Shown one piece after another: positions 1 to 64,000 of a DNA stretch of 64,000 bases. The DNA comes from Bacteroidia bacterium (GTDB lineage: Bacteria > Bacteroidota > Bacteroidia > Chitinophagales > Chitinophagaceae). The notes beneath the pieces were generated by a model. The model was not told where the DNA came from, did not search any database, and was given only the letters and a program-made list of their open reading frames with translations. How positions within the stretch are numbered: the stretch's first letter is position 1; the number at the start of each line of letters is the position of its first letter. Position numbers and translations under genes: made by a program. The DNA is taken from positions 124,001 to 188,000 of the forward strand of contig JAUICZ010000004.1 in assembly GCA_030429205.1 (NCBI GenBank), given 5' to 3'.

Positions 1-438
1 TAAGGTCATTTGATTATGGTCGAACGCATAATTACCAATCTGCAAAACAGACTGATCGATCAGGGATTCTTTTTGTTGCGACCGACGTAAAATAGCATTA
101 ATGCGCATATACAGCTCCTGTGTATTAAACGGCTTTGTTACATAATCATCACAACCATATTCAAAACCTTTTATCCTGTCATTTTGCATACTGCGCGATG
201 TAAGAAATATCAAAGGTACATCGGGGTCTATCCTCTTAATATGTTTTGAAAGTTCAAAACCATCCTTCACCGGTAGCATGACATCTAATATGCAAATACT
301 ATACTCACCTTTTTTAAAGTTAGATAGTCCTTCTTCTCCGTCTTTACACCAAACTGTATCAAAGCCTTTATTATCCATGTTCTCTTTTAGTAACATGCCC
401 AGGTTTTGATCGTCTTCAACAAATAATATCTTGTTCAT
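1..438 (-). CDS. OmpR-family response regulator, partial (C-terminus beyond window)
   Basis: Reading from an ATG at 438 toward the left edge gives 146 codons with no stop, so the gene runs out of the window. The receiver domain is complete: acidic pair D9/D10, phospho-acceptor D52 in ILDVMLP, the LTSRS switch segment and the VTKPF lysine. After the receiver the sequence enters what looks like the start of an OmpR-type winged-helix domain (IGNYAFDH). The start lies one base past the kinase stop codon, so the two genes are almost certainly co-transcribed and translationally coupled, with the kinase first. The family is a cytoplasmic DNA-binding regulator phosphorylated by its partner kinase; the signal and targets cannot be read from the sequence. 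Confidence 0.93.
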   Translation of the reverse strand, partial: MNKILFVEDDQNLGMLLKENMDNKGFDTVWCKDGEEGLSNFKKGEYSICILDVMLPVKDGFELSKHIKRIDPDVPLIFLTSRSMQNDRIKGFEYGCDDYVTKPFNTQELYMRINAILRRSQQKESLIDQSVLQIGNYAFDHNQMTL

Positions 439-439
439 A

Positions 440-1945
440 CTATGCAGTTTGTGGCAGTGTGATTATAAAGCTGCTCCCCTTCCCTTCTTCACTTTTTACA
501 CGTACCGTTCCTTTATGATGTTCAACTATGTGTTTTACGTAACTCAATCCTAAACCGAAACCTTTTACATCATGCCTGTCTCCGGTATTACTTCTGTAGA
601 AACGCTCGAATATCATTTTCTGGGTTTCTTTGTTCATACCAATACCATTATCCTCTATCCGTATCTCTATTCTATTGTCCAGGTCTTTTGTACTAATCTC
701 TATCTCAGGTTCTTTATTATTATACTTCAGTGCGTTGTCTATCAAGTTCCTAACCATATTCTCCAGTTCTGATGCATGTGCATATACCAATGGTTTTGTT
801 GCATTGAACTGATATGTTATTTTACCGTTCAGCTTTTGCAGTTGCATTTTAAACCCTCCGGCAGCACTTTTTATCACATCGTGCAAATCAATCCTTGTAA
901 ACTGACCATTATCCTCATGATGCTTCATGGTCGTCAACTCCAGAATCTGCTCAACATTTTTTTCTAAATGTTTATTCTCTTCTTCTATAATATTGAAGTA
1001 AAACTCATCATTTCTTTTTGCCGAGCGCCAATTGTCTACAGCCAGATTTATGTTTGTAATAGGCGTTCTGAACTCATGCGTCATGTTATTGATGAACGCA
1101 TTTTTCAATTCAGATAGTTTTCTTTGGTTGATGATGGTTTTGACAAAGTAGGTATATGTTCCTATCAAAATCAAAATAATGATGATAGAGCTTACCAGCA
1201 TTGTACCTATAGACTGTATTATTTGCTTATATGGTTGGGGAATATTTACAACCATATAGTGTGGCGAATTAACTTTGTTCTCAAAAAAGAGGCTTTCTAT
1301 CTCCATACCATTTTTGTGCGTACTATTGCTCAACTTAAAAATCGGGGCAAGGCTGCGCTCTTTCTTCACATACATTCTAAAAGAGGTATCCAAACCATTT
1401 TTCCGCAATACAGACACTACTCCTTCTCTTATTTTGGCGGTGCTCAATGCGCTATCGATGCTAAACTTTTTATCCAACACCTTCGACATGTTTTCCTCTG
1501 TCAGCTTGCTGTACATATATGCCGACTTGTCCATCACTCCTTCAAATGCATACTGAAAATTCATATCGAGTGTTGCAGAAAAGTTTTCAAGCCTTATTGT
1601 AGGATAGTTAAGGATTTCGGACTCTCCGTCAAAATCAAATATGTTATACATATTAATAGTATCCAAAAGTCCACCATGCTCATAAGCTGTGCCATCCAGC
1701 TTGTACTTTGCAACATATACCCCCTCGTTCCGGCTTATAAACGACTTTGATTGTAGTATAAAACAATATGCATCTTCTTCCAGTATATCAGCCAATTTAT
1801 CAAAATCATTCTTTAAAGCTCTGTAAATGGTTTCTTTCTCTACATCAACCGTTTTCTTTACCCAATACAACTGCACTCCGATAAGGCCTACCAGTATTAC
1901 CCCTACCAAGAGGTACAAATAATTATATTTTGCAGCGGGCGACAT
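440..1945 (-). CDS. Membrane sensor histidine kinase
   Basis: A 501-residue two-component sensor. Transmembrane helix 1 lies at about 8-29 and helix 2 at about 247-269, enclosing a periplasmic sensor region of about 215 residues with no domain I recognise. The H-box reads MTHEFRTP with the phospho-acceptor at H290. The ATPase domain follows, with N-box NLIDNALKYN, G1 IEDNGIGM, F-box ERFYR and G2 GFGLGLSYV. Expected role: autophosphorylation in response to an envelope signal and phosphotransfer to the regulator encoded immediately downstream. The only promoter-like element (1950-1957) ends four bases before the ATG, so the message may be nearly leaderless. Confidence 0.95.
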   Translation of the reverse strand: MSPAAKYNYLYLLVGVILVGLIGVQLYWVKKTVDVEKETIYRALKNDFDKLADILEEDAYCFILQSKSFISRNEGVYVAKYKLDGTAYEHGGLLDTINMYNIFDFDGESEILNYPTIRLENFSATLDMNFQYAFEGVMDKSAYMYSKLTEENMSKVLDKKFSIDSALSTAKIREGVVSVLRKNGLDTSFRMYVKKERSLAPIFKLSNSTHKNGMEIESLFFENKVNSPHYMVVNIPQPYKQIIQSIGTMLVSSIIIILILIGTYTYFVKTIINQRKLSELKNAFINNMTHEFRTPITNINLAVDNWRSAKRNDEFYFNIIEEENKHLEKNVEQILELTTMKHHEDNGQFTRIDLHDVIKSAAGGFKMQLQKLNGKITYQFNATKPLVYAHASELENMVRNLIDNALKYNNKEPEIEISTKDLDNRIEIRIEDNGIGMNKETQKMIFERFYRSNTGDRHDVKGFGLGLSYVKHIVEHHKGTVRVKSEEGKGSSFIITLPQTA

Positions 1946-1949
1946 ATCT

Positions 1950-1957
1950 CAAAGATA
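1950..1957 (-). promoter_or_regulatory. Bacteroidota -7 element (TATCTTTG) of the histidine kinase operon
   Basis: Perfect TANNTTTG match on the minus strand. Only four bases separate it from the kinase ATG at 1945, closer than at any other gene here, implying a leaderless or near-leaderless transcript if it is used. Confidence 0.55.
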
Positions 1958-2018
1958 AATGTGATTTTTCTCAAATAAGACTTTTTCGATTTTTTAAGAA
2001 TGTTTAAGATTTCAGCAT

Positions 2019-2048
2019 AAAAAAACACCCCGCAAATGCGGGGTGTTT
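2019..2048 (-). terminator. Rho-independent terminator of rpsA
   Basis: An 11-bp perfect stem (2023-2033 with 2038-2048, core CACCCCGC/GCGGGGTG) around an AAAT loop. A run of seven A on the plus strand (2019-2025) gives the T-tract for minus-strand transcription leaving rpsA. Confidence 0.85.
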
Positions 2049-2071
2049 AATATCTAAAAATGAATTACAGC

Positions 2072-3919
2072 TTATTTATCAGCTTTATCGTCGCCTTCTG
2101 CTTTTTTCATTTTTTCTTTAATTTCTGCTAATGCACCCAGATCACCAAGAGTTGCTTTTTCAACTTTGCTTTGAACATTCTTCATAGCTTTCTTAGTATT
2201 CTCTGCATGCGCAGCTGCTTCTTTTTGTTCAGCAGCTTTCTCATCAGCTTTTACTTTTTCCCATACACGGCTGTGAGAAACCATGATACGCTTATCGTTT
2301 CTATCGAATTCGATGATTATGAATGGTAGAGTTTCTTCTACTTCTACGTTACCACCATCTTCTTTACGTAAGTGTCTTGCAGGAGCAAAAGCTTCAAGAC
2401 CATATTGTAACTGAACAATAGCACCTTTATCGTCACGCTTAGTCACCAAACCTTCGTGAGAGCTTCCGATTGGGAACACTGATTCAAATGTATTCCATGG
2501 ATCTTCTTCAAGTTGTTTATGACCAAGAGCCAACTTACGAGTTTCTTTATCGATGCTTAAGATAACTACGTCTATCTCTTCACCAACTTTTGTAAACTCG
2601 TTAGGGTGATTGTAACGTTTGATCCAGCTAAGGTCGCTGATGTGAATCATACCACCGATACCTGTTTCTAACTCAACAAATACACCGTAAGGAGTAATGT
2701 TCTTAACAATACCTTTGTGTTTGCTATCTATCGGGAAGCGATTCTCAATAGTTTCCCACGGATCTTCAGTAAGTTGCTTGATAGACAAGCTCATCTTACG
2801 CTCTTCTTTATCAAGAGTTACAACCACTGCTTCGTACTCATCACCCATTGTGAAGAATTCTTTAGCATTGATTGGTTGAGAAGACCATGTGATCTCTGAA
2901 ACGTGTACTAAACCTTCAACACCCGGAAGGATCTCAAGGAATGCACCGTAGTCTTCAATGTTCACTACTTTACCTTTCACTTTACTACCTTCTGTGATGT
3001 CAGCACTTAGGCTCTCCCAAGGATGCTCAGTAAGCTGTTTCAAGCCAAGGCTGATACGCTTCTTCTCATCATCAAAATCAAGCACAGCAACGTTCAAAGA
3101 CTGACCGTTTTCCAGCACCTCGCTCGGATGGTTGATACGTCCCCAGCTGATGTCTGTGATGTATAGTAATCCGTCAACTCCACCAAGATCGATGAATGCA
3201 CCAAAGTCTGTAACATTCTTAACAGTACCTTCAAGTACCTGACCTTTCTCAAGCTTACCAATGATCTCAGAACGTTGTTGTTCGATATCGCTTTCGATAA
3301 GAGCTTTGTGAGATACTACCGCGTTGCGGATAGCTTCGTTGATCTTCACTACTTTAAAGTCCATAGTTTTACCTACGTACTGATCGTAGTCAGTAACAGG
3401 TTTAACGTCTATCTGAGAACCAGGAAGGAATGTCTCCAATCCGTAAACGTCCACAATAAGACCACCTTTAGTTTTGCTGGTAATAGTACCTGTAACCACG
3501 TCGCCGGTCTTGTAGTACTCAACGATCTTCAACCATGCACGGCTTTGGCGTGCTTGTCTGCGGCTAAGGTGTAAGTGACCGTTACGGTCTTCTTTCTCTA
3601 CCACCATTACTTCTACTTCGTCACCTACTTTTACTTCGTCAAGGTCACGGAACTCATTAAGAGATACTAAACCATCAGATTTAAATCCGATGTTGATGAT
3701 AGCATCTGTCTTAGTCAATCCCACGATCTGACCGGTAAGCAATTCGCTTTCTGTAATGTCTTTAAATGTACCTTCGTACAATTTTTCCATTTCTTCTTGC
3801 TCTGCATTAGAGTAAGCAGAAACGTTTCTTTTGTCCACGCTCCAGTCGAAATCGTCGTGAGCGCCAGCTTGTTGTTCTGTCAAGCCTTCAGTTTGGTTAA
3901 CAATTTGATTTTCTTCCAC
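2072..3919 (-). CDS. rpsA: 30S ribosomal protein S1
   Basis: S1 binds mRNA on the small ribosomal subunit and assists initiation, especially where Shine-Dalgarno pairing is weak, as in Bacteroidota. Six tandem S1/OB repeats are visible, separated by linkers such as QLTEHPW, QLTEDPW and QLEEDPW. A charged Lys/Glu/Ala-rich tail follows. An in-frame ATG exists at 3967, but the segment 3939-3967 holds the promoter element TACCTTTG, so I place the start at the GTG at 3919 (protein begins MEENQIVNQ, 615 residues); an ATT one codon earlier is the alternative. The gene is divergent from the cold-shock gene and ends in a strong terminator. Confidence 0.95.
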   Translation of the reverse strand: MEENQIVNQTEGLTEQQAGAHDDFDWSVDKRNVSAYSNAEQEEMEKLYEGTFKDITESELLTGQIVGLTKTDAIINIGFKSDGLVSLNEFRDLDEVKVGDEVEVMVVEKEDRNGHLHLSRRQARQSRAWLKIVEYYKTGDVVTGTITSKTKGGLIVDVYGLETFLPGSQIDVKPVTDYDQYVGKTMDFKVVKINEAIRNAVVSHKALIESDIEQQRSEIIGKLEKGQVLEGTVKNVTDFGAFIDLGGVDGLLYITDISWGRINHPSEVLENGQSLNVAVLDFDDEKKRISLGLKQLTEHPWESLSADITEGSKVKGKVVNIEDYGAFLEILPGVEGLVHVSEITWSSQPINAKEFFTMGDEYEAVVVTLDKEERKMSLSIKQLTEDPWETIENRFPIDSKHKGIVKNITPYGVFVELETGIGGMIHISDLSWIKRYNHPNEFTKVGEEIDVVILSIDKETRKLALGHKQLEEDPWNTFESVFPIGSSHEGLVTKRDDKGAIVQLQYGLEAFAPARHLRKEDGGNVEVEETLPFIIIEFDRNDKRIMVSHSRVWEKVKADEKAAEQKEAAAHAENTKKAMKNVQSKVEKATLGDLGALAEIKEKMKKAEGDDKADK

Positions 3920-3938
3920 AATAAAAATTTTTGGACTG

Positions 3939-3946
3939 CAAAGGTA
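3939..3946 (-). promoter_or_regulatory. Bacteroidota -7 element (TACCTTTG) of rpsA
   Basis: Perfect TANNTTTG match 19 bases upstream of the GTG start at 3919. It decides the start: the ATG at 3967 would lie upstream of the transcript. Confidence 0.65.
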
Positions 3947-4165
3947 GGCATATATATTGAAAAACAAGGTATTTAGGGCTGAAAAGAGGTATTAAATACC
4001 AAAATCAGAGACTCTATCTCAACACATATCTAACGCAATGATTATCAGTATCTTATACAAAAAAAACTAACAAAACAAAATTTTATTTTATGTAGAATCG
4101 GCTAATACATCAAATTAATTACATAAATATCACAAAATTATTTAGGTATATCAGATTATTAAGCA

Positions 4166-4173
4166 TAGCTTTG
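4166..4173 (+). promoter_or_regulatory. Bacteroidota -7 element (TAGCTTTG) of the cold-shock gene
   Basis: Perfect TANNTTTG match 22 bases before the ATG at 4196. It implies a short leader, unlike the long 5' leaders of enteric cold-shock mRNAs. The rest of 3947-4195 is very AT-rich and shows no other structure. Confidence 0.6.
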
Positions 4174-4195
4174 CTTTTTATTAATTTTATTTATA

Positions 4196-4393
4196 ATGCA
4201 AGAAGGAACAGTTAAATTTTTTAATGAGTCAAAAGGTTTTGGATTCATTAAACCTGCCGATGGCGGAAAAGACATCTTCGTTCACGTTTCAGGATTGAAA
4301 TCTGACATTTATGAGAATGACAAGGTTCAATATGAAGTTGAAGAAGGTAAAAAAGGATTGAATGCCGTTAATGTTACAGTTGTAAACAATTAA
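4196..4393 (+). CDS. Cold-shock-domain protein (CspA family)
   Basis: A 65-residue single-domain protein, the normal length for the family. It shows both RNA-binding signatures: RNP1-like KGFGFI (13-18) and RNP2-like DIFVHVS (26-32). The opening MQEGTVKFFNESKGFGFI is the classical cold-shock start. Family members bind single-stranded RNA or DNA and act as RNA chaperones in the cytoplasm. The gene stands alone between its own promoter (4166-4173) and its own terminator. Which Csp paralogue it is, and whether it is cold-induced, cannot be told from sequence. Confidence 0.95.
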   Translation: MQEGTVKFFNESKGFGFIKPADGGKDIFVHVSGLKSDIYENDKVQYEVEEGKKGLNAVNVTVVNN

Positions 4394-4422
4394 GTACTAC
4401 TAATAGCAAAGACCTTAAGTTA

Positions 4423-4449
4423 AAGCCTCGCAATTGCGAGGCTTTTTTT
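4423..4449 (+). terminator. Rho-independent terminator of the cold-shock gene
   Basis: Perfect palindrome at 4423-4444 with stem AAGCCTCGC/GCGAGGCTT, followed by a run of T (4443-4449). Confidence 0.88.
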
Positions 4450-4498
4450 ATTTGTTGAATTTTATCTACAACCTTCACTCATCTAGTATTACACTAAT

Positions 4499-4531
4499 AA
4501 AAAAAGCCACACCATATGGCGTGGCTTTTTT
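4499..4531 (-). terminator. Terminator of the Ig-repeat gene (possibly bidirectional)
   Basis: Stem AAAAAGCCAC (4501-4510) with GTGGCTTTTT (4521-4530), extended inward by CC/GG across one mismatch, with A/T runs on both sides. It lies 18 bases past the stop of the minus-strand gene. Confidence 0.75.
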
Positions 4532-4548
4532 GCACTATAATATTTCAA

Positions 4549-7500
4549 TTATCTGTTCAATACAAAACGAACATTAGTAACAGAACCATCTACTATGATA
4601 CTTGCAGAATAAGTACCATTAGCTACACGGTTATCTATGTTAACATCCATATTGATCTTACTACCATTCAGACTGTATGTTTTTTGATAAACTACTTGTC
4701 CTAAAGCATTAGTAACTCTAAGCTGTGCATCGCTATTATTACTTACGGTTTTCAACTCACCTGTAATAGTAAACTGTCCGCTGTTCGGGTTAGGATATAA
4801 ACCTAGCTCCTTAAACGTCTCGTTAGACAAATTAGCTACACTTGTAGTCAACGAACGGCTATCTGCAGATTTGGTAGTAACACACTCCAGATCACTGATC
4901 ATTTTCACATAAATAACATCCGTCGGCTTAAGGTTTGTCACACCATAAGTATTACCTGTAATACCTTGTTGCGCAAGACCATTTTTATACCAAATGTATA
5001 CAGGGTTGTTACCACCATATATTGGTGTTGCTGTAAACTCGTGTTTGTTATTACCTACGTATAAGATATTAAGCTCAACCTTAGGTGTTCTAACCGGCTC
5101 TACATTGAACCTGATCAGGTTACTCATACTAGGCTGCACACACGTACCGCTGCTTGTTAAACGACACTCAATTTCTTCACCATTCTTGATTTTCTTACTG
5201 ATGTAAGTATCAGCAGTTTGACCAGGTATAGCCACACCATTGATCACCCATTGGTAAGATGGTGTAGTACCACCATTTACGATGCTTGTTTTGATCACTA
5301 CTTCTTTACCGTCACAAATGCTCGTATCTGTATTTGCCGTAATAGCAATAGAAGAGTTTGTTTTGGTAATGATGTTCATATTAACTGCGTTACTAAGAAC
5401 ATTAGCAGAAGGTGTAGGACACATTGTGTTGCTTGTTAATACACAAGTTACATTCGCGCCATTGCTCAAAGAGCTATATGTAAATGTAGATGAGTTTGCA
5501 CCGTTAATGTTAGATCCGTTTACTCTCCACTGATATGCAGGCGAAGAACCACCGTTATTAATAGTAGATGAGAACTTAACAGGATCTCCGGAACAAGCCG
5601 AAGTTGAATCTGCCTTGATAGTTATTGAAGGAGTAATGTATGGTTTAACCTCCATAGCTATACCGTTGCTTAAAGCAGTGTTACTAGAAGCACAAGCATA
5701 AGATGTTGTTATTCTACATTTCACCTGATCGTTATTAGCCAAAGAAGAGGTACTGAATGTGCTGCTGTTAGTACCCACTTGTACATTATTTACATACCAC
5801 TGATAGCTTGGTGCTATATAACCTATATTAGGTACAGAAGCAGTAAAAGTAACTGTAGTACCTACACATATTTTATTTGTAGCAGTACTAATAGAAACAG
5901 TTGGAGACAAATTAGGGTTAACTGTCAATACAGCAACTGATGTTACTACACCCGGAGTACATGAACCATTTACAACACAACGGTATTGATAGTTATTCAA
6001 TGCTGTTGTTGTAGCATTTACAGATAGAGCACTTGTTGTAGCACCGCTGTAAACTGAGTTGTTAGCAAGATTTGACCAAGAACCTGAACTACCCGGTCTT
6101 ACTTGCCATTGGTATGTAAGGTTTGCACCTTTAGCTGCAGTAGTAAAGGTTGCGGTACCATTATGACAAACCGTAGCATTGCTCGGGTTTGTTGTTATAG
6201 CAGGCTTACCTTGCACCTTGATTGTAGTTGGTGCAGATTGTACTGAGTTACAAGTTCCTGTTAATTTACAATAGTAAGTATAACTGGTAGAGTTATTACT
6301 TTCTGTAATACCACTGATATTTAAAGTATTTGTTGTAACACCAGAGTATGCACCTGTATTTGTAAGTGCTGTTGCTGTTGTACCATTAACAATATACCAC
6401 TGATATGTTAAACCGGCACCAACTGCTGTAAGAGGTATAGTAGTACTACCACCGCTACAGAAGCTATCTAAAGTTTTTGGCGCTGTAGTTATTGCCACAT
6501 ATTGGTTAACCGTTAGCACAGCTGACGCTGAAGCTACAGTAGGAGTACAAGACCCGCTAACAACACATCTGTACAAATTACCAGAGAAGTTTAACGGAGC
6601 ATTTGAAACAGTCAACATACTTGTTGTTGCTCCGGAGTAGTTACCACCGTTGCTTATGTTGCTCCAGCCACTACCACTATTCACCTGCCATTGGTAAGCA
6701 AGATTTGCACCTTTAGCTACAGTAGTAAAACTAGCTGTTCCATTATCACAAACTGCAATATTTGCCGGACCAGCTGTTACCGTTGGTTTACCCTGTACTT
6801 TAATAGTAGTTTGTGTTGTCAATACGGTGTTACACGTACCTGTTAGTTTACAATAATAGTAATAACTAGAAGAGTTGTTATTTTCTGTGATACCACTGAT
6901 GTTTAAAGTGTTTGTTGTAACACCTGAATAATTACCACCATTAGTAAGTGCTGTTGGCGTACCGTTATTTACGATGTACCATTGGTATGTCAAGCCAGCT
7001 CCTACAGCAACTACAGGTATTGAAATACTACCACCACTACAAAAACTATCTACTGTATTTGGAGGTGTAGTAATAGCTACTAATTGATTAACTGTTAATG
7101 TAGCTGCAGGTGTAGTTGCAGCAGGCGAACATGTACCGCTAACAACACATCTGTACATATTACCTGTAAAGTTTGCAGGTGTATTAGAGATGGTCATTAC
7201 TTTACTTGTAACATTAGAGTAGTTACCTCCGTTGCTCAAGTTAGTCCAACCACTACCTGTATTAACTTGCCATTGATAAGTTAAACCGGCACCTTTTGCA
7301 TTCACAAAAAATGCTTCAGCCTGTCCTTCACAAACAGTTTTACTTGTTGAAGATGCTGTAATACTTGGTTGCTCTAACACTGTTATTTTACCGCCGTTAC
7401 TTGGTACCGGAGGTGTACATGCTGTCCAGTGTATACAACGATATATAGTACCGTTAATAGCTGGTGTCGCACCAATAACATTTAATGTTTTTGTATTTAC

Positions 7501-8658
7501 ACCACTGTAATTACCACCGTTATAAGCACCGTTTGGTATGTCTAACCATACACCGGCGCTTGAGTAGTGCTGCCATTTATAGTAAGCCTCAACTGTACTT
7601 GTAGATGTACTGGTGAAACTGATATTATTACCATTACAAACATTTTGGTTTGCAGGATGCTGAGTTATAGTAGGCAGGTTTGCTACATGTAAAGTAGCAG
7701 TACTTGTAGTTACAGGAGACGGCGTACATGTACCACTCACTACACAACGGTATTGGTTACCATTAAAAGATAATGGCGTATTCGCAATCGTCATTAAATT
7801 AGTAGTAACATCGCTATAACTACCACCGTTACTTAGGTTTGTCCAACCAGTACCGATGTTTCTTTGCCATTGGTATGTTAAACCAGTACCCTTTGCATTA
7901 ACAAAGAATGCTGCAGCTGTACCTTGACAAACTGTATCACTGAAAGATGTTGCTGTAATGCTCGGCGCCTCGTTCACAGTAATTGTAGCTGTGTTTGACG
8001 CTGTACTTGTTGCACATCCTGTAGAAAATAAACATCTATACATCGTACCACTGATAGCAGTTGTAGCACCTGTTATGTTAAGAGTGCTTGTATTTACACC
8101 TGAATAGTTACCCCCGTTATATGATCCGTTTGGAATATCTAACCACACGTTTGCACCAGAGAAGTGCTGCCATTGGTATGTAATTGCTACACTACTGCTT
8201 GCCGCAGCACTAAACGAAAGATTACTACCTGAACAAACAGCCTGACTTGATGGTTGCAATGTTATTGCAGGTTTAGCATACACCGTTACAGAAACGGGGT
8301 AACCTACGCTTGTAGTTGCGCCTCCATCTTTAACAGTTAAAATACCATTGTACGTTGCCGGAGTTGGCGCAGCAGGTACGAATGTAGATATTGGCGATGC
8401 TGTCAATGCCGCATCTGTAACGTCTACAAATCCCTGACCGTTTGCCGTAACATCCCAGTCGATAGAATAAGTTACCGGAGTACCGGTAGTAGCACTGTAT
8501 GCAAAATTTGCATTTGTAATACCCTCACACACATTTGTGGTAGAGTTTGTCAAAGTGATAGTTGGCTGAGCTACTGCCAGCGAACTCATCACCATCAACA
8601 CGCATAAAATGGCTGCATGCTGAAAGCCTTTAATAGTAGTAGTAAAATTCATACTCAC
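4549..8658 (-). CDS. Giant secreted Ig-like repeat protein with T9SS type A sorting domain
   Basis: 1369 residues. A Sec signal peptide spans about 1-31 (ends SLAVAQ). After a unique domain (about 32-130) come eight Ig-like repeats of 95-103 residues (about 131-915), each with one early Cys, a YQWQ or YQWY core Trp, an NGGNYSGV-type loop and a late YRCVVSG or YYCKLTG Cys. Four shorter repeats of a second type follow (about 916-1272, with PSYQWxVNG and NGxxVxCxxTS motifs). The last ~95 residues are a T9SS type A sorting domain (GLYPNPNSGQF near its start). Expected fate: export by Sec, then by T9SS to the cell surface or medium. Such repeats suggest adhesion, but no ligand can be named. Overlapping antisense frames are shadows. 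Confidence 0.9.
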   Translation of the reverse strand: MSMNFTTTIKGFQHAAILCVLMVMSSLAVAQPTITLTNSTTNVCEGITNANFAYSATTGTPVTYSIDWDVTANGQGFVDVTDAALTASPISTFVPAAPTPATYNGILTVKDGGATTSVGYPVSVTVYAKPAITLQPSSQAVCSGSNLSFSAAASSSVAITYQWQHFSGANVWLDIPNGSYNGGNYSGVNTSTLNITGATTAISGTMYRCLFSTGCATSTASNTATITVNEAPSITATSFSDTVCQGTAAAFFVNAKGTGLTYQWQRNIGTGWTNLSNGGSYSDVTTNLMTIANTPLSFNGNQYRCVVSGTCTPSPVTTSTATLHVANLPTITQHPANQNVCNGNNISFTSTSTSTVEAYYKWQHYSSAGVWLDIPNGAYNGGNYSGVNTKTLNVIGATPAINGTIYRCIHWTACTPPVPSNGGKITVLEQPSITASSTSKTVCEGQAEAFFVNAKGAGLTYQWQVNTGSGWTNLSNGGNYSNVTSKVMTISNTPANFTGNMYRCVVSGTCSPAATTPAATLTVNQLVAITTPPNTVDSFCSGGSISIPVVAVGAGLTYQWYIVNNGTPTALTNGGNYSGVTTNTLNISGITENNNSSSYYYYCKLTGTCNTVLTTQTTIKVQGKPTVTAGPANIAVCDNGTASFTTVAKGANLAYQWQVNSGSGWSNISNGGNYSGATTSMLTVSNAPLNFSGNLYRCVVSGSCTPTVASASAVLTVNQYVAITTAPKTLDSFCSGGSTTIPLTAVGAGLTYQWYIVNGTTATALTNTGAYSGVTTNTLNISGITESNNSTSYTYYCKLTGTCNSVQSAPTTIKVQGKPAITTNPSNATVCHNGTATFTTAAKGANLTYQWQVRPGSSGSWSNLANNSVYSGATTSALSVNATTTALNNYQYRCVVNGSCTPGVVTSVAVLTVNPNLSPTVSISTATNKICVGTTVTFTASVPNIGYIAPSYQWYVNNVQVGTNSSTFSTSSLANNDQVKCRITTSYACASSNTALSNGIAMEVKPYITPSITIKADSTSACSGDPVKFSSTINNGGSSPAYQWRVNGSNINGANSSTFTYSSLSNGANVTCVLTSNTMCPTPSANVLSNAVNMNIITKTNSSIAITANTDTSICDGKEVVIKTSIVNGGTTPSYQWVINGVAIPGQTADTYISKKIKNGEEIECRLTSSGTCVQPSMSNLIRFNVEPVRTPKVELNILYVGNNKHEFTATPIYGGNNPVYIWYKNGLAQQGITGNTYGVTNLKPTDVIYVKMISDLECVTTKSADSRSLTTSVANLSNETFKELGLYPNPNSGQFTITGELKTVSNNSDAQLRVTNALGQVVYQKTYSLNGSKINMDVNIDNRVANGTYSASIIVDGSVTNVRFVLNR
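5914..8268 (-). repeat. In-frame array of eight ~290-bp Ig-domain coding repeats
   Basis: Boundaries are approximate, set from the repeated Cys and Trp pattern. Repeats 1/3 share WLDIPNG, 2/4 share FFVNAKG, 5/7 share DSFCSGGS, and 6/8 share VxxNGTAxFTT. The order is therefore A-B-A-B-C-B'-C-B', pointing to duplication of two-domain (~580 bp) units. Confidence 0.8.
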
Positions 8659-8698
8659 TGATTTGGGGGTAAAAAAATAAACACTCTTAAAAAATAAA

Positions 8699-8706
8699 CA
8701 AACCTA
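8699..8706 (-). promoter_or_regulatory. Bacteroidota -7 element (TAGGTTTG) of the Ig-repeat gene
   Basis: Perfect TANNTTTG match, 40 bases before the ATG at 8658. It is overlapped by an imperfect hairpin at 8703-8736 (CCTATAAA/TTTATAGG arms with an inner CTCT/AGAG pairing), which could act as an operator. Confidence 0.5.
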
Positions 8707-8945
8707 TAAACTCTTACTATACAGAGCATTTATAGGCTTTAGTTTGTTTTAGTTGATGGCACAAAATACAAACTATATAGATAAAATGAAACATATCTTG
8801 ATTAACTATAATCAAGGCCGAACATATTAAAATTATATAAAATCAGACTTAATGCTATAAAGGTTGCTAAGCGAGCGTAAAATGGATATAACTGATGGCA
8901 TTTTTCTTTTGACTGCGCAAAAAAATTTGCAGACGAAAATTTTCC

Positions 8946-8982
8946 AAAAAAATAAGAGCCTTGAAGTACTTCAAGGCTCTTA
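8946..8982 (-). terminator. Terminator of the lipoprotein gene at 9002-9661
   Basis: Perfect palindrome at 8953-8982 with arms TAAGAGCCTTGAA/TTCAAGGCTCTTA, next to a run of seven A (8946-8952) that forms the minus-strand T-tract. Confidence 0.85.
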
Positions 8983-9001
8983 CGCTATATTACATTGTCT
9001 A

Positions 9002-9661
9002 TTACTTTCCTTCTTCAGGGTTTGCCCTGTGTTCTTCAATTACAAATGGTTTGTATTCATCCGGTATTGGGAATGGTATTTTCTCAAAATAGAACGCACT
9101 GTACTCAAATTCAACAGATTTCTCTAAATCTTCCTCAGGCAGTGTTTTGAACAAGTTTCCGAAGAAATAACCTCTTAAGTGTCCACCTTCTTCTCCCTGA
9201 ATATTTATAGTTGCATAACCTTTACCTTTTTGAGTGTTTGCTGTGTAACTATTTACAATTGGTCTACCTGCTTTATCAACCCTGTTTGTATCAATCATTG
9301 AGAATGTTACAATAGGTTGTGCCGTATCTGCATGAACTATGTACTCTTTTGCCCCGCCATAATCAGGAAAAGTTACTCTCAATACCCTATCCAATACACT
9401 ATCATCCTTCACTCTTGCTACTAAATAGTAAGTATTTTCTATTTGGTAGTAGAATGCAGGAGCGAACAACCTTTCTTTTTTATCAAGGATCGCCTCCATA
9501 GAGCCTAAGTAGGTTGTAACACCGTTTGAGTCTGAGCTTATGGGGTTTAACGCTGCAGAAAGATCACTGTCAGGATGCGCATCGTATGCACCATTATTAC
9601 AAGAGTACAAACCGATACCTACGGTAGAAATCAAAGCAAATGCAAATAAAAGCTTCTTCAT
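9002..9661 (-). CDS. Hypothetical lipoprotein
   Basis: 219 residues. A signal peptide ends in a lipobox (GLYSC, lipidated Cys at 21), followed by Asn-Asn and a low-complexity stretch rich in Ser, Asp and Ala, so it is probably anchored to the inner leaflet of the outer membrane or exposed at the surface. The rest looks like a compact beta-rich domain (motifs YYLVARV, VTFPDYGG, GYATINIQG). I do not recognise the family and assign no function. A one-mismatch promoter element, TATCTTTA, sits at 9681-9688 and a strong terminator follows. The gene appears to be transcribed alone, downstream of aspS on the same strand. Confidence 0.75.
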   Translation of the reverse strand: MKKLLFAFALISTVGIGLYSCNNGAYDAHPDSDLSAALNPISSDSNGVTTYLGSMEAILDKKERLFAPAFYYQIENTYYLVARVKDDSVLDRVLRVTFPDYGGAKEYIVHADTAQPIVTFSMIDTNRVDKAGRPIVNSYTANTQKGKGYATINIQGEEGGHLRGYFFGNLFKTLPEEDLEKSVEFEYSAFYFEKIPFPIPDEYKPFVIEEHRANPEEGK

Positions 9662-9721
9662 AAAATATAATTACTGACTATAAAGATAAGAATATGACCA
9701 GAAAATCAAAATCTCTGTGAA

Positions 9722-11512
9722 TTATTCACCTGCTTCTTTTTGTACCTCCAATAGCCTGATATTCAGTTCATCCAGCTGCTTGGCATCAATTGTAGAAGGT
9801 GCATCTATCATCACATCTCTGCCGGCATTGTTTTTAGGGAAGGCAATGAAGTTCCTGATACTCTCCTGACCACCCATTAAAGCACATAATCTGTCAAAAC
9901 CAAACGCTATACCTCCATGTGGTGGAGCACCGTATTCAAAAGCCCCCAGTAAGAATCCAAATTGCTCATTGGCCTCTTCTTCACTCATACCCAAAGCAGT
10001 GAACATTTGTTGCTGTACCTTTTTATTATGTATACGTATAGAGCCACCGCCAACTTCGGTACCATTCAATACCAAGTCGTAAGCATTCGCCTTAATATCA
10101 CCATACCTGTCGGGTTGCCCCAATAGTTCTATATGCTCTGGTTTAGGCGCTGTAAATGGATGATGCTTGGCTACCCAACGGCCTTCCTCTTCATCATGCT
10201 CCAAAAGCGGGAAATCTAATACCCATAGCGGTGCATATACTTCCGGGTTTCTTAAGCCTAATCTGTTACCCAGCTCTAACCTCAATTCACTAATGGCTTT
10301 TCTGGTTAGGTCTTCTCCGCCTGCCAATACCAGTACCAAGTCTCCGGCATTTGCTTTACAATCCTCTGCTAATGTTTTTCGTCTATCATCATCTAAGAAC
10401 TTATCAATGCTGCTTTTATAAGTACCATCAGCATTACACTTCATATAGATCAGCCCTGTCATCCCTATTTGCGGACGTTTCACCCAGTTAGTTAATTCGT
10501 CCAACTGTTTACGTGTGTATTCAGCAGCTCCTTCAACAGTGATGGCCAATATGCTATCAGCATCATCAAATACTTTAAACTCTATTCCCTTTAATGCTTC
10601 GCTATTTACTACTCCTCTTACTTTCAGGTTATTGATAAGCATACCAAAACGAATGTCCGGCTTATCATTACCATAATCACGCATTGCTTCGTCCCATGTC
10701 ATACGAGGAAATGCATCAGCAAACTCTAAACCTTTCACATCTCTCAACACATACTTGGTCAAACCCTCAAAAGTTTGCAAAACATCTTCCTGCTCCACAA
10801 AGCTCATTTCGCAGTCTATTTGGGTAAACTCCGGCTGACGATCTGCACGTAGGTCTTCATCTCTGAAACACTTGACTATCTGATAATACTTGTCATAGCC
10901 ACTCACCATCAATAACTGCTTAAAGGTTTGCGGGCTTTGTGGCAGTGCATAAAACTGGTTGGCGTGCACTCTGGATGGAACTACGAAATCTCTTGCACCT
11001 TCAGGAGTAGACTTAATCAGGTATGGTGTTTCTATTTCTATGAAGCCGGCACCATCCATATAATTACGTACCGAACGATTTACACGATACCTCAACTCCA
11101 TATTAGCCTGCAATGGCGGACGCCTTAAATCAAGATAGCGGTACTTCATCAACAACTCTTCTCCTCCATCAGTTTCGGCTTCTATAGTAAAAGGCGGTGT
11201 AGCTGCTTTATTAAGAATAGTATACTCAGATACTTCTATTTCAATATCACCTGTAGGCATATTGGGATTCTTGTTACTACGCTCCAGCACTTTACCCTTT
11301 GCCTGTATTACATACTCTCTACCCAATGGGTTACTCTCTAGCTGTTTATTAAACTCTTCATTAAACAATAACTGTGTTTCACCATATCTGTCTCTAAGAT
11401 CTATAAAAGTAATGGCACCAAATTTACGGATGGTTTGTACCCACCCTGATAGTGTAACCTCTTTATTAACAGACTCTATTCTTAATTCTCCACAAGTATG
11501 CGAACGATACAT
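9722..11512 (-). CDS. aspS: Aspartate--tRNA ligase
   Basis: Charges tRNA-Asp with aspartate in the cytoplasm. The protein has 596 residues from the ATG at 11512, the usual length of the bacterial-type enzyme with a GAD insertion domain. It begins [11 protein letters not shown], the standard opening of the family, so the ATG 27 bases upstream is rejected as start. Visible landmarks: the OB-fold anticodon-binding domain ([11 protein letters not shown]), class II motif 2 ([19 protein letters not shown]), and motif 3 near the C-terminus ([13 protein letters not shown]). There is no terminator between its stop and the lipoprotein promoter. Whether it is discriminating or also serves tRNA-Asn is not resolved here. 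Confidence 0.97.
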
Positions 11513-11548
11513 ATATAACTTCTTTAAAAACGGCTGCAAGATACTTTA

Positions 11549-11565
11549 ATCAACCGATTGTTGAT
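11549..11565. promoter_or_regulatory. Palindrome in the aspS / AsmA-like divergent region
   Basis: ATCAAC-N5-GTTGAT lies between the two divergent genes. It is a candidate operator for either, but no clear TANNTTTG element flanks it, so this is weak. Confidence 0.25.
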
Positions 11566-11638
11566 AAAATTGAGGCGTGAATATCAAGGTAATCTTTACC
11601 TTAGGTACTAGTCGTTACTATGTAAACCTACCTGAAAG

Positions 11639-13369
11639 ATGCTGAACATGAGCAAAAAGTCTAAAATAGCCATAGGCATTGTCGGTACTATACTGCTGGC
11701 AGCGATAGTTTTTTTGCTATACGTAGGGCAACAATACAAAGCCAGAATAAAAGCAGAGATACCTAAAAGTGTTCAAAAGGCATCGAAGGGCTTATACCGC
11801 ATCAGCTTCGATAAAGTACACATCAATTTGTTTACTCGCAGCATTAGCCTTACTAATGTGTCTATTTCTATTGATAGTAATAAGTTAAAAGAACGTATAA
11901 ATGACAGTACGCTGCCACCATATTGTATCAATATGCGTGTAAAGAAGCTGAAGGCCAGCGGCATATATCTAAGAGGGTTGAGTACAGAAATGGAATGTGA
12001 GGTAATAAGTATTGTAGAGCCTTATTTATCTGTTACTAAAAACGATAAAGCTTTATCCGGCAACTTTGCCAAAACTAAAAATGAAAATAAATACAGAATC
12101 GCGGCCAATGTAGTGAGTATGGTATCCGGAAAGCTGGAATACTATTATAGAAAAGACAACAAGCTCAGGAACTTCGACCTTAGTAATATTAATATAAGGC
12201 TAGACGACTGGGATACCTACAATGCTGACAATAGTAATAACTTTTTACTGGCACGTTCAGGAAATATAAACGTTGCAAGGCTTGTTTTTAATGGAGAAGA
12301 TTTAGATTATCATCTATCAATAGACGAAATCAACTTCAACAGCAGCGGTAAAAAGCTAAACGCAAGAGACCTTAAACTAAACCTTGCTTCTACTCAAGAA
12401 CACTTTTACGAAAAGTGGGGCGTACAGAAAGAGATTTACGACTTGCACCTGCCTACGATTGAAGTAAATGACATAGACTGGAAAAGGCTTTTTAATAAAA
12501 AAGAACTATTCGCCTCTACCATATACCTGAACCAAAGCAAGTTAATGGTACTATTTAACCGGCAATTACCACCAAACCCTGCCAGCAAAATGGGGAACCA
12601 CCCCAACCAAATGCTGATGAAGTTGAAACTGCCTGTGTATATAGAGGACATAAGGATGAACAATGGAGACATAACATACACTGAAATAAGTAAGCGCAGT
12701 GGAATGGAAGGCTCTATTTACTTCACAAAATTAGATGGCCGAATCGATAACATAACTAATATAGATAGTCTGGTAGAGAAGGATGACATATGCAATATTA
12801 GCATACACGGCAAATTCAACAAGTTTACAGACATTAGTGCTGCTTTTGAATTAAAGCTGAATGATAAAAAAGGAAGCTTTAAAGTAAACACAACGCTCGA
12901 GGGGTTGTCTGGGCATCAAATAAGTACACAAACACAAATCTTCACTTTGATAGCCGTCAAGTCGATGAATATGCAACGCTTAAAAATGGAGCTAGAGGGC
13001 AACGAAGATTATGCACAGAGCAACTTTGTTATGCTGTATCACAACCTGAGCATTAAAATAACCAAAGAAGCAAACGATGCGCAAAAAGAAAAGCGGAAGA
13101 AAAGCTTCATGACCTTTATTGCCAATAACCTCATCTTATACTCCAACAATCCTCAACGAGGTTCAAAAGAACCAAGAGTAGTACAAACATATATTAAAAG
13201 AGATCCTCAAAAATCATTCTTCAACCTTATTTGGCGCAATATTCACCAAGGGGTACAAGAAAGCACTATTCGCGATATGAATGTTATTCGCTGGATGAGA
13301 AAGCTGGACAAGAAGTCGGACAACAACAACGCAACGTCCAGACGAAACAAAAAAAAGAGGCAGCGTTAG
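11639..13369 (+). CDS. AsmA-like membrane-anchored protein, function unknown
   Basis: 576 residues. One N-terminal transmembrane helix (about 10-28) is followed by a long periplasmic region whose alternating pattern (VHINLFTRSISLTNVSI, KLKASGIYLRGL, RLVFNGEDLDYHLSIDEI) resembles the repetitive beta-strand AsmA/DUF748-type proteins associated with envelope lipid transport. The C-terminal 20 residues are strongly basic (SRRNKKKRQR at the end). An alternative start is the ATG at 11648. It is divergent from aspS and not in an obvious operon. The TamB-like gene 2.3 kb downstream belongs to the same broad superfamily, but the two are not adjacent. Function is inferred from fold resemblance only. 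Confidence 0.7.
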   Translation: MLNMSKKSKIAIGIVGTILLAAIVFLLYVGQQYKARIKAEIPKSVQKASKGLYRISFDKVHINLFTRSISLTNVSISIDSNKLKERINDSTLPPYCINMRVKKLKASGIYLRGLSTEMECEVISIVEPYLSVTKNDKALSGNFAKTKNENKYRIAANVVSMVSGKLEYYYRKDNKLRNFDLSNINIRLDDWDTYNADNSNNFLLARSGNINVARLVFNGEDLDYHLSIDEINFNSSGKKLNARDLKLNLASTQEHFYEKWGVQKEIYDLHLPTIEVNDIDWKRLFNKKELFASTIYLNQSKLMVLFNRQLPPNPASKMGNHPNQMLMKLKLPVYIEDIRMNNGDITYTEISKRSGMEGSIYFTKLDGRIDNITNIDSLVEKDDICNISIHGKFNKFTDISAAFELKLNDKKGSFKVNTTLEGLSGHQISTQTQIFTLIAVKSMNMQRLKMELEGNEDYAQSNFVMLYHNLSIKITKEANDAQKEKRKKSFMTFIANNLILYSNNPQRGSKEPRVVQTYIKRDPQKSFFNLIWRNIHQGVQESTIRDMNVIRWMRKLDKKSDNNNATSRRNKKKRQR

Positions 13370-13400
13370 CTACCCCTTTCTTTACATGGTTGGTTAAATC

Positions 13401-15521
13401 TTATTTATAAGACAAACCCATATTATATAGTAGGAACGCCCATTTATCGGCCTGCTCCTGTATAACCATAGATGTAGGCTTACCAGCACCATGCCCTGCG
13501 TTAGTCTCTATTCTTATTAAAGTAGGTTTATTACAGCTTTGTGCTGCCTGCAAAGCTGCTGCAAACTTGAATGAGTGAGCCGGCACTACTCTGTCATCGT
13601 GGTCTGCTGTAGTTACCATCGTTGCCGGGTAACAAGTACCTTCTTTTACATTATGTACAGGAGAGTATCCATGCAAGTATTCAAACATTTCTTTGCTGTC
13701 TTCTGCTGTACCATAATCATATGCCCAACCGGCACCTGCTGTAAACGTATGATAACGCAGCATATCCATTACACCAACTGCAGGGAAACATACTTTAAAC
13801 AAATCAGGCCTTTGTGTCATACATGCACCTACCAGCAAACCACCGTTAGATCCACCTGCAATAGCTAAGTAGTCTTTTGATGTGTAGTTCTCCTTGATCA
13901 GATATTCAGCACCGGCAATAAAATCGTTGAACACGTTTTGCTTGTTCATTTTAATACCCATGTTGTGCCAGTTATCTCCATACTCTCCGCCACCACGTAA
14001 ATTAGCAACCGCGTAGATGCCACCAGACTCCATAAACACCAAATTACTGATGCTGAAAGATGGAGTTAAACTAATATTGAAACCACCATAACCATATAGC
14101 AACAATGGATTTTTACCATTTTGTTGCATACCTTTTTTGTAGGTGATGATCATTGGTATCTTAGTACCGTCAGGCTGTGTATAAAACACTTGTTTGCTTT
14201 CATACGCATCAGGATTGAAGTCTACACCTGATTTTTTATATAGAGAAGACTCACCCGTTTCGATATTGTATTTAAAGATGGTAGGCGGATAGACATAAGA
14301 AGTAAAGCTGTAGTACAACTCTTTATCTTCTATTCTACCTCCAAAGCCACCGGCAGAACCAAGACCCGGCAGTTCAATTCTTCTCTCCTCTTGCCCCCAC
14401 AGATCATACTGCCTTACATCACTAACCGCATCTTTCAAGTACTTTACAAAGAACTTATCGCCGCAAGTAGAAACAGACAGCGGATACTCTGTTTCAGGTA
14501 TCAGTGTTTGCCAGTTACCAGGCCTAGGCGCCTTGGCATCAACATATACCAGTTTCCTGTTAGGTGCATCAATATTTGTCAGGATGTACAACTTACCTTC
14601 TTTTGAATACACTACATCGTGCTCATTAGTGAAACCTGAAACAACAGGCCTTATTTGTGCACCCTCTTCTTTTAAAGATTGAATATATAACTCGTTACCA
14701 TAAGTAGCATTTGCTGCAGATATAACCAAAAACTCACCATCTTCGGTAACACCACCACCAACATACCTGCGTTGTGTTTCACCACCAAATACCAACTCAT
14801 CGTTATTTTGAGCAGTACCCAGTTTGTGGAAATACAATTTATGTTGTTGTGTTTTACCGGAAAGCTCGCTACCCTCTTTTGGTTTATCGTAACTGCTGTA
14901 GTAAAACCCTTCGTTACCTCTCCAGGAGATACCACTGAACTTCACATCACGCAAAGTATCGTCCATCTTTTCTTTGGTCTCGGTGTTTAGTACAATCACC
15001 TTGCGCCAGTCAGAACCACCTTCTGAAATTTGATACGCACACATTGACCCGTCTTTGGTAAAAGACAATCCTGCTAAAGAGGTGGTGCCATCTTTAGAGA
15101 ACTTATTAGGATCAAGAAACACTTCAGGTTCTCCATCACCTTTTTGTCTAAATAGAACATACTGGTTTTGTAAACCATCGTTTTTGTAGAAATACGTATA
15201 ATCACCTCTTTTAAAGGGAGCACTATATTTTTCGTAGTTCCACAATTGTGTTAGCCTGTCTTTTATCGCACCTCTGAAAGGGATCTTATCTAAATAAGCC
15301 TGAGTTACTTTGTTTTGTCGTTGTACCCAGTCTTTGGTATCATCAGCCAGATCGTCTTCCAACCATCTGTATGGATCCTTAACCTCTGTATCAAAATAAG
15401 TATCTACCTGATCTACTTTCTTAGTTTCAGGATATTGCCCGTTAAATTCTGCACCTTGCTGGCAAGAAGCTGCCGCACCTGCTAATACCATAACCGTTCC
15501 TGTTATTATTTTTTTCATCAT
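13401..15521 (-). CDS. Prolyl oligopeptidase family serine peptidase (S9), lipoprotein
   Basis: 706 residues from the ATG at 15521 (a second ATG follows at once). An upstream in-frame ATG at 15605 is rejected because the signal peptide starts at MMKKIITG. The lipobox GAAASC predicts a lipid-anchored periplasmic or outer-membrane enzyme. An N-terminal beta-propeller (DPYRWLEDD at its start) is followed by an alpha/beta-hydrolase domain. Nucleophile S558 is in GGSNGG, the acid is probably in TADHDDRVVP, and H677 is in NAGHGAGK. The family cuts short proline-containing peptides on the carboxyl side of proline. It stands alone, convergent with the AsmA-like gene. Confidence 0.95.
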   Translation of the reverse strand: MMKKIITGTVMVLAGAAASCQQGAEFNGQYPETKKVDQVDTYFDTEVKDPYRWLEDDLADDTKDWVQRQNKVTQAYLDKIPFRGAIKDRLTQLWNYEKYSAPFKRGDYTYFYKNDGLQNQYVLFRQKGDGEPEVFLDPNKFSKDGTTSLAGLSFTKDGSMCAYQISEGGSDWRKVIVLNTETKEKMDDTLRDVKFSGISWRGNEGFYYSSYDKPKEGSELSGKTQQHKLYFHKLGTAQNNDELVFGGETQRRYVGGGVTEDGEFLVISAANATYGNELYIQSLKEEGAQIRPVVSGFTNEHDVVYSKEGKLYILTNIDAPNRKLVYVDAKAPRPGNWQTLIPETEYPLSVSTCGDKFFVKYLKDAVSDVRQYDLWGQEERRIELPGLGSAGGFGGRIEDKELYYSFTSYVYPPTIFKYNIETGESSLYKKSGVDFNPDAYESKQVFYTQPDGTKIPMIITYKKGMQQNGKNPLLLYGYGGFNISLTPSFSISNLVFMESGGIYAVANLRGGGEYGDNWHNMGIKMNKQNVFNDFIAGAEYLIKENYTSKDYLAIAGGSNGGLLVGACMTQRPDLFKVCFPAVGVMDMLRYHTFTAGAGWAYDYGTAEDSKEMFEYLHGYSPVHNVKEGTCYPATMVTTADHDDRVVPAHSFKFAAALQAAQSCNKPTLIRIETNAGHGAGKPTSMVIQEQADKWAFLLYNMGLSYK

Positions 15522-15657
15522 AGATGTGTTTACGATAAGGCTCCGAAAATAACACTGATTTACATAAGAATAAACACCAAGTAAAATAATCCCCCTAAAA
15601 ACCACTACAACTATTTATTATTAACAAAATAAGTCATGGGATATGCTTGTTGCTGAT

Positions 15658-15665
15658 TACCTTTG
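15658..15665 (+). promoter_or_regulatory. Bacteroidota -7 element (TACCTTTG) at the TamB-like gene
   Basis: Perfect TANNTTTG match whose last three bases are also the most upstream usable in-frame TTG of the gene. If the promoter is real, translation must start further downstream at another non-ATG codon. Confidence 0.45.
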
Positions 15666-18600
15666 TACAGCTCAAAAAAATATAACCCCAAGGGTCTGAA
15701 ACGTTTTATTAAAATATTGAAATACACGGTATTAAGTCTGCTGGCTATAGTACTGCTTGTAGTACTACTGGTAAATTTCACACCAGTACAGAATTTTATT
15801 GTCTCTAGGGCAACCAATTACCTCACAAAAAAAACGGGCACTACTTTCAGAATTGAGCATATCAAGGTCAGCCCGATTAACAAAGCGTACATACAAGGCG
15901 TATATATTGAAGACCAGAACAACGACACTTTATTATATGCCGGGGAGGTTAGTCTACGTATAACAGACTGGTTTGTCTTCAAGAACGAAACTCCGGTACT
16001 GCACTATGTGGGATTGAAAAATGTTTATGCTGACATTCATAGAGAAAGCACATCAGACGAATGGAACTATCAGTTTATTGTAGATGCTTTTGATACCGGC
16101 AAACCTAAAGACACGACAAAAAAAGAAAGCGCACCGGTAGATATTGACCTCGAAAAACTGGAGTTAGACAATATCAGGTTTTTCATGAATGATGCCTGGG
16201 TAGGCAGTGATCTGAATTTGATTGTCGGCAAGTTTTACATTGATGCTGATGAAATCAGTATCCCTAAAAAAGTAATAAACGTTGACAAGATATCAGCCGA
16301 ACATACTCATGTTATATTGCGAGATTATGACGGCGGTCGTCCTCCCAAGCCTAGAGTTGCCAACAACGAAATTGACACTACCGCATTTAACCCGGACAAC
16401 TGGAATATTAATGTTGACGACCTTAATCTGGAGTACTGCTATTTTGATATGGACGTCGGCAACGACCTTCCTCTAATTAAAGAATTTGACCCGGACCACA
16501 TACACATCAGCGGCATACAACTTGACGCTGATGACTTAAAAATAGAAGGTGACACCTTAACTGCAGAGTTGGCACATTTAAGCGCTCACGAACGCTGTGG
16601 TTTGGAAATAAAAAAGATGCAAGCGGACATTACAGTTTCGCCCAATGCGTCTATTTGTGACAACCTTGTACTCAACACAAACAACAGTAGCATTAGAGAC
16701 CACTACTCTATGCACTATACTCGTTTCCCCGACTTCAATCATTATTTAAGTCAGGTTGAAATGCGTGCTAACTTTCAGAACACCATTCTATCGCTGGATG
16801 ATATAGCATACTTCGCTCCTGTTTTAAGGGAATACAAAACTACTGCGAAAATATCCGGGAACATACGCGGAACAGTTGAAGACATTTCTGCAAAGAATCT
16901 GGATCTGAATGACGGCGCAAATGTTATAAAGGGCAACATCAAAATAAAAGGCCTTCCCGATGTTGAGAAAATGTATATCGACTATCAAAACGGGGAGCTT
17001 ATTACAAGCGGAGCAGGAATACTAAAGTATGCGCCAACATTAAAAGACAGTTCCGGCATAGGTATAGATAGCATTACAAACCTACAGTTCAACGGAGATT
17101 TTGTTGGCTACCTGAACAACTTTATTGTAGACGGCACCATTAACAGTAACATGGGCACTATAGTATCAGATATTAAAATGGTGATACCTGAGCATGAGGA
17201 TTCTGTGGCTTCTTATAATGGCGATATAGAGGTGACAGACCTTAACCTGGGTACATTATTATTGAATGATGATCTGGGCACCGTAAGCTTGAATGCACAT
17301 GTTGACGGAAGATCTACAGTACTGGAAAAAGCCAATTTAAAGTTCAATACAGCTGTAGAGCATTTCTATTACAAAGGCTACAAGTACGTAGGCATAAATG
17401 CTGATGGAAATTTGATAAATAAAAAGTTTACAGGAAACCTATTTATTGATGACCAGTTTATTGCACTTGGTTTTTATGGCACATGCGATTTCAGCAAAAA
17501 ACAAATTGTAATAGATGCAAAAGCCAACCTGCTACAAAGCAACCTAACAGCACTAAACCTTGTTAAAGAAGATACTGTTTTGCTATCTGCTGACTTTGAC
17601 ATGGACTGGAAAGGGCATAACATAGACGACTTTGTTGGCTATGCAAAACTCTACAACATAGACCTAAGCAGAAACGGACGCAGATTAGACCTGGATAGTG
17701 TCTATGTAAATGCTACAGAAGAAGGCGAAGCAAAAAAAATCACTATAAACAGCAACGCAGTATATGCTGATATACATGGAACCTATGAATTAAGCTCACT
17801 ACACAAGTCGTTCTTATACTATGTATCAGGGTATATACCTAATTACATACACCCTATGGATGACCATGGTGCGCATCAAAACCTGAGTTTTACCGTTAAA
17901 ACCAGAGCCCTAGATAAACTGTTTGAAATTTTTGCTGTAAACGCATCAGGTTTTGATCAATCTGTAATTGAAGGACGCCTGGCTACATCTTTACAAAGCT
18001 TGGAGTTGAAAGGACATGTTCCTTTTGGAAAATTTGACGAAATAGAGTTGCACGATGTCCGATTAAAAGCAAACGGAGACTTCAACAAACTAAATGTTGT
18101 GGCGGATGCCGGCAATATAGCTTTAAGCGATAGCACGGTTAAGGGTACTTTTTATTTAAACACAACAGTCGCTAACGATAAACTTAACTTCAAAATGGCA
18201 ACAACCTCCCCTACTGCGTTGGGAGCAGCAACAGTTGCCGGAGAAATAATAGCACATGGAGATACACTATACAGCAGCATTGCACCTTCTGAGTTCTTCA
18301 TGAACCAATACAAATGGCAGATACCGGGTAACAACAAAATCACCTATACGGAAAACTACCTTGATGTAAACAACTTTATTATCAATTCTGAGGGGCAAAC
18401 AATAAACATCAACTCATCTAATACAAATAAGAAACAACAAATTGATCTTGTACTGAACAACATAAAGGTTGGCAGCATCAGTAATTTTGCAAACCTAAAT
18501 GATTTTAGCCCTACAGGTAACATCAGCGGGAATGCATCGATACAAAATTTATTTACGAAACTTAAGGTAACGGCTGATGTACAAATATCAGACCTCGTAT

Positions 18601-20477
18601 TAGGTGAAGATACGCTGGGTAATATCATCGTCGCCGGATCGTACGATGATGAAAATAACTTAGCGAACCTGGATAAAAAGTCAGGCATATTCTATAACGA
18701 CAAATTCATAAAAGCACATGGTCGTATTTCATTTGATAGCACACACAATGAAAACATCAATGGTGCAATTGAAATAAACGAAGCCCCGCTTGCATGGCTA
18801 AAACCTATTCTAAATGGATATGTGAGTGACTTTTCCGGCTCTTTAGATGGATCTGTCAGTATTAAAGGAAATTCTGAACGCCCAGATATCTCGGGCGCAG
18901 TTGTGATAGACAATGCAGGGATGCACATAGACTTTTTAGGTACTAACTATAGAATACCTAGTGGTATTATCACAGTAGACAACAAGTCTATTTCCTTAAA
19001 AGACATAAACATTCTTGATGAGCAAGACAATGTAGCCAGTCTTTCAGGAGGCATTTTACATAACAGGTTTAATAAAATGAGGTTGAACCTAAGCGCCTCA
19101 TCTAACAAGTTTAAAGTAATAGACCTTAAGTCTTACGAAAGCGATGTGTTTTACGGCGACTTTACTGCACGCTTTAAATCATTGGAAGTTACAGGACCTT
19201 TCGACGACGTACATATCAATATTTATAAAGCAGAACCCGCAGCAAAATCTACATTATACTTACCATTAAGCTCAGAGGTAAACAATGTAGGTGCATATAG
19301 CTACATCAGTTTCAAGTCAGAAAATGATAGTATTGAAATTGAGGAGGAAGAAGAAAGCAAACTAACCATAAACATAGATGCACTGATGAATCCTCTGGCA
19401 AGTATATCTATGATCATGGATCCAACTACAGGAGATGCTATCAATGCATCCGGTTCGGGAAATATAAACATTGAAATTCCGCCGAGCAATGAAATAAGGA
19501 TGTATGGTAATTTCGCCATTGATGAAGGAGACTATACTTTCACACTACCTCAGTTATTTTTCAAAAGAAAATTCCAGCTAGACGGAGCTAGTAGAATACA
19601 ATTCACCGGTCCTATCAACAATACACAACTAGACGTAAAAGGTGTATACAGAACACAAGCAAGACTATATGATGTACTGGCTGACCAGGAGAAAAATAGC
19701 TTAAAAGAGTTTGGCGGTAGCGAACTAGATGCCGCGACTGCGCTAAGAGATATCGACATTTATTTATTTATGCGCGGAAGCCTTGCGAACCCTAAACTAG
19801 ATTTTGATATAGAAGTTCCGGATAAAAGTGTAGCAAGCAATATTGCATACAAATCGCTGGAAGTAATAAATCAAAATGAGCAAGAGCAGTTTAAACAAGT
19901 TGCATCTTTACTATTGCTTAATTCATTCAGCAGTAAAGGTTTGGGAGGCGGGGCCAGCTCAGGTCTGGCTAACAATGTAGGCGGTATCGTGTCCGGTACA
20001 GCCTCTTCTCAGTTAACGAACTTAATGAGTAAACTTACGGGTAGCAAAAGCCTTTCTATTGATTTGAAATACCAACAGTATAATTATAACACCGGTGGAG
20101 GTAACGGGGCCAACAGTAGAAACTCTATGTCTTTTGCGGTAAAGCAAAACCTGTTTAAAGACCGTATGTCTGTACAGGTTGGTAGTTCTCTGGACTGGGG
20201 TAAACCAACTTCTAATGCCAAAACCAGCAACTTTAACCCTGTTGGAGATTTTAGACTACAATACTTGTTTAAAGAAGGTGGAAACTTAAGAGGCAACCTA
20301 TTTAGCAAAAGCGGTTACGATGTGGTTTCCAATCAAAACATATCAAGGACCGGGGTAGGTTTATCCTGGCGCAGATCTTTTAATACTTTGGGTGAATTCT
20401 TAGGCACTTCAAAAGGAACAATGCGTAAAGAGGAGGAAGACGAAGAAAACAAGGAAGAGAAAAAAGAGAATAAGTAG
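15663..20477 (+). CDS. TamB-like translocation/assembly module protein
   Basis: About 1604 residues. A basic N-terminus and one transmembrane helix (about 20-38) anchor it in the inner membrane. A very long periplasmic beta-strand repeat region follows, then the conserved TamB/DUF490 C-terminal domain (e.g. MYGNFAIDEGDYTF, FKRKFQLDGASRIQFTGP, KSLSIDLKYQQYNYNTGG). TamB-type proteins span the periplasm and assist outer-membrane protein or lipid delivery; in Bacteroidota they pair with a TamA/TamL protein, not seen here. A charged Lys/Glu tail of about 20 residues follows the conserved domain. The start is uncertain: there is no in-frame ATG before the membrane helix, and the upstream ATG at 15636 is cut off by a TGA at 15654. 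Candidates are TTG 15663 and TTG 15717. Confidence 0.88.
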   Translation: MYSSKKYNPKGLKRFIKILKYTVLSLLAIVLLVVLLVNFTPVQNFIVSRATNYLTKKTGTTFRIEHIKVSPINKAYIQGVYIEDQNNDTLLYAGEVSLRITDWFVFKNETPVLHYVGLKNVYADIHRESTSDEWNYQFIVDAFDTGKPKDTTKKESAPVDIDLEKLELDNIRFFMNDAWVGSDLNLIVGKFYIDADEISIPKKVINVDKISAEHTHVILRDYDGGRPPKPRVANNEIDTTAFNPDNWNINVDDLNLEYCYFDMDVGNDLPLIKEFDPDHIHISGIQLDADDLKIEGDTLTAELAHLSAHERCGLEIKKMQADITVSPNASICDNLVLNTNNSSIRDHYSMHYTRFPDFNHYLSQVEMRANFQNTILSLDDIAYFAPVLREYKTTAKISGNIRGTVEDISAKNLDLNDGANVIKGNIKIKGLPDVEKMYIDYQNGELITSGAGILKYAPTLKDSSGIGIDSITNLQFNGDFVGYLNNFIVDGTINSNMGTIVSDIKMVIPEHEDSVASYNGDIEVTDLNLGTLLLNDDLGTVSLNAHVDGRSTVLEKANLKFNTAVEHFYYKGYKYVGINADGNLINKKFTGNLFIDDQFIALGFYGTCDFSKKQIVIDAKANLLQSNLTALNLVKEDTVLLSADFDMDWKGHNIDDFVGYAKLYNIDLSRNGRRLDLDSVYVNATEEGEAKKITINSNAVYADIHGTYELSSLHKSFLYYVSGYIPNYIHPMDDHGAHQNLSFTVKTRALDKLFEIFAVNASGFDQSVIEGRLATSLQSLELKGHVPFGKFDEIELHDVRLKANGDFNKLNVVADAGNIALSDSTVKGTFYLNTTVANDKLNFKMATTSPTALGAATVAGEIIAHGDTLYSSIAPSEFFMNQYKWQIPGNNKITYTENYLDVNNFIINSEGQTININSSNTNKKQQIDLVLNNIKVGSISNFANLNDFSPTGNISGNASIQNLFTKLKVTADVQISDLVLGEDTLGNIIVAGSYDDENNLANLDKKSGIFYNDKFIKAHGRISFDSTHNENINGAIEINEAPLAWLKPILNGYVSDFSGSLDGSVSIKGNSERPDISGAVVIDNAGMHIDFLGTNYRIPSGIITVDNKSISLKDINILDEQDNVASLSGGILHNRFNKMRLNLSASSNKFKVIDLKSYESDVFYGDFTARFKSLEVTGPFDDVHINIYKAEPAAKSTLYLPLSSEVNNVGAYSYISFKSENDSIEIEEEEESKLTINIDALMNPLASISMIMDPTTGDAINASGSGNINIEIPPSNEIRMYGNFAIDEGDYTFTLPQLFFKRKFQLDGASRIQFTGPINNTQLDVKGVYRTQARLYDVLADQEKNSLKEFGGSELDAATALRDIDIYLFMRGSLANPKLDFDIEVPDKSVASNIAYKSLEVINQNEQEQFKQVASLLLLNSFSSKGLGGGASSGLANNVGGIVSGTASSQLTNLMSKLTGSKSLSIDLKYQQYNYNTGGGNGANSRNSMSFAVKQNLFKDRMSVQVGSSLDWGKPTSNAKTSNFNPVGDFRLQYLFKEGGNLRGNLFSKSGYDVVSNQNISRTGVGLSWRRSFNTLGEFLGTSKGTMRKEEEDEENKEEKKENK

Positions 20478-20479
20478 AA

Positions 20480-21664
20480 TTATATCCTCGACACTTCTTC
20501 AAAATATCCTTCCAGCTGTTGTGCGATAATATCCCAACTAAACTTATTCTTTATCACTTCTGCACCTTTGCTGCCAGTAATTTTTCTGCCATATTCACTA
20601 TCCAGCAATTTAATAACCGACTCTGCGAACGCTTTAGCTTCTGTTTGCATAATAGCGCCCTCCCCGCTTTCTATACCCAAGCCTTTAAAGCCTATATTGG
20701 TACAAACAACCGGCACACCCATAGCCATTGCCTCTAACACTTTATTCTGAGTACCTGCTCCAAACCTCATCGGCGCTACTACAACGCTTGCTTTGTTGTA
20801 CATAGCAGACAAATCGCGCACAAAACCGGTCACTTCAATATTATCTCCAGCCAGATCTATTACTTTATTAACAGGCCTTTGCCCTGCAATAATAAATTTT
20901 GCTTCGGGGTGCTTCTCCAGTATTAACGGAAATATATCCTCAGCAAAATATTGTACAGCATCTACGTTTGGTGCATAGTCCATATTGCCTGTAAACAATA
21001 TTGTTTTGTTATGGCTATAATCGTGATCTTTTGCTGAGAATGTTTCCAGATCAACACCATTTGGCAATAGCTTAATATTCTCTAAACTATGCTGCCTTTT
21101 TAAGTACTGTAAATCTTCTTCAGAGCATACAAGAGACATATCATACTCTTTCATGATCTGCTCATACTGCAGCAACCTTTTCTGCTCTATGCTATTAAAT
21201 GTTTTCTTTAAAACACTTTCAGCTGCATCAACCCTCCTCTTCCAGTACAGAGAAAAAGCATCAGGCATATCCAATATCCTCGGCAAGTCTTTATTTTTTG
21301 CCAGGTAAGGAGACATACGTAAATGCTGAACGTGTATGGCATCAAACTGCTCGCCTTCAAGCACCTCTGTTAGCTTTTTTTGCATTTTAGCCGACCTGAA
21401 ATACAGTACCTGCAACGGAACCCTGCTCCATACTGCTGCCAAACAATTGATAGCTGACTGCCACTTGGGTAACTCAACTAGATGAACCTTGTGAAATACT
21501 TTTTCCAGTTCGTCTTTGTACGTTAAATCTTCTTTAGACTGCGCAAAGGTGAGCAGGTGTAGCTCATGTTGATGCATTAACCTTTTTGCAAGATTGTAAA
21601 TCTTTAGCTTATCACCTCTGTACGGTGGATACGGTGTTCTATTTGCAAAAAATAGCAGTTTCAA
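20480..21664 (-). CDS. Glycosyltransferase, GT4 type
   Basis: 394 residues, GT-B fold. The opening LFFANRTPYPPYRGDK resembles the sugar transferases of the TIGR03087 type linked to exopolysaccharide systems. The C-terminal nucleotide-sugar domain shows ILFTGNMDYAPNVDA, VAPMRFGAGTQNKVLEAMA and GVPVVCTNIG, the GT4 acceptor/donor signature with its Glu. It lies 25 bases downstream of ribBA on the same strand and may be co-transcribed with it. Its stop is two bases from the stop of the convergent TamB-like gene. Donor and acceptor sugars cannot be predicted. Confidence 0.88.
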   Translation of the reverse strand: MKLLFFANRTPYPPYRGDKLKIYNLAKRLMHQHELHLLTFAQSKEDLTYKDELEKVFHKVHLVELPKWQSAINCLAAVWSRVPLQVLYFRSAKMQKKLTEVLEGEQFDAIHVQHLRMSPYLAKNKDLPRILDMPDAFSLYWKRRVDAAESVLKKTFNSIEQKRLLQYEQIMKEYDMSLVCSEEDLQYLKRQHSLENIKLLPNGVDLETFSAKDHDYSHNKTILFTGNMDYAPNVDAVQYFAEDIFPLILEKHPEAKFIIAGQRPVNKVIDLAGDNIEVTGFVRDLSAMYNKASVVVAPMRFGAGTQNKVLEAMAMGVPVVCTNIGFKGLGIESGEGAIMQTEAKAFAESVIKLLDSEYGRKITGSKGAEVIKNKFSWDIIAQQLEGYFEEVSRI

Positions 21665-21689
21665 TATGCCGTAACTTAGTAATCAGTAC

Positions 21690-22889
21690 TTATTTAAGTA
21701 TTTCGTGCCCTAGTTTATCTCGCTTTGTTTGCAGATAAAACTCATTGTGCTTGTTAGGCTTTATTTCTATCGGCACATTTTCTACTATTTCTAAGCCATA
21801 GCCCATTAAACCGGCACGTTTTTTAGGATTATTAGTCATCAACCTGATCTTGCTTACATTCAAGTGTCGGAGTATTTGTGCACCTACACCGTAATCTCGT
21901 TGATCATTCTTGAACCCTAGTTCTATATTTGCTTCTACAGTATCCTTTCCTTCTTCTTGAAGCTTATAAGCCTTTAATTTATTGATGAGCCCTATACCTC
22001 TTCCCTCTTGATTCATGTACAACACCACCCCCTTACCGGCTTGCTCTACCATTTGCATGGCCTTTTGTAGCTGATCGCCACAATCGCAACGCAGGGAATG
22101 TAAAATATCTCCTGTAAAACACGAGCTATGCACACGTAACAATACAGGTTCATCTTCATCCCATTCTCCTTTTTTCAAAGCAATATGGTGCTCACCTGTT
22201 GTAGTTTGCTTAAAGGCTATCAAATCAAAATCTCCATACTTGGTAGGCATTTTAACGCTTACCAACTCTTCAATAAGACTTTCTGTTTTTAAACGATACT
22301 CTATTAGGTCTTTTATAGAAATGATCTTTAAATCGAACTTTTTAGCAATCTCTTCTAGTTGAGGCAAACGCGCCATTGTACCATCGTCATTCATTATCTC
22401 AACCAAAACACCTGCAGCCTCAAAACCCGCCAACCTTGCCAAATCTACTGTAGCTTCTGTATGTCCGGAACGTCTTAGTACACCTGCAGCCTTAGCACGA
22501 AGCGGGAATATATGCCCGGGGCGTCCCAAATCGTCTGGTTGGGTATTCGGATCTATAAGTGCCTGTACTGTTTTTGCCCTGTCGTGTGCAGATATACCTG
22601 TAGTACATCCATGCCCCCTCAAATCAACTGAAACCGTAAACGGAGTTTGGTGTAAAACTGTGTTGTTCTCCACCATTAAGTTCAGGTTCAATTCATCACA
22701 GCGTTCCTCGGTAATTGGCGCACAGATCAACCCACGTCCATGTTTAGACATAAAGTTGATGATCTCAGGCGTTACATTTGCAGCTGCAGTGATGAAATCG
22801 CCTTCATTTTCACGATCTTCATCGTCTACCACAATCACCAGCTTACCTTGCTTAATATCTTCTATTGCTGCTTCAATCGTATCTAACAT
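21690..22889 (-). CDS. ribBA: Bifunctional 3,4-dihydroxy-2-butanone-4-phosphate synthase / GTP cyclohydrolase II
   Basis: Supplies both committed precursors of riboflavin. 399 residues. The RibB half (about 1-200) shows [24 protein letters not shown] and [15 protein letters not shown]. The RibA half (about 205-399) shows the zinc-binding cysteines in [19 protein letters not shown], the [11 protein letters not shown] substrate loop and [10 protein letters not shown]. Both halves look complete. The leader is short (promoter 22912-22919), leaving no room for an FMN riboswitch. It is unusual only in lying between glycosyltransferase genes rather than with other rib genes. Confidence 0.97.
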
Positions 22890-22911
22890 AACACTATATA
22901 TCTATATCCTG

Positions 22912-22919
22912 CAAAGTTA
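22912..22919 (-). promoter_or_regulatory. Bacteroidota -7 element (TAACTTTG) of ribBA
   Basis: Perfect TANNTTTG match 22 bases before the ribBA ATG at 22889. Confidence 0.6.
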
Positions 22920-22974
22920 CGGCTTATTCTACGCACTCTCTTTATATAATCGGGTAAAAAATACAATATCTATA

Positions 22975-24189
22975 TCAGCTTTGTTGATGAAGCAAGCTCT
23001 TAGATATCATATCGGACAACCTTGTAGCTATGTCTGTTTGGTTGTATTTATCCAAAATAAGCTGCCGCCCTGCATTTGTGATCTCCTCGCATTGCTTTTT
23101 GTTGTTCAAACTCCATGAAATAGCCAACAAAAAGTCTGATATGGTATTTGCTTTTAAATAGTGCTCATCAGGCACAGCATCAATCCCCTGCATACCTACA
23201 TCTGTGCTAATAACTAACTTACCGGCAGCTAAAGCCTCTAAAATCTTAACCCTTATACCTCCTCCTGAATGTATAGGAACAATCAATATCTTTTTATCCT
23301 CAATAAAAGCACCAGCATCAGGCACTTCTCCTTCGTTATACACGCCAGTATAATTATCCCCCTCTATAGACTCGGGCATGTTGCGCCCTGCAAAATAAAA
23401 TTTGAATTCAGGTATATTTTGCGTTATCTCAGGCATAGCTTCTGTTAAAAACCACTCTATGCCTTCTTTATTAGGCAACCAGTCCATTGCACCTATATGG
23501 TAGCCTACCCACTGTTCCTTATCTGTTTGAGAAAGTTCTGCTGCGTCAATACCAAATGGCACTGTATATACTTTTGCAGCATCTACACTTCCTTTTATTA
23601 CACCTGCATCTACATTGGTAATTGGCAACAGCATATCATACCCTTGCCAAGCCTTCTGTTCAAATATTTCAATTCTTTGAGCTAAACTTTTCAGGTATTT
23701 CTTCTTAAAAAACTGTTCTGTACTACTTGCAAGCCTATTCCATATCTGATGCTCTATGTTATGAACTCTCAAAATTACCTTTGCATCAGACAGCTCTTTT
23801 ATAACAGGCAAATATGTAGACAGGTATATACTTTCTATTTGCACCACATCAGGCTTGAACTCATCGAGAGCTGTCTTTAAGGCTTCTTCAAAGCTTTTGT
23901 CCTGAAAACGAACTACATGATTGGCTTTTTTACTGAACAGGTAGTTCATTAGCGTCGGAAACGGCTTTACTCTATTGTCTACATCTACTGTTCTAAAATG
24001 TACGTCCTGAAATATTTGAGATAAGATATGTGCATCAACTTTATGTCTGGTCGTATTCATAGACAACAAAAACACATCCCACCCGTTATGCTTGTATCCA
24101 TTGACAATAGCATGCATAGCCATATTACCGCCGTCATTTAGCGGATATGGAACGCGATTGGTGAGTATCATGATGCGTTTTGATGGCAT
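22975..24189 (-). CDS. Glycosyltransferase, GT4 type
   Basis: 404 residues, GT-B fold. The N-terminus MILTNRVPYPLNDGGNMA is a distant relative of the GT4 protein encoded at 20480-21664. The donor-binding half contains GYHIGAMDWLPNKEGIEW, FYFAGRNMP and VPIHSGGGIRVKILEALA, followed by GKLVISTDVG. It is likely to act on the cytoplasmic face in polysaccharide or glycolipid assembly. It is divergent from the GT4/GT2 pair beginning at 24254. ribBA downstream has its own promoter. An alternative start is the ATG six codons in (MILTNR). Confidence 0.88.
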   Translation of the reverse strand: MPSKRIMILTNRVPYPLNDGGNMAMHAIVNGYKHNGWDVFLLSMNTTRHKVDAHILSQIFQDVHFRTVDVDNRVKPFPTLMNYLFSKKANHVVRFQDKSFEEALKTALDEFKPDVVQIESIYLSTYLPVIKELSDAKVILRVHNIEHQIWNRLASSTEQFFKKKYLKSLAQRIEIFEQKAWQGYDMLLPITNVDAGVIKGSVDAAKVYTVPFGIDAAELSQTDKEQWVGYHIGAMDWLPNKEGIEWFLTEAMPEITQNIPEFKFYFAGRNMPESIEGDNYTGVYNEGEVPDAGAFIEDKKILIVPIHSGGGIRVKILEALAAGKLVISTDVGMQGIDAVPDEHYLKANTISDFLLAISWSLNNKKQCEEITNAGRQLILDKYNQTDIATRLSDMISKSLLHQQS

Positions 24190-24231
24190 TCGCTTGCGAA
24201 TTACTTAAATTAAACGCAAGTTTAAAAGGAT

Positions 24232-24239
24232 TATTTTTG
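24232..24239 (+). promoter_or_regulatory. Bacteroidota -7 element (TATTTTTG) of the GT pair
   Basis: Perfect TANNTTTG match 14 bases before the ATG at 24254. Confidence 0.5.
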
Positions 24240-24253
24240 TCAGCACATTAAGA

Positions 24254-25369
24254 ATGACTAAAAAAAGACACATAGTTCTCACTGTTACCAACGACTTGAA
24301 TTATGACCAAAGAATGATACGTATATGTACCTCTTTGGTCAATGCCGGATATAAGGTTACTCTAGTAGGTTTTAAACGAAAGAAAAGTAAGCCTTTAACT
24401 GACAGGCCCTTCAAACAGATACGCATCCCTATTATTGCCGAAAAAGGCAAACTGTTATATGCAGACTATTGGATAAAACTTTTTTTCCTGCTGCTCTTTA
24501 AGCGTTTCAGTGCGGTTTGCGCTATCGACCTTGACACGATCATGCCGGTGTATCTGGTTTCAGTTCTTAGAAACAAAAGAAGAGTGTACGATGCTCATGA
24601 ACTTTTTACAGAATTAAAAGAAGTAGTTACCAAACCAAGAGAGAAGAAAATTTGGGATTGGATAGAACACACCACCCTACCTAACTTTAACTACAACATA
24701 ACCGTAGGCGATTACTGTGCATTATACTTTCGGGAAAAGTATGGCAAAACTTATACTGTGGTTAGAAATGCAACAGTATTACAACCCTATGAACCTGAAG
24801 AAAACAACGAGCCATATATTCTTTACCAAGGATGGGTAAACGAAGGGCGATGCTTTGAAGACCTGATACCGGCTATGAAAGAGGTAAACATGCCGCTTAT
24901 TATTTGTGGCGAGGGTAACTTCTACGAGCAAGCACAACAGTTAGTTAGAGAACATGGACTGGAAGGCAAAATCACATTCAAAGGCTTTGTACCTCCGCAC
25001 GAACTGAAGGAGTATACAAAAAGAGCTTACGTTGGCATTACTCTTTTCCATGCTGTAAGTAAAAGTAACGAGTACTCGCTTGCCAACCGATACTTTGATT
25101 ACATGCACAATGGTGTGCCCCAGCTATGCATGAACTTTCCCGAATACAGAGATATTAACAGCAGCTACGAAATTGCATACCTTTTAGATGATCCGACAAA
25201 CGCACCATCTATTGCACAAGCACTCAAAAAGCTAATAGACGATAAAGACTACTACAATATGCTAAAGGCAAATTGCTTGTTGGCAAGGGAAGAATACAAC
25301 TGGCAAAAAGAAGAAAAGAAGCTCTTAAAGCTTTATGAAGACTTGTTCTCAAAACGTAAATTCAGCTAA
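24254..25369 (+). CDS. Glycosyltransferase, GT4-like
   Basis: 371 residues with a GT-B pattern: an N-terminal half beginning VLTVTNDLNYDQRMIR, the central VYDAHELFTE motif, then a C-terminal half with LYQGWVNEGRCFEDL, LIICGEGNFYEQA and ITFKGFVPPHEL. No signal peptide or clear membrane helix, although one hydrophobic stretch (KLFFLLLFKRFSAVCAI, about 76-92) could be membrane-associated. Its stop codon overlaps the next gene's ATG (TAATG), so the two glycosyltransferases are translationally coupled and probably act in one pathway. Confidence 0.85.
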   Translation: MTKKRHIVLTVTNDLNYDQRMIRICTSLVNAGYKVTLVGFKRKKSKPLTDRPFKQIRIPIIAEKGKLLYADYWIKLFFLLLFKRFSAVCAIDLDTIMPVYLVSVLRNKRRVYDAHELFTELKEVVTKPREKKIWDWIEHTTLPNFNYNITVGDYCALYFREKYGKTYTVVRNATVLQPYEPEENNEPYILYQGWVNEGRCFEDLIPAMKEVNMPLIICGEGNFYEQAQQLVREHGLEGKITFKGFVPPHELKEYTKRAYVGITLFHAVSKSNEYSLANRYFDYMHNGVPQLCMNFPEYRDINSSYEIAYLLDDPTNAPSIAQALKKLIDDKDYYNMLKANCLLAREEYNWQKEEKKLLKLYEDLFSKRKFS

Positions 25370-26112
25370 TGAAAATATCGGTTGTCATACCTGCATATAA
25401 TGCTGCGTCTACAATTAGTGAGGCTATATCGTCCTCTACAAACCAAACTTACCTTGCACACGAAATAATAGTGGTAGACGATGCGAGTACAGACAACACT
25501 TGCAAAATGGTCGATAGTTTTAATAATGTGCAACTTATTCGACAAGAAAATAACCAAGGGCCTTCTGCCGCACGTAACAAAGGCTGGGATATTGCTACCG
25601 GAGACCTGATTGCTTTTCTGGATAGTGATGATATATGGCACCCTCAAAAACTAGAAGTCATCAATGAGCTCTTTTGCAACCACGATGCGCTACAGTATCT
25701 GGGGCACGAATATTCAATAGACAGCTTTGCCGTAATTGATAAAAACAGACGACCCAAGCTAAAAAGCTTCACTTCTATACTCTTAAAAAACCCATATCAA
25801 CCTTCTTGCCTAGTTGTGAGAAAAGAGCTGCCGGAACGTTTTGATGAAACCTACAGGTATTGCGAAGATCACGAACTATCTGTAAGAATAGCGGCAAAAT
25901 ACAACTGCCACTATGTAGAAATACCTTTAACTAAACTGGGCAGGCCTCAATTAACAACAGGCGGAGCATCGGCCAATAAGTGGAAAATGCGTTTAGGAGA
26001 ATTGCGCATATATACAAACACGTATAAGAGCAAAACCTATTTACTTCCGTTCACACCTTTGCTATGGCTGTTCAGTTTTAGCAAAATGCTATTCAGAAGC
26101 CTCTTTAAATAA
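25369..26112 (+). CDS. Glycosyltransferase, GT2 type
   Basis: 247 residues, GT-A fold. The N-terminus KISVVIPAYNAASTI, then VVDDAST, GPSAARNKGWD and the metal-binding FLDSDDIW (DxD-type) are diagnostic of GT2. A short hydrophobic C-terminal stretch (YLLPFTPLLWLFSFSKML) may touch the membrane. It is coupled to the preceding GT4 gene by a one-base overlap. Its stop is two bases from the convergent ftsE stop, with no terminator visible. Confidence 0.9.
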   Translation: MKISVVIPAYNAASTISEAISSSTNQTYLAHEIIVVDDASTDNTCKMVDSFNNVQLIRQENNQGPSAARNKGWDIATGDLIAFLDSDDIWHPQKLEVINELFCNHDALQYLGHEYSIDSFAVIDKNRRPKLKSFTSILLKNPYQPSCLVVRKELPERFDETYRYCEDHELSVRIAAKYNCHYVEIPLTKLGRPQLTTGGASANKWKMRLGELRIYTNTYKSKTYLLPFTPLLWLFSFSKMLFRSLFK

Positions 26113-26114
26113 CA

Positions 26115-26804
26115 TTAAACTCCTGCCGGGGAAATTTCTTTAACACTGCCATGCTCAATTCTTACTACTCTGGCAGGGTTATTTTGGATTATCGAGTAAT
26201 CGTGAGTAGCCATAATAAATGCAGTGTGATAGTCTCGGCAAATATTAAATAACAAGTTCATGATCTCATCACGAGTATCAGGGTCTAAGTTTCCTGTAGG
26301 CTCATCTGCTATAATAAGCTTGGGGTTATTTAATAACGCACGAGCTATATCAACACGCTGTTGTTCTCCGCCAGACATCTCATGTGGCATTTTATACCCC
26401 TTACTTCTTAAACCTACTTTAGATAGCACATGCTCTATCTTTTCCTTCATAAGGGCTTTATCTGTCCACCCTGTAGCCTTTAGTACAAACTCAAGGTTAT
26501 CGTGCACATTTCTATCAGATAGCAACCTGAAATCCTGATAAACGATACCCAAATTTCTTCTTAGATGCGGAATAGTTTTCCAGGTCAATTGTTTAAGATC
26601 GAAACCGGCAACTTCTCCCTCCCCCTCTTTTAAATAGAGCGCACCATACAATGTTTTTAACAAGCTGGATTTACCACTACCTGTTTTACCGATCATGTAT
26701 ACGAATTCTGCTTTGTTCACATGAAAGTTCACATCGCTTAGTATCAGGCTTTTACCTTGATAAATGTTGGCTCCTCTTAAAGAAACAATGCTGGTTTGCG
26801 TCAT
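26115..26804 (-). CDS. ftsE: FtsE-like ABC transporter ATP-binding protein
   Basis: 229 residues from the ATG at 26804; the upstream in-frame ATG at 26867 would lie inside the terminator of the neighbouring operon. Walker [10 protein letters not shown] (about 40-48), signature MSGGEQQR, Walker [13 protein letters not shown] and H-loop ATHD are all intact. The [15 protein letters not shown] segment is typical of FtsE. FtsE with FtsX forms a divisome complex that controls peptidoglycan hydrolases at the inner membrane. No ftsX is adjacent, so the assignment rests on sequence likeness; the closely related LolD/MacB-type ATPases are alternatives. Confidence 0.82.
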
Positions 26805-26823
26805 CGATATAAATCTATTAGAA

Positions 26824-26831
26824 CAAATATA
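26824..26831 (-). promoter_or_regulatory. Bacteroidota -7 element (TATATTTG) of ftsE
   Basis: Perfect TANNTTTG match 19 bases before the ATG at 26804, lying between that start and the terminator of the upstream operon (26856-26890). This supports both calls. Confidence 0.6.
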
Positions 26832-26855
26832 ATCGTTATGCAGCGACGATATACA

Positions 26856-26890
26856 AACAAAGGGCAAATATTAACTATTTGCCCTTTGTT
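26856..26890 (-). terminator. Terminator of the uppS-bamA-ompH-ompH operon
   Basis: A 15-bp perfect stem (26856-26870 with 26876-26890, core AAAGGGCAAATA) around a five-base loop, followed on the minus strand by a T-rich segment. Confidence 0.8.
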
Positions 26891-26911
26891 ACTCTTCGTT
26901 AAGTATCTTAA

Positions 26912-27415
26912 TTACTGTATACCTAGCTTTGTTTTCACAAAAGGCATGATGTTATCAGCGTCTTTAACGTGTAACAATGCGCCTGTACTGGTATCAAAAA
27001 TGTAATCGTAGCTTTTTTCTGTTGCTACAGCCTTAATAGCTTTGTCTGCTTTGTCTATGATTGGCTGTAAAAGCTCTTGTCTCTTCTTTTCTACTTTTTC
27101 CTGTGCATTTTGGTTAGTGCTTTCTATTCTGTTTTCAAGATCACGAATCTCTTTCACTTTCACTTCTTTCATTGCATCTGTCATTGTTTTTTCAGACGCT
27201 TGAAATTGCTGCACTTTGGTTTCATACTCTTTGCCCATAGCTTGCAGTTGCTCTTGATACGTTTTTGCGTAAGCTTGTATTTCAGCTTCTGCTTTTTTCA
27301 CATCAGGCATCATCTGCAAAAGCTCCGCAGAGTTAATGTGCCCAAACTTAGTTTGCGCTGTTGCCATGGTACTCATCAACACTCCACAGGCTAAGATTAC
27401 TAATAGTTTCTTCAT
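26912..27415 (-). CDS. OmpH/Skp-family periplasmic chaperone (second copy)
   Basis: 167 residues. A Sec signal peptide (about 1-20, ends MATAQ) precedes a mature start TKFGHINSAELLQMMPDV, which matches Skp/OmpH (xVGxVNxxxIL). A long Gln/Lys/Glu-rich helical coiled-coil region (about 40-125) follows, as in the tentacles of trimeric Skp, and a closing beta segment includes YDYIFDTSTGALLHV. Skp-type chaperones hold unfolded outer-membrane proteins for delivery to BamA. It is the last gene of the bamA operon, 49 bases after its paralogue. Confidence 0.93.
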   Translation of the reverse strand: MKKLLVILACGVLMSTMATAQTKFGHINSAELLQMMPDVKKAEAEIQAYAKTYQEQLQAMGKEYETKVQQFQASEKTMTDAMKEVKVKEIRDLENRIESTNQNAQEKVEKKRQELLQPIIDKADKAIKAVATEKSYDYIFDTSTGALLHVKDADNIMPFVKTKLGIQ

Positions 27416-27464
27416 ATTGTTTAATGTATTATACTTAATTAATAGGGTTGCAAAGAAAATGCCA

Positions 27465-27980
27465 TTATTTGTTTATTCCAAGTAATTTTAACACATCGTC
27501 GCTTTTATCCAGCTTCGGATCTGCGTAAAACAAAGTCACACCACCGGCTTTATCAAAAACAGCATCATAAGCGCGTGATTTTGCATAATCCTGAACAGCA
27601 TCATAAACTTTGTCCTGTATTGGCTTTATTAACTTTTGGCGTTCTTTAAAAAGATCTCCTTCGTATCCAAAGCGTTGTTTCTGCAAGTCTTTCACCGCTT
27701 TTTCTTTCTTAACAATCTCATCCTCACGCTTTTTGCGTGCATCTTCTGATAGCATAGCACGCTCTGCCTGATATGTCTTGTACATTCTGTCAACATCCAT
27801 CATCTGATTGTCTATTTCCTTCTGCCATGTGTCAGACATTGCGTCCAGTTTGGTTTGAGCATCTTTATATTCTGTGATCTTATCCAGAATGTATTTACTG
27901 TCTATAATGCAAAAACGTTGTGCGTCAGCCTGAAAAGAAACGGCTACCACTAGTACTAATACTGCTAATATTTTTTTCAT
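27465..27980 (-). CDS. OmpH/Skp-family periplasmic chaperone (first copy)
   Basis: 171 residues from the ATG at 27980; the in-frame ATG at 27998 would only add MIKLTV before the signal peptide MKKILAVLV. The mature protein starts RFCIIDSKYILDKI, the Skp pattern. A long charged coiled-coil region (about 45-130) and a C-terminal YDAVFDKAGGVTLFYA segment follow. It sits 34 bases after bamA. Its relation to the second copy is clear in layout but moderate in sequence, so this is an old tandem duplication; paired ompH genes behind bamA are common in Bacteroidota. Confidence 0.93.
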   Translation of the reverse strand: MKKILAVLVLVVAVSFQADAQRFCIIDSKYILDKITEYKDAQTKLDAMSDTWQKEIDNQMMDVDRMYKTYQAERAMLSEDARKKREDEIVKKEKAVKDLQKQRFGYEGDLFKERQKLIKPIQDKVYDAVQDYAKSRAYDAVFDKAGGVTLFYADPKLDKSDDVLKLLGINK

Positions 27981-28014
27981 AACTGTGAGTTTAATCAAAT
28001 TAACAATGTGTCCA

Positions 28015-30708
28015 TTAATCCGGCTCGAAACCTAACATAAAGGTAAAGTTGGCTATATCCTTCATCTTGGTTAAACCAGCCGCCTTATCATAACGATCGA
28101 AACCAACACCGTAATCTAAACCAAGTAAACCAAACATTGGTAATATCACCCTGATACCAACACCGGCAGAACGATTAAGGTTTGACGGGTTGTATTGGCT
28201 AAAGTTAGACCATGCATTCGCCGCCTCCACAAAACATAAACCGTATATAGTTGATGTTTGGCTTAACGAGAATGGGAACCTTACCTCTGCCGTATACTTG
28301 TTAAAGATGGTCGCATCATAAGAATATGGCGCTCTGTAACCTCTGTGCGCGATGATATCTCTACCAACAAAGAAGTTCTGACCACTAAGACCATCGCCAC
28401 CTACCTGGAAGCGTTCAAATGGAGCAAAACCTATATCAGGGTTATAATAGCCCATAAAACCATACTTGGTAGCAAACTTGAATACAACATTACCAATCAT
28501 ACGTTGATACCACTCTGCTGTAAAGCGATACTTATGGTACTCGATCCATTTATATTTTTCAGATGGTGTTGCTACAGAATAATCTTTCCCGTCAAATGCA
28601 CTAAACGGTGGTGTAAACTGGAAAGTAAAGTTGATGTTAGAACCACTACGCGGGTACAACGGTTGGTCTATTGAGTAACGAGCTAATACTAATTTGATGT
28701 ATAAGTTGTTACTCTCGCCATTGTTAAATCCTGAGTTTTGGATCAACTCATATTGCTTCAGTTTAAAATTTTGGTAGTTAACACCATAAGTAAATATGAA
28801 GTTATCATCCGGCCATTTTATACGACGGCTCAATGAAACACCACCACCCAATACTCTCATGAACGATGCGTTAGCATCATTTGAGTTAACCGAGTTATTG
28901 AACTTACTATACAAGAAATTGGTAGTAAGAGAGTTTGGCTTTTTACCGCCCAACCAAGGTTCTGTGAACGACACGTTCATCGAGTTATAGAACCTACCGT
29001 TTGATTGGTAGTTAACTGAAAACTTCTGACCATCTCCAACAGGTAGCGGATCCCAGAATTTTGGTTTTAATACATTACGTAAAGAGAAGTTGTTGAATGT
29101 AACACCAATATTACCATAGAAGCTTACACCTCCTCCAAAACCTGCAGATAGCTGTAACTGATCACTAGACTTTTCTACTAAACTATATTCTATATCAACA
29201 GTACCGTCTTCCTGATTAGGCTTTGGTTGTATACCTATTTTTTCCTGATCGAAGAACCCAAGGTTGGCAATCTCTCTTTGAGAACGTATCAAATCTGCAC
29301 GGCTGAATTTGTTACCCGGCAACGTTCTTAACTCGCGCCTTACAACGTGCTCATTAGTCCTGTCGTTACCTGTGATAATTACATTCTTAATAGTTGCCTG
29401 AGGACCTTCCGTAATACGCATTTCATAATTAATGGTATCTCCCTCTATCGAAACTTCAATCGGATCTACATTAAAGAACAGGTAACCATCATTCATATAC
29501 AAACTACTCACATCATCACCACCATCAGGCGACAATATTTTACCTAACCTTGTTTCTAATAATTCAAGATTGTATACATCGCCTTTCTTTATACCAAGCA
29601 CCTTGCTCAAAAACTCACTTGAGTATTTCGTATTCCCTTTCCACTCAATATCACCAAAGTAATATTTATGTCCTTCACGAATTTTAATATCAATATTCAA
29701 GTTACCGTCAGCAACTTTATAAACAGTATCATCTTCAACAATCGCATCTCTATACCCCAAAGAGTTATAATATGCTATCAAAGCATCTTTATCCGTCTCC
29801 AATTTCTTCTCGCTGAACTTAGACGACGAGAACAAGTTCAATCGTAAATAAGGGTTCAACGCTTCTAATGTTTTAGACGGGTATAAAAAGTTAAAGTTCT
29901 TCATATACTCTGCAAAAGAACGATCATCTTTTTCATAAACTGTAACATCGTCTGCCGGGTGTAAACTAATGCGCGGTTTCTCTTTAGTTCCTTTAAGTGT
30001 ACGCTTCAAACGAGTGTCCGGCACAACTGTATTACCGGCAATATTTACCTGATTGATACGCGTACGAGAACCTTTATCAATAACAAATGTCAATCTAACT
30101 GAGTTTACAGAAATGGAATCTGTCCATTCTTGCACCTCTACCTTAACATCATTAAAGCCTTTCTCAAAATAATATTTCTTGATCTTAACAACTGCTTCTT
30201 TCTTGGTTGCATCTGTTACAACTCTCGACTTAACTAAACCTACTTTATCTGCCAACTCTTGAGCTTCAGACTTTCTTATTCCTTTATAATTATGCTTACT
30301 TAATCGAGGGCGCTCTTCAACATGAATGTTCAAAAATATTTTATCGCCTAATATTCTTGTTGCAGTTATGCTGATGTCAGAAAACAGATTTTGCTTCCAA
30401 AGGTTACGTATAGCTTTAGAAACCTTATCGCCGGAAGGCACTTTGATCTTCTCTCCAACTGTTAAACCGGAAACCGTTATCAATAGTTCATTATCCAAAA
30501 ACTTGGTACCCGAAACAGTAACACCGGCAATGGTGTACTGTTTAGGTCCTGACTGAACTTCAGTTGTACCTATTTTTCTTTTCCTGGCAATTTGCCCCAG
30601 TCCGTTATCTTCTGTATTAGACGTCTTTATCTGGGCTATAGAAGTAGTCGCCGCATATATAATACAGATGGTAATTAACAATAAGTTGCGCAAAATGGTC
30701 TTATGCAT
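28015..30708 (-). CDS. bamA: Outer-membrane protein assembly factor BamA
   Basis: Essential Omp85 protein that inserts beta-barrels into the outer membrane. 897 residues from the ATG at 30708, which overlaps the end of uppS by 8 bases; the in-frame ATG at 30750 would sit inside uppS and precede the signal peptide [10 protein letters not shown]. The periplasmic part contains POTRA domains (e.g. [44 protein letters not shown]). The 16-strand barrel begins near QLSAGFGGG and carries the conserved loop-6 region around [12 protein letters not shown]; the chain ends MLGFEPD. Skp-type chaperone genes follow in the same operon. Confidence 0.97.
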
Positions 30709-31462
30709 GCGGTGCTGTATTCTTTTGAATTTGTTCACTTGTTTTTCCAAAACGACGTTCGCGACGTTGGTAATCTAAAATGGCCTCATACAAGCTTTGC
30801 TTTCTAAAATCAGGCCAATGCACATCTGTAAAATATAGTTCAGCATATGCAAGTTGATATAAAAGGTAATTACTGATACGATGTTCGCCGCTGGTACGTA
30901 TCATCAACTCGGGGTCAGGATACTTCGCCGTAGATAAATGAGCATGAAATAACTCATCTGTAATATCAGCTTCTTCTATCTCTCCCTTCTTAAACTTATC
31001 AGCAATTTGTTTTGTAGCTTCTAATATTTCCCATTTTGAACTATAACTCAATGCTAAGATCAGGTTTAACCCTGTATTCTCTGCTGTGATGTCTATAGCT
31101 TCGTTCAGTTCTGTTTGACATACATCCGGCAAACTCTTGAAGTCGCCAATTACATGTAAACGCACATTATTTTTCTTCAACTCTTCTACTTCCTTCCTAA
31201 TAGTATTCACCAACAACTCCATCAAAGCATCCACTTCTTCTTTCGGTCGGTTCCAGTTTTCTGTTGAAAAGGCATAAAGAGTAAGATACCCTACGCCTAA
31301 CTCTCCGCAGGTATTTACTATTTCTCGCACACTCACCACACCTTCGTGGTGGCCATACACGCGGTCTTCGCCACGCTCTTTTGCCCAACGGCCATTACCA
31401 TCCATGATAATGGCAATATGACGCGGGATGCGTTCTTTGTCTATCGAATTAAGTAGATCCAT
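30701..31462 (-). CDS. uppS: Isoprenyl transferase (undecaprenyl diphosphate synthase)
   Basis: cis-Prenyltransferase that makes the C55 carrier lipid used for peptidoglycan and polysaccharide building blocks. 253 residues, normal length. The catalytic Asp is in [21 protein letters not shown], the [19 protein letters not shown] segment and [10 protein letters not shown] are the family signatures. It is first in the operon uppS-bamA-ompH-ompH and has a clear promoter at 31498-31505. Its last codons overlap the bamA start. The linkage ties carrier-lipid supply to outer-membrane assembly and is frequent in Bacteroidota. Confidence 0.97.
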
Positions 31463-31497
31463 CGGCTATCTAACCAAATATGAATTCAAAATGTGTG

Positions 31498-31505
31498 CAA
31501 AGGTA
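31498..31505 (-). promoter_or_regulatory. Bacteroidota -7 element (TACCTTTG) of the uppS-bamA operon
   Basis: Perfect TANNTTTG match 35 bases before the uppS ATG at 31462. The rest of the 31506-31671 gap is AT-rich with no other structure seen. Confidence 0.6.
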
Positions 31506-31671
31506 CAAAAATAGATGCTTGAAGCAGGTAACAAAATGCGGGTAGTTTAGTTTAACGCCACTTTAACTGCAAATGAATGTATATACTTGATAATTAACAC
31601 CATATTTTGAACTATGACATTTGACATACCATTCAAACAAAAATGTATTTTTATAACAGCTAAATGAAAAT

Positions 31672-32325
31672 ATGATGGTCACCAACTTAAGCGACGGTAA
31701 CTCAGTATTATCCAACTGGATAGCTGAAATACGAGATATTAATAAACAAACGGACAGAATGCGTTTCAGACGTAATATGGAGCGGATTGGAGAAATAGCA
31801 GCTTATGAACTAAGTAAACATCTGATATACAAAGAGATACAAGTAGAAACCCCAATGGGCGAAGCGGACTGTGCCATTACTGCAGATACTCCTGTTCTGG
31901 CTACAATACTTAGGGCGGGATTACCACTACATCAGGGCGTTTTAAACTATTTTGACCAGGCAGACAACGCCTTTATAGCGGGTTACCGCAAACACCACCG
32001 AGACGGAAGCTTTGAAATAGCCCAATATTATATGACCAGCCCAGAAATTGAAGGCAAACCGTTGATTATCGCTGACCCTATGCTGGCTACAGGAGCATCG
32101 CTGGTAACAGCGCTCAAATCGCTCGCAGAACTTGGGAAACCGGCTCAAATACACATTATTAGTGCTATTGCCTGCACAGAAGGTATAGAATACATTAAAA
32201 GAAAGTTTCCGGAGGCCTATATATGGGTAGGCGCCATAGATGAAGAGTTGACTGCCAAAGGGTATATCGTTCCGGGGCTGGGAGATGCGGGCGACCTGTC
32301 TTTCGGCATAAAAAAACAATCATAA
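31672..32325 (+). CDS. upp: Uracil phosphoribosyltransferase
   Basis: Salvages uracil with PRPP to give UMP in the cytoplasm. 217 residues, typical length. The PRPP-binding loop reads IIADPMLATGAS. The flanking ATILRAGLPLHQGVL and the C-terminal PGLGDAGDLSFG (uracil recognition) are conserved. Two adjacent ATG codons (31672 and 31675) are both possible starts. It appears to be a single-gene unit; no uraA-type permease is next to it. Confidence 0.96.
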   Translation: MMVTNLSDGNSVLSNWIAEIRDINKQTDRMRFRRNMERIGEIAAYELSKHLIYKEIQVETPMGEADCAITADTPVLATILRAGLPLHQGVLNYFDQADNAFIAGYRKHHRDGSFEIAQYYMTSPEIEGKPLIIADPMLATGASLVTALKSLAELGKPAQIHIISAIACTEGIEYIKRKFPEAYIWVGAIDEELTAKGYIVPGLGDAGDLSFGIKKQS

Positions 32326-32428
32326 CCCCAACTAAAATAATATTTTAGCAGTCTTGCATAATAAGAGAATTTGGCTTAATTTGCCTGTCAGAAACTGATA
32401 ATTTAACAATTACTAAAAGTTTACCCAG

Positions 32429-33469
32429 ATGAAGAAATTATTATTAGGAGTAGGTGCTGCATTGATTTTCACAACTTCGGGTATAGCGCAAGATGCGCAT
32501 TTCACCCAATATTTTGCATCACCACTTACACTTAACCCAGCCTTAACAGGATTGACTCAGTGCGATCTAAGGTTAGCGGCTAACTACCGTTCTCAGTGGT
32601 CAAGTGTATCTTCTAATCCTTATGTAACAGGTACTGTATCCTATGATATGTCTGCCATGAAAGGCACTTTAAACAATGGCGATGCCCTTGGAATTGGTGT
32701 TCTTGGCTTATTTGACCGTTCAGGTCTTGGCGGATTACAAAACGTAACTGTTGGATTATCATTAGCTTATCACAAAGCACTTGGTTACGAAAAGCAACAC
32801 ACACTATCAATTGGTGTACAAGGTGCTTTAGTTCAAAAAACTCTTGATTTTGACAAACTAACTTTCGAAAGCCAGTTTGATCCTCGTACAGGAGAAACTA
32901 ACAACCCATCAGGAGAAAATATCAACAATCAGGATTTACAATACCCTGACTTCAATGCAGGTTTAATGTACTCTGGTCGTGTTACTGAGCATGCTACTGC
33001 ATATGTAGGGTTCTCTTACTACCACTTAACTGAGCCTAATGAGTCTTTCTTAAGCGATGGTACAGCAACATTACACTCTCGTTACACAGGTTATTTAGGA
33101 GGTTCTTTCGATCTTAACGAAAACTTGGTATTATATGCTAGTGGTTTATATCAAAGTCAGGCAGGTGCTACAGAAGTTATGGCAGGTGCTGCTGTAGGTT
33201 TTGTATTGAACCCTGGTCACGACAGAGAGTTCTCTCAAAACACAGTATTCTACTTAGGTGGTTGGTATCGTTACAACGATGCACTTGCTCCATACATTGG
33301 ATTTGAGTGGTCTAAAATGAAGTTAGGTGTTAGTTATGACTTGAACGTGTCTAGCTTCGCTCCTGCTACAAACGGTAACGGCGCATACGAAGTTACTTTG
33401 ATCTTCAACGGTTGCATCAACAAACGTGCATCTCGTCCTACTTACAACTTTGCTTGTCCTAAGTTCTAA
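32429..33469 (+). CDS. PorP/SprF family type IX secretion system membrane protein
   Basis: 346 residues. A Sec signal peptide (about 1-20, ends SGIAQ) is followed at once by the family hallmark DAHFTQYFASPLTLNPALTG. The rest is a predicted outer-membrane beta-barrel rich in alternating aromatic strands (SLAYHKALGYEKQ, YSGRVTEHATAYVGFSYY). PorP/SprF proteins work with the T9SS: SprF is needed for secretion of the adhesin SprB, and each often serves one large cargo gene nearby. Here the SprB-repeat protein is about 9 kb away, so no partner can be fixed. A one-mismatch promoter-like TTAATTTG lies upstream, near 32385. Confidence 0.92.
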   Translation: MKKLLLGVGAALIFTTSGIAQDAHFTQYFASPLTLNPALTGLTQCDLRLAANYRSQWSSVSSNPYVTGTVSYDMSAMKGTLNNGDALGIGVLGLFDRSGLGGLQNVTVGLSLAYHKALGYEKQHTLSIGVQGALVQKTLDFDKLTFESQFDPRTGETNNPSGENINNQDLQYPDFNAGLMYSGRVTEHATAYVGFSYYHLTEPNESFLSDGTATLHSRYTGYLGGSFDLNENLVLYASGLYQSQAGATEVMAGAAVGFVLNPGHDREFSQNTVFYLGGWYRYNDALAPYIGFEWSKMKLGVSYDLNVSSFAPATNGNGAYEVTLIFNGCINKRASRPTYNFACPKF

Positions 33470-33486
33470 TAAGAACATCACGATAT

Positions 33487-33517
33487 AAAAAAAGGGTAGC
33501 TAACGCTACCCTTTTTT
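33487..33517. terminator. Bidirectional terminator between the PorP/SprF and glycosylase genes
   Basis: Stem AAAAAAGGGTAGC with GCTACCCTTTTTT around a four-base loop. A and T runs on both sides serve the two convergent genes. Confidence 0.85.
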
Positions 33518-33521
33518 AGTG

Positions 33522-34124
33522 CTATAAACCTTTCCCCTTACTTACGTACTTGTTATCTTTTATATAATACCTGTAAGGTAAGTACGCATCTTCTTCTGCA
33601 TAAGCAACCCCTACCCTTGTAGCTGCTGCTATTTCTTTATTAGGTACAATTCCCCCTCTATCTTCTATCCTAATGTTTTTAATTAATGGCAAGTTTGTAT
33701 GTTTTGTAGTGATGCCCAATGCCTGACTTAAAGCTCCGGGGCCGGCAGTTACCGACGGTATCAATTTTTCTTTCTTACGTCTATTCAACATTATATCTAC
33801 TCCCTCTACAGGTTCAATACCTCTTATTAATACAGCATGTGGTATACCGGCTATATTCGTAACCACATTAAACAAATGGTGTATACCATAGCATAGATAC
33901 ACATAAGCAACACCACCAGCTGCATACATTGTTTTTGTTCTATTAGTATGCCTACCTCCGTATGCGTGAGAAGCCTTATCTGTTATGCCTGCATATGCCT
34001 CTGTTTCAACGATCATACCAGATGCAAGTTGACCATCGATATTTGTAACCAGCACTTTGCCCAATAGCTCTTTTGCAATAACGCAGACATCCTCTCTCTG
34101 GTAAAAATCTTTTTGCAACACCAT
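33522..34124 (-). CDS. 3-methyladenine DNA glycosylase (AAG/Mpg family)
   Basis: Removes alkylated and deaminated purines from DNA to start base-excision repair. 200 residues from the ATG at 34124 (MVLQKDFYQ); the in-frame ATG at 34238 would extend across the divergent methylase gene and is rejected. Family landmarks: VETEAYAG with the catalytic Glu, [35 protein letters not shown] and the C-terminal [19 protein letters not shown]. It diverges from the RsmI-family gene with a gap of about 50 bases. Confidence 0.94.
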
Positions 34125-34174
34125 AATGTAAAATACACCCTGTACAATTCTTTTACAATTTGTATTATTACCAA

Positions 34175-34882
34175 ATGGCAGCAATAGGGAAACTATATAT
34201 GGTACCGGTACCAATCGCAGAAGGTGCATTGCATACACTTAGTGAAGAGGTTAAAACCGTTACAGCACAGCTGAAGTACTACTTCGCAGAACGCTCAAGA
34301 ACTTCCAGACGATTTTTACGATCATTACACCCTGACTTAGTGCTAGATGAGATAAAGTTCTCTGAAATAGACAAACATAAAGGCATCGATTTTAATACAC
34401 TAAAAAAATGGCTAAAAGAAGGTCATGATGTAGGGGTAATGAGTGAAGCCGGCTGCCCGGGTGTTGCAGACCCCGGAGCTAAAATTGCAAAAGTGGCTCA
34501 AGATTTTGGTGCCGAGGTTATACCACTAACCGGCCCAAATTCTATAATACTGGCACTAATGGCGTCTGGCTTAAACGGACAAAGTTTTGCTTTTAACGGT
34601 TACTTGCCTGTAAAAGATCCTGCACGTAGTAAAGAGATCAAAACATTGGAGCTAAGATCCAGAAAAGAAAAACAAACACAAATATTTATAGAAACACCTT
34701 ACCGTAATAAAACGCTTTTTGCCGAGCTGCTACGAAACTGCCATGATAACACTCATTTGTGTATTGCACAAAATGTAACAGCACCTGATGCATCCATAAA
34801 AACTAATAGTATTGCTTATTGGAAAAAGAATAAGGTTAATTTCGAGAAACAGCCTGTTGTTTTTCTGTTGCTAGCTCAATAG
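34175..34882 (+). CDS. RsmI-family (tetrapyrrole methylase fold) rRNA methyltransferase
   Basis: 235 residues from the ATG at 34175; a TTG 15 bases upstream is in frame but unnecessary. It shows the RsmI layout: [11 protein letters not shown] (for LVPTPIGN), [11 protein letters not shown] (for AEDTRxSxxLL), [12 protein letters not shown] (for SDAGTPGISDPG), [16 protein letters not shown] and FNGYLP. RsmI 2'-O-methylates C1402 of 16S rRNA using S-adenosylmethionine. Several core positions depart from the RsmI consensus and the C-terminal extension is absent, so this may be the short Bacteroidota branch of the family with the same or a related target. It is convergent with the next gene, with two bases between stops. 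Confidence 0.8.
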
Positions 34883-34884
34883 TA

Positions 34885-35295
34885 CTAATAGTACGTTGCC
34901 TTAACTTCAGAAACATTGGCAATATCATCAACTATATACTGCCCTTTTTCATCGTTGATGCTATTGTAGTTATCGCCCCTCCAGGGTAAACTTCTGCGAT
35001 ACTGAGTGTAATGAAGCTTTACTTGTTTGCCCAGGCAATTTTCTAATGAGTCGGCTATCTTAATATCTGACACACTAAATTTAAAGTACTGAGCATTAAA
35101 GCCTCCTGCTCTTTGTCCAAAACCACGTTGAATAACCTCTCCTTCGTAAGTTTTAAAGAAATTGCCTTTTCGCGAGAATTTTTGAAGCACACCTTCTCTG
35201 TATCCGGAACTGTATGGATTATAATAGAACCAATATATATACCCTACTATAGATATTAGAATTATTATTACCGAATAGAAGATTACTTTACGCAT
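34885..35295 (-). CDS. Small membrane-anchored protein of unknown function
   Basis: 136 residues from the ATG at 35295 (MRKVIFYS); an ATG 15 bases upstream is possible. One N-terminal helix (about 4-22) leads to a conserved-looking segment, YREGVLQKFSRKGNFFKTYE, then a small beta-rich domain. The order suggests a single-pass protein with a periplasmic or cytoplasmic beta domain. I believe related small proteins occur widely in Bacteroidota, but I know no function. It is downstream of, and on the same strand as, the processive GT2 gene. Confidence 0.7.
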   Translation of the reverse strand: MRKVIFYSVIIILISIVGYIYWFYYNPYSSGYREGVLQKFSRKGNFFKTYEGEVIQRGFGQRAGGFNAQYFKFSVSDIKIADSLENCLGKQVKLHYTQYRRSLPWRGDNYNSINDEKGQYIVDDIANVSEVKATYY

Positions 35296-35359
35296 AACCG
35301 AAAGATACAAAAGCCATTAAAAACAAGTGATAGTTTATATAAACTTAATCGTGTAGTAT

Positions 35360-36496
35360 TTATTTTACATTCCTTCCTTTCCACTCGTACTTACCAATAA
35401 AGCCAAAGAAACCTGCCAGAACTATATAGGTAATATGTATAGGTTCAAATATCGGAAAGAATACTAACTCTCTGGTTTGATTATAAAATTTCGCCACAGG
35501 GTATAGGAACAACATTTCCGCAATGCCTTTACCAATTAGTATTATAAATAAGTGCAAAAGGTACTCTGGTTGAAATATTGATACTACAGCAGTTATCAGT
35601 AATACAAGGTTAAAAAGATAAACCAACATTAAAACAGCTGTTAACCTATAGTCGTTATACTTACCTGATTTGGATGCCCAGCGAATACGTTGCTGAAAAA
35701 AGCTTCGCCAATCCGGCTGTGGAGCTGTAGAAACTATTGCCGCATCACTATTTAAATACTTAATACCATTGGGATAATACTTCCTCATTTTTGTCATTAG
35801 CAAATAATCATCACCCGAAGCTATATGGTCAATACCATCGTACCCTTTTACTTTATCAAACGCAGATTTACTAAATGCCAGGTTTGCACCATTGCACATA
35901 TTTCCCATTCGTAGCTTAAGGGTCGCAACAGTGATGCCTTGCATACTAATGAAATCTAACGACTGAAAAACCTCTACAAACCTGTTTGAATTCACAAAAC
36001 AGACTGGTCCAACAATCATTACCGGGTGCTTTTCTTCATACAAAGCAGCAATGCTCTTCAGCCAATCTGCTGACATGAATGTATCTGCATCAGTAGTAAC
36101 GATCAGCTCTCCGCTTGCTTCAGCTATTCCAGTAGAAAGCGCCAGCTTCTTGTAAGAAGTAACATCTTTATCATGTATGTACTGCGATAGCTTTATACAT
36201 CTTAATTGCTTGTCTGTATTTGTTGCAGTAACAGTGTCATAGGTTTTATCTGTTGAGTGATCGTCTACTACTATTACCTCATAAAGTTCTTTTGGATAAC
36301 TCTGGGCTAATACTGCTTCCAGACATTTAGTAATATTATGCTCCTCGTTTCGGGCCGGTATAATTACAGATATACGGGTTTGAGGTACATATGTTCTGGA
36401 AAACCTGAACTGCTTTTTTTGATGCCAGCCATAGCGATAAATAAATATTAGCGCTACGTACAGGAAAGCCAGACTATATATAAAAAACAGTATCAT
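35360..36496 (-). CDS. Processive-type membrane glycosyltransferase, GT2
   Basis: 378 residues. One N-terminal helix (about 1-20) is followed by a cytoplasmic GT-A domain with ISVIIPARNEEHNI, VVDDHSTD, TTDADT (DxD), SGDDYL and QQRIRW (the QxxRW motif of processive enzymes). Three or so C-terminal helices follow (VLMLVYLFNLVLLITAVVSI and two more). The architecture fits synthesis or transfer of a polymer or glycolipid at the inner membrane. The promoter is at 36511-36518, 14 bases from the ATG. The substrate is not predictable. Confidence 0.9.
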   Translation of the reverse strand: MILFFIYSLAFLYVALIFIYRYGWHQKKQFRFSRTYVPQTRISVIIPARNEEHNITKCLEAVLAQSYPKELYEVIVVDDHSTDKTYDTVTATNTDKQLRCIKLSQYIHDKDVTSYKKLALSTGIAEASGELIVTTDADTFMSADWLKSIAALYEEKHPVMIVGPVCFVNSNRFVEVFQSLDFISMQGITVATLKLRMGNMCNGANLAFSKSAFDKVKGYDGIDHIASGDDYLLMTKMRKYYPNGIKYLNSDAAIVSTAPQPDWRSFFQQRIRWASKSGKYNDYRLTAVLMLVYLFNLVLLITAVVSIFQPEYLLHLFIILIGKGIAEMLFLYPVAKFYNQTRELVFFPIFEPIHITYIVLAGFFGFIGKYEWKGRNVK

Positions 36497-36510
36497 TTAT
36501 TTGGATGTAG

Positions 36511-36518
36511 CAAAGATA
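36511..36518 (-). promoter_or_regulatory. Bacteroidota -7 element (TATCTTTG) of the GT2 gene
   Basis: Perfect TANNTTTG match 14 bases before the ATG at 36496. Confidence 0.55.
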
Positions 36519-36603
36519 AACAACTGCATATAACACCATTGTTAAGAAATAATTTAACAGCAAATAAGTACCTATTTCAGTAACTTCATACAAAAGCACA
36601 GAT

Positions 36604-38376
36604 ATGGAAAAGACAGAAAACAAAATTATTGCAGGCGGTAACTTTCTCATCACACCATCTACCCCTGACCAGTGTTTTACGCCCGAAGAATTTAGAGAAG
36701 AGCAGAAGATGATAGAGCAAACTTGTGTGGAGTTTTTAGAGAAAGATGTGCTTCCTTATTTAGATGATATTGACCAACAAAAAGAAGGATTGATGGTATC
36801 CCTGCTGGATAAAGCAGGAGAGTTAGGTTTGTTGGGAGCTGCCTTTCCGGAAAAGTATGGCGGGTTGGGTGAAAATTTTGTAACCGCAACACTTATTAAC
36901 GAAGCCTTAGGTGCGGGACACTCTTTTGCTGTTGCGGTTGCTGCACACAATGGTATTGGGTCTTTACCTATACTATACTTTGGTACAGAGGAGCAAAAAC
37001 AAAAATATATACCTAAGCTGGCAACAGGTGAATTAAAAGGAGCATATGCACTTACAGAGCCCAACTCAGGATCTGATGCTTTAAGTGGGAAAACAAAAGC
37101 TATACTTTCTGAAGATGGTAATCATTACCTTATTAACGGACAGAAGATATGGATTACAAATGCGGGCTTTGCTGATGTATTTACTGTTTTCGCCAAAATA
37201 GACGGTGAACACTTTACAGCTTTCATAGTAGACCGCGATACAAAGGGGCTGAGCTTTGGAGAAGAAGAACACAAAATGGGCATCAAAGGCTCCAGTACCA
37301 GACAAGTATTTTTTGAAGACTGTAAAGTACCTAAAGAAAACGTTCTGGGCGAGATAGGCCGCGGTCACATCATTGCCTTTAATATCCTTAACATAGGCCG
37401 TTTAAAACTATGCGCTGCTGCGCTAGGTGGTGCAAAAAGAGCTTTAAATATTACAGCGACATATGCCAATACTCGCGAGCAATTCAAAACACCTATAGGG
37501 CAGTTTGGAGCAATAAAACATAAGCTGGCAGAAATGGTAATACGTACATATGCCACAGAAAGCTCCTTATACAGAACCTCTAAATGGATAGCCGAGAAAG
37601 AAAAAGAACTGGCAGCATCGGGCAAAAACGAAGACGAAACCCTTTTAGGTGCTGCAGAAGAATATGCAATTGAGTGCGCCATGCTTAAAGTGATAGGCTC
37701 TGAGTGCCTGGATTATATTGTTGACGAAGGGGTTCAGATACACGGCGGAAATGGTTTCTCTGACGAGTACAATATATCAAGATCTTACAGAGATAGTCGT
37801 ATTAATCGGATTTTTGAAGGGACAAACGAAATCAACCGACTACTTACGCTGGACATGTACTTAAAACGTGCGATGAAGGGCCGTATAGATTTATTGAAAC
37901 CGGCAATGGCTGTGCAAAAAGAATTAATGGGCATACCTAGCTTCGATGAAGATGATGCACCATTTGCTGCAGAACTAAAGGCTATAGCAAACTTTAAAAA
38001 AGCTATACTAATGTGCGCAGGCGCAGCAGTACAAAAGCTGATGATGAAAATAGATAAAGAGCAGGAGTTGCTGATGTATATAGCCGATATGCTTAATTAT
38101 ACCTTTATGGCCGAGAGCATGTTATTACGCACTATGAAAATGAATGGCGAGCAAAAAGAATTAGCCACCCAGGCAACAAAGGTATTTATTGCAGATGCAG
38201 CAGACAGAATAAACCATGCAGGCAAAAACGCAGTGAATGCTTTTGCTGATGGCGATGAACAAAGAATGATGTTATTAGGTATTAAGCGTTTCACCAAAGT
38301 AGCGCCTTTTAATACCAAAGACGCCAGAAGGGCTATTGCAGATAAACTACTTGATACGAAACAGTATTTCTTTTAA
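36604..38376 (+). CDS. Acyl-CoA dehydrogenase, long (VLCAD-like) form
   Basis: FAD enzyme that introduces the 2,3 double bond in acyl-CoA at the first step of beta-oxidation. 590 residues, about 200 longer than the short soluble enzymes, with an extra C-terminal helical domain as in very-long-chain dehydrogenases. Signatures: YALTEPNSGSDA, WITNAGFADVFTVFAK, MGIKGSSTRQVFFEDC, VQIHGGNGFSDEY and the catalytic-Glu loop RIFEGTNEINRLL (same position as in VLCAD). No thiolase or hydratase genes are adjacent. It ends in a strong hairpin terminator. Confidence 0.94.
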   Translation: MEKTENKIIAGGNFLITPSTPDQCFTPEEFREEQKMIEQTCVEFLEKDVLPYLDDIDQQKEGLMVSLLDKAGELGLLGAAFPEKYGGLGENFVTATLINEALGAGHSFAVAVAAHNGIGSLPILYFGTEEQKQKYIPKLATGELKGAYALTEPNSGSDALSGKTKAILSEDGNHYLINGQKIWITNAGFADVFTVFAKIDGEHFTAFIVDRDTKGLSFGEEEHKMGIKGSSTRQVFFEDCKVPKENVLGEIGRGHIIAFNILNIGRLKLCAAALGGAKRALNITATYANTREQFKTPIGQFGAIKHKLAEMVIRTYATESSLYRTSKWIAEKEKELAASGKNEDETLLGAAEEYAIECAMLKVIGSECLDYIVDEGVQIHGGNGFSDEYNISRSYRDSRINRIFEGTNEINRLLTLDMYLKRAMKGRIDLLKPAMAVQKELMGIPSFDEDDAPFAAELKAIANFKKAILMCAGAAVQKLMMKIDKEQELLMYIADMLNYTFMAESMLLRTMKMNGEQKELATQATKVFIADAADRINHAGKNAVNAFADGDEQRMMLLGIKRFTKVAPFNTKDARRAIADKLLDTKQYFF

Positions 38377-38401
38377 AAATAGATAGAAACCTTAGTATTT
38401 T

Positions 38402-38432
38402 AGTCCTGTAAGTACTTACAGGACTTTTTTAT
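38402..38432 (+). terminator. Hairpin terminator (or leader hairpin) between the acyl-CoA dehydrogenase and HerA-like genes
   Basis: Perfect palindrome at 38402-38425 (arms AGTCCTGTAAGT/ACTTACAGGACT) followed by TTTTTT. It ends only ten bases before the next ATG at 38442. Confidence 0.8.
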
Positions 38433-38441
38433 TTTAATATA

Positions 38442-39977
38442 ATGCAAGAACAGTTTACAGAACACATCAACAAGGGGTATACATTTAAAGGCAACTCTTT
38501 TCTTTTGGGTAGTGCCATGTTAAATGGCGAGGTTATAACCGACGCCAAAATATCTGTACCGCTAAAAACACTCAACAGGCATGGCCTTATTAGTGGCGCT
38601 ACGGGTACCGGTAAAACCAAAACACTACAGGTGATATCTGAGTCTTTGAGTGATGCCGGGGTTCCTGTATTACTAATGGATATAAAGGGAGACCTTAGCG
38701 GCCTGGCCGCAGCCAGTCCCGGTCATCCCAAAATTGATGAGCGCTGCAAACTTCTTGGCATAGACTTCAAGCCAACAACATTCCCTGTAGAGTTACTTTC
38801 TATCAGTGATGAGCCCGGTACCAGAATGCGTGCTACAGTTACAGAGTTTGGCCCTGTTTTATTGGCAAAAGTGCTGGACTTGAACAGCACACAGGAAAGC
38901 ATACTGGCTATGCTTTTTAAATACTGCGACGATAATAAGCTACCACTACTCGACCTTAAGGATCTTCAAAAAACACTGCAATGGGCAGCTAACGAAGGCA
39001 AAGAAGAACTGAAAGAAGAGTACGGCAGTATATCAACAGCATCTGTTGGCACTATCATGCGGAAAGTAATTGCGTTACAGCAACAAGGTGCAGATAATAT
39101 ATTTGGAGAAGCGTCTTTTGAAGTGGATGACTTAATGCGACTATCTGATGATGGCAGGGGGATGATAAATATATTGAGGGTTACAGACATACAGGACAAG
39201 CCTAAAATGTTTTCAACTTTCATGCTTCAATTATTAGCAGAGCTCTACGCCACATTACCTGAAGAAGGTGACCTTGACCAACCTAAGCTTGTACTTTTTA
39301 TTGACGAAGCTCATTTGATTTTCGACGATGCTAATGATGTATTAGTTGACCAACTAGAAACTATTGTAAAGCTCATCCGTTCAAAAGCTGTTGGAATATT
39401 TTTTGTCACTCAAAACCCTACAGACATTGCACCAGCCGTACTCAGCCAGCTAGGCATGAAAGTACAACACGCACTTAGGGCATTTACCGCAAAAGACAGA
39501 AAGGCTATAAAGCTTACTGCAGAGAACTATCCTTTGAGTGATTATTATGATACAGAACAAGTAATTACTCAGCTCGGTATTGGAGAAGCACTCATTACAC
39601 TACTTAACGAAAAAGGTATACCTACCCCACTTGCCGCAACTATGCTCTGTGCACCACGTTCGCGCATGGATATACTAACAGATAAAGAAATCGATGCCTT
39701 AGTTGACAAATCTCCACTAATAGATAAGTATAACCAGGTAATAGACCGCAAGAGCGCCTATGAGATTCTAACAGAAAAGCTGGAAACCGCTGAAGAAGAA
39801 ACACCTAAACGAAAAACAAGGCGGGAAAAAGAAGAAAAATCTGTTCTTGAAAAGATAGGCAATCACTCTGTCACCAAAAGCATTATGCGTACTGCAGGTA
39901 ACATGATAGTACGTAGTCTGCTCGGCGCACTAGGAGTTAGCACTACAACACGTAGGAGAAAGAAAAAGTATTTTTAG
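38442..39977 (+). CDS. HerA/YjgR-type ATPase (DUF853 family)
   Basis: 511 residues. Walker A GATGTGKTKT (about 50-59), Walker B LVLFIDEAHLIF and the downstream FFVTQNPTDIAPAVLSQLG match the YjgR/DUF853 branch of HerA-FtsK ATPases, as do the N-terminal FLLGSAMLNGEV and MDIKGDLSGLA. A Lys/Arg/Glu-rich segment follows the ATPase domain (about 450-475). The family's cellular role is not settled; DNA-related motor activity is assumed by fold. No promoter could be placed: a strong hairpin ends ten bases before the start. Its stop codon overlaps the convergent ABC ATPase stop. Confidence 0.88.
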   Translation: MQEQFTEHINKGYTFKGNSFLLGSAMLNGEVITDAKISVPLKTLNRHGLISGATGTGKTKTLQVISESLSDAGVPVLLMDIKGDLSGLAAASPGHPKIDERCKLLGIDFKPTTFPVELLSISDEPGTRMRATVTEFGPVLLAKVLDLNSTQESILAMLFKYCDDNKLPLLDLKDLQKTLQWAANEGKEELKEEYGSISTASVGTIMRKVIALQQQGADNIFGEASFEVDDLMRLSDDGRGMINILRVTDIQDKPKMFSTFMLQLLAELYATLPEEGDLDQPKLVLFIDEAHLIFDDANDVLVDQLETIVKLIRSKAVGIFFVTQNPTDIAPAVLSQLGMKVQHALRAFTAKDRKAIKLTAENYPLSDYYDTEQVITQLGIGEALITLLNEKGIPTPLAATMLCAPRSRMDILTDKEIDALVDKSPLIDKYNQVIDRKSAYEILTEKLETAEEETPKRKTRREKEEKSVLEKIGNHSVTKSIMRTAGNMIVRSLLGALGVSTTTRRRKKKYF

Positions 39978-40735
39978 ACGTCGCGTAACTCTTTACCTGT
40001 AAGGTCCAGGAAAACATCTTCTAGATTTGCCTGCTTAACTGGTTTAGGTCTGCTAAAACCACCGGCAACAAGATCTTCTATAAGCTGATCAGGAGTGTTT
40101 TGTGCTATAATACTACCGGCATCGATTATGGCTACTCTATCACACAGCTCTTCAGCCTCATCCATATAATGTGTAGTAATAACAATGGTAGTGCCTTTAT
40201 CTCTGATTTCTCTAATAAGATTCCACAGGTTTCTTCTTGCCTGAGGGTCCAGCCCTGTAGTAGGCTCATCTAAGAAAATGATTTCAGGTTCGTTGATCAG
40301 TGTAGTGGCAATAGAGAATCGCTGTTTCTGTCCGCCGGATAATTCTTTGAATTTATTCTTAGCCTTTTCTTCCAAGTTAACAGTTCCTAATAGCTGTATT
40401 GCATCTACTTCTCTATTATAAAGTCCCGCAAATAGTTTAATGATCTGGAGTAAGTTCAGGTTTGGGTAATACCCCGCAGCTTGTAGTTGTACACCTATAC
40501 GTTTCTTTACTTCTTGAGGTGCTTCATCTATATCAATTCCACTGATCCAAACCTTACCACTGTTTTTCTTCCTAAGCGTTTCTATAATCTCCAGCGTGGT
40601 TGTTTTACCGGCACCATTTGGTCCTAACAACCCAAATATTTCACCTTTCTGTACCTCGAAACTTAAACCGTTTACTGCAGTAAAATCGTCGTACTTCTTT
40701 ACCAGGTCTTTAACCTTAATGATCGTTTCGGCCAT
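39974..40735 (-). CDS. ABC transporter ATP-binding protein (ABC-2/export type)
   Basis: 253 residues. Walker A GPNGAGKTTT (about 38-47), Q-loop VQLQAAGYYPN, signature LSGGQKQR, Walker B IIFLDEPTTGLDP and H-loop TTHYMDEAEELCDR are all intact. The C-terminal NLEDVFLDLTGKEL matches ATPases of drug or polysaccharide exporters working with an ABC-2 permease. No permease lies next to it, so the partner is elsewhere. It is third in a likely operon with the A-type Fe-S carrier and the MORN-like protein (18-base gap upstream). Confidence 0.92.
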   Translation of the reverse strand: MAETIIKVKDLVKKYDDFTAVNGLSFEVQKGEIFGLLGPNGAGKTTTLEIIETLRKKNSGKVWISGIDIDEAPQEVKKRIGVQLQAAGYYPNLNLLQIIKLFAGLYNREVDAIQLLGTVNLEEKAKNKFKELSGGQKQRFSIATTLINEPEIIFLDEPTTGLDPQARRNLWNLIREIRDKGTTIVITTHYMDEAEELCDRVAIIDAGSIIAQNTPDQLIEDLVAGGFSRPKPVKQANLEDVFLDLTGKELRDV

Positions 40736-40752
40736 GTAGTTTGAAATCGTAA

Positions 40753-41403
40753 TTACTTAGTGTATCGGAATTGCTTCTCCGACGGTGGTTTATAGTAGTT
40801 CTTTTTTATATGAGGCAGATTATTTGCCTGTCTTATCATTCGCAAACTATCTTGCCTGCTAAAGTTGATGCTTTCCTCGTATATAAGACTATCAATTTGA
40901 TATTCCTGTACCATTTCTAGGACACCAGTTGTTTCATTATAATACCGCCATAACCCGTGCCTTAAAGTACCTCGTTCTGCTTTAATTGGTACTAAACTCT
41001 GTTCGCCTGTTACAGGGTTTTCTACAACAACTGTATCATATTCCATCTCGGGATTTAAACCACGATAATGACCAATGCAAGTCACTTGCCCTTTAGTGAA
41101 ATATTTAACTTCACCATCGTAGTAATCATTCTTGTAGTTCTCAATAGCAACAAGGTCTCCTTCAGTATTCATTTTGTACCACAAGCCATTCTTCAGGCCA
41201 TGTATATAGCTACCAAATTCTGAGTAACCATATTCTCCTTTTCTTGGTTCAACCTTGTTCAACCATGTACCATGCTTCTTCCCTTTCTTATCTAGCTTGT
41301 TGATATTAGATTTTCTAACATCAGGCATCTTCTGTGCATCAGATCTATCAGGAATAGAAATACCTAAAAGAATAAGAAGTAATATAGTTATTGATCCCTT
41401 CAT
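40753..41403 (-). CDS. Secreted or periplasmic MORN-like repeat protein, function unknown
   Basis: 216 residues from the ATG at 41403; the in-frame ATG 39 bases upstream would overlap the Fe-S carrier gene and is rejected. A Sec signal peptide (about 1-23, ends SDAQ) is followed by several strands of MORN/YwqK-like character: KHGTWLNKV, FGSYIHGLKNGLWYK, YYDGEVKYF and RHGLWRYYNETTG. These repeats form simple beta-hairpin sheets in many Bacteroidota proteins without a common function. The gene starts eight bases after the Fe-S carrier stop and precedes the ABC ATPase. Confidence 0.75.
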   Translation of the reverse strand: MKGSITILLLILLGISIPDRSDAQKMPDVRKSNINKLDKKGKKHGTWLNKVEPRKGEYGYSEFGSYIHGLKNGLWYKMNTEGDLVAIENYKNDYYDGEVKYFTKGQVTCIGHYRGLNPEMEYDTVVVENPVTGEQSLVPIKAERGTLRHGLWRYYNETTGVLEMVQEYQIDSLIYEESINFSRQDSLRMIRQANNLPHIKKNYYKPPSEKQFRYTK

Positions 41404-41411
41404 GAATAACT

Positions 41412-41753
41412 TTAGACAGCAAACGAAGTACCGCACCCACAAGTACTGCTGGCATTCGGATTATTGAAAATAAACCCTCTGGCATTCAGGCCTTTTTGAA
41501 AATCCACCTCTATACCATGTAAGTATATGCCATGTGCGTCTTTCATTATAACGGGAATACCTGAAATTTCGTATTCAGTATCTCCTTCTTCTTTTTGATC
41601 GAAACCCAGAACATATGACATTCCGGAGCAACCCCCACCTTTTACACCAACACGTAAAAAGCCTCCTGCAAAGTTCGGCTCACTCATCAACCTTTTTATC
41701 TCTTCTATTGCGCCCTCTGTTAAAGTAACCGGACTATTTACTGCTGTTTCCAT
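41412..41753 (-). CDS. A-type iron-sulfur carrier protein (HesB/IscA/ErpA family)
   Basis: 113 residues, normal length. The three conserved cluster-binding cysteines are C42 (in GGGCSGMSY), C105 and C107 (in STCGCGTSF). A-type carriers accept Fe-S clusters from the scaffold and pass them to apo-enzymes in the cytoplasm. The sequence alone does not separate IscA, ErpA and SufA. No suf or isc genes are adjacent; it leads a probable three-gene operon with a MORN-like protein and an ABC ATPase, from the promoter at 41773-41780. Confidence 0.94.
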   Translation of the reverse strand: METAVNSPVTLTEGAIEEIKRLMSEPNFAGGFLRVGVKGGGCSGMSYVLGFDQKEEGDTEYEISGIPVIMKDAHGIYLHGIEVDFQKGLNARGFIFNNPNASSTCGCGTSFAV

Positions 41754-41772
41754 TTATTATATATGTTTTACA

Positions 41773-41780
41773 CAAAGTTA
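41773..41780 (-). promoter_or_regulatory. Bacteroidota -7 element (TAACTTTG) of the Fe-S carrier operon
   Basis: Perfect TANNTTTG match 19 bases before the ATG at 41753. Confidence 0.6.
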
Positions 41781-41881
41781 GTACACCTTATTTCTGCTAC
41801 CAAATAAGCAAAAACAAAGTCCCTATTCACATATTAAATATATTGAAAATAAACTGATAGCGTATTGTAAACGAACATTTT

Positions 41882-41889
41882 TATATTTG
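41882..41889 (+). promoter_or_regulatory. Bacteroidota -7 element (TATATTTG) of frr
   Basis: Perfect TANNTTTG match 21 bases before the ATG at 41911. It covers an in-frame TTG at 41887, so that TTG cannot be the start. Confidence 0.6.
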
Positions 41890-41910
41890 CCATTCCTAAA
41901 GCAGATAATT

Positions 41911-42474
41911 ATGAGCGAGGTTACAGACATGATAATAGATGAGGCCAGCCAAAATATGAAAAAGGCCATCAAACACTTAGAAGTTGAATTAAGCCGTATC
42001 AGAGCAGGGAAGGCAAACCCGCAAATACTAGACGGCATCACAGTAGTATATTATGATAACCCTACTCCGTTAGGGCAGGTGGCCAACATATCTACACCCG
42101 ATGCGAAAACAATAACTGTACAGCCTTGGGAAAAAAGCATGTTACAAGATATAGAAAGAGCAATTATTGCCGCAAATATTGGGCTTAACCCGCAAAATGA
42201 TGGCGAGATCATCCGTTTGTACTTACCACCACTTACCGAAGAACGCCGTAAAGAATTGGTAAAGAGAGTGAATGCAGAAGGAGAGCAGGCAAAAGTTTCT
42301 GTACGTAGCATACGTAGAGACGCCATGGAAACCATCAAAAAAGAACAAAAAGACGGATTGAGTGAAGACGAGGCTAAAGATACAGAAGGTCTTATACAAG
42401 GGCTTACAGATAAGCACATAGAGCAAATAGATCAGCACTGTAAAGACAAAGACAAAGAGATCATGACTATCTAA
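41911..42474 (+). CDS. frr: Ribosome recycling factor
   Basis: Splits the post-termination ribosome together with EF-G. 187 residues, standard length. Signatures: the three-helix bundle start HLEVELSRIRAGKANPQILDG broken by the small domain, TPLGQVANISTPDAKTI, the PPLTEERRKELVKR motif, and VRSIRRDAMETIKK. The start is set by the ATG at 41911; the promoter covers earlier in-frame codons. It has its own promoter and terminator, and no pyrH or tsf is adjacent, unlike the order in many other bacteria. Confidence 0.96.
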   Translation: MSEVTDMIIDEASQNMKKAIKHLEVELSRIRAGKANPQILDGITVVYYDNPTPLGQVANISTPDAKTITVQPWEKSMLQDIERAIIAANIGLNPQNDGEIIRLYLPPLTEERRKELVKRVNAEGEQAKVSVRSIRRDAMETIKKEQKDGLSEDEAKDTEGLIQGLTDKHIEQIDQHCKDKDKEIMTI

Positions 42475-42498
42475 GTCTGTAAACATTAAATGATAATA

Positions 42499-42527
42499 AA
42501 AAGAGCCACGCAATGCGTGGCTCTTTT
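42499..42527. terminator. Bidirectional terminator between frr and the SprB-repeat gene
   Basis: A 13-bp stem (42499-42511 with 42515-42527, core AGAGCCACGC/GCGTGGCTCT) around a three-base loop, with A/T runs on both sides. Confidence 0.85.
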
Positions 42528-42549
42528 AGTAAACGACTATAATTATCTA

Positions 42550-45500
42550 CTATAGCTTTTCTATCTTTTGTACTGAGTGTTGTCCATTCCCTTGTAATAT
42601 AACAAAGTATATACCAGCCGCAGCTTTAGACATATTCACTTTATTTTCTACACCAGTTACTTTTTGAGTGGTGTACAACTGCCCTACTGTGTTTATTACT
42701 TTGATTGTTTCATAAACAGACTCTTCGTGCAATGTAATTACAAACTCATCGCTTGTTGGGTTTGGATAAACCAACACCTGCTGTTTTTCACGTTCTGCTA
42801 TTTGTTCTACAGACAAGAGGTCTATAGTATTCAGTGTTGTGTTGGTAATAACAGGCTCGTTAAAGTCGAAATATATAGCAGCAGAGTTTTTAAACTGCGT
42901 TCCCAGCGGAAGGCCTTTTTTAGTTTTTATAGAATAAGCTACAAAACCCTGACTGGCCTCTTCATCTGCATCTTTATGCGGCAGATCTATGTTATCAAAC
43001 TGAAACCTTACAACACCGTCACTGGAAATGGTGATATTACATTTGTGAGATTCATGTATCGGTCTGAAGGTTGACCAATCAAGATCATCATCCAGAGTAT
43101 CCAGTATAAATATGTTTTGTGCTTTATAGTTACCCAGGTTTTGGAAATGCACCATATATTGTAGCGTAGTATCGTTTGGAGAGATGATGCCTTTATCACC
43201 TACACCTGCCGGCTGTACCTCTTTAAAGTTAGGATCGTAAGACCCTTTTACAATAGGCTTGTAGGTGCTCACATTGTTCCATGGAGAGTAATCGTTATTC
43301 CAATTACTTATTGGTGCCATATACGATACGGTATCTTTATACACCAATTGCGTGTTAATTGGAATATTCGTTGGTGTTAAATACGCTGCTTTAAAACTCA
43401 ATGCTGCGTTTGGAGCAAGAGACAATGTGTTATTAGATATTTTATAGTGCGCTGTACCATTCGCAGCCCAATAACCGCCCGGTGTAAAAGTAGCTCCTGC
43501 AACCTGACCATCTGGTTTGTAACCTGCATTCACATTACTTTCTGTAACGGTACCATTGTTCTTGATCAAAATTCTTTGATTATATACATAACCCGGAACA
43601 GGATAATTGATATTCCATATACTTGTATGAATATCGTGTATCGGGTTTACAGAGTTGGCAAAGTTTACGGTGTGCGTACAGTTAGGCCCTGCTGTTACAT
43701 TCACAACAACAGAATTACTTTGGCATGATGCAAGAGGATACATACCGAGAACCGTTTCCGATAAAGTATAAGAACCCGTAGGCACTTTAAAAGAATACAC
43801 TCCGTTTGCATCTGTAAATGTTGAGCCCATATTACCTGTACAGTTTATTCTAATGTTCGGGATGCCCGGCTCATTAGCATCTTTTACACAGTTATTATTT
43901 ACATCGTGGTATACAACACCTGTAATAGTACAATAGCAACTATTATTATTAGGGTTATAACCTACACGTGTATACTTAGTGGCTTTACAACCATTTGCAT
44001 CTGTAACATTCACTCTATATTGACCTGTAGGAAGATTATTAATATTAGGTGTTGTACCTCCGTTGCTCCAGTTAAAGCTATATGGTGCAGTACCTCCCCA
44101 AGGCACAGCTGTTATTGTACCCGTACTACTGTATATACAAGAAGTGTTAGTTGTATTCAACCCTATCTGAACGGGCGAGCTTGTTCCCACAGATCTGCCC
44201 TTTGTTAAGGCACAACCATTATTATCCGTAACAGTAACACTGTAATAACCGGCAGAAAGATTGTTGATAGATGCTGTTGTGCCACTATTGCTCCATGCAT
44301 ATGTATATGGTGTTGCACCACCTGTTACCGTAGCTGTTGCACTACCATTCGATGCTATACATGTAGCATTCGTTGAAGAAACCGAAGCTGTCAAATTACT
44401 ATTCCATGGAACATACACCGTACCCGTACGGATACACCCGTTTGCATCTGTTACTATAAATGTATAAGTACCTTTTCCTAAGTTCAATGCTGTTGTACCT
44501 ATCTGTACAGGAGTGGTTGACCATTGAACATTATAAGGAGCGGTTCCTCCTGAGATGCTTAACGAAGCAGTACCTGTAGGTGAAGTACAAGAACTAGGCG
44601 TAGTAGAGTATGTAACATTAATAGGTGTGCTACTGCTTAAGTATGTAGACCTGAGACCTATACACCCTTGAGCGTCTGTTACTTTTACATTGTATGAGCC
44701 TGCTGCCAAATTTGTTTGTGTTGCAGAGGTTACATTGTTATTCCATAAATAAGTATAAGGTGTTACCCCACCAGATCCGTAGGCCGTAATCGCACCATCG
44801 CTTTGCAAACAGGTAGGATCTTGCTTGGTCAAATTCACCCCAATACTTCTGGATTGTTGTATATAAGCATACCTTTTCTCCGTACAACCCTGCGCATCTG
44901 TTACAGAAACAAAGTAAGAACCCATAGTTAGGTTATTAATAGAATTTGCTGTAGACGAGTTTGACCAGAGATAACTATATGGAGTTGTACCACCTGTAAG
45001 GTTGGTAATAGTTGCGGTACCATTGGTACAGTTTGCCTGTGTAGTAGCTATGTTATAAGTAATATTCGTTTGTTGACTAACTTGTATAGAGTCGCTATTA
45101 CTGAAGTAGCACCCATTAGCATCTGTCACCTTTACCTCGTACTGATCAGTAGGCAAGCTTGCAGGGTTATTTGTACTTACCAAAGTATTGCTGGTTTTAC
45201 TGATCCACTCAACTAAATAAGGCGCTGTACCTCCTGATATATTTGAAGCGGTGGCAGTACCTTGAACCGGACATACACCAGGCGTTGTAGTAACGGTATA
45301 TTTAACCGGGGTTGAACCCGTATCGCTATCCCATGCATAGCCGGATGTTCCGCCCTGTACCGTTACATATACATAGCCACCGGCATAATTATTTAATACA
45401 TCACTTGTTGCACCGGCATTTGTATGTGTGGTTTGATTGTTATGAACATACCACCTTACTGTTATAGGGCCTGTAAAGCCCGAATAGTTTGCGGTAAGTA

Positions 45501-45618
45501 TACCATTGCCATTACACGGGGCTTGCGTTACCGTTATGTTGACTGTTTGCGCATATACGCTTTGTACAAAAAAAGCCATCACGGTAATAAGGAATAGCTT
45601 TAGGTTAATGTTTTTCAT
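42550..45618 (-). CDS. SprB-repeat surface protein with T9SS type A sorting domain
   Basis: 1022 residues. A Sec signal peptide spans 1-23. A diverged first unit is followed by six SprB-type repeats of about 75 residues (about 105-560), each with an early Cys, GGTxPYxYxWSN, a NLxxGxY turn and VTDAxGC. Next come a Cna-B/SdrD-like domain (GVVYHDVNNNCVKDANEPG, about 570-650), a region typical of Bacteroidota surface proteins (IHTSIWNINYPVPGYVYNQR to SAAIYFDFNEPVITN), and a type A sorting domain (VLVYPNPTSDEF). SprB of Flavobacterium is the mobile gliding adhesin; this protein shares its repeat type but is far smaller, so an adhesive surface role is likely and a gliding role unproven. Confidence 0.9.
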   Translation of the reverse strand: MKNINLKLFLITVMAFFVQSVYAQTVNITVTQAPCNGNGILTANYSGFTGPITVRWYVHNNQTTHTNAGATSDVLNNYAGGYVYVTVQGGTSGYAWDSDTGSTPVKYTVTTTPGVCPVQGTATASNISGGTAPYLVEWISKTSNTLVSTNNPASLPTDQYEVKVTDANGCYFSNSDSIQVSQQTNITYNIATTQANCTNGTATITNLTGGTTPYSYLWSNSSTANSINNLTMGSYFVSVTDAQGCTEKRYAYIQQSRSIGVNLTKQDPTCLQSDGAITAYGSGGVTPYTYLWNNNVTSATQTNLAAGSYNVKVTDAQGCIGLRSTYLSSSTPINVTYSTTPSSCTSPTGTASLSISGGTAPYNVQWSTTPVQIGTTALNLGKGTYTFIVTDANGCIRTGTVYVPWNSNLTASVSSTNATCIASNGSATATVTGGATPYTYAWSNSGTTASINNLSAGYYSVTVTDNNGCALTKGRSVGTSSPVQIGLNTTNTSCIYSSTGTITAVPWGGTAPYSFNWSNGGTTPNINNLPTGQYRVNVTDANGCKATKYTRVGYNPNNNSCYCTITGVVYHDVNNNCVKDANEPGIPNIRINCTGNMGSTFTDANGVYSFKVPTGSYTLSETVLGMYPLASCQSNSVVVNVTAGPNCTHTVNFANSVNPIHDIHTSIWNINYPVPGYVYNQRILIKNNGTVTESNVNAGYKPDGQVAGATFTPGGYWAANGTAHYKISNNTLSLAPNAALSFKAAYLTPTNIPINTQLVYKDTVSYMAPISNWNNDYSPWNNVSTYKPIVKGSYDPNFKEVQPAGVGDKGIISPNDTTLQYMVHFQNLGNYKAQNIFILDTLDDDLDWSTFRPIHESHKCNITISSDGVVRFQFDNIDLPHKDADEEASQGFVAYSIKTKKGLPLGTQFKNSAAIYFDFNEPVITNTTLNTIDLLSVEQIAEREKQQVLVYPNPTSDEFVITLHEESVYETIKVINTVGQLYTTQKVTGVENKVNMSKAAAGIYFVILQGNGQHSVQKIEKL

Positions 45619-45689
45619 AAGATTATTTTTAGGTGAATATCCTTGTTATAAGTGTAAGACGTTATAACACGTAAAAGTGTTAGTAAACA

Positions 45690-45716
45690 AAAAAGTGAAC
45701 CTGATAGGCTCACTTT
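45690..45716 (-). terminator. Terminator of the lpxK-rnr-polyprenyl synthase operon
   Basis: Stem AAAGTGA (45692-45698) with TCACTTT (45710-45716), extended by CC/GG past one mismatch. A run of A immediately upstream gives the minus-strand T-tract. Confidence 0.75.
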
Positions 45717-45738
45717 CAATACAATGTCTTATCTAAAA

Positions 45739-46701
45739 CTATTTATCCCTCTGTAACAGGTATGTAGCCAAACCGTATAAAGGTGCTGTCCTTTCTTTTT
45801 CAACATTTATCGCTGCCAGGCTTTTAAAAGCTTTTTCAGAATACTCATGTATCAACGTTCTGCACAAAGCATCAACACCTGCTTCTTTATACACGTCAAG
45901 CATCTCTTCAACCTTAGTATCAGCATCAGACTTTAATAATTGACCTATACGTTCAGGATTATCTTTAGTAAGTTCTATCGCCTTGATCAATAAAAATGTT
46001 TTTTTATTGGCTTTTATATCTCCCCCTACCTGTTTGCCTACTTTATTGGCATCTCCAAAAGCATCCAAATAGTCGTCTTGCAGTTGAAACGCTAACCCTA
46101 AATTCTTACCGAAGGCATATAACTGATCAGCATCAGTTTTATCAGCGCTGGATAATAGTGCTCCCATCTTCAAACTACAGGCCAGCAAAACAGAGGTTTT
46201 CAGCGCAATCATATTTATATACTCTTCTACAGAAACATCATTGCGTTTTTCAAAATCCATATCTAATTGCTGCCCTTCACATACTTCTCTTGCTGTAGTA
46301 TTAAACAGGTGTAACACATCCGCTTGATGTTTACTTACTTTAGCCAACTCTTCATAAGCACGTATCAGCATAATATCTCCACTAAGAATACCTGCTGTTA
46401 GGCCATACTTAGTATGCACAGTAGCATTGCCCCTGCGTAGCGGTGCTTCATCCATTATATCATCATGTATCAATGTAAAGTTGTGAAACAACTCTATTGC
46501 TGCAGCCGAATGGAAGCTATCTTCATTAACATCTCCGAACACTTCGCTCCCCATAAGACATAATGCCGGACGAACACGCTTTGCAGCCAGCGACATAATA
46601 TACCTGCATGGCTCATACAGGTTCTCTGGTGAACGATCGAACAAGCCCTCTTTACTTATATAATCTTCAAATAGTGCTACTATTTCTTTAAAGCTGTGCA
46701 T
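45739..46701 (-). CDS. Polyprenyl synthetase (trans-isoprenyl diphosphate synthase)
   Basis: 320 residues. It condenses isopentenyl diphosphate with an allylic diphosphate. The first aspartate-rich motif is in HDDIMDEAPLRRG and the second in QLQDDYLDAFGD; GGDIKANKKTFL follows, as in farnesyl/geranylgeranyl-type synthases. Chain length is set by residues just before the first motif and cannot be given with confidence; farnesyl, geranylgeranyl or a longer quinone side chain are all possible. It is last in an operon with lpxK and rnr, two bases after the rnr stop. Confidence 0.93.
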   Translation of the reverse strand: MHSFKEIVALFEDYISKEGLFDRSPENLYEPCRYIMSLAAKRVRPALCLMGSEVFGDVNEDSFHSAAAIELFHNFTLIHDDIMDEAPLRRGNATVHTKYGLTAGILSGDIMLIRAYEELAKVSKHQADVLHLFNTTAREVCEGQQLDMDFEKRNDVSVEEYINMIALKTSVLLACSLKMGALLSSADKTDADQLYAFGKNLGLAFQLQDDYLDAFGDANKVGKQVGGDIKANKKTFLLIKAIELTKDNPERIGQLLKSDADTKVEEMLDVYKEAGVDALCRTLIHEYSEKAFKSLAAINVEKERTAPLYGLATYLLQRDK

Positions 46702-46703
46702 AT

Positions 46704-48719
46704 TTATTTTTTACGCTTTCCTGTCTTAGCTTTTGATGTTTTCTTCTGTGGTTTTGAATCGTCTAATAATTCTACCAATGTATAATCTATTTGCCTTTTC
46801 TCAAGGTTTGTGGCTACAACTCTAATCCTTACTTTATCACCAATCCTAAACCTGATTTTGGTATGCTGTCCAACCAGAGCATACTCCTCTTCCAGCAACT
46901 CAAAATCATCTATATCAAACAAATCGGATATAGGCACCATGCCCTCACATTTATGTTCAATTGTTTCTGCCCAAAAGCCAAACGGCGCAACACCACTGAT
47001 CACTGCATCAAAATCGCCACCAACATAAGCCTGCATATACTCTACCTGCTTGTATTTATTCGCAGCTCGTTCTGCATCCATCGCATTTCTCTCTTGCTCT
47101 GAGCAATGACGACATTGTTGTTCCAGCTGCTTATATACATGCGGTTGCCCTGCCAGAACATCTGCAAGTATTCTATGCACCAACACATCCGGATAACGAC
47201 GAATAGGTGATGTAAAATGGCAATAATGCTCAAAACCTAAGCCGTAATGCCCAACATTCTCTGTAGTATATATCGCCTTTGCCATAGTACGGATACCTAA
47301 TGTCTCCAATACATGCTGCTCTGGTTTTCCATGTGCCAGCTCTAGCATTTCGTTGAACGAATGAGCGATTTGATCAGGAGTATTCATATTGAACCTATGC
47401 CCGTATTTAGCGGCAAAAGCTGCAAATATCTTTAATTTATCTTCGTTAGGGTCATCGTGTACACGATAAGGGAATGGTAAAGGTTTATTTTTCACCTGCA
47501 CTTCAGCAACGTGTTTAGCTACCGTTCTGTTCGCCAATAGCATAAACTCTTCAATCAGCTTATGTGCATCTTTACTTTCTTTTACCATGATGCCTATCGG
47601 CTTTGCATCGCTATCCAACTTAAAGCGCACTTCTTGAGAAGAGAAGTTTATCGCTCCTTTTTCAAAACGTTGCGCACGCAAGCTTTTGGCCATTTCGTCC
47701 AGCACAAGAACTTGTTTAGAGAACTCATCAGCACCTCCTTCAATTATTTCCTGCGCTTCTTCATATGTGTACCTTCTTTTAGAACGTATGGCAGTTCTGC
47801 CTAACCAATACTCTTTTACTGTTCCTTTTTTATTGATCTTAAAAATTGCAGAGAAGGCATATTTATCTTCGTCCGGTCTTAAAGAACATAATTGATTAGA
47901 CAAACGCTCCGGCAACATTGGCAATACCCTATCAGGCAAATAAACACTTGTCGCTCTTCTATAAGCTTCTTCATCTAAAGCTGAGCCTGCTTCAACATAA
48001 TATGCTACATCAGCAATATGCACCCCTACTTCATAATATCCACCCTGCAATGTTTTTATTGATATCGCATCATCAAAATCTTTTGCATCAACGGGGTCTA
48101 TCGTAAAAGTCAGCTCATCACGCATATCACGGCGCTGCTCTTTAATCTCTTTTTCGTCCAGCACATCAGGGAACCTTGCTGCAGCCTCTAAAGCATCATC
48201 TTCAAAAGAAAGCGGGAAACCGCTTTCTACAAGTATGCTTTGCATTGCAATTTCGTTCTCTGTTTCATTAGATAAAACACTCACCACTTCTCCTACCGGA
48301 TTCTTCGTTTTACCTGTCCACTCTACAATTTTAGCAATACATTTATCACCGTCCTTAGCACCATTGGTTAATTGCACTGGTATAAATATATCCACCGGCA
48401 TTTTATCGTTATCGGGTATTAAAAAGGCATAATGCTTGTGTACTTCTAGCCTACCGCTGAATTCTATTTGTTTTCTTTTTACAACTTCTGTTATTATACC
48501 CTCCGGCCTCGAACCAAACTTTTTACCTCTCGGATTTATCTCTACCTTAACCACATCTCCGTCCAAAGCATTACCAATATGTTCTCGCTTCACCAGTACA
48601 TCTTTACTCAATCCTTCTACTATCACATAACCTAAACCAGAACGAGTCACCTCAATAGTACCCTTTACTACTTGTTTACCACTCGATGGCTTTTTCCTTC
48701 TTTTATCCTTCCTCCCCAT
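46704..48719 (-). CDS. rnr: Ribonuclease R
   Basis: 3'-5' exoribonuclease that degrades structured RNA in the cytoplasm. 671 residues, somewhat shorter than the enteric enzyme. A Lys/Arg-rich N-terminus is followed by cold-shock domains (KGTIEVTRSGLGYVIVEG, then HKHYAFLIPDNDKMPVDIFI), the RNB catalytic domain with the metal-binding Asp cluster in DPVDAKDFDDAIS, the RNB motif HFTSPIRRYPDVLVHR, and a C-terminal S1 domain (FDAVISGVAPFGFWAE). A basic Lys-rich tail ends the protein. Its first 17 bases overlap the end of lpxK. Confidence 0.95.
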   Translation of the reverse strand: MGRKDKRRKKPSSGKQVVKGTIEVTRSGLGYVIVEGLSKDVLVKREHIGNALDGDVVKVEINPRGKKFGSRPEGIITEVVKRKQIEFSGRLEVHKHYAFLIPDNDKMPVDIFIPVQLTNGAKDGDKCIAKIVEWTGKTKNPVGEVVSVLSNETENEIAMQSILVESGFPLSFEDDALEAAARFPDVLDEKEIKEQRRDMRDELTFTIDPVDAKDFDDAISIKTLQGGYYEVGVHIADVAYYVEAGSALDEEAYRRATSVYLPDRVLPMLPERLSNQLCSLRPDEDKYAFSAIFKINKKGTVKEYWLGRTAIRSKRRYTYEEAQEIIEGGADEFSKQVLVLDEMAKSLRAQRFEKGAINFSSQEVRFKLDSDAKPIGIMVKESKDAHKLIEEFMLLANRTVAKHVAEVQVKNKPLPFPYRVHDDPNEDKLKIFAAFAAKYGHRFNMNTPDQIAHSFNEMLELAHGKPEQHVLETLGIRTMAKAIYTTENVGHYGLGFEHYCHFTSPIRRYPDVLVHRILADVLAGQPHVYKQLEQQCRHCSEQERNAMDAERAANKYKQVEYMQAYVGGDFDAVISGVAPFGFWAETIEHKCEGMVPISDLFDIDDFELLEEEYALVGQHTKIRFRIGDKVRIRVVATNLEKRQIDYTLVELLDDSKPQKKTSKAKTGKRKK

Positions 48720-49818
48720 AATACATTGCGTTGTTTTCGTTAAGTGTTGTTTCTGTAAATTCTAATATTTGTTTATCAAACTGAGCACCCATTGCATTCA
48801 AAAAAGCTACCTGTATAGGTAGTACTACGATTTCAATACCCCACTGCTGCAGTTTTTCTGTGTGTAAATGTAGCCTCGCTGCATCTTTTTCTGTTGTAAT
48901 AATTACCTTATTGCTTACGCCCCAGTTATCATATGCCTCTTTTATCTCCTCAAGGTCGTTTTGCAAAAAATAGTGGTGATCTTTATAAGTAAGGCTATGC
49001 ACATCTGCAGCCTGTGTTTTTAAATAATCTATTAGCGGTTGTGGTTTTGCAATGCCACATACTAATATCAGGTTTTTACTTTGCAAGTCGGCCCTTTCTC
49101 TTGCGAAGAAATTGTAAGCAGTACCGTAGTTTATCTTAGTAAAATATACATTCTGATGCTGCAATGGGGCTATGTGTTTCACCATATCCTGCATTTCATT
49201 CTCTCTTAAATCATCAGGACATTTTGAAACAAGAATAATATCTGCCCTTTTATAAGCTCTTCTATTTTCTCTTAATGTACCTAATGGCAGTATCCTGTCT
49301 TTATAAAAAGGCTTGCCATAATCTGTTATCAAAATATTTATACCCGCTTTTACAGACCTGTGCTGAAAAGCATCATCCAACAATACTACTTCTATTGACG
49401 GCCTTTGCTGCAACAACTTCGGTATTCCTATCATTCTTTCCTCTGCCACACTTACAATCACCTCCGGAAATTTCAAATGATACTGCATTGGCTCATCACC
49501 AATTTTAACTGCATTCGTATTCGCATCAGCTAAAAGGAAGCCTTGTGTTCTTCTTTTATAACCACGACTCATTGTCGCCACCTGAAATTGATATTGCAAT
49601 AACCTTATCAAATATTCTATGTGGGGAGTTTTACCGGTACCACCTACCGATAAATTACCGACACATATTACAGGCACACTAAACTCGATAGAAGAGTAAA
49701 ACCCGGTGTCATATAACCTGTTTCGCATCCAAACAACAGCACCATAAATTAATGCCAGCGGATAGAGCAACATACGCACTACCGAAAAAATATAATAGGT
49801 AAAATTCCTGTCGCTCAT
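48703..49818 (-). CDS. lpxK: Tetraacyldisaccharide 4'-kinase
   Basis: Inner-membrane kinase that phosphorylates the lipid A disaccharide at the 4' position. 371 residues. An N-terminal hydrophobic helix (about 8-30) anchors it. The P-loop is in VGNLSVGGTGKTP (about 52-64), and LLDDAFQHRSV and DILITDYGKPF-like segments are conserved. No other lpx genes are adjacent. It leads the operon lpxK-rnr-polyprenyl synthase, and its stop codon lies 17 bases inside rnr, implying translational coupling. Confidence 0.96.
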   Translation of the reverse strand: MSDRNFTYYIFSVVRMLLYPLALIYGAVVWMRNRLYDTGFYSSIEFSVPVICVGNLSVGGTGKTPHIEYLIRLLQYQFQVATMSRGYKRRTQGFLLADANTNAVKIGDEPMQYHLKFPEVIVSVAEERMIGIPKLLQQRPSIEVVLLDDAFQHRSVKAGINILITDYGKPFYKDRILPLGTLRENRRAYKRADIILVSKCPDDLRENEMQDMVKHIAPLQHQNVYFTKINYGTAYNFFARERADLQSKNLILVCGIAKPQPLIDYLKTQAADVHSLTYKDHHYFLQNDLEEIKEAYDNWGVSNKVIITTEKDAARLHLHTEKLQQWGIEIVVLPIQVAFLNAMGAQFDKQILEFTETTLNENNAMYYGEEG

Positions 49819-49964
49819 TTTTGCTTTTAATGAATATTACAAATTATTGATATTCAATTTGTAAAGTAACAGCTAATCATGTAAAATTACTGAAACCCGT
49901 AGTATAAACGAATTGTTAAATTTTATCATAAATAATTGTATATTTAAATTTAGAAAATCTTTTG

Positions 49965-52130
49965 ATGACAATACGCCCAAAACTTCCCATTGCAGTATTA
50001 ATGGTGATTGCATTTACTTTATGCAGCTCTACCATTTTCGGGCAAGCTGTGTTGTGTCCACAGAATATTGATTTTGAGGATGGGACTACAGGTTACTGGG
50101 AGTTCTTCACTGGCAACTGTTGCCCTATTAGCACACAAGTTGGCGGACCTCCAATTTCTTATAGACATAAATTGGTTTTTGGCTCAGGGATAGATCCTTA
50201 TGGAGGCTTTCCGATAGTGGCACCCGGTGGTGGTGGCTATTCTTTAAAATTAGGTAACGACAGTGCCAGATCTCAAGCAGAGAAAGCACGTTATTATATT
50301 AAAGTTCCCGCTACAGCAAACCTATACACACTTATATACAGATACGCAGTAGTGTTTCAAGACCCCGGGCATTTGCCGCACGAGCAACCTAGGTTTGAAG
50401 TAAATGTATATGACTCTGCAAATGGAGATCAGCTAGTTTGCAACCACCATATTTATGTGGCTTCATCCAGCTTACCCGGGTTTCAAAGATCTCATGTAGG
50501 CAACGATGTGTTTTATAAAGATTGGACCACAGCCACTATCGATTTGAAAGGCTATGCCGGCAAAACTGTAGTAGTTGAGTTTGCAACCGGCGATTGCTCA
50601 TTGGGTGCTCACTTTGGTTATGGATATTTTGACCTTAGTTGCAGCTTTTTTCAGACACACAATGTTAGTTGTAACCCAGACCCTTTTATAACATTAAAAT
50701 CGCCTCCGGGATTTCAAGCATATAAGTGGATGGATACAACATTTACGACCACACATGGATACAATCAGAATATTAATATTGCAACACCAACAACATCTAC
50801 AAAATATGCGGTCATATTATCACCATTTCCGGGTTTTGGTTGTAAAGACACATTGTATGTAACGGTAAATAAGTCCGACTTGATAACAGGGGTTTCTAAC
50901 GATACTATTATATGTAAAGGTAGTAGCGCTCTCCTTAACGTCAAGAGCAACAGTATTGGCACACCACTAAACTACAATTGGACACCCAGCAATAACCTTA
51001 GCTGTACCAACTGCCCAAACCCTGTAGCTACACCTCAAGTAACTACACAATATTATATTACAGTTGCCGACACCTCTGGTTGTGCTAAAAAAGATAGCGT
51101 GTATGTAGTTGTTCGTTCGGCTGTAGACCCTGAGATTACCGTTAACGAAGACTCTGTTTGCCAAAATGTACCTATTGAACTTAAAAACCTGGGCAAAAAC
51201 CCATTAGGCATTGGCTATTTTTGGAATGTAGATTCCGGTAAAATATATACCGGGCAGGGAACACAAAAAGCTATTGCATACTGGAAAGACACCGGTAACA
51301 AGCGAATTGTTCTTAAAATAACCAATCAAGGGTGTGAAGAGTACGATACCACAGAAATATTTGTAAAATATCAGCCGGAGGCTATCGTTAATATACCAAA
51401 ATACGGATGCGTTAACCAAGAAGTATTGCTGGTTCCTGTAGAACAAATTGCTAAATATGACTGGAAGGTAGACGAGCAGAATATTACAGATACGACATAC
51501 AAAGATCGTTATAATCTTACATGGCACTCAACCGGACAAAAGAATATACACCTGGTATTGGAAAATGAGAACGGTTGCTTCGCCGAGTTGGATACATTTA
51601 TCAATGTATATGAACCACCGGTAGCGGCAATTGAAAGTGATAACAATAGCATATGTAAGGGTAAAAAATTCAATTTATCTACTATAAAAGGCAACAGGTA
51701 CACATACTCGTGGACACCGCCACAATATTTTATTACTAACGATGAGCATAGCGTTAATGGCTATGCAGAAGTAACAGGTAATGTACATTTAGAAGTGACC
51801 AACCAATGGGGCTGCTCTTCTGTAGATTCTTTCTTTATTTATGCCGGACCATGTTGTGAAGTATTTATGCCTACAGCGTTTACTCCAAATGCGGATGGCA
51901 GAAACGACTACTTCCACCCGGTAGACATGAAGCAGCATGAACTTGTTCATTTTATGATCATGGATAGATGGGGAGAGATGGTTTACGAAGCCAAAACTTT
52001 AACCAATGGTTGGAATGGAATGCTAAATAATAAACCTGCACCTACAGGAACATATTATTACTACATGAAGTATGTGTGTAACGAAGGTGATGTGATCCAC
52101 AAAAAAGGATCTGTTATACTCATCCGTTAA
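49965..52130 (+). CDS. Secreted multidomain protein with gliding motility-associated C-terminal (T9SS type B) domain
   Basis: 721 residues from the ATG at 49965. A signal peptide spans about 1-27 (ends STIFGQ). A Cys-rich N-terminal domain (about 28-230, ending around YFDLSCSFF) looks like a jelly-roll or reelin-type beta sandwich. Ig/PKD-like units follow (e.g. NYNWTPSNNLSCTNCPNPVA, then VCQNVPIELKNLG), ending in the type B sorting domain: CCEVFMPTAFTPNADGRND, MIMDRWGEMVYEA, GWNGMLN and PTGTYYYYMKY. It is expected to be exported by T9SS. The downstream gene is a paralogue across the last ~340 residues. No function can be given beyond secretion. Confidence 0.88.
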   Translation: MTIRPKLPIAVLMVIAFTLCSSTIFGQAVLCPQNIDFEDGTTGYWEFFTGNCCPISTQVGGPPISYRHKLVFGSGIDPYGGFPIVAPGGGGYSLKLGNDSARSQAEKARYYIKVPATANLYTLIYRYAVVFQDPGHLPHEQPRFEVNVYDSANGDQLVCNHHIYVASSSLPGFQRSHVGNDVFYKDWTTATIDLKGYAGKTVVVEFATGDCSLGAHFGYGYFDLSCSFFQTHNVSCNPDPFITLKSPPGFQAYKWMDTTFTTTHGYNQNINIATPTTSTKYAVILSPFPGFGCKDTLYVTVNKSDLITGVSNDTIICKGSSALLNVKSNSIGTPLNYNWTPSNNLSCTNCPNPVATPQVTTQYYITVADTSGCAKKDSVYVVVRSAVDPEITVNEDSVCQNVPIELKNLGKNPLGIGYFWNVDSGKIYTGQGTQKAIAYWKDTGNKRIVLKITNQGCEEYDTTEIFVKYQPEAIVNIPKYGCVNQEVLLVPVEQIAKYDWKVDEQNITDTTYKDRYNLTWHSTGQKNIHLVLENENGCFAELDTFINVYEPPVAAIESDNNSICKGKKFNLSTIKGNRYTYSWTPPQYFITNDEHSVNGYAEVTGNVHLEVTNQWGCSSVDSFFIYAGPCCEVFMPTAFTPNADGRNDYFHPVDMKQHELVHFMIMDRWGEMVYEAKTLTNGWNGMLNNKPAPTGTYYYYMKYVCNEGDVIHKKGSVILIR

Positions 52131-52225
52131 TAACGATTTTTCATATTTTTTTTGGTATTTACTAACTGTTATTAGAAATTAGTTGTCTGACAGTTAAAAA
52201 TTTACCATCTAAGAACCTCAACCAA

Positions 52226-54715
52226 ATGGCTAAAAAAAACCTTCTTAAAGCCCTTCATATAAAACTAATCACTGTTTTATTATGTTCTCTTTTTAGCATA
52301 CAGTCTGCATTTGCGTCTCATGCTGCGGGGGGTGAATTGATATATGAATGGATAGGTGGAAATACTTATGTTTTTACATTTAAGTTTTACAGAGATTGCA
52401 CAGGTGTATCTGAACCCGGAATTGCTCAATTATGTATTAACAATACATGTAACTTTAACCAGTACACTGTATCACTGCCTAAAATCGCTACTCTTCCTGA
52501 TGGTAGGGTTAACGGCTCTCAGGTAGCATCAGGTTGCCCTTCGTTTAAAAACACATGCGATAGCGCAGGGTCATCTTTACCTGCGTATAGAGAGTGGTGG
52601 TATCAAGACACGGTAACACTGCAAGGCAAATGCGATAATTGGCGTTTTGGCGTGTCTGTAAGTGCCAGAAATCCTTCTCAAAATATTACAGGTGGCTTTT
52701 TGTATGTAGAGGCTACTTTGAACAACCTTAATGTACTTTATAATAACTCGACAGTATTTAACACAAAGCCTGTACCATATGTATGTGTAAACATGCCTTT
52801 TACTTATAACAACGGAGCCGTTGATAAGGATAAAGACGTATTGGTTTTTGAGCCTATTATTCCTTTGAATAATTCTAGCTGCGCCGGTGCTCATACTCCT
52901 GTTAGTTTTCAAACACTAACACCTCCTTTAGGTTTACCCAACAACCCATTCCAAACCAACAACACATATGTATTAAATGCTGCTACAGGCAATATATCTT
53001 ATACAGCCAGCCAGCAAGGAGCACAAACGACAACGATGCGTGTTAAAGAATACCGGAATGGCATATTAGTGGGCAGCGTCATCAGAGACATACAGGTACA
53101 GGTATTGCCATGTAACTCTACTCCTGTAGCCTTAGATATTGATACGCTAAGCTTGGTCAACTCTTCTTTAGACTCAGGAACTGTTTTAGGTTGCGTAAAT
53201 GTGCCTTTAAGCTTTTGCTTTGACGTTAAAGCTACTGATACCAGTACACTTCTGGCTATTTCTGATAATAAGCAAGTAACATTCTCTACAGCTACTATCA
53301 GTTATCAAAATAATGCTACAGACAGCGTAAGAGGTTGTTTTACATGGACACCAACCAGCGCAGACAGCGGGTTAAAGGTATTAACCATAATAGCAAAAGA
53401 CTCTACCTGTAGAGCACCGGGCGTAGCCGTTACTCAGGTATTTACTATACCTGTTATGATCGAGACCAATGCTCCTAACCCAAAAGTTATTACTCCGGTA
53501 GATTTATGTTACAATGTAATACCGGACTCATTGGTGGCTAATGGAAAAAACCTTTTATGGTATAATTCTGCTACCGGGGGCGTTGGTATACCAGGGCCAA
53601 TAATACCGGATGTGAGTAAATTAGGAGATACAAGCTACTTCGTCAGCCAGACGCCCAGTGGTTGCGAAAGCCCGCGTACAAGAGTTGACATTACAGTTCA
53701 CGACTTCCCTACTATTGACTTAGTGTCTTTAGAAGACTCTGTATGTGCATTCAACCTGCTTAAAATAAAAAACAAAGACACCAGTTCTATCATCACATTC
53801 TTTAGCTGGAATGTAGATACAGGACGAATAGCAGGCACACCTACTGATAGCACAGTAGAAGCCTGGTGGACATCTTCTGGTATAAAAACCATTTACCTCA
53901 CTTTATACAACCACTTATGTTCTGTAAGCGATTCGCTGGATATATATGTAAAGAACGGTCCTAATGCATACTTCCACATCACACATGATGTTTGTTTAGG
54001 AGCTCCCGTTGATATTATACCTACCGACTATAACGGAACATACACATGGACATTAGACGGACAAACAATTAATGATACAGCTTACAAGCCTAAATATGTT
54101 TTAAACTGGCCTACTATTGGTACTAAAAAAGCTCAACTACACATTAAAGGTTATAATGGTTGTGAGCACACCTATTTGGACAGTGTAACTGTTCACTCCT
54201 TCCCTTTAGCTAAGATTTCTATTGACGATCATAAGCTATGTGCAGGAAAACAATTTAGTTTGCATGCACAACAAGGCCAGAGGTACGAGTATAGCTGGTC
54301 TCCTCCTCAAATGTTTGATCAAAACACACAACCCGACGTTACAGGTACTGTAGAACGCTCTGGTTATTTACACCTAAAAGTGCGCAACCAGTGGGAATGT
54401 GAAAGTGCAGACTCTATATTTGTTAATGGAGGCGCATGCTGCGATATATTTGTACCTGATGCATTTACACCTAACGGAGATGGCACAAACGACTTCTTAC
54501 GTCTTGTAGATATTCAAAAACATCAGCTGGTACAGTTTGTTATAGCTCACAGAAGAGGAAATATTATATTAAATACGAAAGACCCTAATGCTAAATGGGA
54601 TGGCACATTTAACGGTGAACCTCAAGACATCGGCACGTATGCATATTACATTAAATACATATGTAATACAGGTGAACCTATGGAGAAGAAGGGCACTTTC
54701 CATTTAGTAAGGTAA
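52226..54715 (+). CDS. Secreted multidomain protein with gliding motility-associated C-terminal (T9SS type B) domain
   Basis: 829 residues. A signal peptide (about 1-30) is followed by SHAAGGELIYEWIGGNTYVF, an N-terminal motif frequent in large Bacteroidota surface proteins of this class. The middle holds cadherin/PKD-like beta domains with paired Cys; the last ~340 residues match the upstream protein unit by unit, ending in a type B sorting domain (CCDIFVPDAFTPNGDGTND, DIGTYAYYIKY). The usual NRWG-type motif is replaced by IAHRRGNIIL: the conserved Trp is missing. It lies 95 bases after its paralogue with no terminator or clear promoter between, so co-transcription is likely. Confidence 0.88.
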   Translation: MAKKNLLKALHIKLITVLLCSLFSIQSAFASHAAGGELIYEWIGGNTYVFTFKFYRDCTGVSEPGIAQLCINNTCNFNQYTVSLPKIATLPDGRVNGSQVASGCPSFKNTCDSAGSSLPAYREWWYQDTVTLQGKCDNWRFGVSVSARNPSQNITGGFLYVEATLNNLNVLYNNSTVFNTKPVPYVCVNMPFTYNNGAVDKDKDVLVFEPIIPLNNSSCAGAHTPVSFQTLTPPLGLPNNPFQTNNTYVLNAATGNISYTASQQGAQTTTMRVKEYRNGILVGSVIRDIQVQVLPCNSTPVALDIDTLSLVNSSLDSGTVLGCVNVPLSFCFDVKATDTSTLLAISDNKQVTFSTATISYQNNATDSVRGCFTWTPTSADSGLKVLTIIAKDSTCRAPGVAVTQVFTIPVMIETNAPNPKVITPVDLCYNVIPDSLVANGKNLLWYNSATGGVGIPGPIIPDVSKLGDTSYFVSQTPSGCESPRTRVDITVHDFPTIDLVSLEDSVCAFNLLKIKNKDTSSIITFFSWNVDTGRIAGTPTDSTVEAWWTSSGIKTIYLTLYNHLCSVSDSLDIYVKNGPNAYFHITHDVCLGAPVDIIPTDYNGTYTWTLDGQTINDTAYKPKYVLNWPTIGTKKAQLHIKGYNGCEHTYLDSVTVHSFPLAKISIDDHKLCAGKQFSLHAQQGQRYEYSWSPPQMFDQNTQPDVTGTVERSGYLHLKVRNQWECESADSIFVNGGACCDIFVPDAFTPNGDGTNDFLRLVDIQKHQLVQFVIAHRRGNIILNTKDPNAKWDGTFNGEPQDIGTYAYYIKYICNTGEPMEKKGTFHLVR

Positions 54716-54732
54716 AAACAGCTATTATTTTC

Positions 54733-54740
54733 TACTTTTG
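54733..54740 (+). promoter_or_regulatory. Bacteroidota -7 element (TACTTTTG) of purM
   Basis: Perfect TANNTTTG match ending nine bases before the ATG at 54750, so the 5' leader is only a few bases long. An in-frame TTG at 54738 lies inside the element and is not the start. Confidence 0.55.
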
Positions 54741-54749
54741 CAGCATTCT

Positions 54750-55922
54750 ATGGCTGACAATAATCGTTATAATCTAAGAGGTGTATCTGCTCAAAAAGAA
54801 GAGGTACACCAAGCTGTTGCTAAGCTGGACAAAGGCTTATATCCAAATGCTTTTTGTAAAGTATACCCTGACTACTGGGCAGGTGATGAAGCATATTGTA
54901 ACCTGCTGCATGCTGATGGCGCAGGAACAAAATCGAGTCTGGCATATCTATACTGGAAAGAAACAGGCGATATAAGCGTTTGGAAAGGCATTGCCGTAGA
55001 TGCCATAGTAATGAATATTGACGACCTGCTTTGCGTTGGTGCAACAGGACCATTCACTTATTCTTCAACTATAGGTAGAAACAAGAACCTTATTCCCGGT
55101 GAAGTGATCTCTGAGATCATCAACGGAACACAAGCATATTTTGACAATCTGCAACAGTTTGGCATTGAAGTGAAGTTTTTAGGCGGAGAAACCGCAGATG
55201 TTGGCGATCTGGTACGCACTATTATAGTAGACGGTACTATGGCTTGCCGCATGAGAAGAGACAAGCTGGTAACCACAGAGAAAATGCAGGCAGGAGACGT
55301 TGTTGTATCTCTGGCGAGCTATGGCAAAGCTACATACGAAGATGAGTACAACAGCGGTATGGGAAGCAATGGTCTAACAAGTGCCCGCCATGAAGTATTA
55401 AAAAAGGAATACGCAACAAAATATCCTGAAAGCATAGACCCTAACCTACCCGATGAGGTAGTGTATAATGGTACACATGGCCTTACAGATAGTACTCCAA
55501 CAGAGCTGAACGTTGGAAAAATGCTGCTATCTCCCACACGTACATATGCACCTGTAGTATTACAAATACTCAACAATCATTTCGATAAAATACACGGTAT
55601 CATCCACTGTAGCGGTGGCGGACAGTCTAAATGTCTGCACTATTTGCCACAACCACTACGAGTTGTTAAAGACAACTTACTAGACGCTCCTCCACTATTC
55701 AACATCATACAAGAATCTGCCGGTACAGACTGGAAAGAGATGTATCAGGTGTTCAATATGGGGCAAAGACTGGAAATATATACCGACAAAGAAACAGCCG
55801 CAGCAATAGTAGAAATTGCGAATAGCTTTAATATTGATGCCACGATATCCGGACGCGTTGAAACAGCGGACAAAAAAGAGGTAGTAATAGAAAGCAAGCA
55901 CGGCAGTTTCTCTTACACATAA
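54750..55922 (+). CDS. purM: Phosphoribosylformylglycinamidine cyclo-ligase (AIR synthase)
   Basis: Closes the imidazole ring in de novo purine synthesis (FGAM + ATP to AIR). 390 residues from the ATG at 54750, longer than the ~345-residue enteric enzyme but of a size seen in Bacteroidota. Landmarks: LHADGAGTKSSLAYLYW, AVDAIVMNIDDLLCVGA, FLGGETADVGDLV, SNGLTSARHEV and HCSGGGQSKCLHYLP. It is a single gene with its own close promoter and has no other pur genes beside it. Confidence 0.95.
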   Translation: MADNNRYNLRGVSAQKEEVHQAVAKLDKGLYPNAFCKVYPDYWAGDEAYCNLLHADGAGTKSSLAYLYWKETGDISVWKGIAVDAIVMNIDDLLCVGATGPFTYSSTIGRNKNLIPGEVISEIINGTQAYFDNLQQFGIEVKFLGGETADVGDLVRTIIVDGTMACRMRRDKLVTTEKMQAGDVVVSLASYGKATYEDEYNSGMGSNGLTSARHEVLKKEYATKYPESIDPNLPDEVVYNGTHGLTDSTPTELNVGKMLLSPTRTYAPVVLQILNNHFDKIHGIIHCSGGGQSKCLHYLPQPLRVVKDNLLDAPPLFNIIQESAGTDWKEMYQVFNMGQRLEIYTDKETAAAIVEIANSFNIDATISGRVETADKKEVVIESKHGSFSYT

Positions 55923-55948
55923 ATATTTAACAGGCATCTTTAATTTTT

Positions 55949-55966
55949 TGGCACAGTCTATGCTTT
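55949..55966 (+). promoter_or_regulatory. Candidate sigma-54 (RpoN) -24/-12 promoter
   Basis: TGGCACA-GTCT-ATGCTTT, with GG at 55950-55951 and GC at 55962-55963, exactly ten bases apart. It differs from the consensus TGGCACG-N4-TTGCW at two non-core positions and has a T-tract just upstream. The predicted transcript start is near 55975, 13 bases before the ATG at 55988. Confidence 0.55.
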
Positions 55967-55987
55967 ATAGCAAAAAAAACTGTACTC

Positions 55988-56812
55988 ATGAAACTAAGGA
56001 CCTTATTAGCAGTAATAATTGCATTACTGGCTACACAAACCTACGCGCAAGACATGATCTATAAAAAGAATGGGTCTGTTATCAATGCCAAGGTAGAAGA
56101 AGTAACTCACCGTATTGTTAAGTATAAGAAAGAAGGCAACCCGGATGGCCCTGTATATACTATTGAGAAAGAAGAAGTAGCTAAGATTGAATACCCCAAC
56201 GGTGGCGTTGACATATTTCGCGAGCTGGATGATGTACGCAGAGAACGTAACAGGCAAAAGTATGGTAAAAACCTTATTGCTCTGGCACCAATACAGGTGA
56301 CAGAAGGTGTAGGTTTGGGGCTTTCTTACGAGAGGATTTTAGACGATAACGGTATCGTTAGTTTCCATTTACCTGTAGCTGTAGCCTTCACAAACCAAGA
56401 TTACCCTGACGCTTACTCTTCTGGCACTGGCGGCTCTTATTATTACGGCAGCGTCACTAATAACAACCCCATGTACACGATTATGCCGGGGTTACGAATT
56501 TACCCTACCAGTGCATTTGGTGTTGTGAGGTACTCTATCGGTCCAAACTTTGTTATCGGTTCCGGCAAAAAGTATATAGACGAATATATTTACGACAACA
56601 AGGGTGCAATTACAGATACAGTAATAGGTTTTAAAGACCAGCTATTGCTGGGTATAGTTGTTACCAACTCTTTGAACATAAACCCAACAAAACATTTGTA
56701 CCTTGGTATGGATCTGGGCCTGGGCTTTACCTACATCAACAAAATTGACGGCAGGGTTAGAGACACCTCTCCCCTGGTGCAGTTTGCATTTAAAATAGGT
56801 TATAGATTTTAG
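55988..56812 (+). CDS. Predicted outer-membrane beta-barrel protein, function unknown
   Basis: 274 residues. A signal peptide spans about 1-20 (ends TYAQ). The next ~60 residues follow a pattern common in Bacteroidota: DMIYKKNGSVINAKVEEV, then VKYKKEGNPDGPVYTIEKE and VAKIEYPNGG. From about residue 90 on, alternating hydrophobic strands end in FKIGYRF, a terminal Phe typical of outer-membrane barrels. It is preceded by a sigma-54-type promoter (55949-55966), the only such site I found in the window, and followed 14 bases later by a small Cys-rich lipoprotein gene, so the two are probably co-expressed. Confidence 0.75.
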   Translation: MKLRTLLAVIIALLATQTYAQDMIYKKNGSVINAKVEEVTHRIVKYKKEGNPDGPVYTIEKEEVAKIEYPNGGVDIFRELDDVRRERNRQKYGKNLIALAPIQVTEGVGLGLSYERILDDNGIVSFHLPVAVAFTNQDYPDAYSSGTGGSYYYGSVTNNNPMYTIMPGLRIYPTSAFGVVRYSIGPNFVIGSGKKYIDEYIYDNKGAITDTVIGFKDQLLLGIVVTNSLNINPTKHLYLGMDLGLGFTYINKIDGRVRDTSPLVQFAFKIGYRF

Positions 56813-56826
56813 ATAAATTTACATTT

Positions 56827-57009
56827 ATGAAAAAAGTATTCTCTTTGGCGATATTCGCCTTATCGTTAATGGCCATCACAACATCTTGCAATAAAGATTA
56901 TACATGCGAGTGCGATAATGGTTCTTACAGTCAAATTATTGCTGCCAACTCACAATCAGATGCATCTGCAGAATGTGAGACAAAAGGCGATGATTGTATT
57001 GTTAAATAA
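56827..57009 (+). CDS. Small Cys-rich lipoprotein (family copy 1)
   Basis: 60 residues. The signal peptide ends in a lipobox (TTSC, lipidated C21). The mature part, SCNKDYTCECDNGSY onward, holds four more cysteines: a C-x-C pair (27, 29), then ASAEC and DDC near the end. The protein encoded at 60294-60500 has the same layout, SC-x-KD-aromatic-x-C-x-C ... EAS/ASA ... C ... G-D/E-DC, so the two are paralogues. Similar KDYTCEC-type lipoproteins are, to my knowledge, frequent and uncharacterised in Bacteroidota. It lies 14 bases after the barrel-like gene. Confidence 0.75.
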   Translation: MKKVFSLAIFALSLMAITTSCNKDYTCECDNGSYSQIIAANSQSDASAECETKGDDCIVK

Positions 57010-57024
57010 CTAGACCTAACCTGA

Positions 57025-59394
57025 TTAGAATGTATACCTAACCATAGGCACGGGGAAGAACCCTTGCTGAAAGTTAGAGTATACCGTATTTCTACGCGGG
57101 TCGTAGCTTTGGCTGAATATATTTTTGTTATTAGTAACATTCTGTAAGTCAATAGAGGCTTCAAGCGTGCTATTCTTATATTCTTTGCGGTAGCTTATTT
57201 TAAAGTCTATCCTGAAGTAATTATTCTGCTTAACAGAGAAGGCTTGTGATCTGTCAAATACAGCACGGCCTTCCAGTTGAGACTGCTGCAGATCAATCGG
57301 AGTAAAATACCTTCCCCCTACAGTAGCGGCTTTAATGTTCAGCGATAAAATATTGTTACCATTTTTAGTGATATTGAACTCTTTACCGGCTAGTACATTC
57401 AGTACATAACCTGTATTAAACGCTGTATTGCGCTCTATACCATCACTGCCTTTATACTTACTATCGAATAACGAGCTGGTAATAAGAAAATAGTAGTTAT
57501 CGCTAAAGAACTTCTCTATTGTTATTTCTACACCATAGTTTCTACCCGTTCCGTTATTTACTAAACTATCTTGCCTGTCCGGCACAAAACTGGCGCCACT
57601 GTTCAGTGCAGAGTATGAGCTAGACCTTTGCTCCACAGGTACATTGTACAAGTCTTGATAGTACCCCTCGGCAATCAATCGAATATTACGTCCTACATTC
57701 CAGTTATAGGTTAGTACATATTGATTACTGCTGGTAAAACCCAGGTTCTTATTCGTTAACGCTACTCCTGTTGCTGTATATGTTTGCACGTAGTAAGTGT
57801 ATATACTCTGTATTTGATTGTTAAGCCCATAGCCTGCGCTAACAGAATGCTTAGGTGATACTTTATATTTAAGATTTACACGAGGCTCTATTGCAGAAGT
57901 GTTATTCATAAACAAATACTGCCCGTGTGCACCTGCTACAAATAATAGCTTTTTGTTGAAACGATGCTTCCATTGCAAGTATACCTGCCCTAATCCAAAA
58001 TCTCCCTGTTGGTCAACTACTGTTTGACGTACCACACCTTTATCTACATTTAGGTTATACAAGTCTAGCATGGTGTGATCGTAAAAGACACCTGCACGGA
58101 TACTGTTTTTTGCATTGAATTTATGAGCCAGCGTAAATACGGTTGATACCTTTTGCGTGTTGTAGTCACCTTCAGCAGCCGGCAATACAATACTCCTATC
58201 TATATAACTAATAGAGTCAGCAGTAAACCCTTCGGAGGTAGTACTGTAACCCAGCGTAAGTTCTGCTGTAGTTTTTTCAGAGATATTGTGTTTGTAAGAC
58301 AAGCCTGTTACGGTAGTAGAGTATGTGGTCAATACATTCTGATAAGCGTCACCATATAAATTTGCTTCACTGGTATCTACATCATCACCCAGCAAGTCTA
58401 TTTTACTGGTACCGGCCAAACCAAACAATGTTAACTCCCCTTTTTTACCTATTGCTGTGGTAAAATTATAGTTCACATCCTGATATATAGGTAAAGACGC
58501 ACCGGTACCAAAGTTGATACCCAATGCCTGAAACACCCCTAAAGTAGAATATCTGTAGTTAACTAAGTATGACGATTTCGTTTTCTTGCTGATCGGGCCT
58601 TCTGCACCTAACTCGAAACCGTTAAAACCTACCTGCCCTACAAACTCATGGTGCTCTTTATTACCATCTCTCATACGCAAATCAAAAACACCTGCTAATG
58701 CATTACCATATTGTGCGGGGTAAGCACTGGTTAAAAAATCTGATTTATCCAGGTTATTATTATTAAGCATACTTACAGGACCTCCTGTACTATTTAATGC
58801 TCCAAAATGGTTAGGGTTAGGAATGTTCAAACCATTTAAGCGCCACAACATACCATTAGGCGAGTTTCCTCTTACCACTATATCATTTCTACTATCGTTA
58901 CCTGATACTACACCTGCAAAGTTCGATGCCATACGGGAAGGGTCTCCTATAGCTCCTGCATATTTTTTTGTATCCCCTACATTAAAAGATCTGGAACTTA
59001 CCATCGCCATATCATTGTTGGTACGGTTACGATCTCGGGAAAGATCATACCTCACGGTAGCCTCCTCAAGCGTCTTAATGTCTTCTGTAAGTTCTACATT
59101 CAGTCCCACTTCTTTTCCGGCTGTTACTATAATGTCCGGTAATAACACCTCTTCATACCCTGCATAACTAATCTTGACAGACTGCCTGCCGATAGGCACT
59201 CTTTCTAGCCTAAAGTTTCCATATTCATCAGTTGCTGTACCTATTGTGGGGTTGCTCACTAATATAACAGTAGCACCAATTAGCGGAGACCTGGAGGCTT
59301 CATCTGTTACCGTACCGAATATTGTTTGAGTTTGTTGTGCAAATGCAAATACACAAGACAGCAATAAGCTCAAAGTGAAAAGAGTATTCTTCAT
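57025..59394 (-). CDS. TonB-dependent outer-membrane receptor
   Basis: 789 residues. A signal peptide spans 1-19. A carboxypeptidase-regulatory-like domain (about 23-105: IFGTVTDEASRSPLIGATVI, YGNFRLERVPIGRQS) is followed by the plug (about 130-240: VVRGNSPNGMLWRLNGLNIP, SAYPAQYGNALAGVFDLRMR) and a 22-strand-type barrel ending PVPMVRYTF. No SusD partner is adjacent, so it is not a classical polysaccharide-utilisation pair. Substrate unknown; iron or metal complexes, vitamins and oligomers are all possible. Two perfect TTGAT-N4-ATCAA palindromes lie upstream, next to the gene for a Crp/Fnr-family regulator on the same strand, so regulated expression is likely. Confidence 0.93.
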   Translation of the reverse strand: MKNTLFTLSLLLSCVFAFAQQTQTIFGTVTDEASRSPLIGATVILVSNPTIGTATDEYGNFRLERVPIGRQSVKISYAGYEEVLLPDIIVTAGKEVGLNVELTEDIKTLEEATVRYDLSRDRNRTNNDMAMVSSRSFNVGDTKKYAGAIGDPSRMASNFAGVVSGNDSRNDIVVRGNSPNGMLWRLNGLNIPNPNHFGALNSTGGPVSMLNNNNLDKSDFLTSAYPAQYGNALAGVFDLRMRDGNKEHHEFVGQVGFNGFELGAEGPISKKTKSSYLVNYRYSTLGVFQALGINFGTGASLPIYQDVNYNFTTAIGKKGELTLFGLAGTSKIDLLGDDVDTSEANLYGDAYQNVLTTYSTTVTGLSYKHNISEKTTAELTLGYSTTSEGFTADSISYIDRSIVLPAAEGDYNTQKVSTVFTLAHKFNAKNSIRAGVFYDHTMLDLYNLNVDKGVVRQTVVDQQGDFGLGQVYLQWKHRFNKKLLFVAGAHGQYLFMNNTSAIEPRVNLKYKVSPKHSVSAGYGLNNQIQSIYTYYVQTYTATGVALTNKNLGFTSSNQYVLTYNWNVGRNIRLIAEGYYQDLYNVPVEQRSSSYSALNSGASFVPDRQDSLVNNGTGRNYGVEITIEKFFSDNYYFLITSSLFDSKYKGSDGIERNTAFNTGYVLNVLAGKEFNITKNGNNILSLNIKAATVGGRYFTPIDLQQSQLEGRAVFDRSQAFSVKQNNYFRIDFKISYRKEYKNSTLEASIDLQNVTNNKNIFSQSYDPRRNTVYSNFQQGFFPVPMVRYTF

Positions 59395-59414
59395 GTTCTT
59401 TTTTTATGATGCTG

Positions 59415-59422
59415 CAAAGATG
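59415..59422 (-). promoter_or_regulatory. Near-consensus -7 element (CATCTTTG) of the TonB-dependent receptor
   Basis: One mismatch from TANNTTTG, 20 bases before the ATG at 59394. With transcription starting near 59410, the first palindrome would be centred near -41.5, the class II activator position. Confidence 0.45.
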
Positions 59423-59444
59423 CAACCTCATTTCAAAAAAGTTA

Positions 59445-59458
59445 TTGATCTAAATCAA
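59445..59458. promoter_or_regulatory. FNR-type palindrome 1 (TTGATCTAAATCAA)
   Basis: Exact match to the TTGAT-N4-ATCAA consensus, in the 85-base gap between the regulator gene and the receptor gene. The symmetry extends one further base pair outward (A/T). Confidence 0.7.
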
Positions 59459-59479
59459 TAAAAAAACTGTTTAAAAGAT

Positions 59480-60103
59480 TTATTGATCCTGATCAACCAA
59501 AACATTTCCGTTGCCATTATTTCTTCGGGCACGTATCCTGCTCAAGGCTTCCGGAGTAACACCAATGTAAGATGCGATCATATATTGAGGTATACGTTGC
59601 ACTATTGATTCACATTGTTCTAAAAATTTCTCATATCGTTTTTCCGGCCCGTCAAATTGAAAATCATAGTTCCTATTAGATAGCTCTATAAAAAGGTTTT
59701 CTGCTATAAGCCTTCCAATCTTCTCACAGTCATGATATGTACTATAGAGTTCTTGCAGATTGTTATAGTCTATATCTACAACCACGGTGTCTTCTAAGGC
59801 ATCGGTATACATCCTTACCGGCTGTTGTGTTAAGAAACTTTCGTAGTCAGAAAAATAAGAATTAGTATCTGCGAAAGCCGTTATCACCTCTTTCCCATCT
59901 ATTAAAAAATAGCTCCTCAACAAACCCGAGCATATGTACGACACATAGTTACATACTACACCTGGCTTGTATACTACTTCTCCTTTTTTGTATTTGTGTA
60001 TTATAACTCGTTTAGCAAACTCATTCCAGGCTTCTTCAGACAAGTCCGGCAATAACTCCAACAAAAACGATTTAATTATAGATAATGCATCTTCTCTATT
60101 CAT
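59480..60103 (-). CDS. Crp/Fnr-family transcriptional regulator
   Basis: 207 residues. The N-terminal cyclic-nucleotide-binding-type beta-roll (about 25-115, with YKKGEVVYKPG and SGLLRSYFLIDGKEV) and the dimer helix (about 117-145) lead to a helix-turn-helix (about 170-195). The recognition helix reads TPEALSRIRAR, keeping the E185-x-x-S188-R189 pattern that FNR uses to read TTGAT half-sites. The N-terminal cysteine cluster that binds Fe-S in FNR is absent (cysteines only at 51, 58, 126 and 164), so oxygen sensing by that route is not expected; the ligand is unknown. The second palindrome overlaps its last codons. Confidence 0.92.
   Translation of the reverse strand: MNREDALSIIKSFLLELLPDLSEEAWNEFAKRVIIHKYKKGEVVYKPGVVCNYVSYICSGLLRSYFLIDGKEVITAFADTNSYFSDYESFLTQQPVRMYTDALEDTVVVDIDYNNLQELYSTYHDCEKIGRLIAENLFIELSNRNYDFQFDGPEKRYEKFLEQCESIVQRIPQYMIASYIGVTPEALSRIRARRNNGNGNVLVDQDQ
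59483..59496. promoter_or_regulatory. FNR-type palindrome 2 (TTGATCCTGATCAA)
   Basis: A second exact TTGAT-N4-ATCAA match, centred 38 bp from the first and lying within the last codons of the regulator gene. From the receptor promoter it would be centred near -80. Confidence 0.6.
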
Positions 60104-60293
60104 AAACTTTATATACTAGCAGCTATACTCTTTTTCTTAAAATTCAATAATACACCTCAATAATATGCCTAAAAGCTATATGGTAACATAAAAGACACTT
60201 AAATATCATATTTAAATCAAAATAATCCCAACCTGAAACTGGTACAATATTTGTGCAAATTGCTTACTTTTACCGCTAGTAAAAATTGTACTT

Positions 60294-60500
60294 ATGAAAA
60301 AACTATTATTATTATCAGTAGTTGCTGTAACAGCTTTCAGCTTCTCATCTTGTAAAAAAGACTGGTTATGTAAGTGTACTGACAACACTACAGGCGCTAC
60401 AGATGAGTGGCAATTAGGTAACATGAGACGCCCTGAGGCTTCTTTAGCTTGTGATGCTTACGAAGTTTATGGCGAAGATTGTTCTTTAGAAAAAGGATAG
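60294..60500 (+). CDS. Small Cys-rich lipoprotein (family copy 2)
   Basis: 68 residues. The signal peptide ends in a lipobox (FSSC, lipidated C20). The mature part SCKKDWLCKCTDNTTG shows the same KD-aromatic-x-C-x-C motif as the protein at 56827-57009, followed by EASLAC and GEDC near the end. The four mature-part cysteines could form disulfides or bind metal; neither is proven. It stands alone, divergent from the Crp/Fnr regulator gene (190-base gap) and closed by a strong terminator. Function unknown. Confidence 0.75.
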   Translation: MKKLLLLSVVAVTAFSFSSCKKDWLCKCTDNTTGATDEWQLGNMRRPEASLACDAYEVYGEDCSLEKG

Positions 60501-60528
60501 TCAACCTAAAAAACTCAACGTTTTTTTT

Positions 60529-60560
60529 GAAGCCCCGCAAATGCGGGGCTTCTTTCGTTT
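60529..60560 (+). terminator. Terminator of the small lipoprotein gene
   Basis: Stem GAAGCCCCGC (60529-60538) with GCGGGGCTTC (60543-60552) around an AAAT loop, followed by a T-rich stretch. The inner 16 bases are identical to those of the rpsA terminator. Confidence 0.85.
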
Positions 60561-60731
60561 TTACCCAAAAACATTGTCTCAACACCCTTTTACATTACAT
60601 AACTATCATTCTAAAAAGCTAATAACCAATGGTTAATAAATAATTAAAAACATATTAAAAAGAAGCTCCTTTAATAAAAAATTACCAACTCGTGACTATA
60701 AACGGTGGTCTGCACAATCAAAATCTTAAAA

Positions 60732-62387
60732 ATGATTAAAAAGTTTGCCCTCTTAAATGCTTTTATCCTATTCTATACAAACGCCATACCTGCACAGGCC
60801 CCTGCCATAGACTTTTCTAAAACTTATGGCGGAAGCGCACAGGATAACGGAACTACACTTACCCAAACTTCAGACAAAGGCTTTCTGGTAGCTGGCTATG
60901 TTAAATCGAATGATGGTCTCATAATCGGTATGAAAGACAAAAAATTTCAAGATATATGGCTTGTTAAGACAGACTCTCTTGGAAATACTAAATGGACAAA
61001 AACTATTACAGGTACAGGTGTAGATATTCCGACATCATTAACGGAAACACAGGATGCTTACTTAATTGCCGGCCATACAGGGGCAAAGGATTACGACTTT
61101 AGCTCCAATCAGCACTCACAAACACAAGTTGGGTTCATTGCATGGCTAAATAAAACCAACGGCAATATAAAACAACTAAAAACTTATACGGGGGATGTAC
61201 AGGGACACATAGAGCAGATAAAAATACTTGACAATAAATATATCATTGCTATCGGACAAAACGCTAAATCTAAAAACTCGAGTGGAGCCTACACTGCTGA
61301 TGATCTATGGATTGCGAAAATGGATCTGCAGGGAAATATAATTTGGGAAAAATATTACGGTGGTACTAACTTTGAATTTGGCTCGGCAATTATACCCAAA
61401 ACAAAAGTCAACAATAAAGACCGTGGTTTCTTAGCAATAGGAAATGCTGCTTCTAATGACTTTGATGTAAAAAATGCAAGAGGTGCAAACGATGGTTGGG
61501 TACTGAACCTGGACTCTATGGGTAACATTATATGGGCAGAAACATACGGAGGCTCAGGAGCGGACTGGTTATCCGGAGGAGGAGAAGATATTACACTTAC
61601 AGAAAATGGAATAGCAAAAGAAAGCTACCTGCTTGTAGGCAGCTCTGAGTCTAATGACGGCGACCTTTCCGGCAAGAACTTAGGAGCTATGGATTACTGG
61701 GCGATAAAGATAGATGGCAATGGGAAGCTGCTATGGAGTAAGACATATGGAGGAACAGATAAGGATTGGGCTCGAACAAGTTCAGACAAAATATTCACAA
61801 ACGATAAAGGAGCTCTTATATATGGTTATACCCGATCAAAAGACGGAGATGCAGCAGGCCGGCCAAACGGAACTAAAGGTCTGGATGCCTTCCTGATACG
61901 TATAGATAAAGATGGCAACAAAGTTTGGTCGAAAGCTTTGGGAAGTACTATGAGTGACGGTAATACAGGCGCAGCTACTATTACATGTGATGATGGTTAT
62001 GCATTTACAGAAATGGTATCTGATATATCTCAAGATGTCACGGGAAAAAAGTGGGGAAGTGGAGAAATCTGGTTTTGCAAGTTAAAAAGTGATGGTTTAG
62101 ATAATGCTAACTGTTCTTCACCTACAAGTATTAAAAATTCAAACGAGTCAACATCTTCTGCATTTAATGTATACCCCAACCCTGCAGAAACAGAAATACA
62201 AATACAATCTGACGGTAAATGGGCAGTACAAATAATTGACTATACAGGAAGAGTCATCATGAACATGAAGACCAGTGGCAGTAAAGCACGTACAATTAAC
62301 ATCACGTCATTGGTAAACGGCTTGTATATCATACACGCAACTAACGATGAAGGAATACAAGTAACACAAAAACTCCTGAAAAAATAA
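60732..62387 (+). CDS. Secreted YGG-repeat (propeller-like) protein with T9SS type A sorting domain
   Basis: 551 residues from the ATG at 60732 (MIKKFALLN); a start 27 bases upstream would only prepend residues to the signal peptide (about 1-22). Five or six repeats of 55-80 residues follow, each opening with a variant of KTYGGSxxDxG and containing a GFLxxGxxxSNDGD-type turn, consistent with beta-propeller blades and calcium-binding-like loops. A type A sorting domain closes the protein (VYPNPAETEIQ). Export by T9SS is expected; binding or enzymatic activity is unknown. No TANNTTTG promoter was found in the AT-rich 60561-60731 gap. Confidence 0.85.
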   Translation: MIKKFALLNAFILFYTNAIPAQAPAIDFSKTYGGSAQDNGTTLTQTSDKGFLVAGYVKSNDGLIIGMKDKKFQDIWLVKTDSLGNTKWTKTITGTGVDIPTSLTETQDAYLIAGHTGAKDYDFSSNQHSQTQVGFIAWLNKTNGNIKQLKTYTGDVQGHIEQIKILDNKYIIAIGQNAKSKNSSGAYTADDLWIAKMDLQGNIIWEKYYGGTNFEFGSAIIPKTKVNNKDRGFLAIGNAASNDFDVKNARGANDGWVLNLDSMGNIIWAETYGGSGADWLSGGGEDITLTENGIAKESYLLVGSSESNDGDLSGKNLGAMDYWAIKIDGNGKLLWSKTYGGTDKDWARTSSDKIFTNDKGALIYGYTRSKDGDAAGRPNGTKGLDAFLIRIDKDGNKVWSKALGSTMSDGNTGAATITCDDGYAFTEMVSDISQDVTGKKWGSGEIWFCKLKSDGLDNANCSSPTSIKNSNESTSSAFNVYPNPAETEIQIQSDGKWAVQIIDYTGRVIMNMKTSGSKARTINITSLVNGLYIIHATNDEGIQVTQKLLKK

Positions 62388-62428
62388 TTCTCCTAGACCT
62401 ATTAATATATTGTAAATAGTGTAAGCAG

Positions 62429-62457
62429 AAGAGCCACTGATAATCAGTGGCTCTTTT
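62429..62457 (+). terminator. Terminator of the YGG-repeat gene
   Basis: Stem AAGAGCCACTGA (62429-62440) with TCAGTGGCTCTT (62444-62455) around a three-base loop, followed by TTTATT. Confidence 0.85.
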
Positions 62458-62477
62458 ATTATTTGTACAGGCATAAA

Positions 62478-62506
62478 AAAAAGAGGGTGTTTTACACCCT
62501 CTTTTT
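62478..62506 (-). terminator. Terminator of fusA
   Basis: Stem AAAAAGAGGGTGT (62478-62490) with ACACCCTCTTTTT (62494-62506) around TTT. The A-run upstream gives the T-tract for the minus strand. Confidence 0.85.
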
Positions 62507-62526
62507 GATTATTTAGATGTTATTGC

Positions 62527-64000
62527 TTATTCTGCGCTAACACTACCTTTTGCTTTAGCAACTACTTCTTCTTCAACATTCTTAGGTGCCGGAGCATAAT
62601 GGCTGAATTCCATTACAGAAGATGCACGACCAGAAGATAATGAACGTAGTTGTGTTACGTAACCGAACATTTCACTCAAAGGAACTTTTGCTTTGATTAC
62701 TTGTGCATTGTTACGAGTATCCATACCCTCTAGCATTGCACGACGACGGTTCAAGTCACCTGTTACGTCACCCATGTATTGCTCTGGAGTAATCACCTCT
62801 ACCTTCATGATTGGCTCAAGAATTTGAGGTTTAGTTTTCTTACCCGCCTCACGGAATGCACTTCTTGCACACTGCTCAAACGCTACCGCATCAGAATCGA
62901 CGTTGTGGAAAGAACCATCATACAAACGAACTCTTAAGTTATCAAGCGGATATCCTGCAAGAACACCTGCATTCATTGATTGCTCAAAACCTTTTTGAAC
63001 TGCAGGAATGAATTCTTTAGGGATCTTACCACCTACGATATCGTTAATAAACTGGAATCTGCCGTTTGCCTCTTCTTTCAAGAAGTCCTCATCAGCAGGT
63101 CCCATTTCTACTTGAATATCTGCGAACTTACCCTTACCACCTGTTTGTTTCTTATAGATCTCACGGTGCTCGATCTGCATAGTCATTGCTTCTTTATAAG
63201 CAACCTGAGGAGCACCCTGGTTAATTTCTACTTTAAACTCACGCTTCATACGATCTAGGATGATATCCAAGTGCAACTCACCCATACCTTGCAGGATGGT
63301 TTGTCCTGTTTCTTCATCTGTATTTACACGTAGTGTTGGATCTTCTTCAACAAGCTTGGCAATAGCCATACCCATCTTCTCGATATCTGCTTTTGTCTTA
63401 GGCTCAATCGCGATCGCGATTACCGGATCAGGTATGAACATGTTCTCAAGGATGATCTTGTTATCCTCATCACAAAGAGTATCACCTGTTTTAATATCCT
63501 TGAAACCTACAGCTGCACCAATATCACCCGCTTCGATCTTGTCGATAGGGTTTTGCTTGTTTGCGTGCATCTGCATGATACGGCTAATACGCTCTTTACG
63601 TCCGCTACGCATATTGAATGTGTAAGAACCGGCATCTAAAGAACCACTGTAACAACGGAAGAATGCCAAACGACCTACAAACGGATCAGTCATGATCTTA
63701 AATGCAAGTGCAGAGAAAGGCTCTTTAGCATCAGGCTTACGAGTTAATGGCTCTCCTTGCTCATCTGTACCGTTGATCGCTTCGATATCAACCGGAGCAG
63801 GTAGATAACGAATAACTGCATCTAATGCTGTTTGTACACCTTTATTCTTATATGCAGAACCACAAAGCATAGGAATAATGCTTAGGTCGATTGTTGCCTT
63901 ACGAATTGCCTCGTGAATTTCTTGCTCAGTAATTGTATCCGGATCATCGAAGAATTTCTCCATCAAATCATCATCATACTCAGCTACAGCCTCTACAAGC
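62527..64000 (-). CDS. fusA: Elongation factor G, partial (N-terminus beyond window)
   Basis: GTPase that drives ribosomal translocation and, with ribosome recycling factor, ribosome splitting. The frame is open to the right edge, giving 491 C-terminal residues of a protein of about 700. The first visible residues, [17 protein letters not shown], belong to the end of the G domain; the internal ATG at 63963 is not the start. Domains II to V follow (e.g. [82 protein letters not shown]). The G1-G4 nucleotide-binding motifs lie outside the window, so intactness cannot be checked. It ends in a clear terminator. Confidence 0.96.

Follow-up and report, generated by a model that had tools for sequence, protein, structure and literature searches.

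What does a Crp/Fnr-type regulator gene control when it stands directly before the gene for a TonB-dependent receptor, with two FNR-type palindromes where the genes meet? The window considered here, a 64,000-nucleotide stretch of DNA from a member of the Bacteroidia, carries on its minus strand the regulator gene (59480..60103, read from 60103 to 59480; 207 amino acids) followed, after a gap of 85 bp, by the receptor gene (57025..59394, read from 59394 to 57025; 789 amino acids), the putative single target. The receptor has a Plug domain (PF07715, 24.5 bits versus a cut-off of 23.9) in addition to a CarboxypepD_reg domain, and these two domains make it a probable TonB-dependent receptor. By inspection, the gene neighborhood beyond the regulator/receptor pair varies among orthologues.

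The regulator belongs to the Crp/Fnr superfamily without fitting its classical members. Its N-terminal part contains a cNMP_binding domain (PF00027, 45 bits versus a Pfam cut-off of 27.5; E value, 1.1e-11), and the nearest solved relative is the cyclic nucleotide binding regulatory protein 3dn7. No Pfam helix-turn-helix model scored above threshold, and the presence of a C-terminal helix-turn-helix is indicated by the 3dn7 alignment, which extends through the recognition helix TPEALSRIRAR, and by the invariance of S188 and R189 in 16 orthologues. E185, S188, and R189 lie in this helix where the original prediction had placed them, and the predicted lack of an FNR-type Fe-S cluster at the N terminus also holds, as the only four cysteines (positions 51, 58, 126, and 164) form none. 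Scores were far below cut-off for both the NCBIfam Fnr model (26 bits versus 228) and the CRP equivalog (22.1 bits versus 266). Read by eye, the phosphate-binding cassette is YFSDYESFLTQQPVRMY, lacking the GEL..RSA pattern, and the pocket does not look suited to cAMP; heme is a possibility as ligand, by analogy with PgRsp and HcpR only. The E-x-x-S-R motif was considered as a hallmark of the regulator and rejected: the window's own genome encodes 14 PF00027 (Crp/Fnr) proteins, most of which carry it, so that E-x-x-S-R alone cannot single the regulator out.

TTGAT-N4-ATCAA has exactly two matches in the window, TTGATCTAAATCAA at 59445..59458 (proximal) and TTGATCCTGATCAA at 59483..59496 (distal), with centers 38 bp apart, at the coordinates and spacing first reported. 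Dinucleotide shuffles yield a mean of 0.09 matches per window; two matches never occurred in 100 of them. The two palindromes had been placed between the genes, which is correct for the proximal one, but the distal palindrome overlaps the last codons of the regulator gene, where it encodes ..VDQDQ ahead of the stop codon at 59480-59482. Another reading takes the palindromes for RNA hairpins, which would terminate the regulator transcript or signal processing, rather than for operators; in its favor, the minus strand reads TTATTGATTTAGATCAATAA followed by CTTTTTT, resembling a weak terminator. Orthologous sites, however, show no consistent T-tracts, many of them are asymmetric (e.g., TTGATCCAGGTTAA), their position is tied to the promoter box described below and not to the regulator stop codon, and they remain where the regulator gene lies elsewhere (L079 and L085). 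The hairpin explanation is rejected as having a negligible chance of being right.

The promoter supports reading the palindromes as operators. A −7 box, CATCTTTG, lies at 59415..59422 on the minus strand and follows the consensus TAnnTTTG except for the T at −12. The Flavobacterium TAnnTTTG box spans −12 to −5 (PMC9723704), which puts the predicted transcription start at 59410. Seventeen loci were measured, a set that includes altered, single, and unlinked arrangements and leaves out the distant members L088 and L090; in all 17, the distance between the center of the proximal palindrome and the beginning of the xAnnTTTG box is exactly 29.5 bp. Since the box occupies −12 to −5, this distance sets the proximal center at −41.5, which would be a class II activator position, and the distal center falls at about −79.5; these values agree with the −41.5 from a start near 59410 and the second site near −80 that had been proposed. 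The T at −12 is missing from the box in 16 of the 17 loci, as expected if the promoter needs help.

The same regulator and sites could act in the opposite direction, with protein occupying about −48 to −35 and −86 to −73 and blocking polymerase until a ligand releases it. The data on sites and reader fit either sign of regulation, and a protein on the proximal site would cover the −33 region as well. Repression is nevertheless unlikely: shifts would be tolerated at a repressor site, whereas the −41.5 placement is exact at all 17 loci measured and the −7 box is weak, with no T at −12, as would suit an activator obliged to contact polymerase. Under the preferred reading, the regulator would be a local activator of a single promoter, that of the downstream receptor gene. 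As a dimer, switched by a ligand in the pocket of the cNMP domain, it would bind the proximal palindrome at −41.5, replace the missing −33 element, and recruit RNA polymerase to the weak −7 box; another dimer, at −79.5, may tune the promoter. It is from sequence that we infer binding, activation, the role of the distal site, and the existence of a ligand.

The distal site is the less uniform part of this layout. It lies 37 or 38 bp upstream of the proximal site in most related loci, which is a separation of ~3.5 helical turns and an unusual phase for cooperation, a point that counts against the explanation. At L081 (genome G125), the sites upstream of the receptor are 27 bp apart, closer by about one helical turn, which hints at a role for the phase of the two sites. 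L086 lacks the distal site, L079 and L085 retain the proximal site only, and L088 and L090 fit the two-site layout in part. The deviations at L081, L086, L088, and L090 also weigh against the explanation.

Conservation of the sites was followed at receptor loci of relatives. A receptor search over 399 genomes of the family delimited a subfamily of about 30 members (≥49% identity), and the upstream regions of the best 30 were read; a further group of receptors, at about 42% identity, was set apart as a different subfamily outside the analysis. Palindromes of the form TTRAYYNNRRTYAA were present at 16 of 17 loci with the regulator directly upstream and at 2 of 13 without it (Fisher P = 1.5e-5), and in the genomes of these two (G420 and G290), a regulator orthologue with 51 to 53% identity is encoded elsewhere. 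Tabulated per genome, sites versus regulator orthologue gave 18/0/1/11: all 18 genomes with sites have the orthologue, and of the 12 genomes with a site-less receptor, 11 have no close orthologue and 1 (G377) has one. Little weight should be put on a single absence, as not every genome is complete (79% for G074). In this exception, the G377 regulator has E185 replaced by Q, and in the same place its genome has altered twin palindromes, TTAACC-N2-GGTTCA, spaced 38 bp start to start. A DNA-only search of the 399 genomes for two palindromes with 21 to 26 bp between them found 13 places, 12 of which are the receptor locus, and its reversed control found 0. The remaining match (L104 in G114) precedes a large lipoprotein gene and may be due to chance, as no Crp/Fnr gene is nearby. 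Regulator identity and receptor identity were correlated (r = 0.93 over 120 pairs), as expected if the two proteins are inherited as a pair. The expectation that palindromes and recognition helix would persist together is thus borne out on both sides: site pairs are kept with the regulator in other genera, and a change in the helix goes with a change in the sites.

These patterns bear on whether the adjacent regulator is the reader at all. The palindromes might instead be read by a different Crp/Fnr paralogue, for instance the longer FNR-like proteins of L001 or L002, with the adjacent regulator serving otherwise, a proposal that gains from the number of paralogues sharing E-x-x-S-R in the genome. 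It is very improbable, however, because the sites come and go with the orthologue of this regulator although site-less genomes have paralogues too, the sites are altered where this regulator has Q in place of E185, and other paralogues possess sites of their own.

The relationship between residue 185 and the half-site base extends beyond the receptor loci. With E at this position, at least one half-site is TTGA in 41 of 43 circuits; with P, Q, or I, both half-sites are TTAA in 12 of 12 (totals added by hand over two sets of loci). Residue 189 is also changed in the two exceptions with E (L201 and L259). In a tree built without the helix, the residue label changes five times, three of them on well-supported branches, and nearly always in step with the site; with only three to five independent changes (three independent pairs), a phylogeny-corrected test falls short of significance. 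The rule itself is not new, having been described for HcpR and related proteins, including that of Porphyromonas gingivalis (Rodionov et al. 2005, PMC1274295), and it serves here as evidence that each regulator would read its neighboring site. In the receptor circuit, Glu185 would read the G of the TTGAT half-sites.

How far does control by the regulator reach? The whole 3.64-Mb genome holds 10 exact TTGAT-N4-ATCAA sites, versus 4 for a control pattern, and the eight beyond the pair are scattered, seven within open reading frames and one (L020) between them. The pattern TTGAYYNNRRTYAA gave 7/8 matches genome-wide versus 10/9 for its control. A genome-wide FNR-type regulon was rejected on these counts. 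The scan for further sites, which the original prediction had proposed as a check, therefore leaves the receptor promoter alone as the predicted regulon, as the twin-site motif has no excess of matches over its control in the rest of the genome.

The circuit is conserved and self-contained, as had been supposed, but it is not singular, since the same design recurs beside many Crp/Fnr genes. Other Crp/Fnr genes that were inspected show the same site spacing before unrelated genes. Across 150 relatives, palindrome-N22-xAnnTTTG had 72 matches; reversing the pattern gave 15, and changing the spacing to N20 gave 17. A Crp/Fnr gene occurred within the fetched locus (about 3 to 3.6 kb) for 37 of 71 distinct matches and for 0 of 17 in the N20 control (P = 4e-5); in 28 of the 37 it is directly upstream in tandem, its stop codon mostly no more than 40 bp from the match. 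It counts against the explanation that a Crp/Fnr neighbor is absent from half of the pattern matches. Among Crp/Fnr loci picked through the protein and not through the DNA pattern, the histogram of gaps peaked at 22 (n = 8 loci, four of them relatives of the window's own regulator).

With the pattern slightly relaxed, the genome of the window itself had nine matches, versus one for the control, and seven of the nine adjoin Crp/Fnr paralogues. Loci L256 to L263 have six other Crp/Fnr paralogues near a palindrome with the same −41.5 spacing, the downstream genes including NAD-dependent epimerase-like and dehydrogenase-like genes. A perfect TTGACTTAAGTCAA with the same spacing (L238/L261, C4:2283440-2283483) precedes a DUF4386 gene in a locus containing no Crp/Fnr gene; at L229, a DUF4386 gene is the target beside a regulator. 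Targets elsewhere are diverse and include DinB-like, YCII-like, zinc-binding dehydrogenase, alpha/beta hydrolase, cupin, beta-lactamase-fold, small multidrug transporter, and DUF4386 proteins. Sampling across the phylum gave a match in 88 of 396 genomes, and 13 of the 25 loci examined have the adjacent regulator. At two of these 13 (L272 and L283, from other families of the class), a Crp/Fnr gene lies near or directly before a receptor-like gene having a CarboxypepD_reg-like N terminus, and the site is spaced in the same way, which suggests that receptors recur as targets.

The sites, their spacing and conservation, their co-occurrence with the regulator, and the residue/base correlation are computed observations. 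The explanation that best accommodates them combines a local, ligand-switched class II activator, a tuning dimer at the distal site, reading of the half-sites by Glu185, and membership of the receptor circuit in a widespread set of Bacteroidota Crp/Fnr one-promoter circuits with a common −41.5 geometry. We consider this explanation quite probable as a whole. What the first reading of the locus observed was real, and its interpretation was largely right.

Among known systems, FNR/DNR-type class II activators (TTGATnnnnATCAA, centered at −41.5) share the TTGAT half-site, the E-x-x-S-R helix, the 14-bp palindrome, and the class II position. They differ in that the protein here is short (207 amino acids) and has no Fe-S cluster cysteines, the promoter is of the Bacteroidota −7 type instead of −10/−35, and the regulator adjoins one predicted target instead of governing a regulon. 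HcpR/HcpR2 of Bacteroides and P. gingivalis, predicted to control hcp only (PMC1274295), are likewise local, single-target Crp/Fnr regulators of Bacteroidota and follow the same residue rule (Glu to Pro/Gln with half-site G to A), but their target is hcp and their signal nitric oxide through heme, in contrast to a TonB-dependent receptor with twin sites. PgRsp of P. gingivalis, a CooA-like heme binder linked to iron/heme (PMC6955866), is another Bacteroidota Crp/Fnr-superfamily regulator outside the classical families; its heme binding sets it apart from the regulator here, for which heme is only a possible ligand. 3dn7 has the same short architecture and a TPEYLSEIR-type helix but is a structure without assigned function or sites.

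A literature search, incomplete in coverage, found no description of the regulator/twin-site/receptor architecture. The regulator is of a known kind; what is new is how widely the plan occurs and how it fits the Bacteroidota promoter. It seems rather likely that one-promoter Crp/Fnr circuits form a large set in the Bacteroidota, most of it undescribed, in which a palindrome at exactly −41.5 of the neighbor's −7 promoter often overlaps the regulator's own stop codon and the residue-to-base rule predicts the pairs; the receptor circuit would be a twin-site member that places an outer-membrane receptor under a dedicated sensor. Bacteroidota genomes encode many short Crp/Fnr regulators without known targets or signals. 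The geometry of a 14-bp palindrome, 22 bp, and xAnnTTTG assigns a target promoter to roughly half of such regulators in the window's own genome, extends to other classes of the phylum, and suggests that a Crp/Fnr activator serves the unusual Bacteroidota promoter from −41.5, as in Escherichia coli. Finding signals becomes practical, as the adjacent gene indicates the pathway and a ~100-bp reporter could be used in a ligand screen.

A search of named genomes returned only regulators with 32 to 43% identity, and those inspected (Chitinophaga, Glaciecola, and an unclassified MAG) had no receptor neighbor. In the record titled Glaciecola amylolytica (L059), a Bacteroidota-type Crp/Fnr gene adjoins a dehydrogenase gene with a −7-type promoter; as the record is named for a gammaproteobacterium, this reflects either gene transfer or a mislabeled record. 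In the window, the regulator/receptor pair is flanked by two similar-looking genes for small cysteine-rich lipoproteins, at 56828-57007 and 60294-60501 on the plus strand, which contain ..SCNKDYTCEC.. and ..SCKKDWLCKC...
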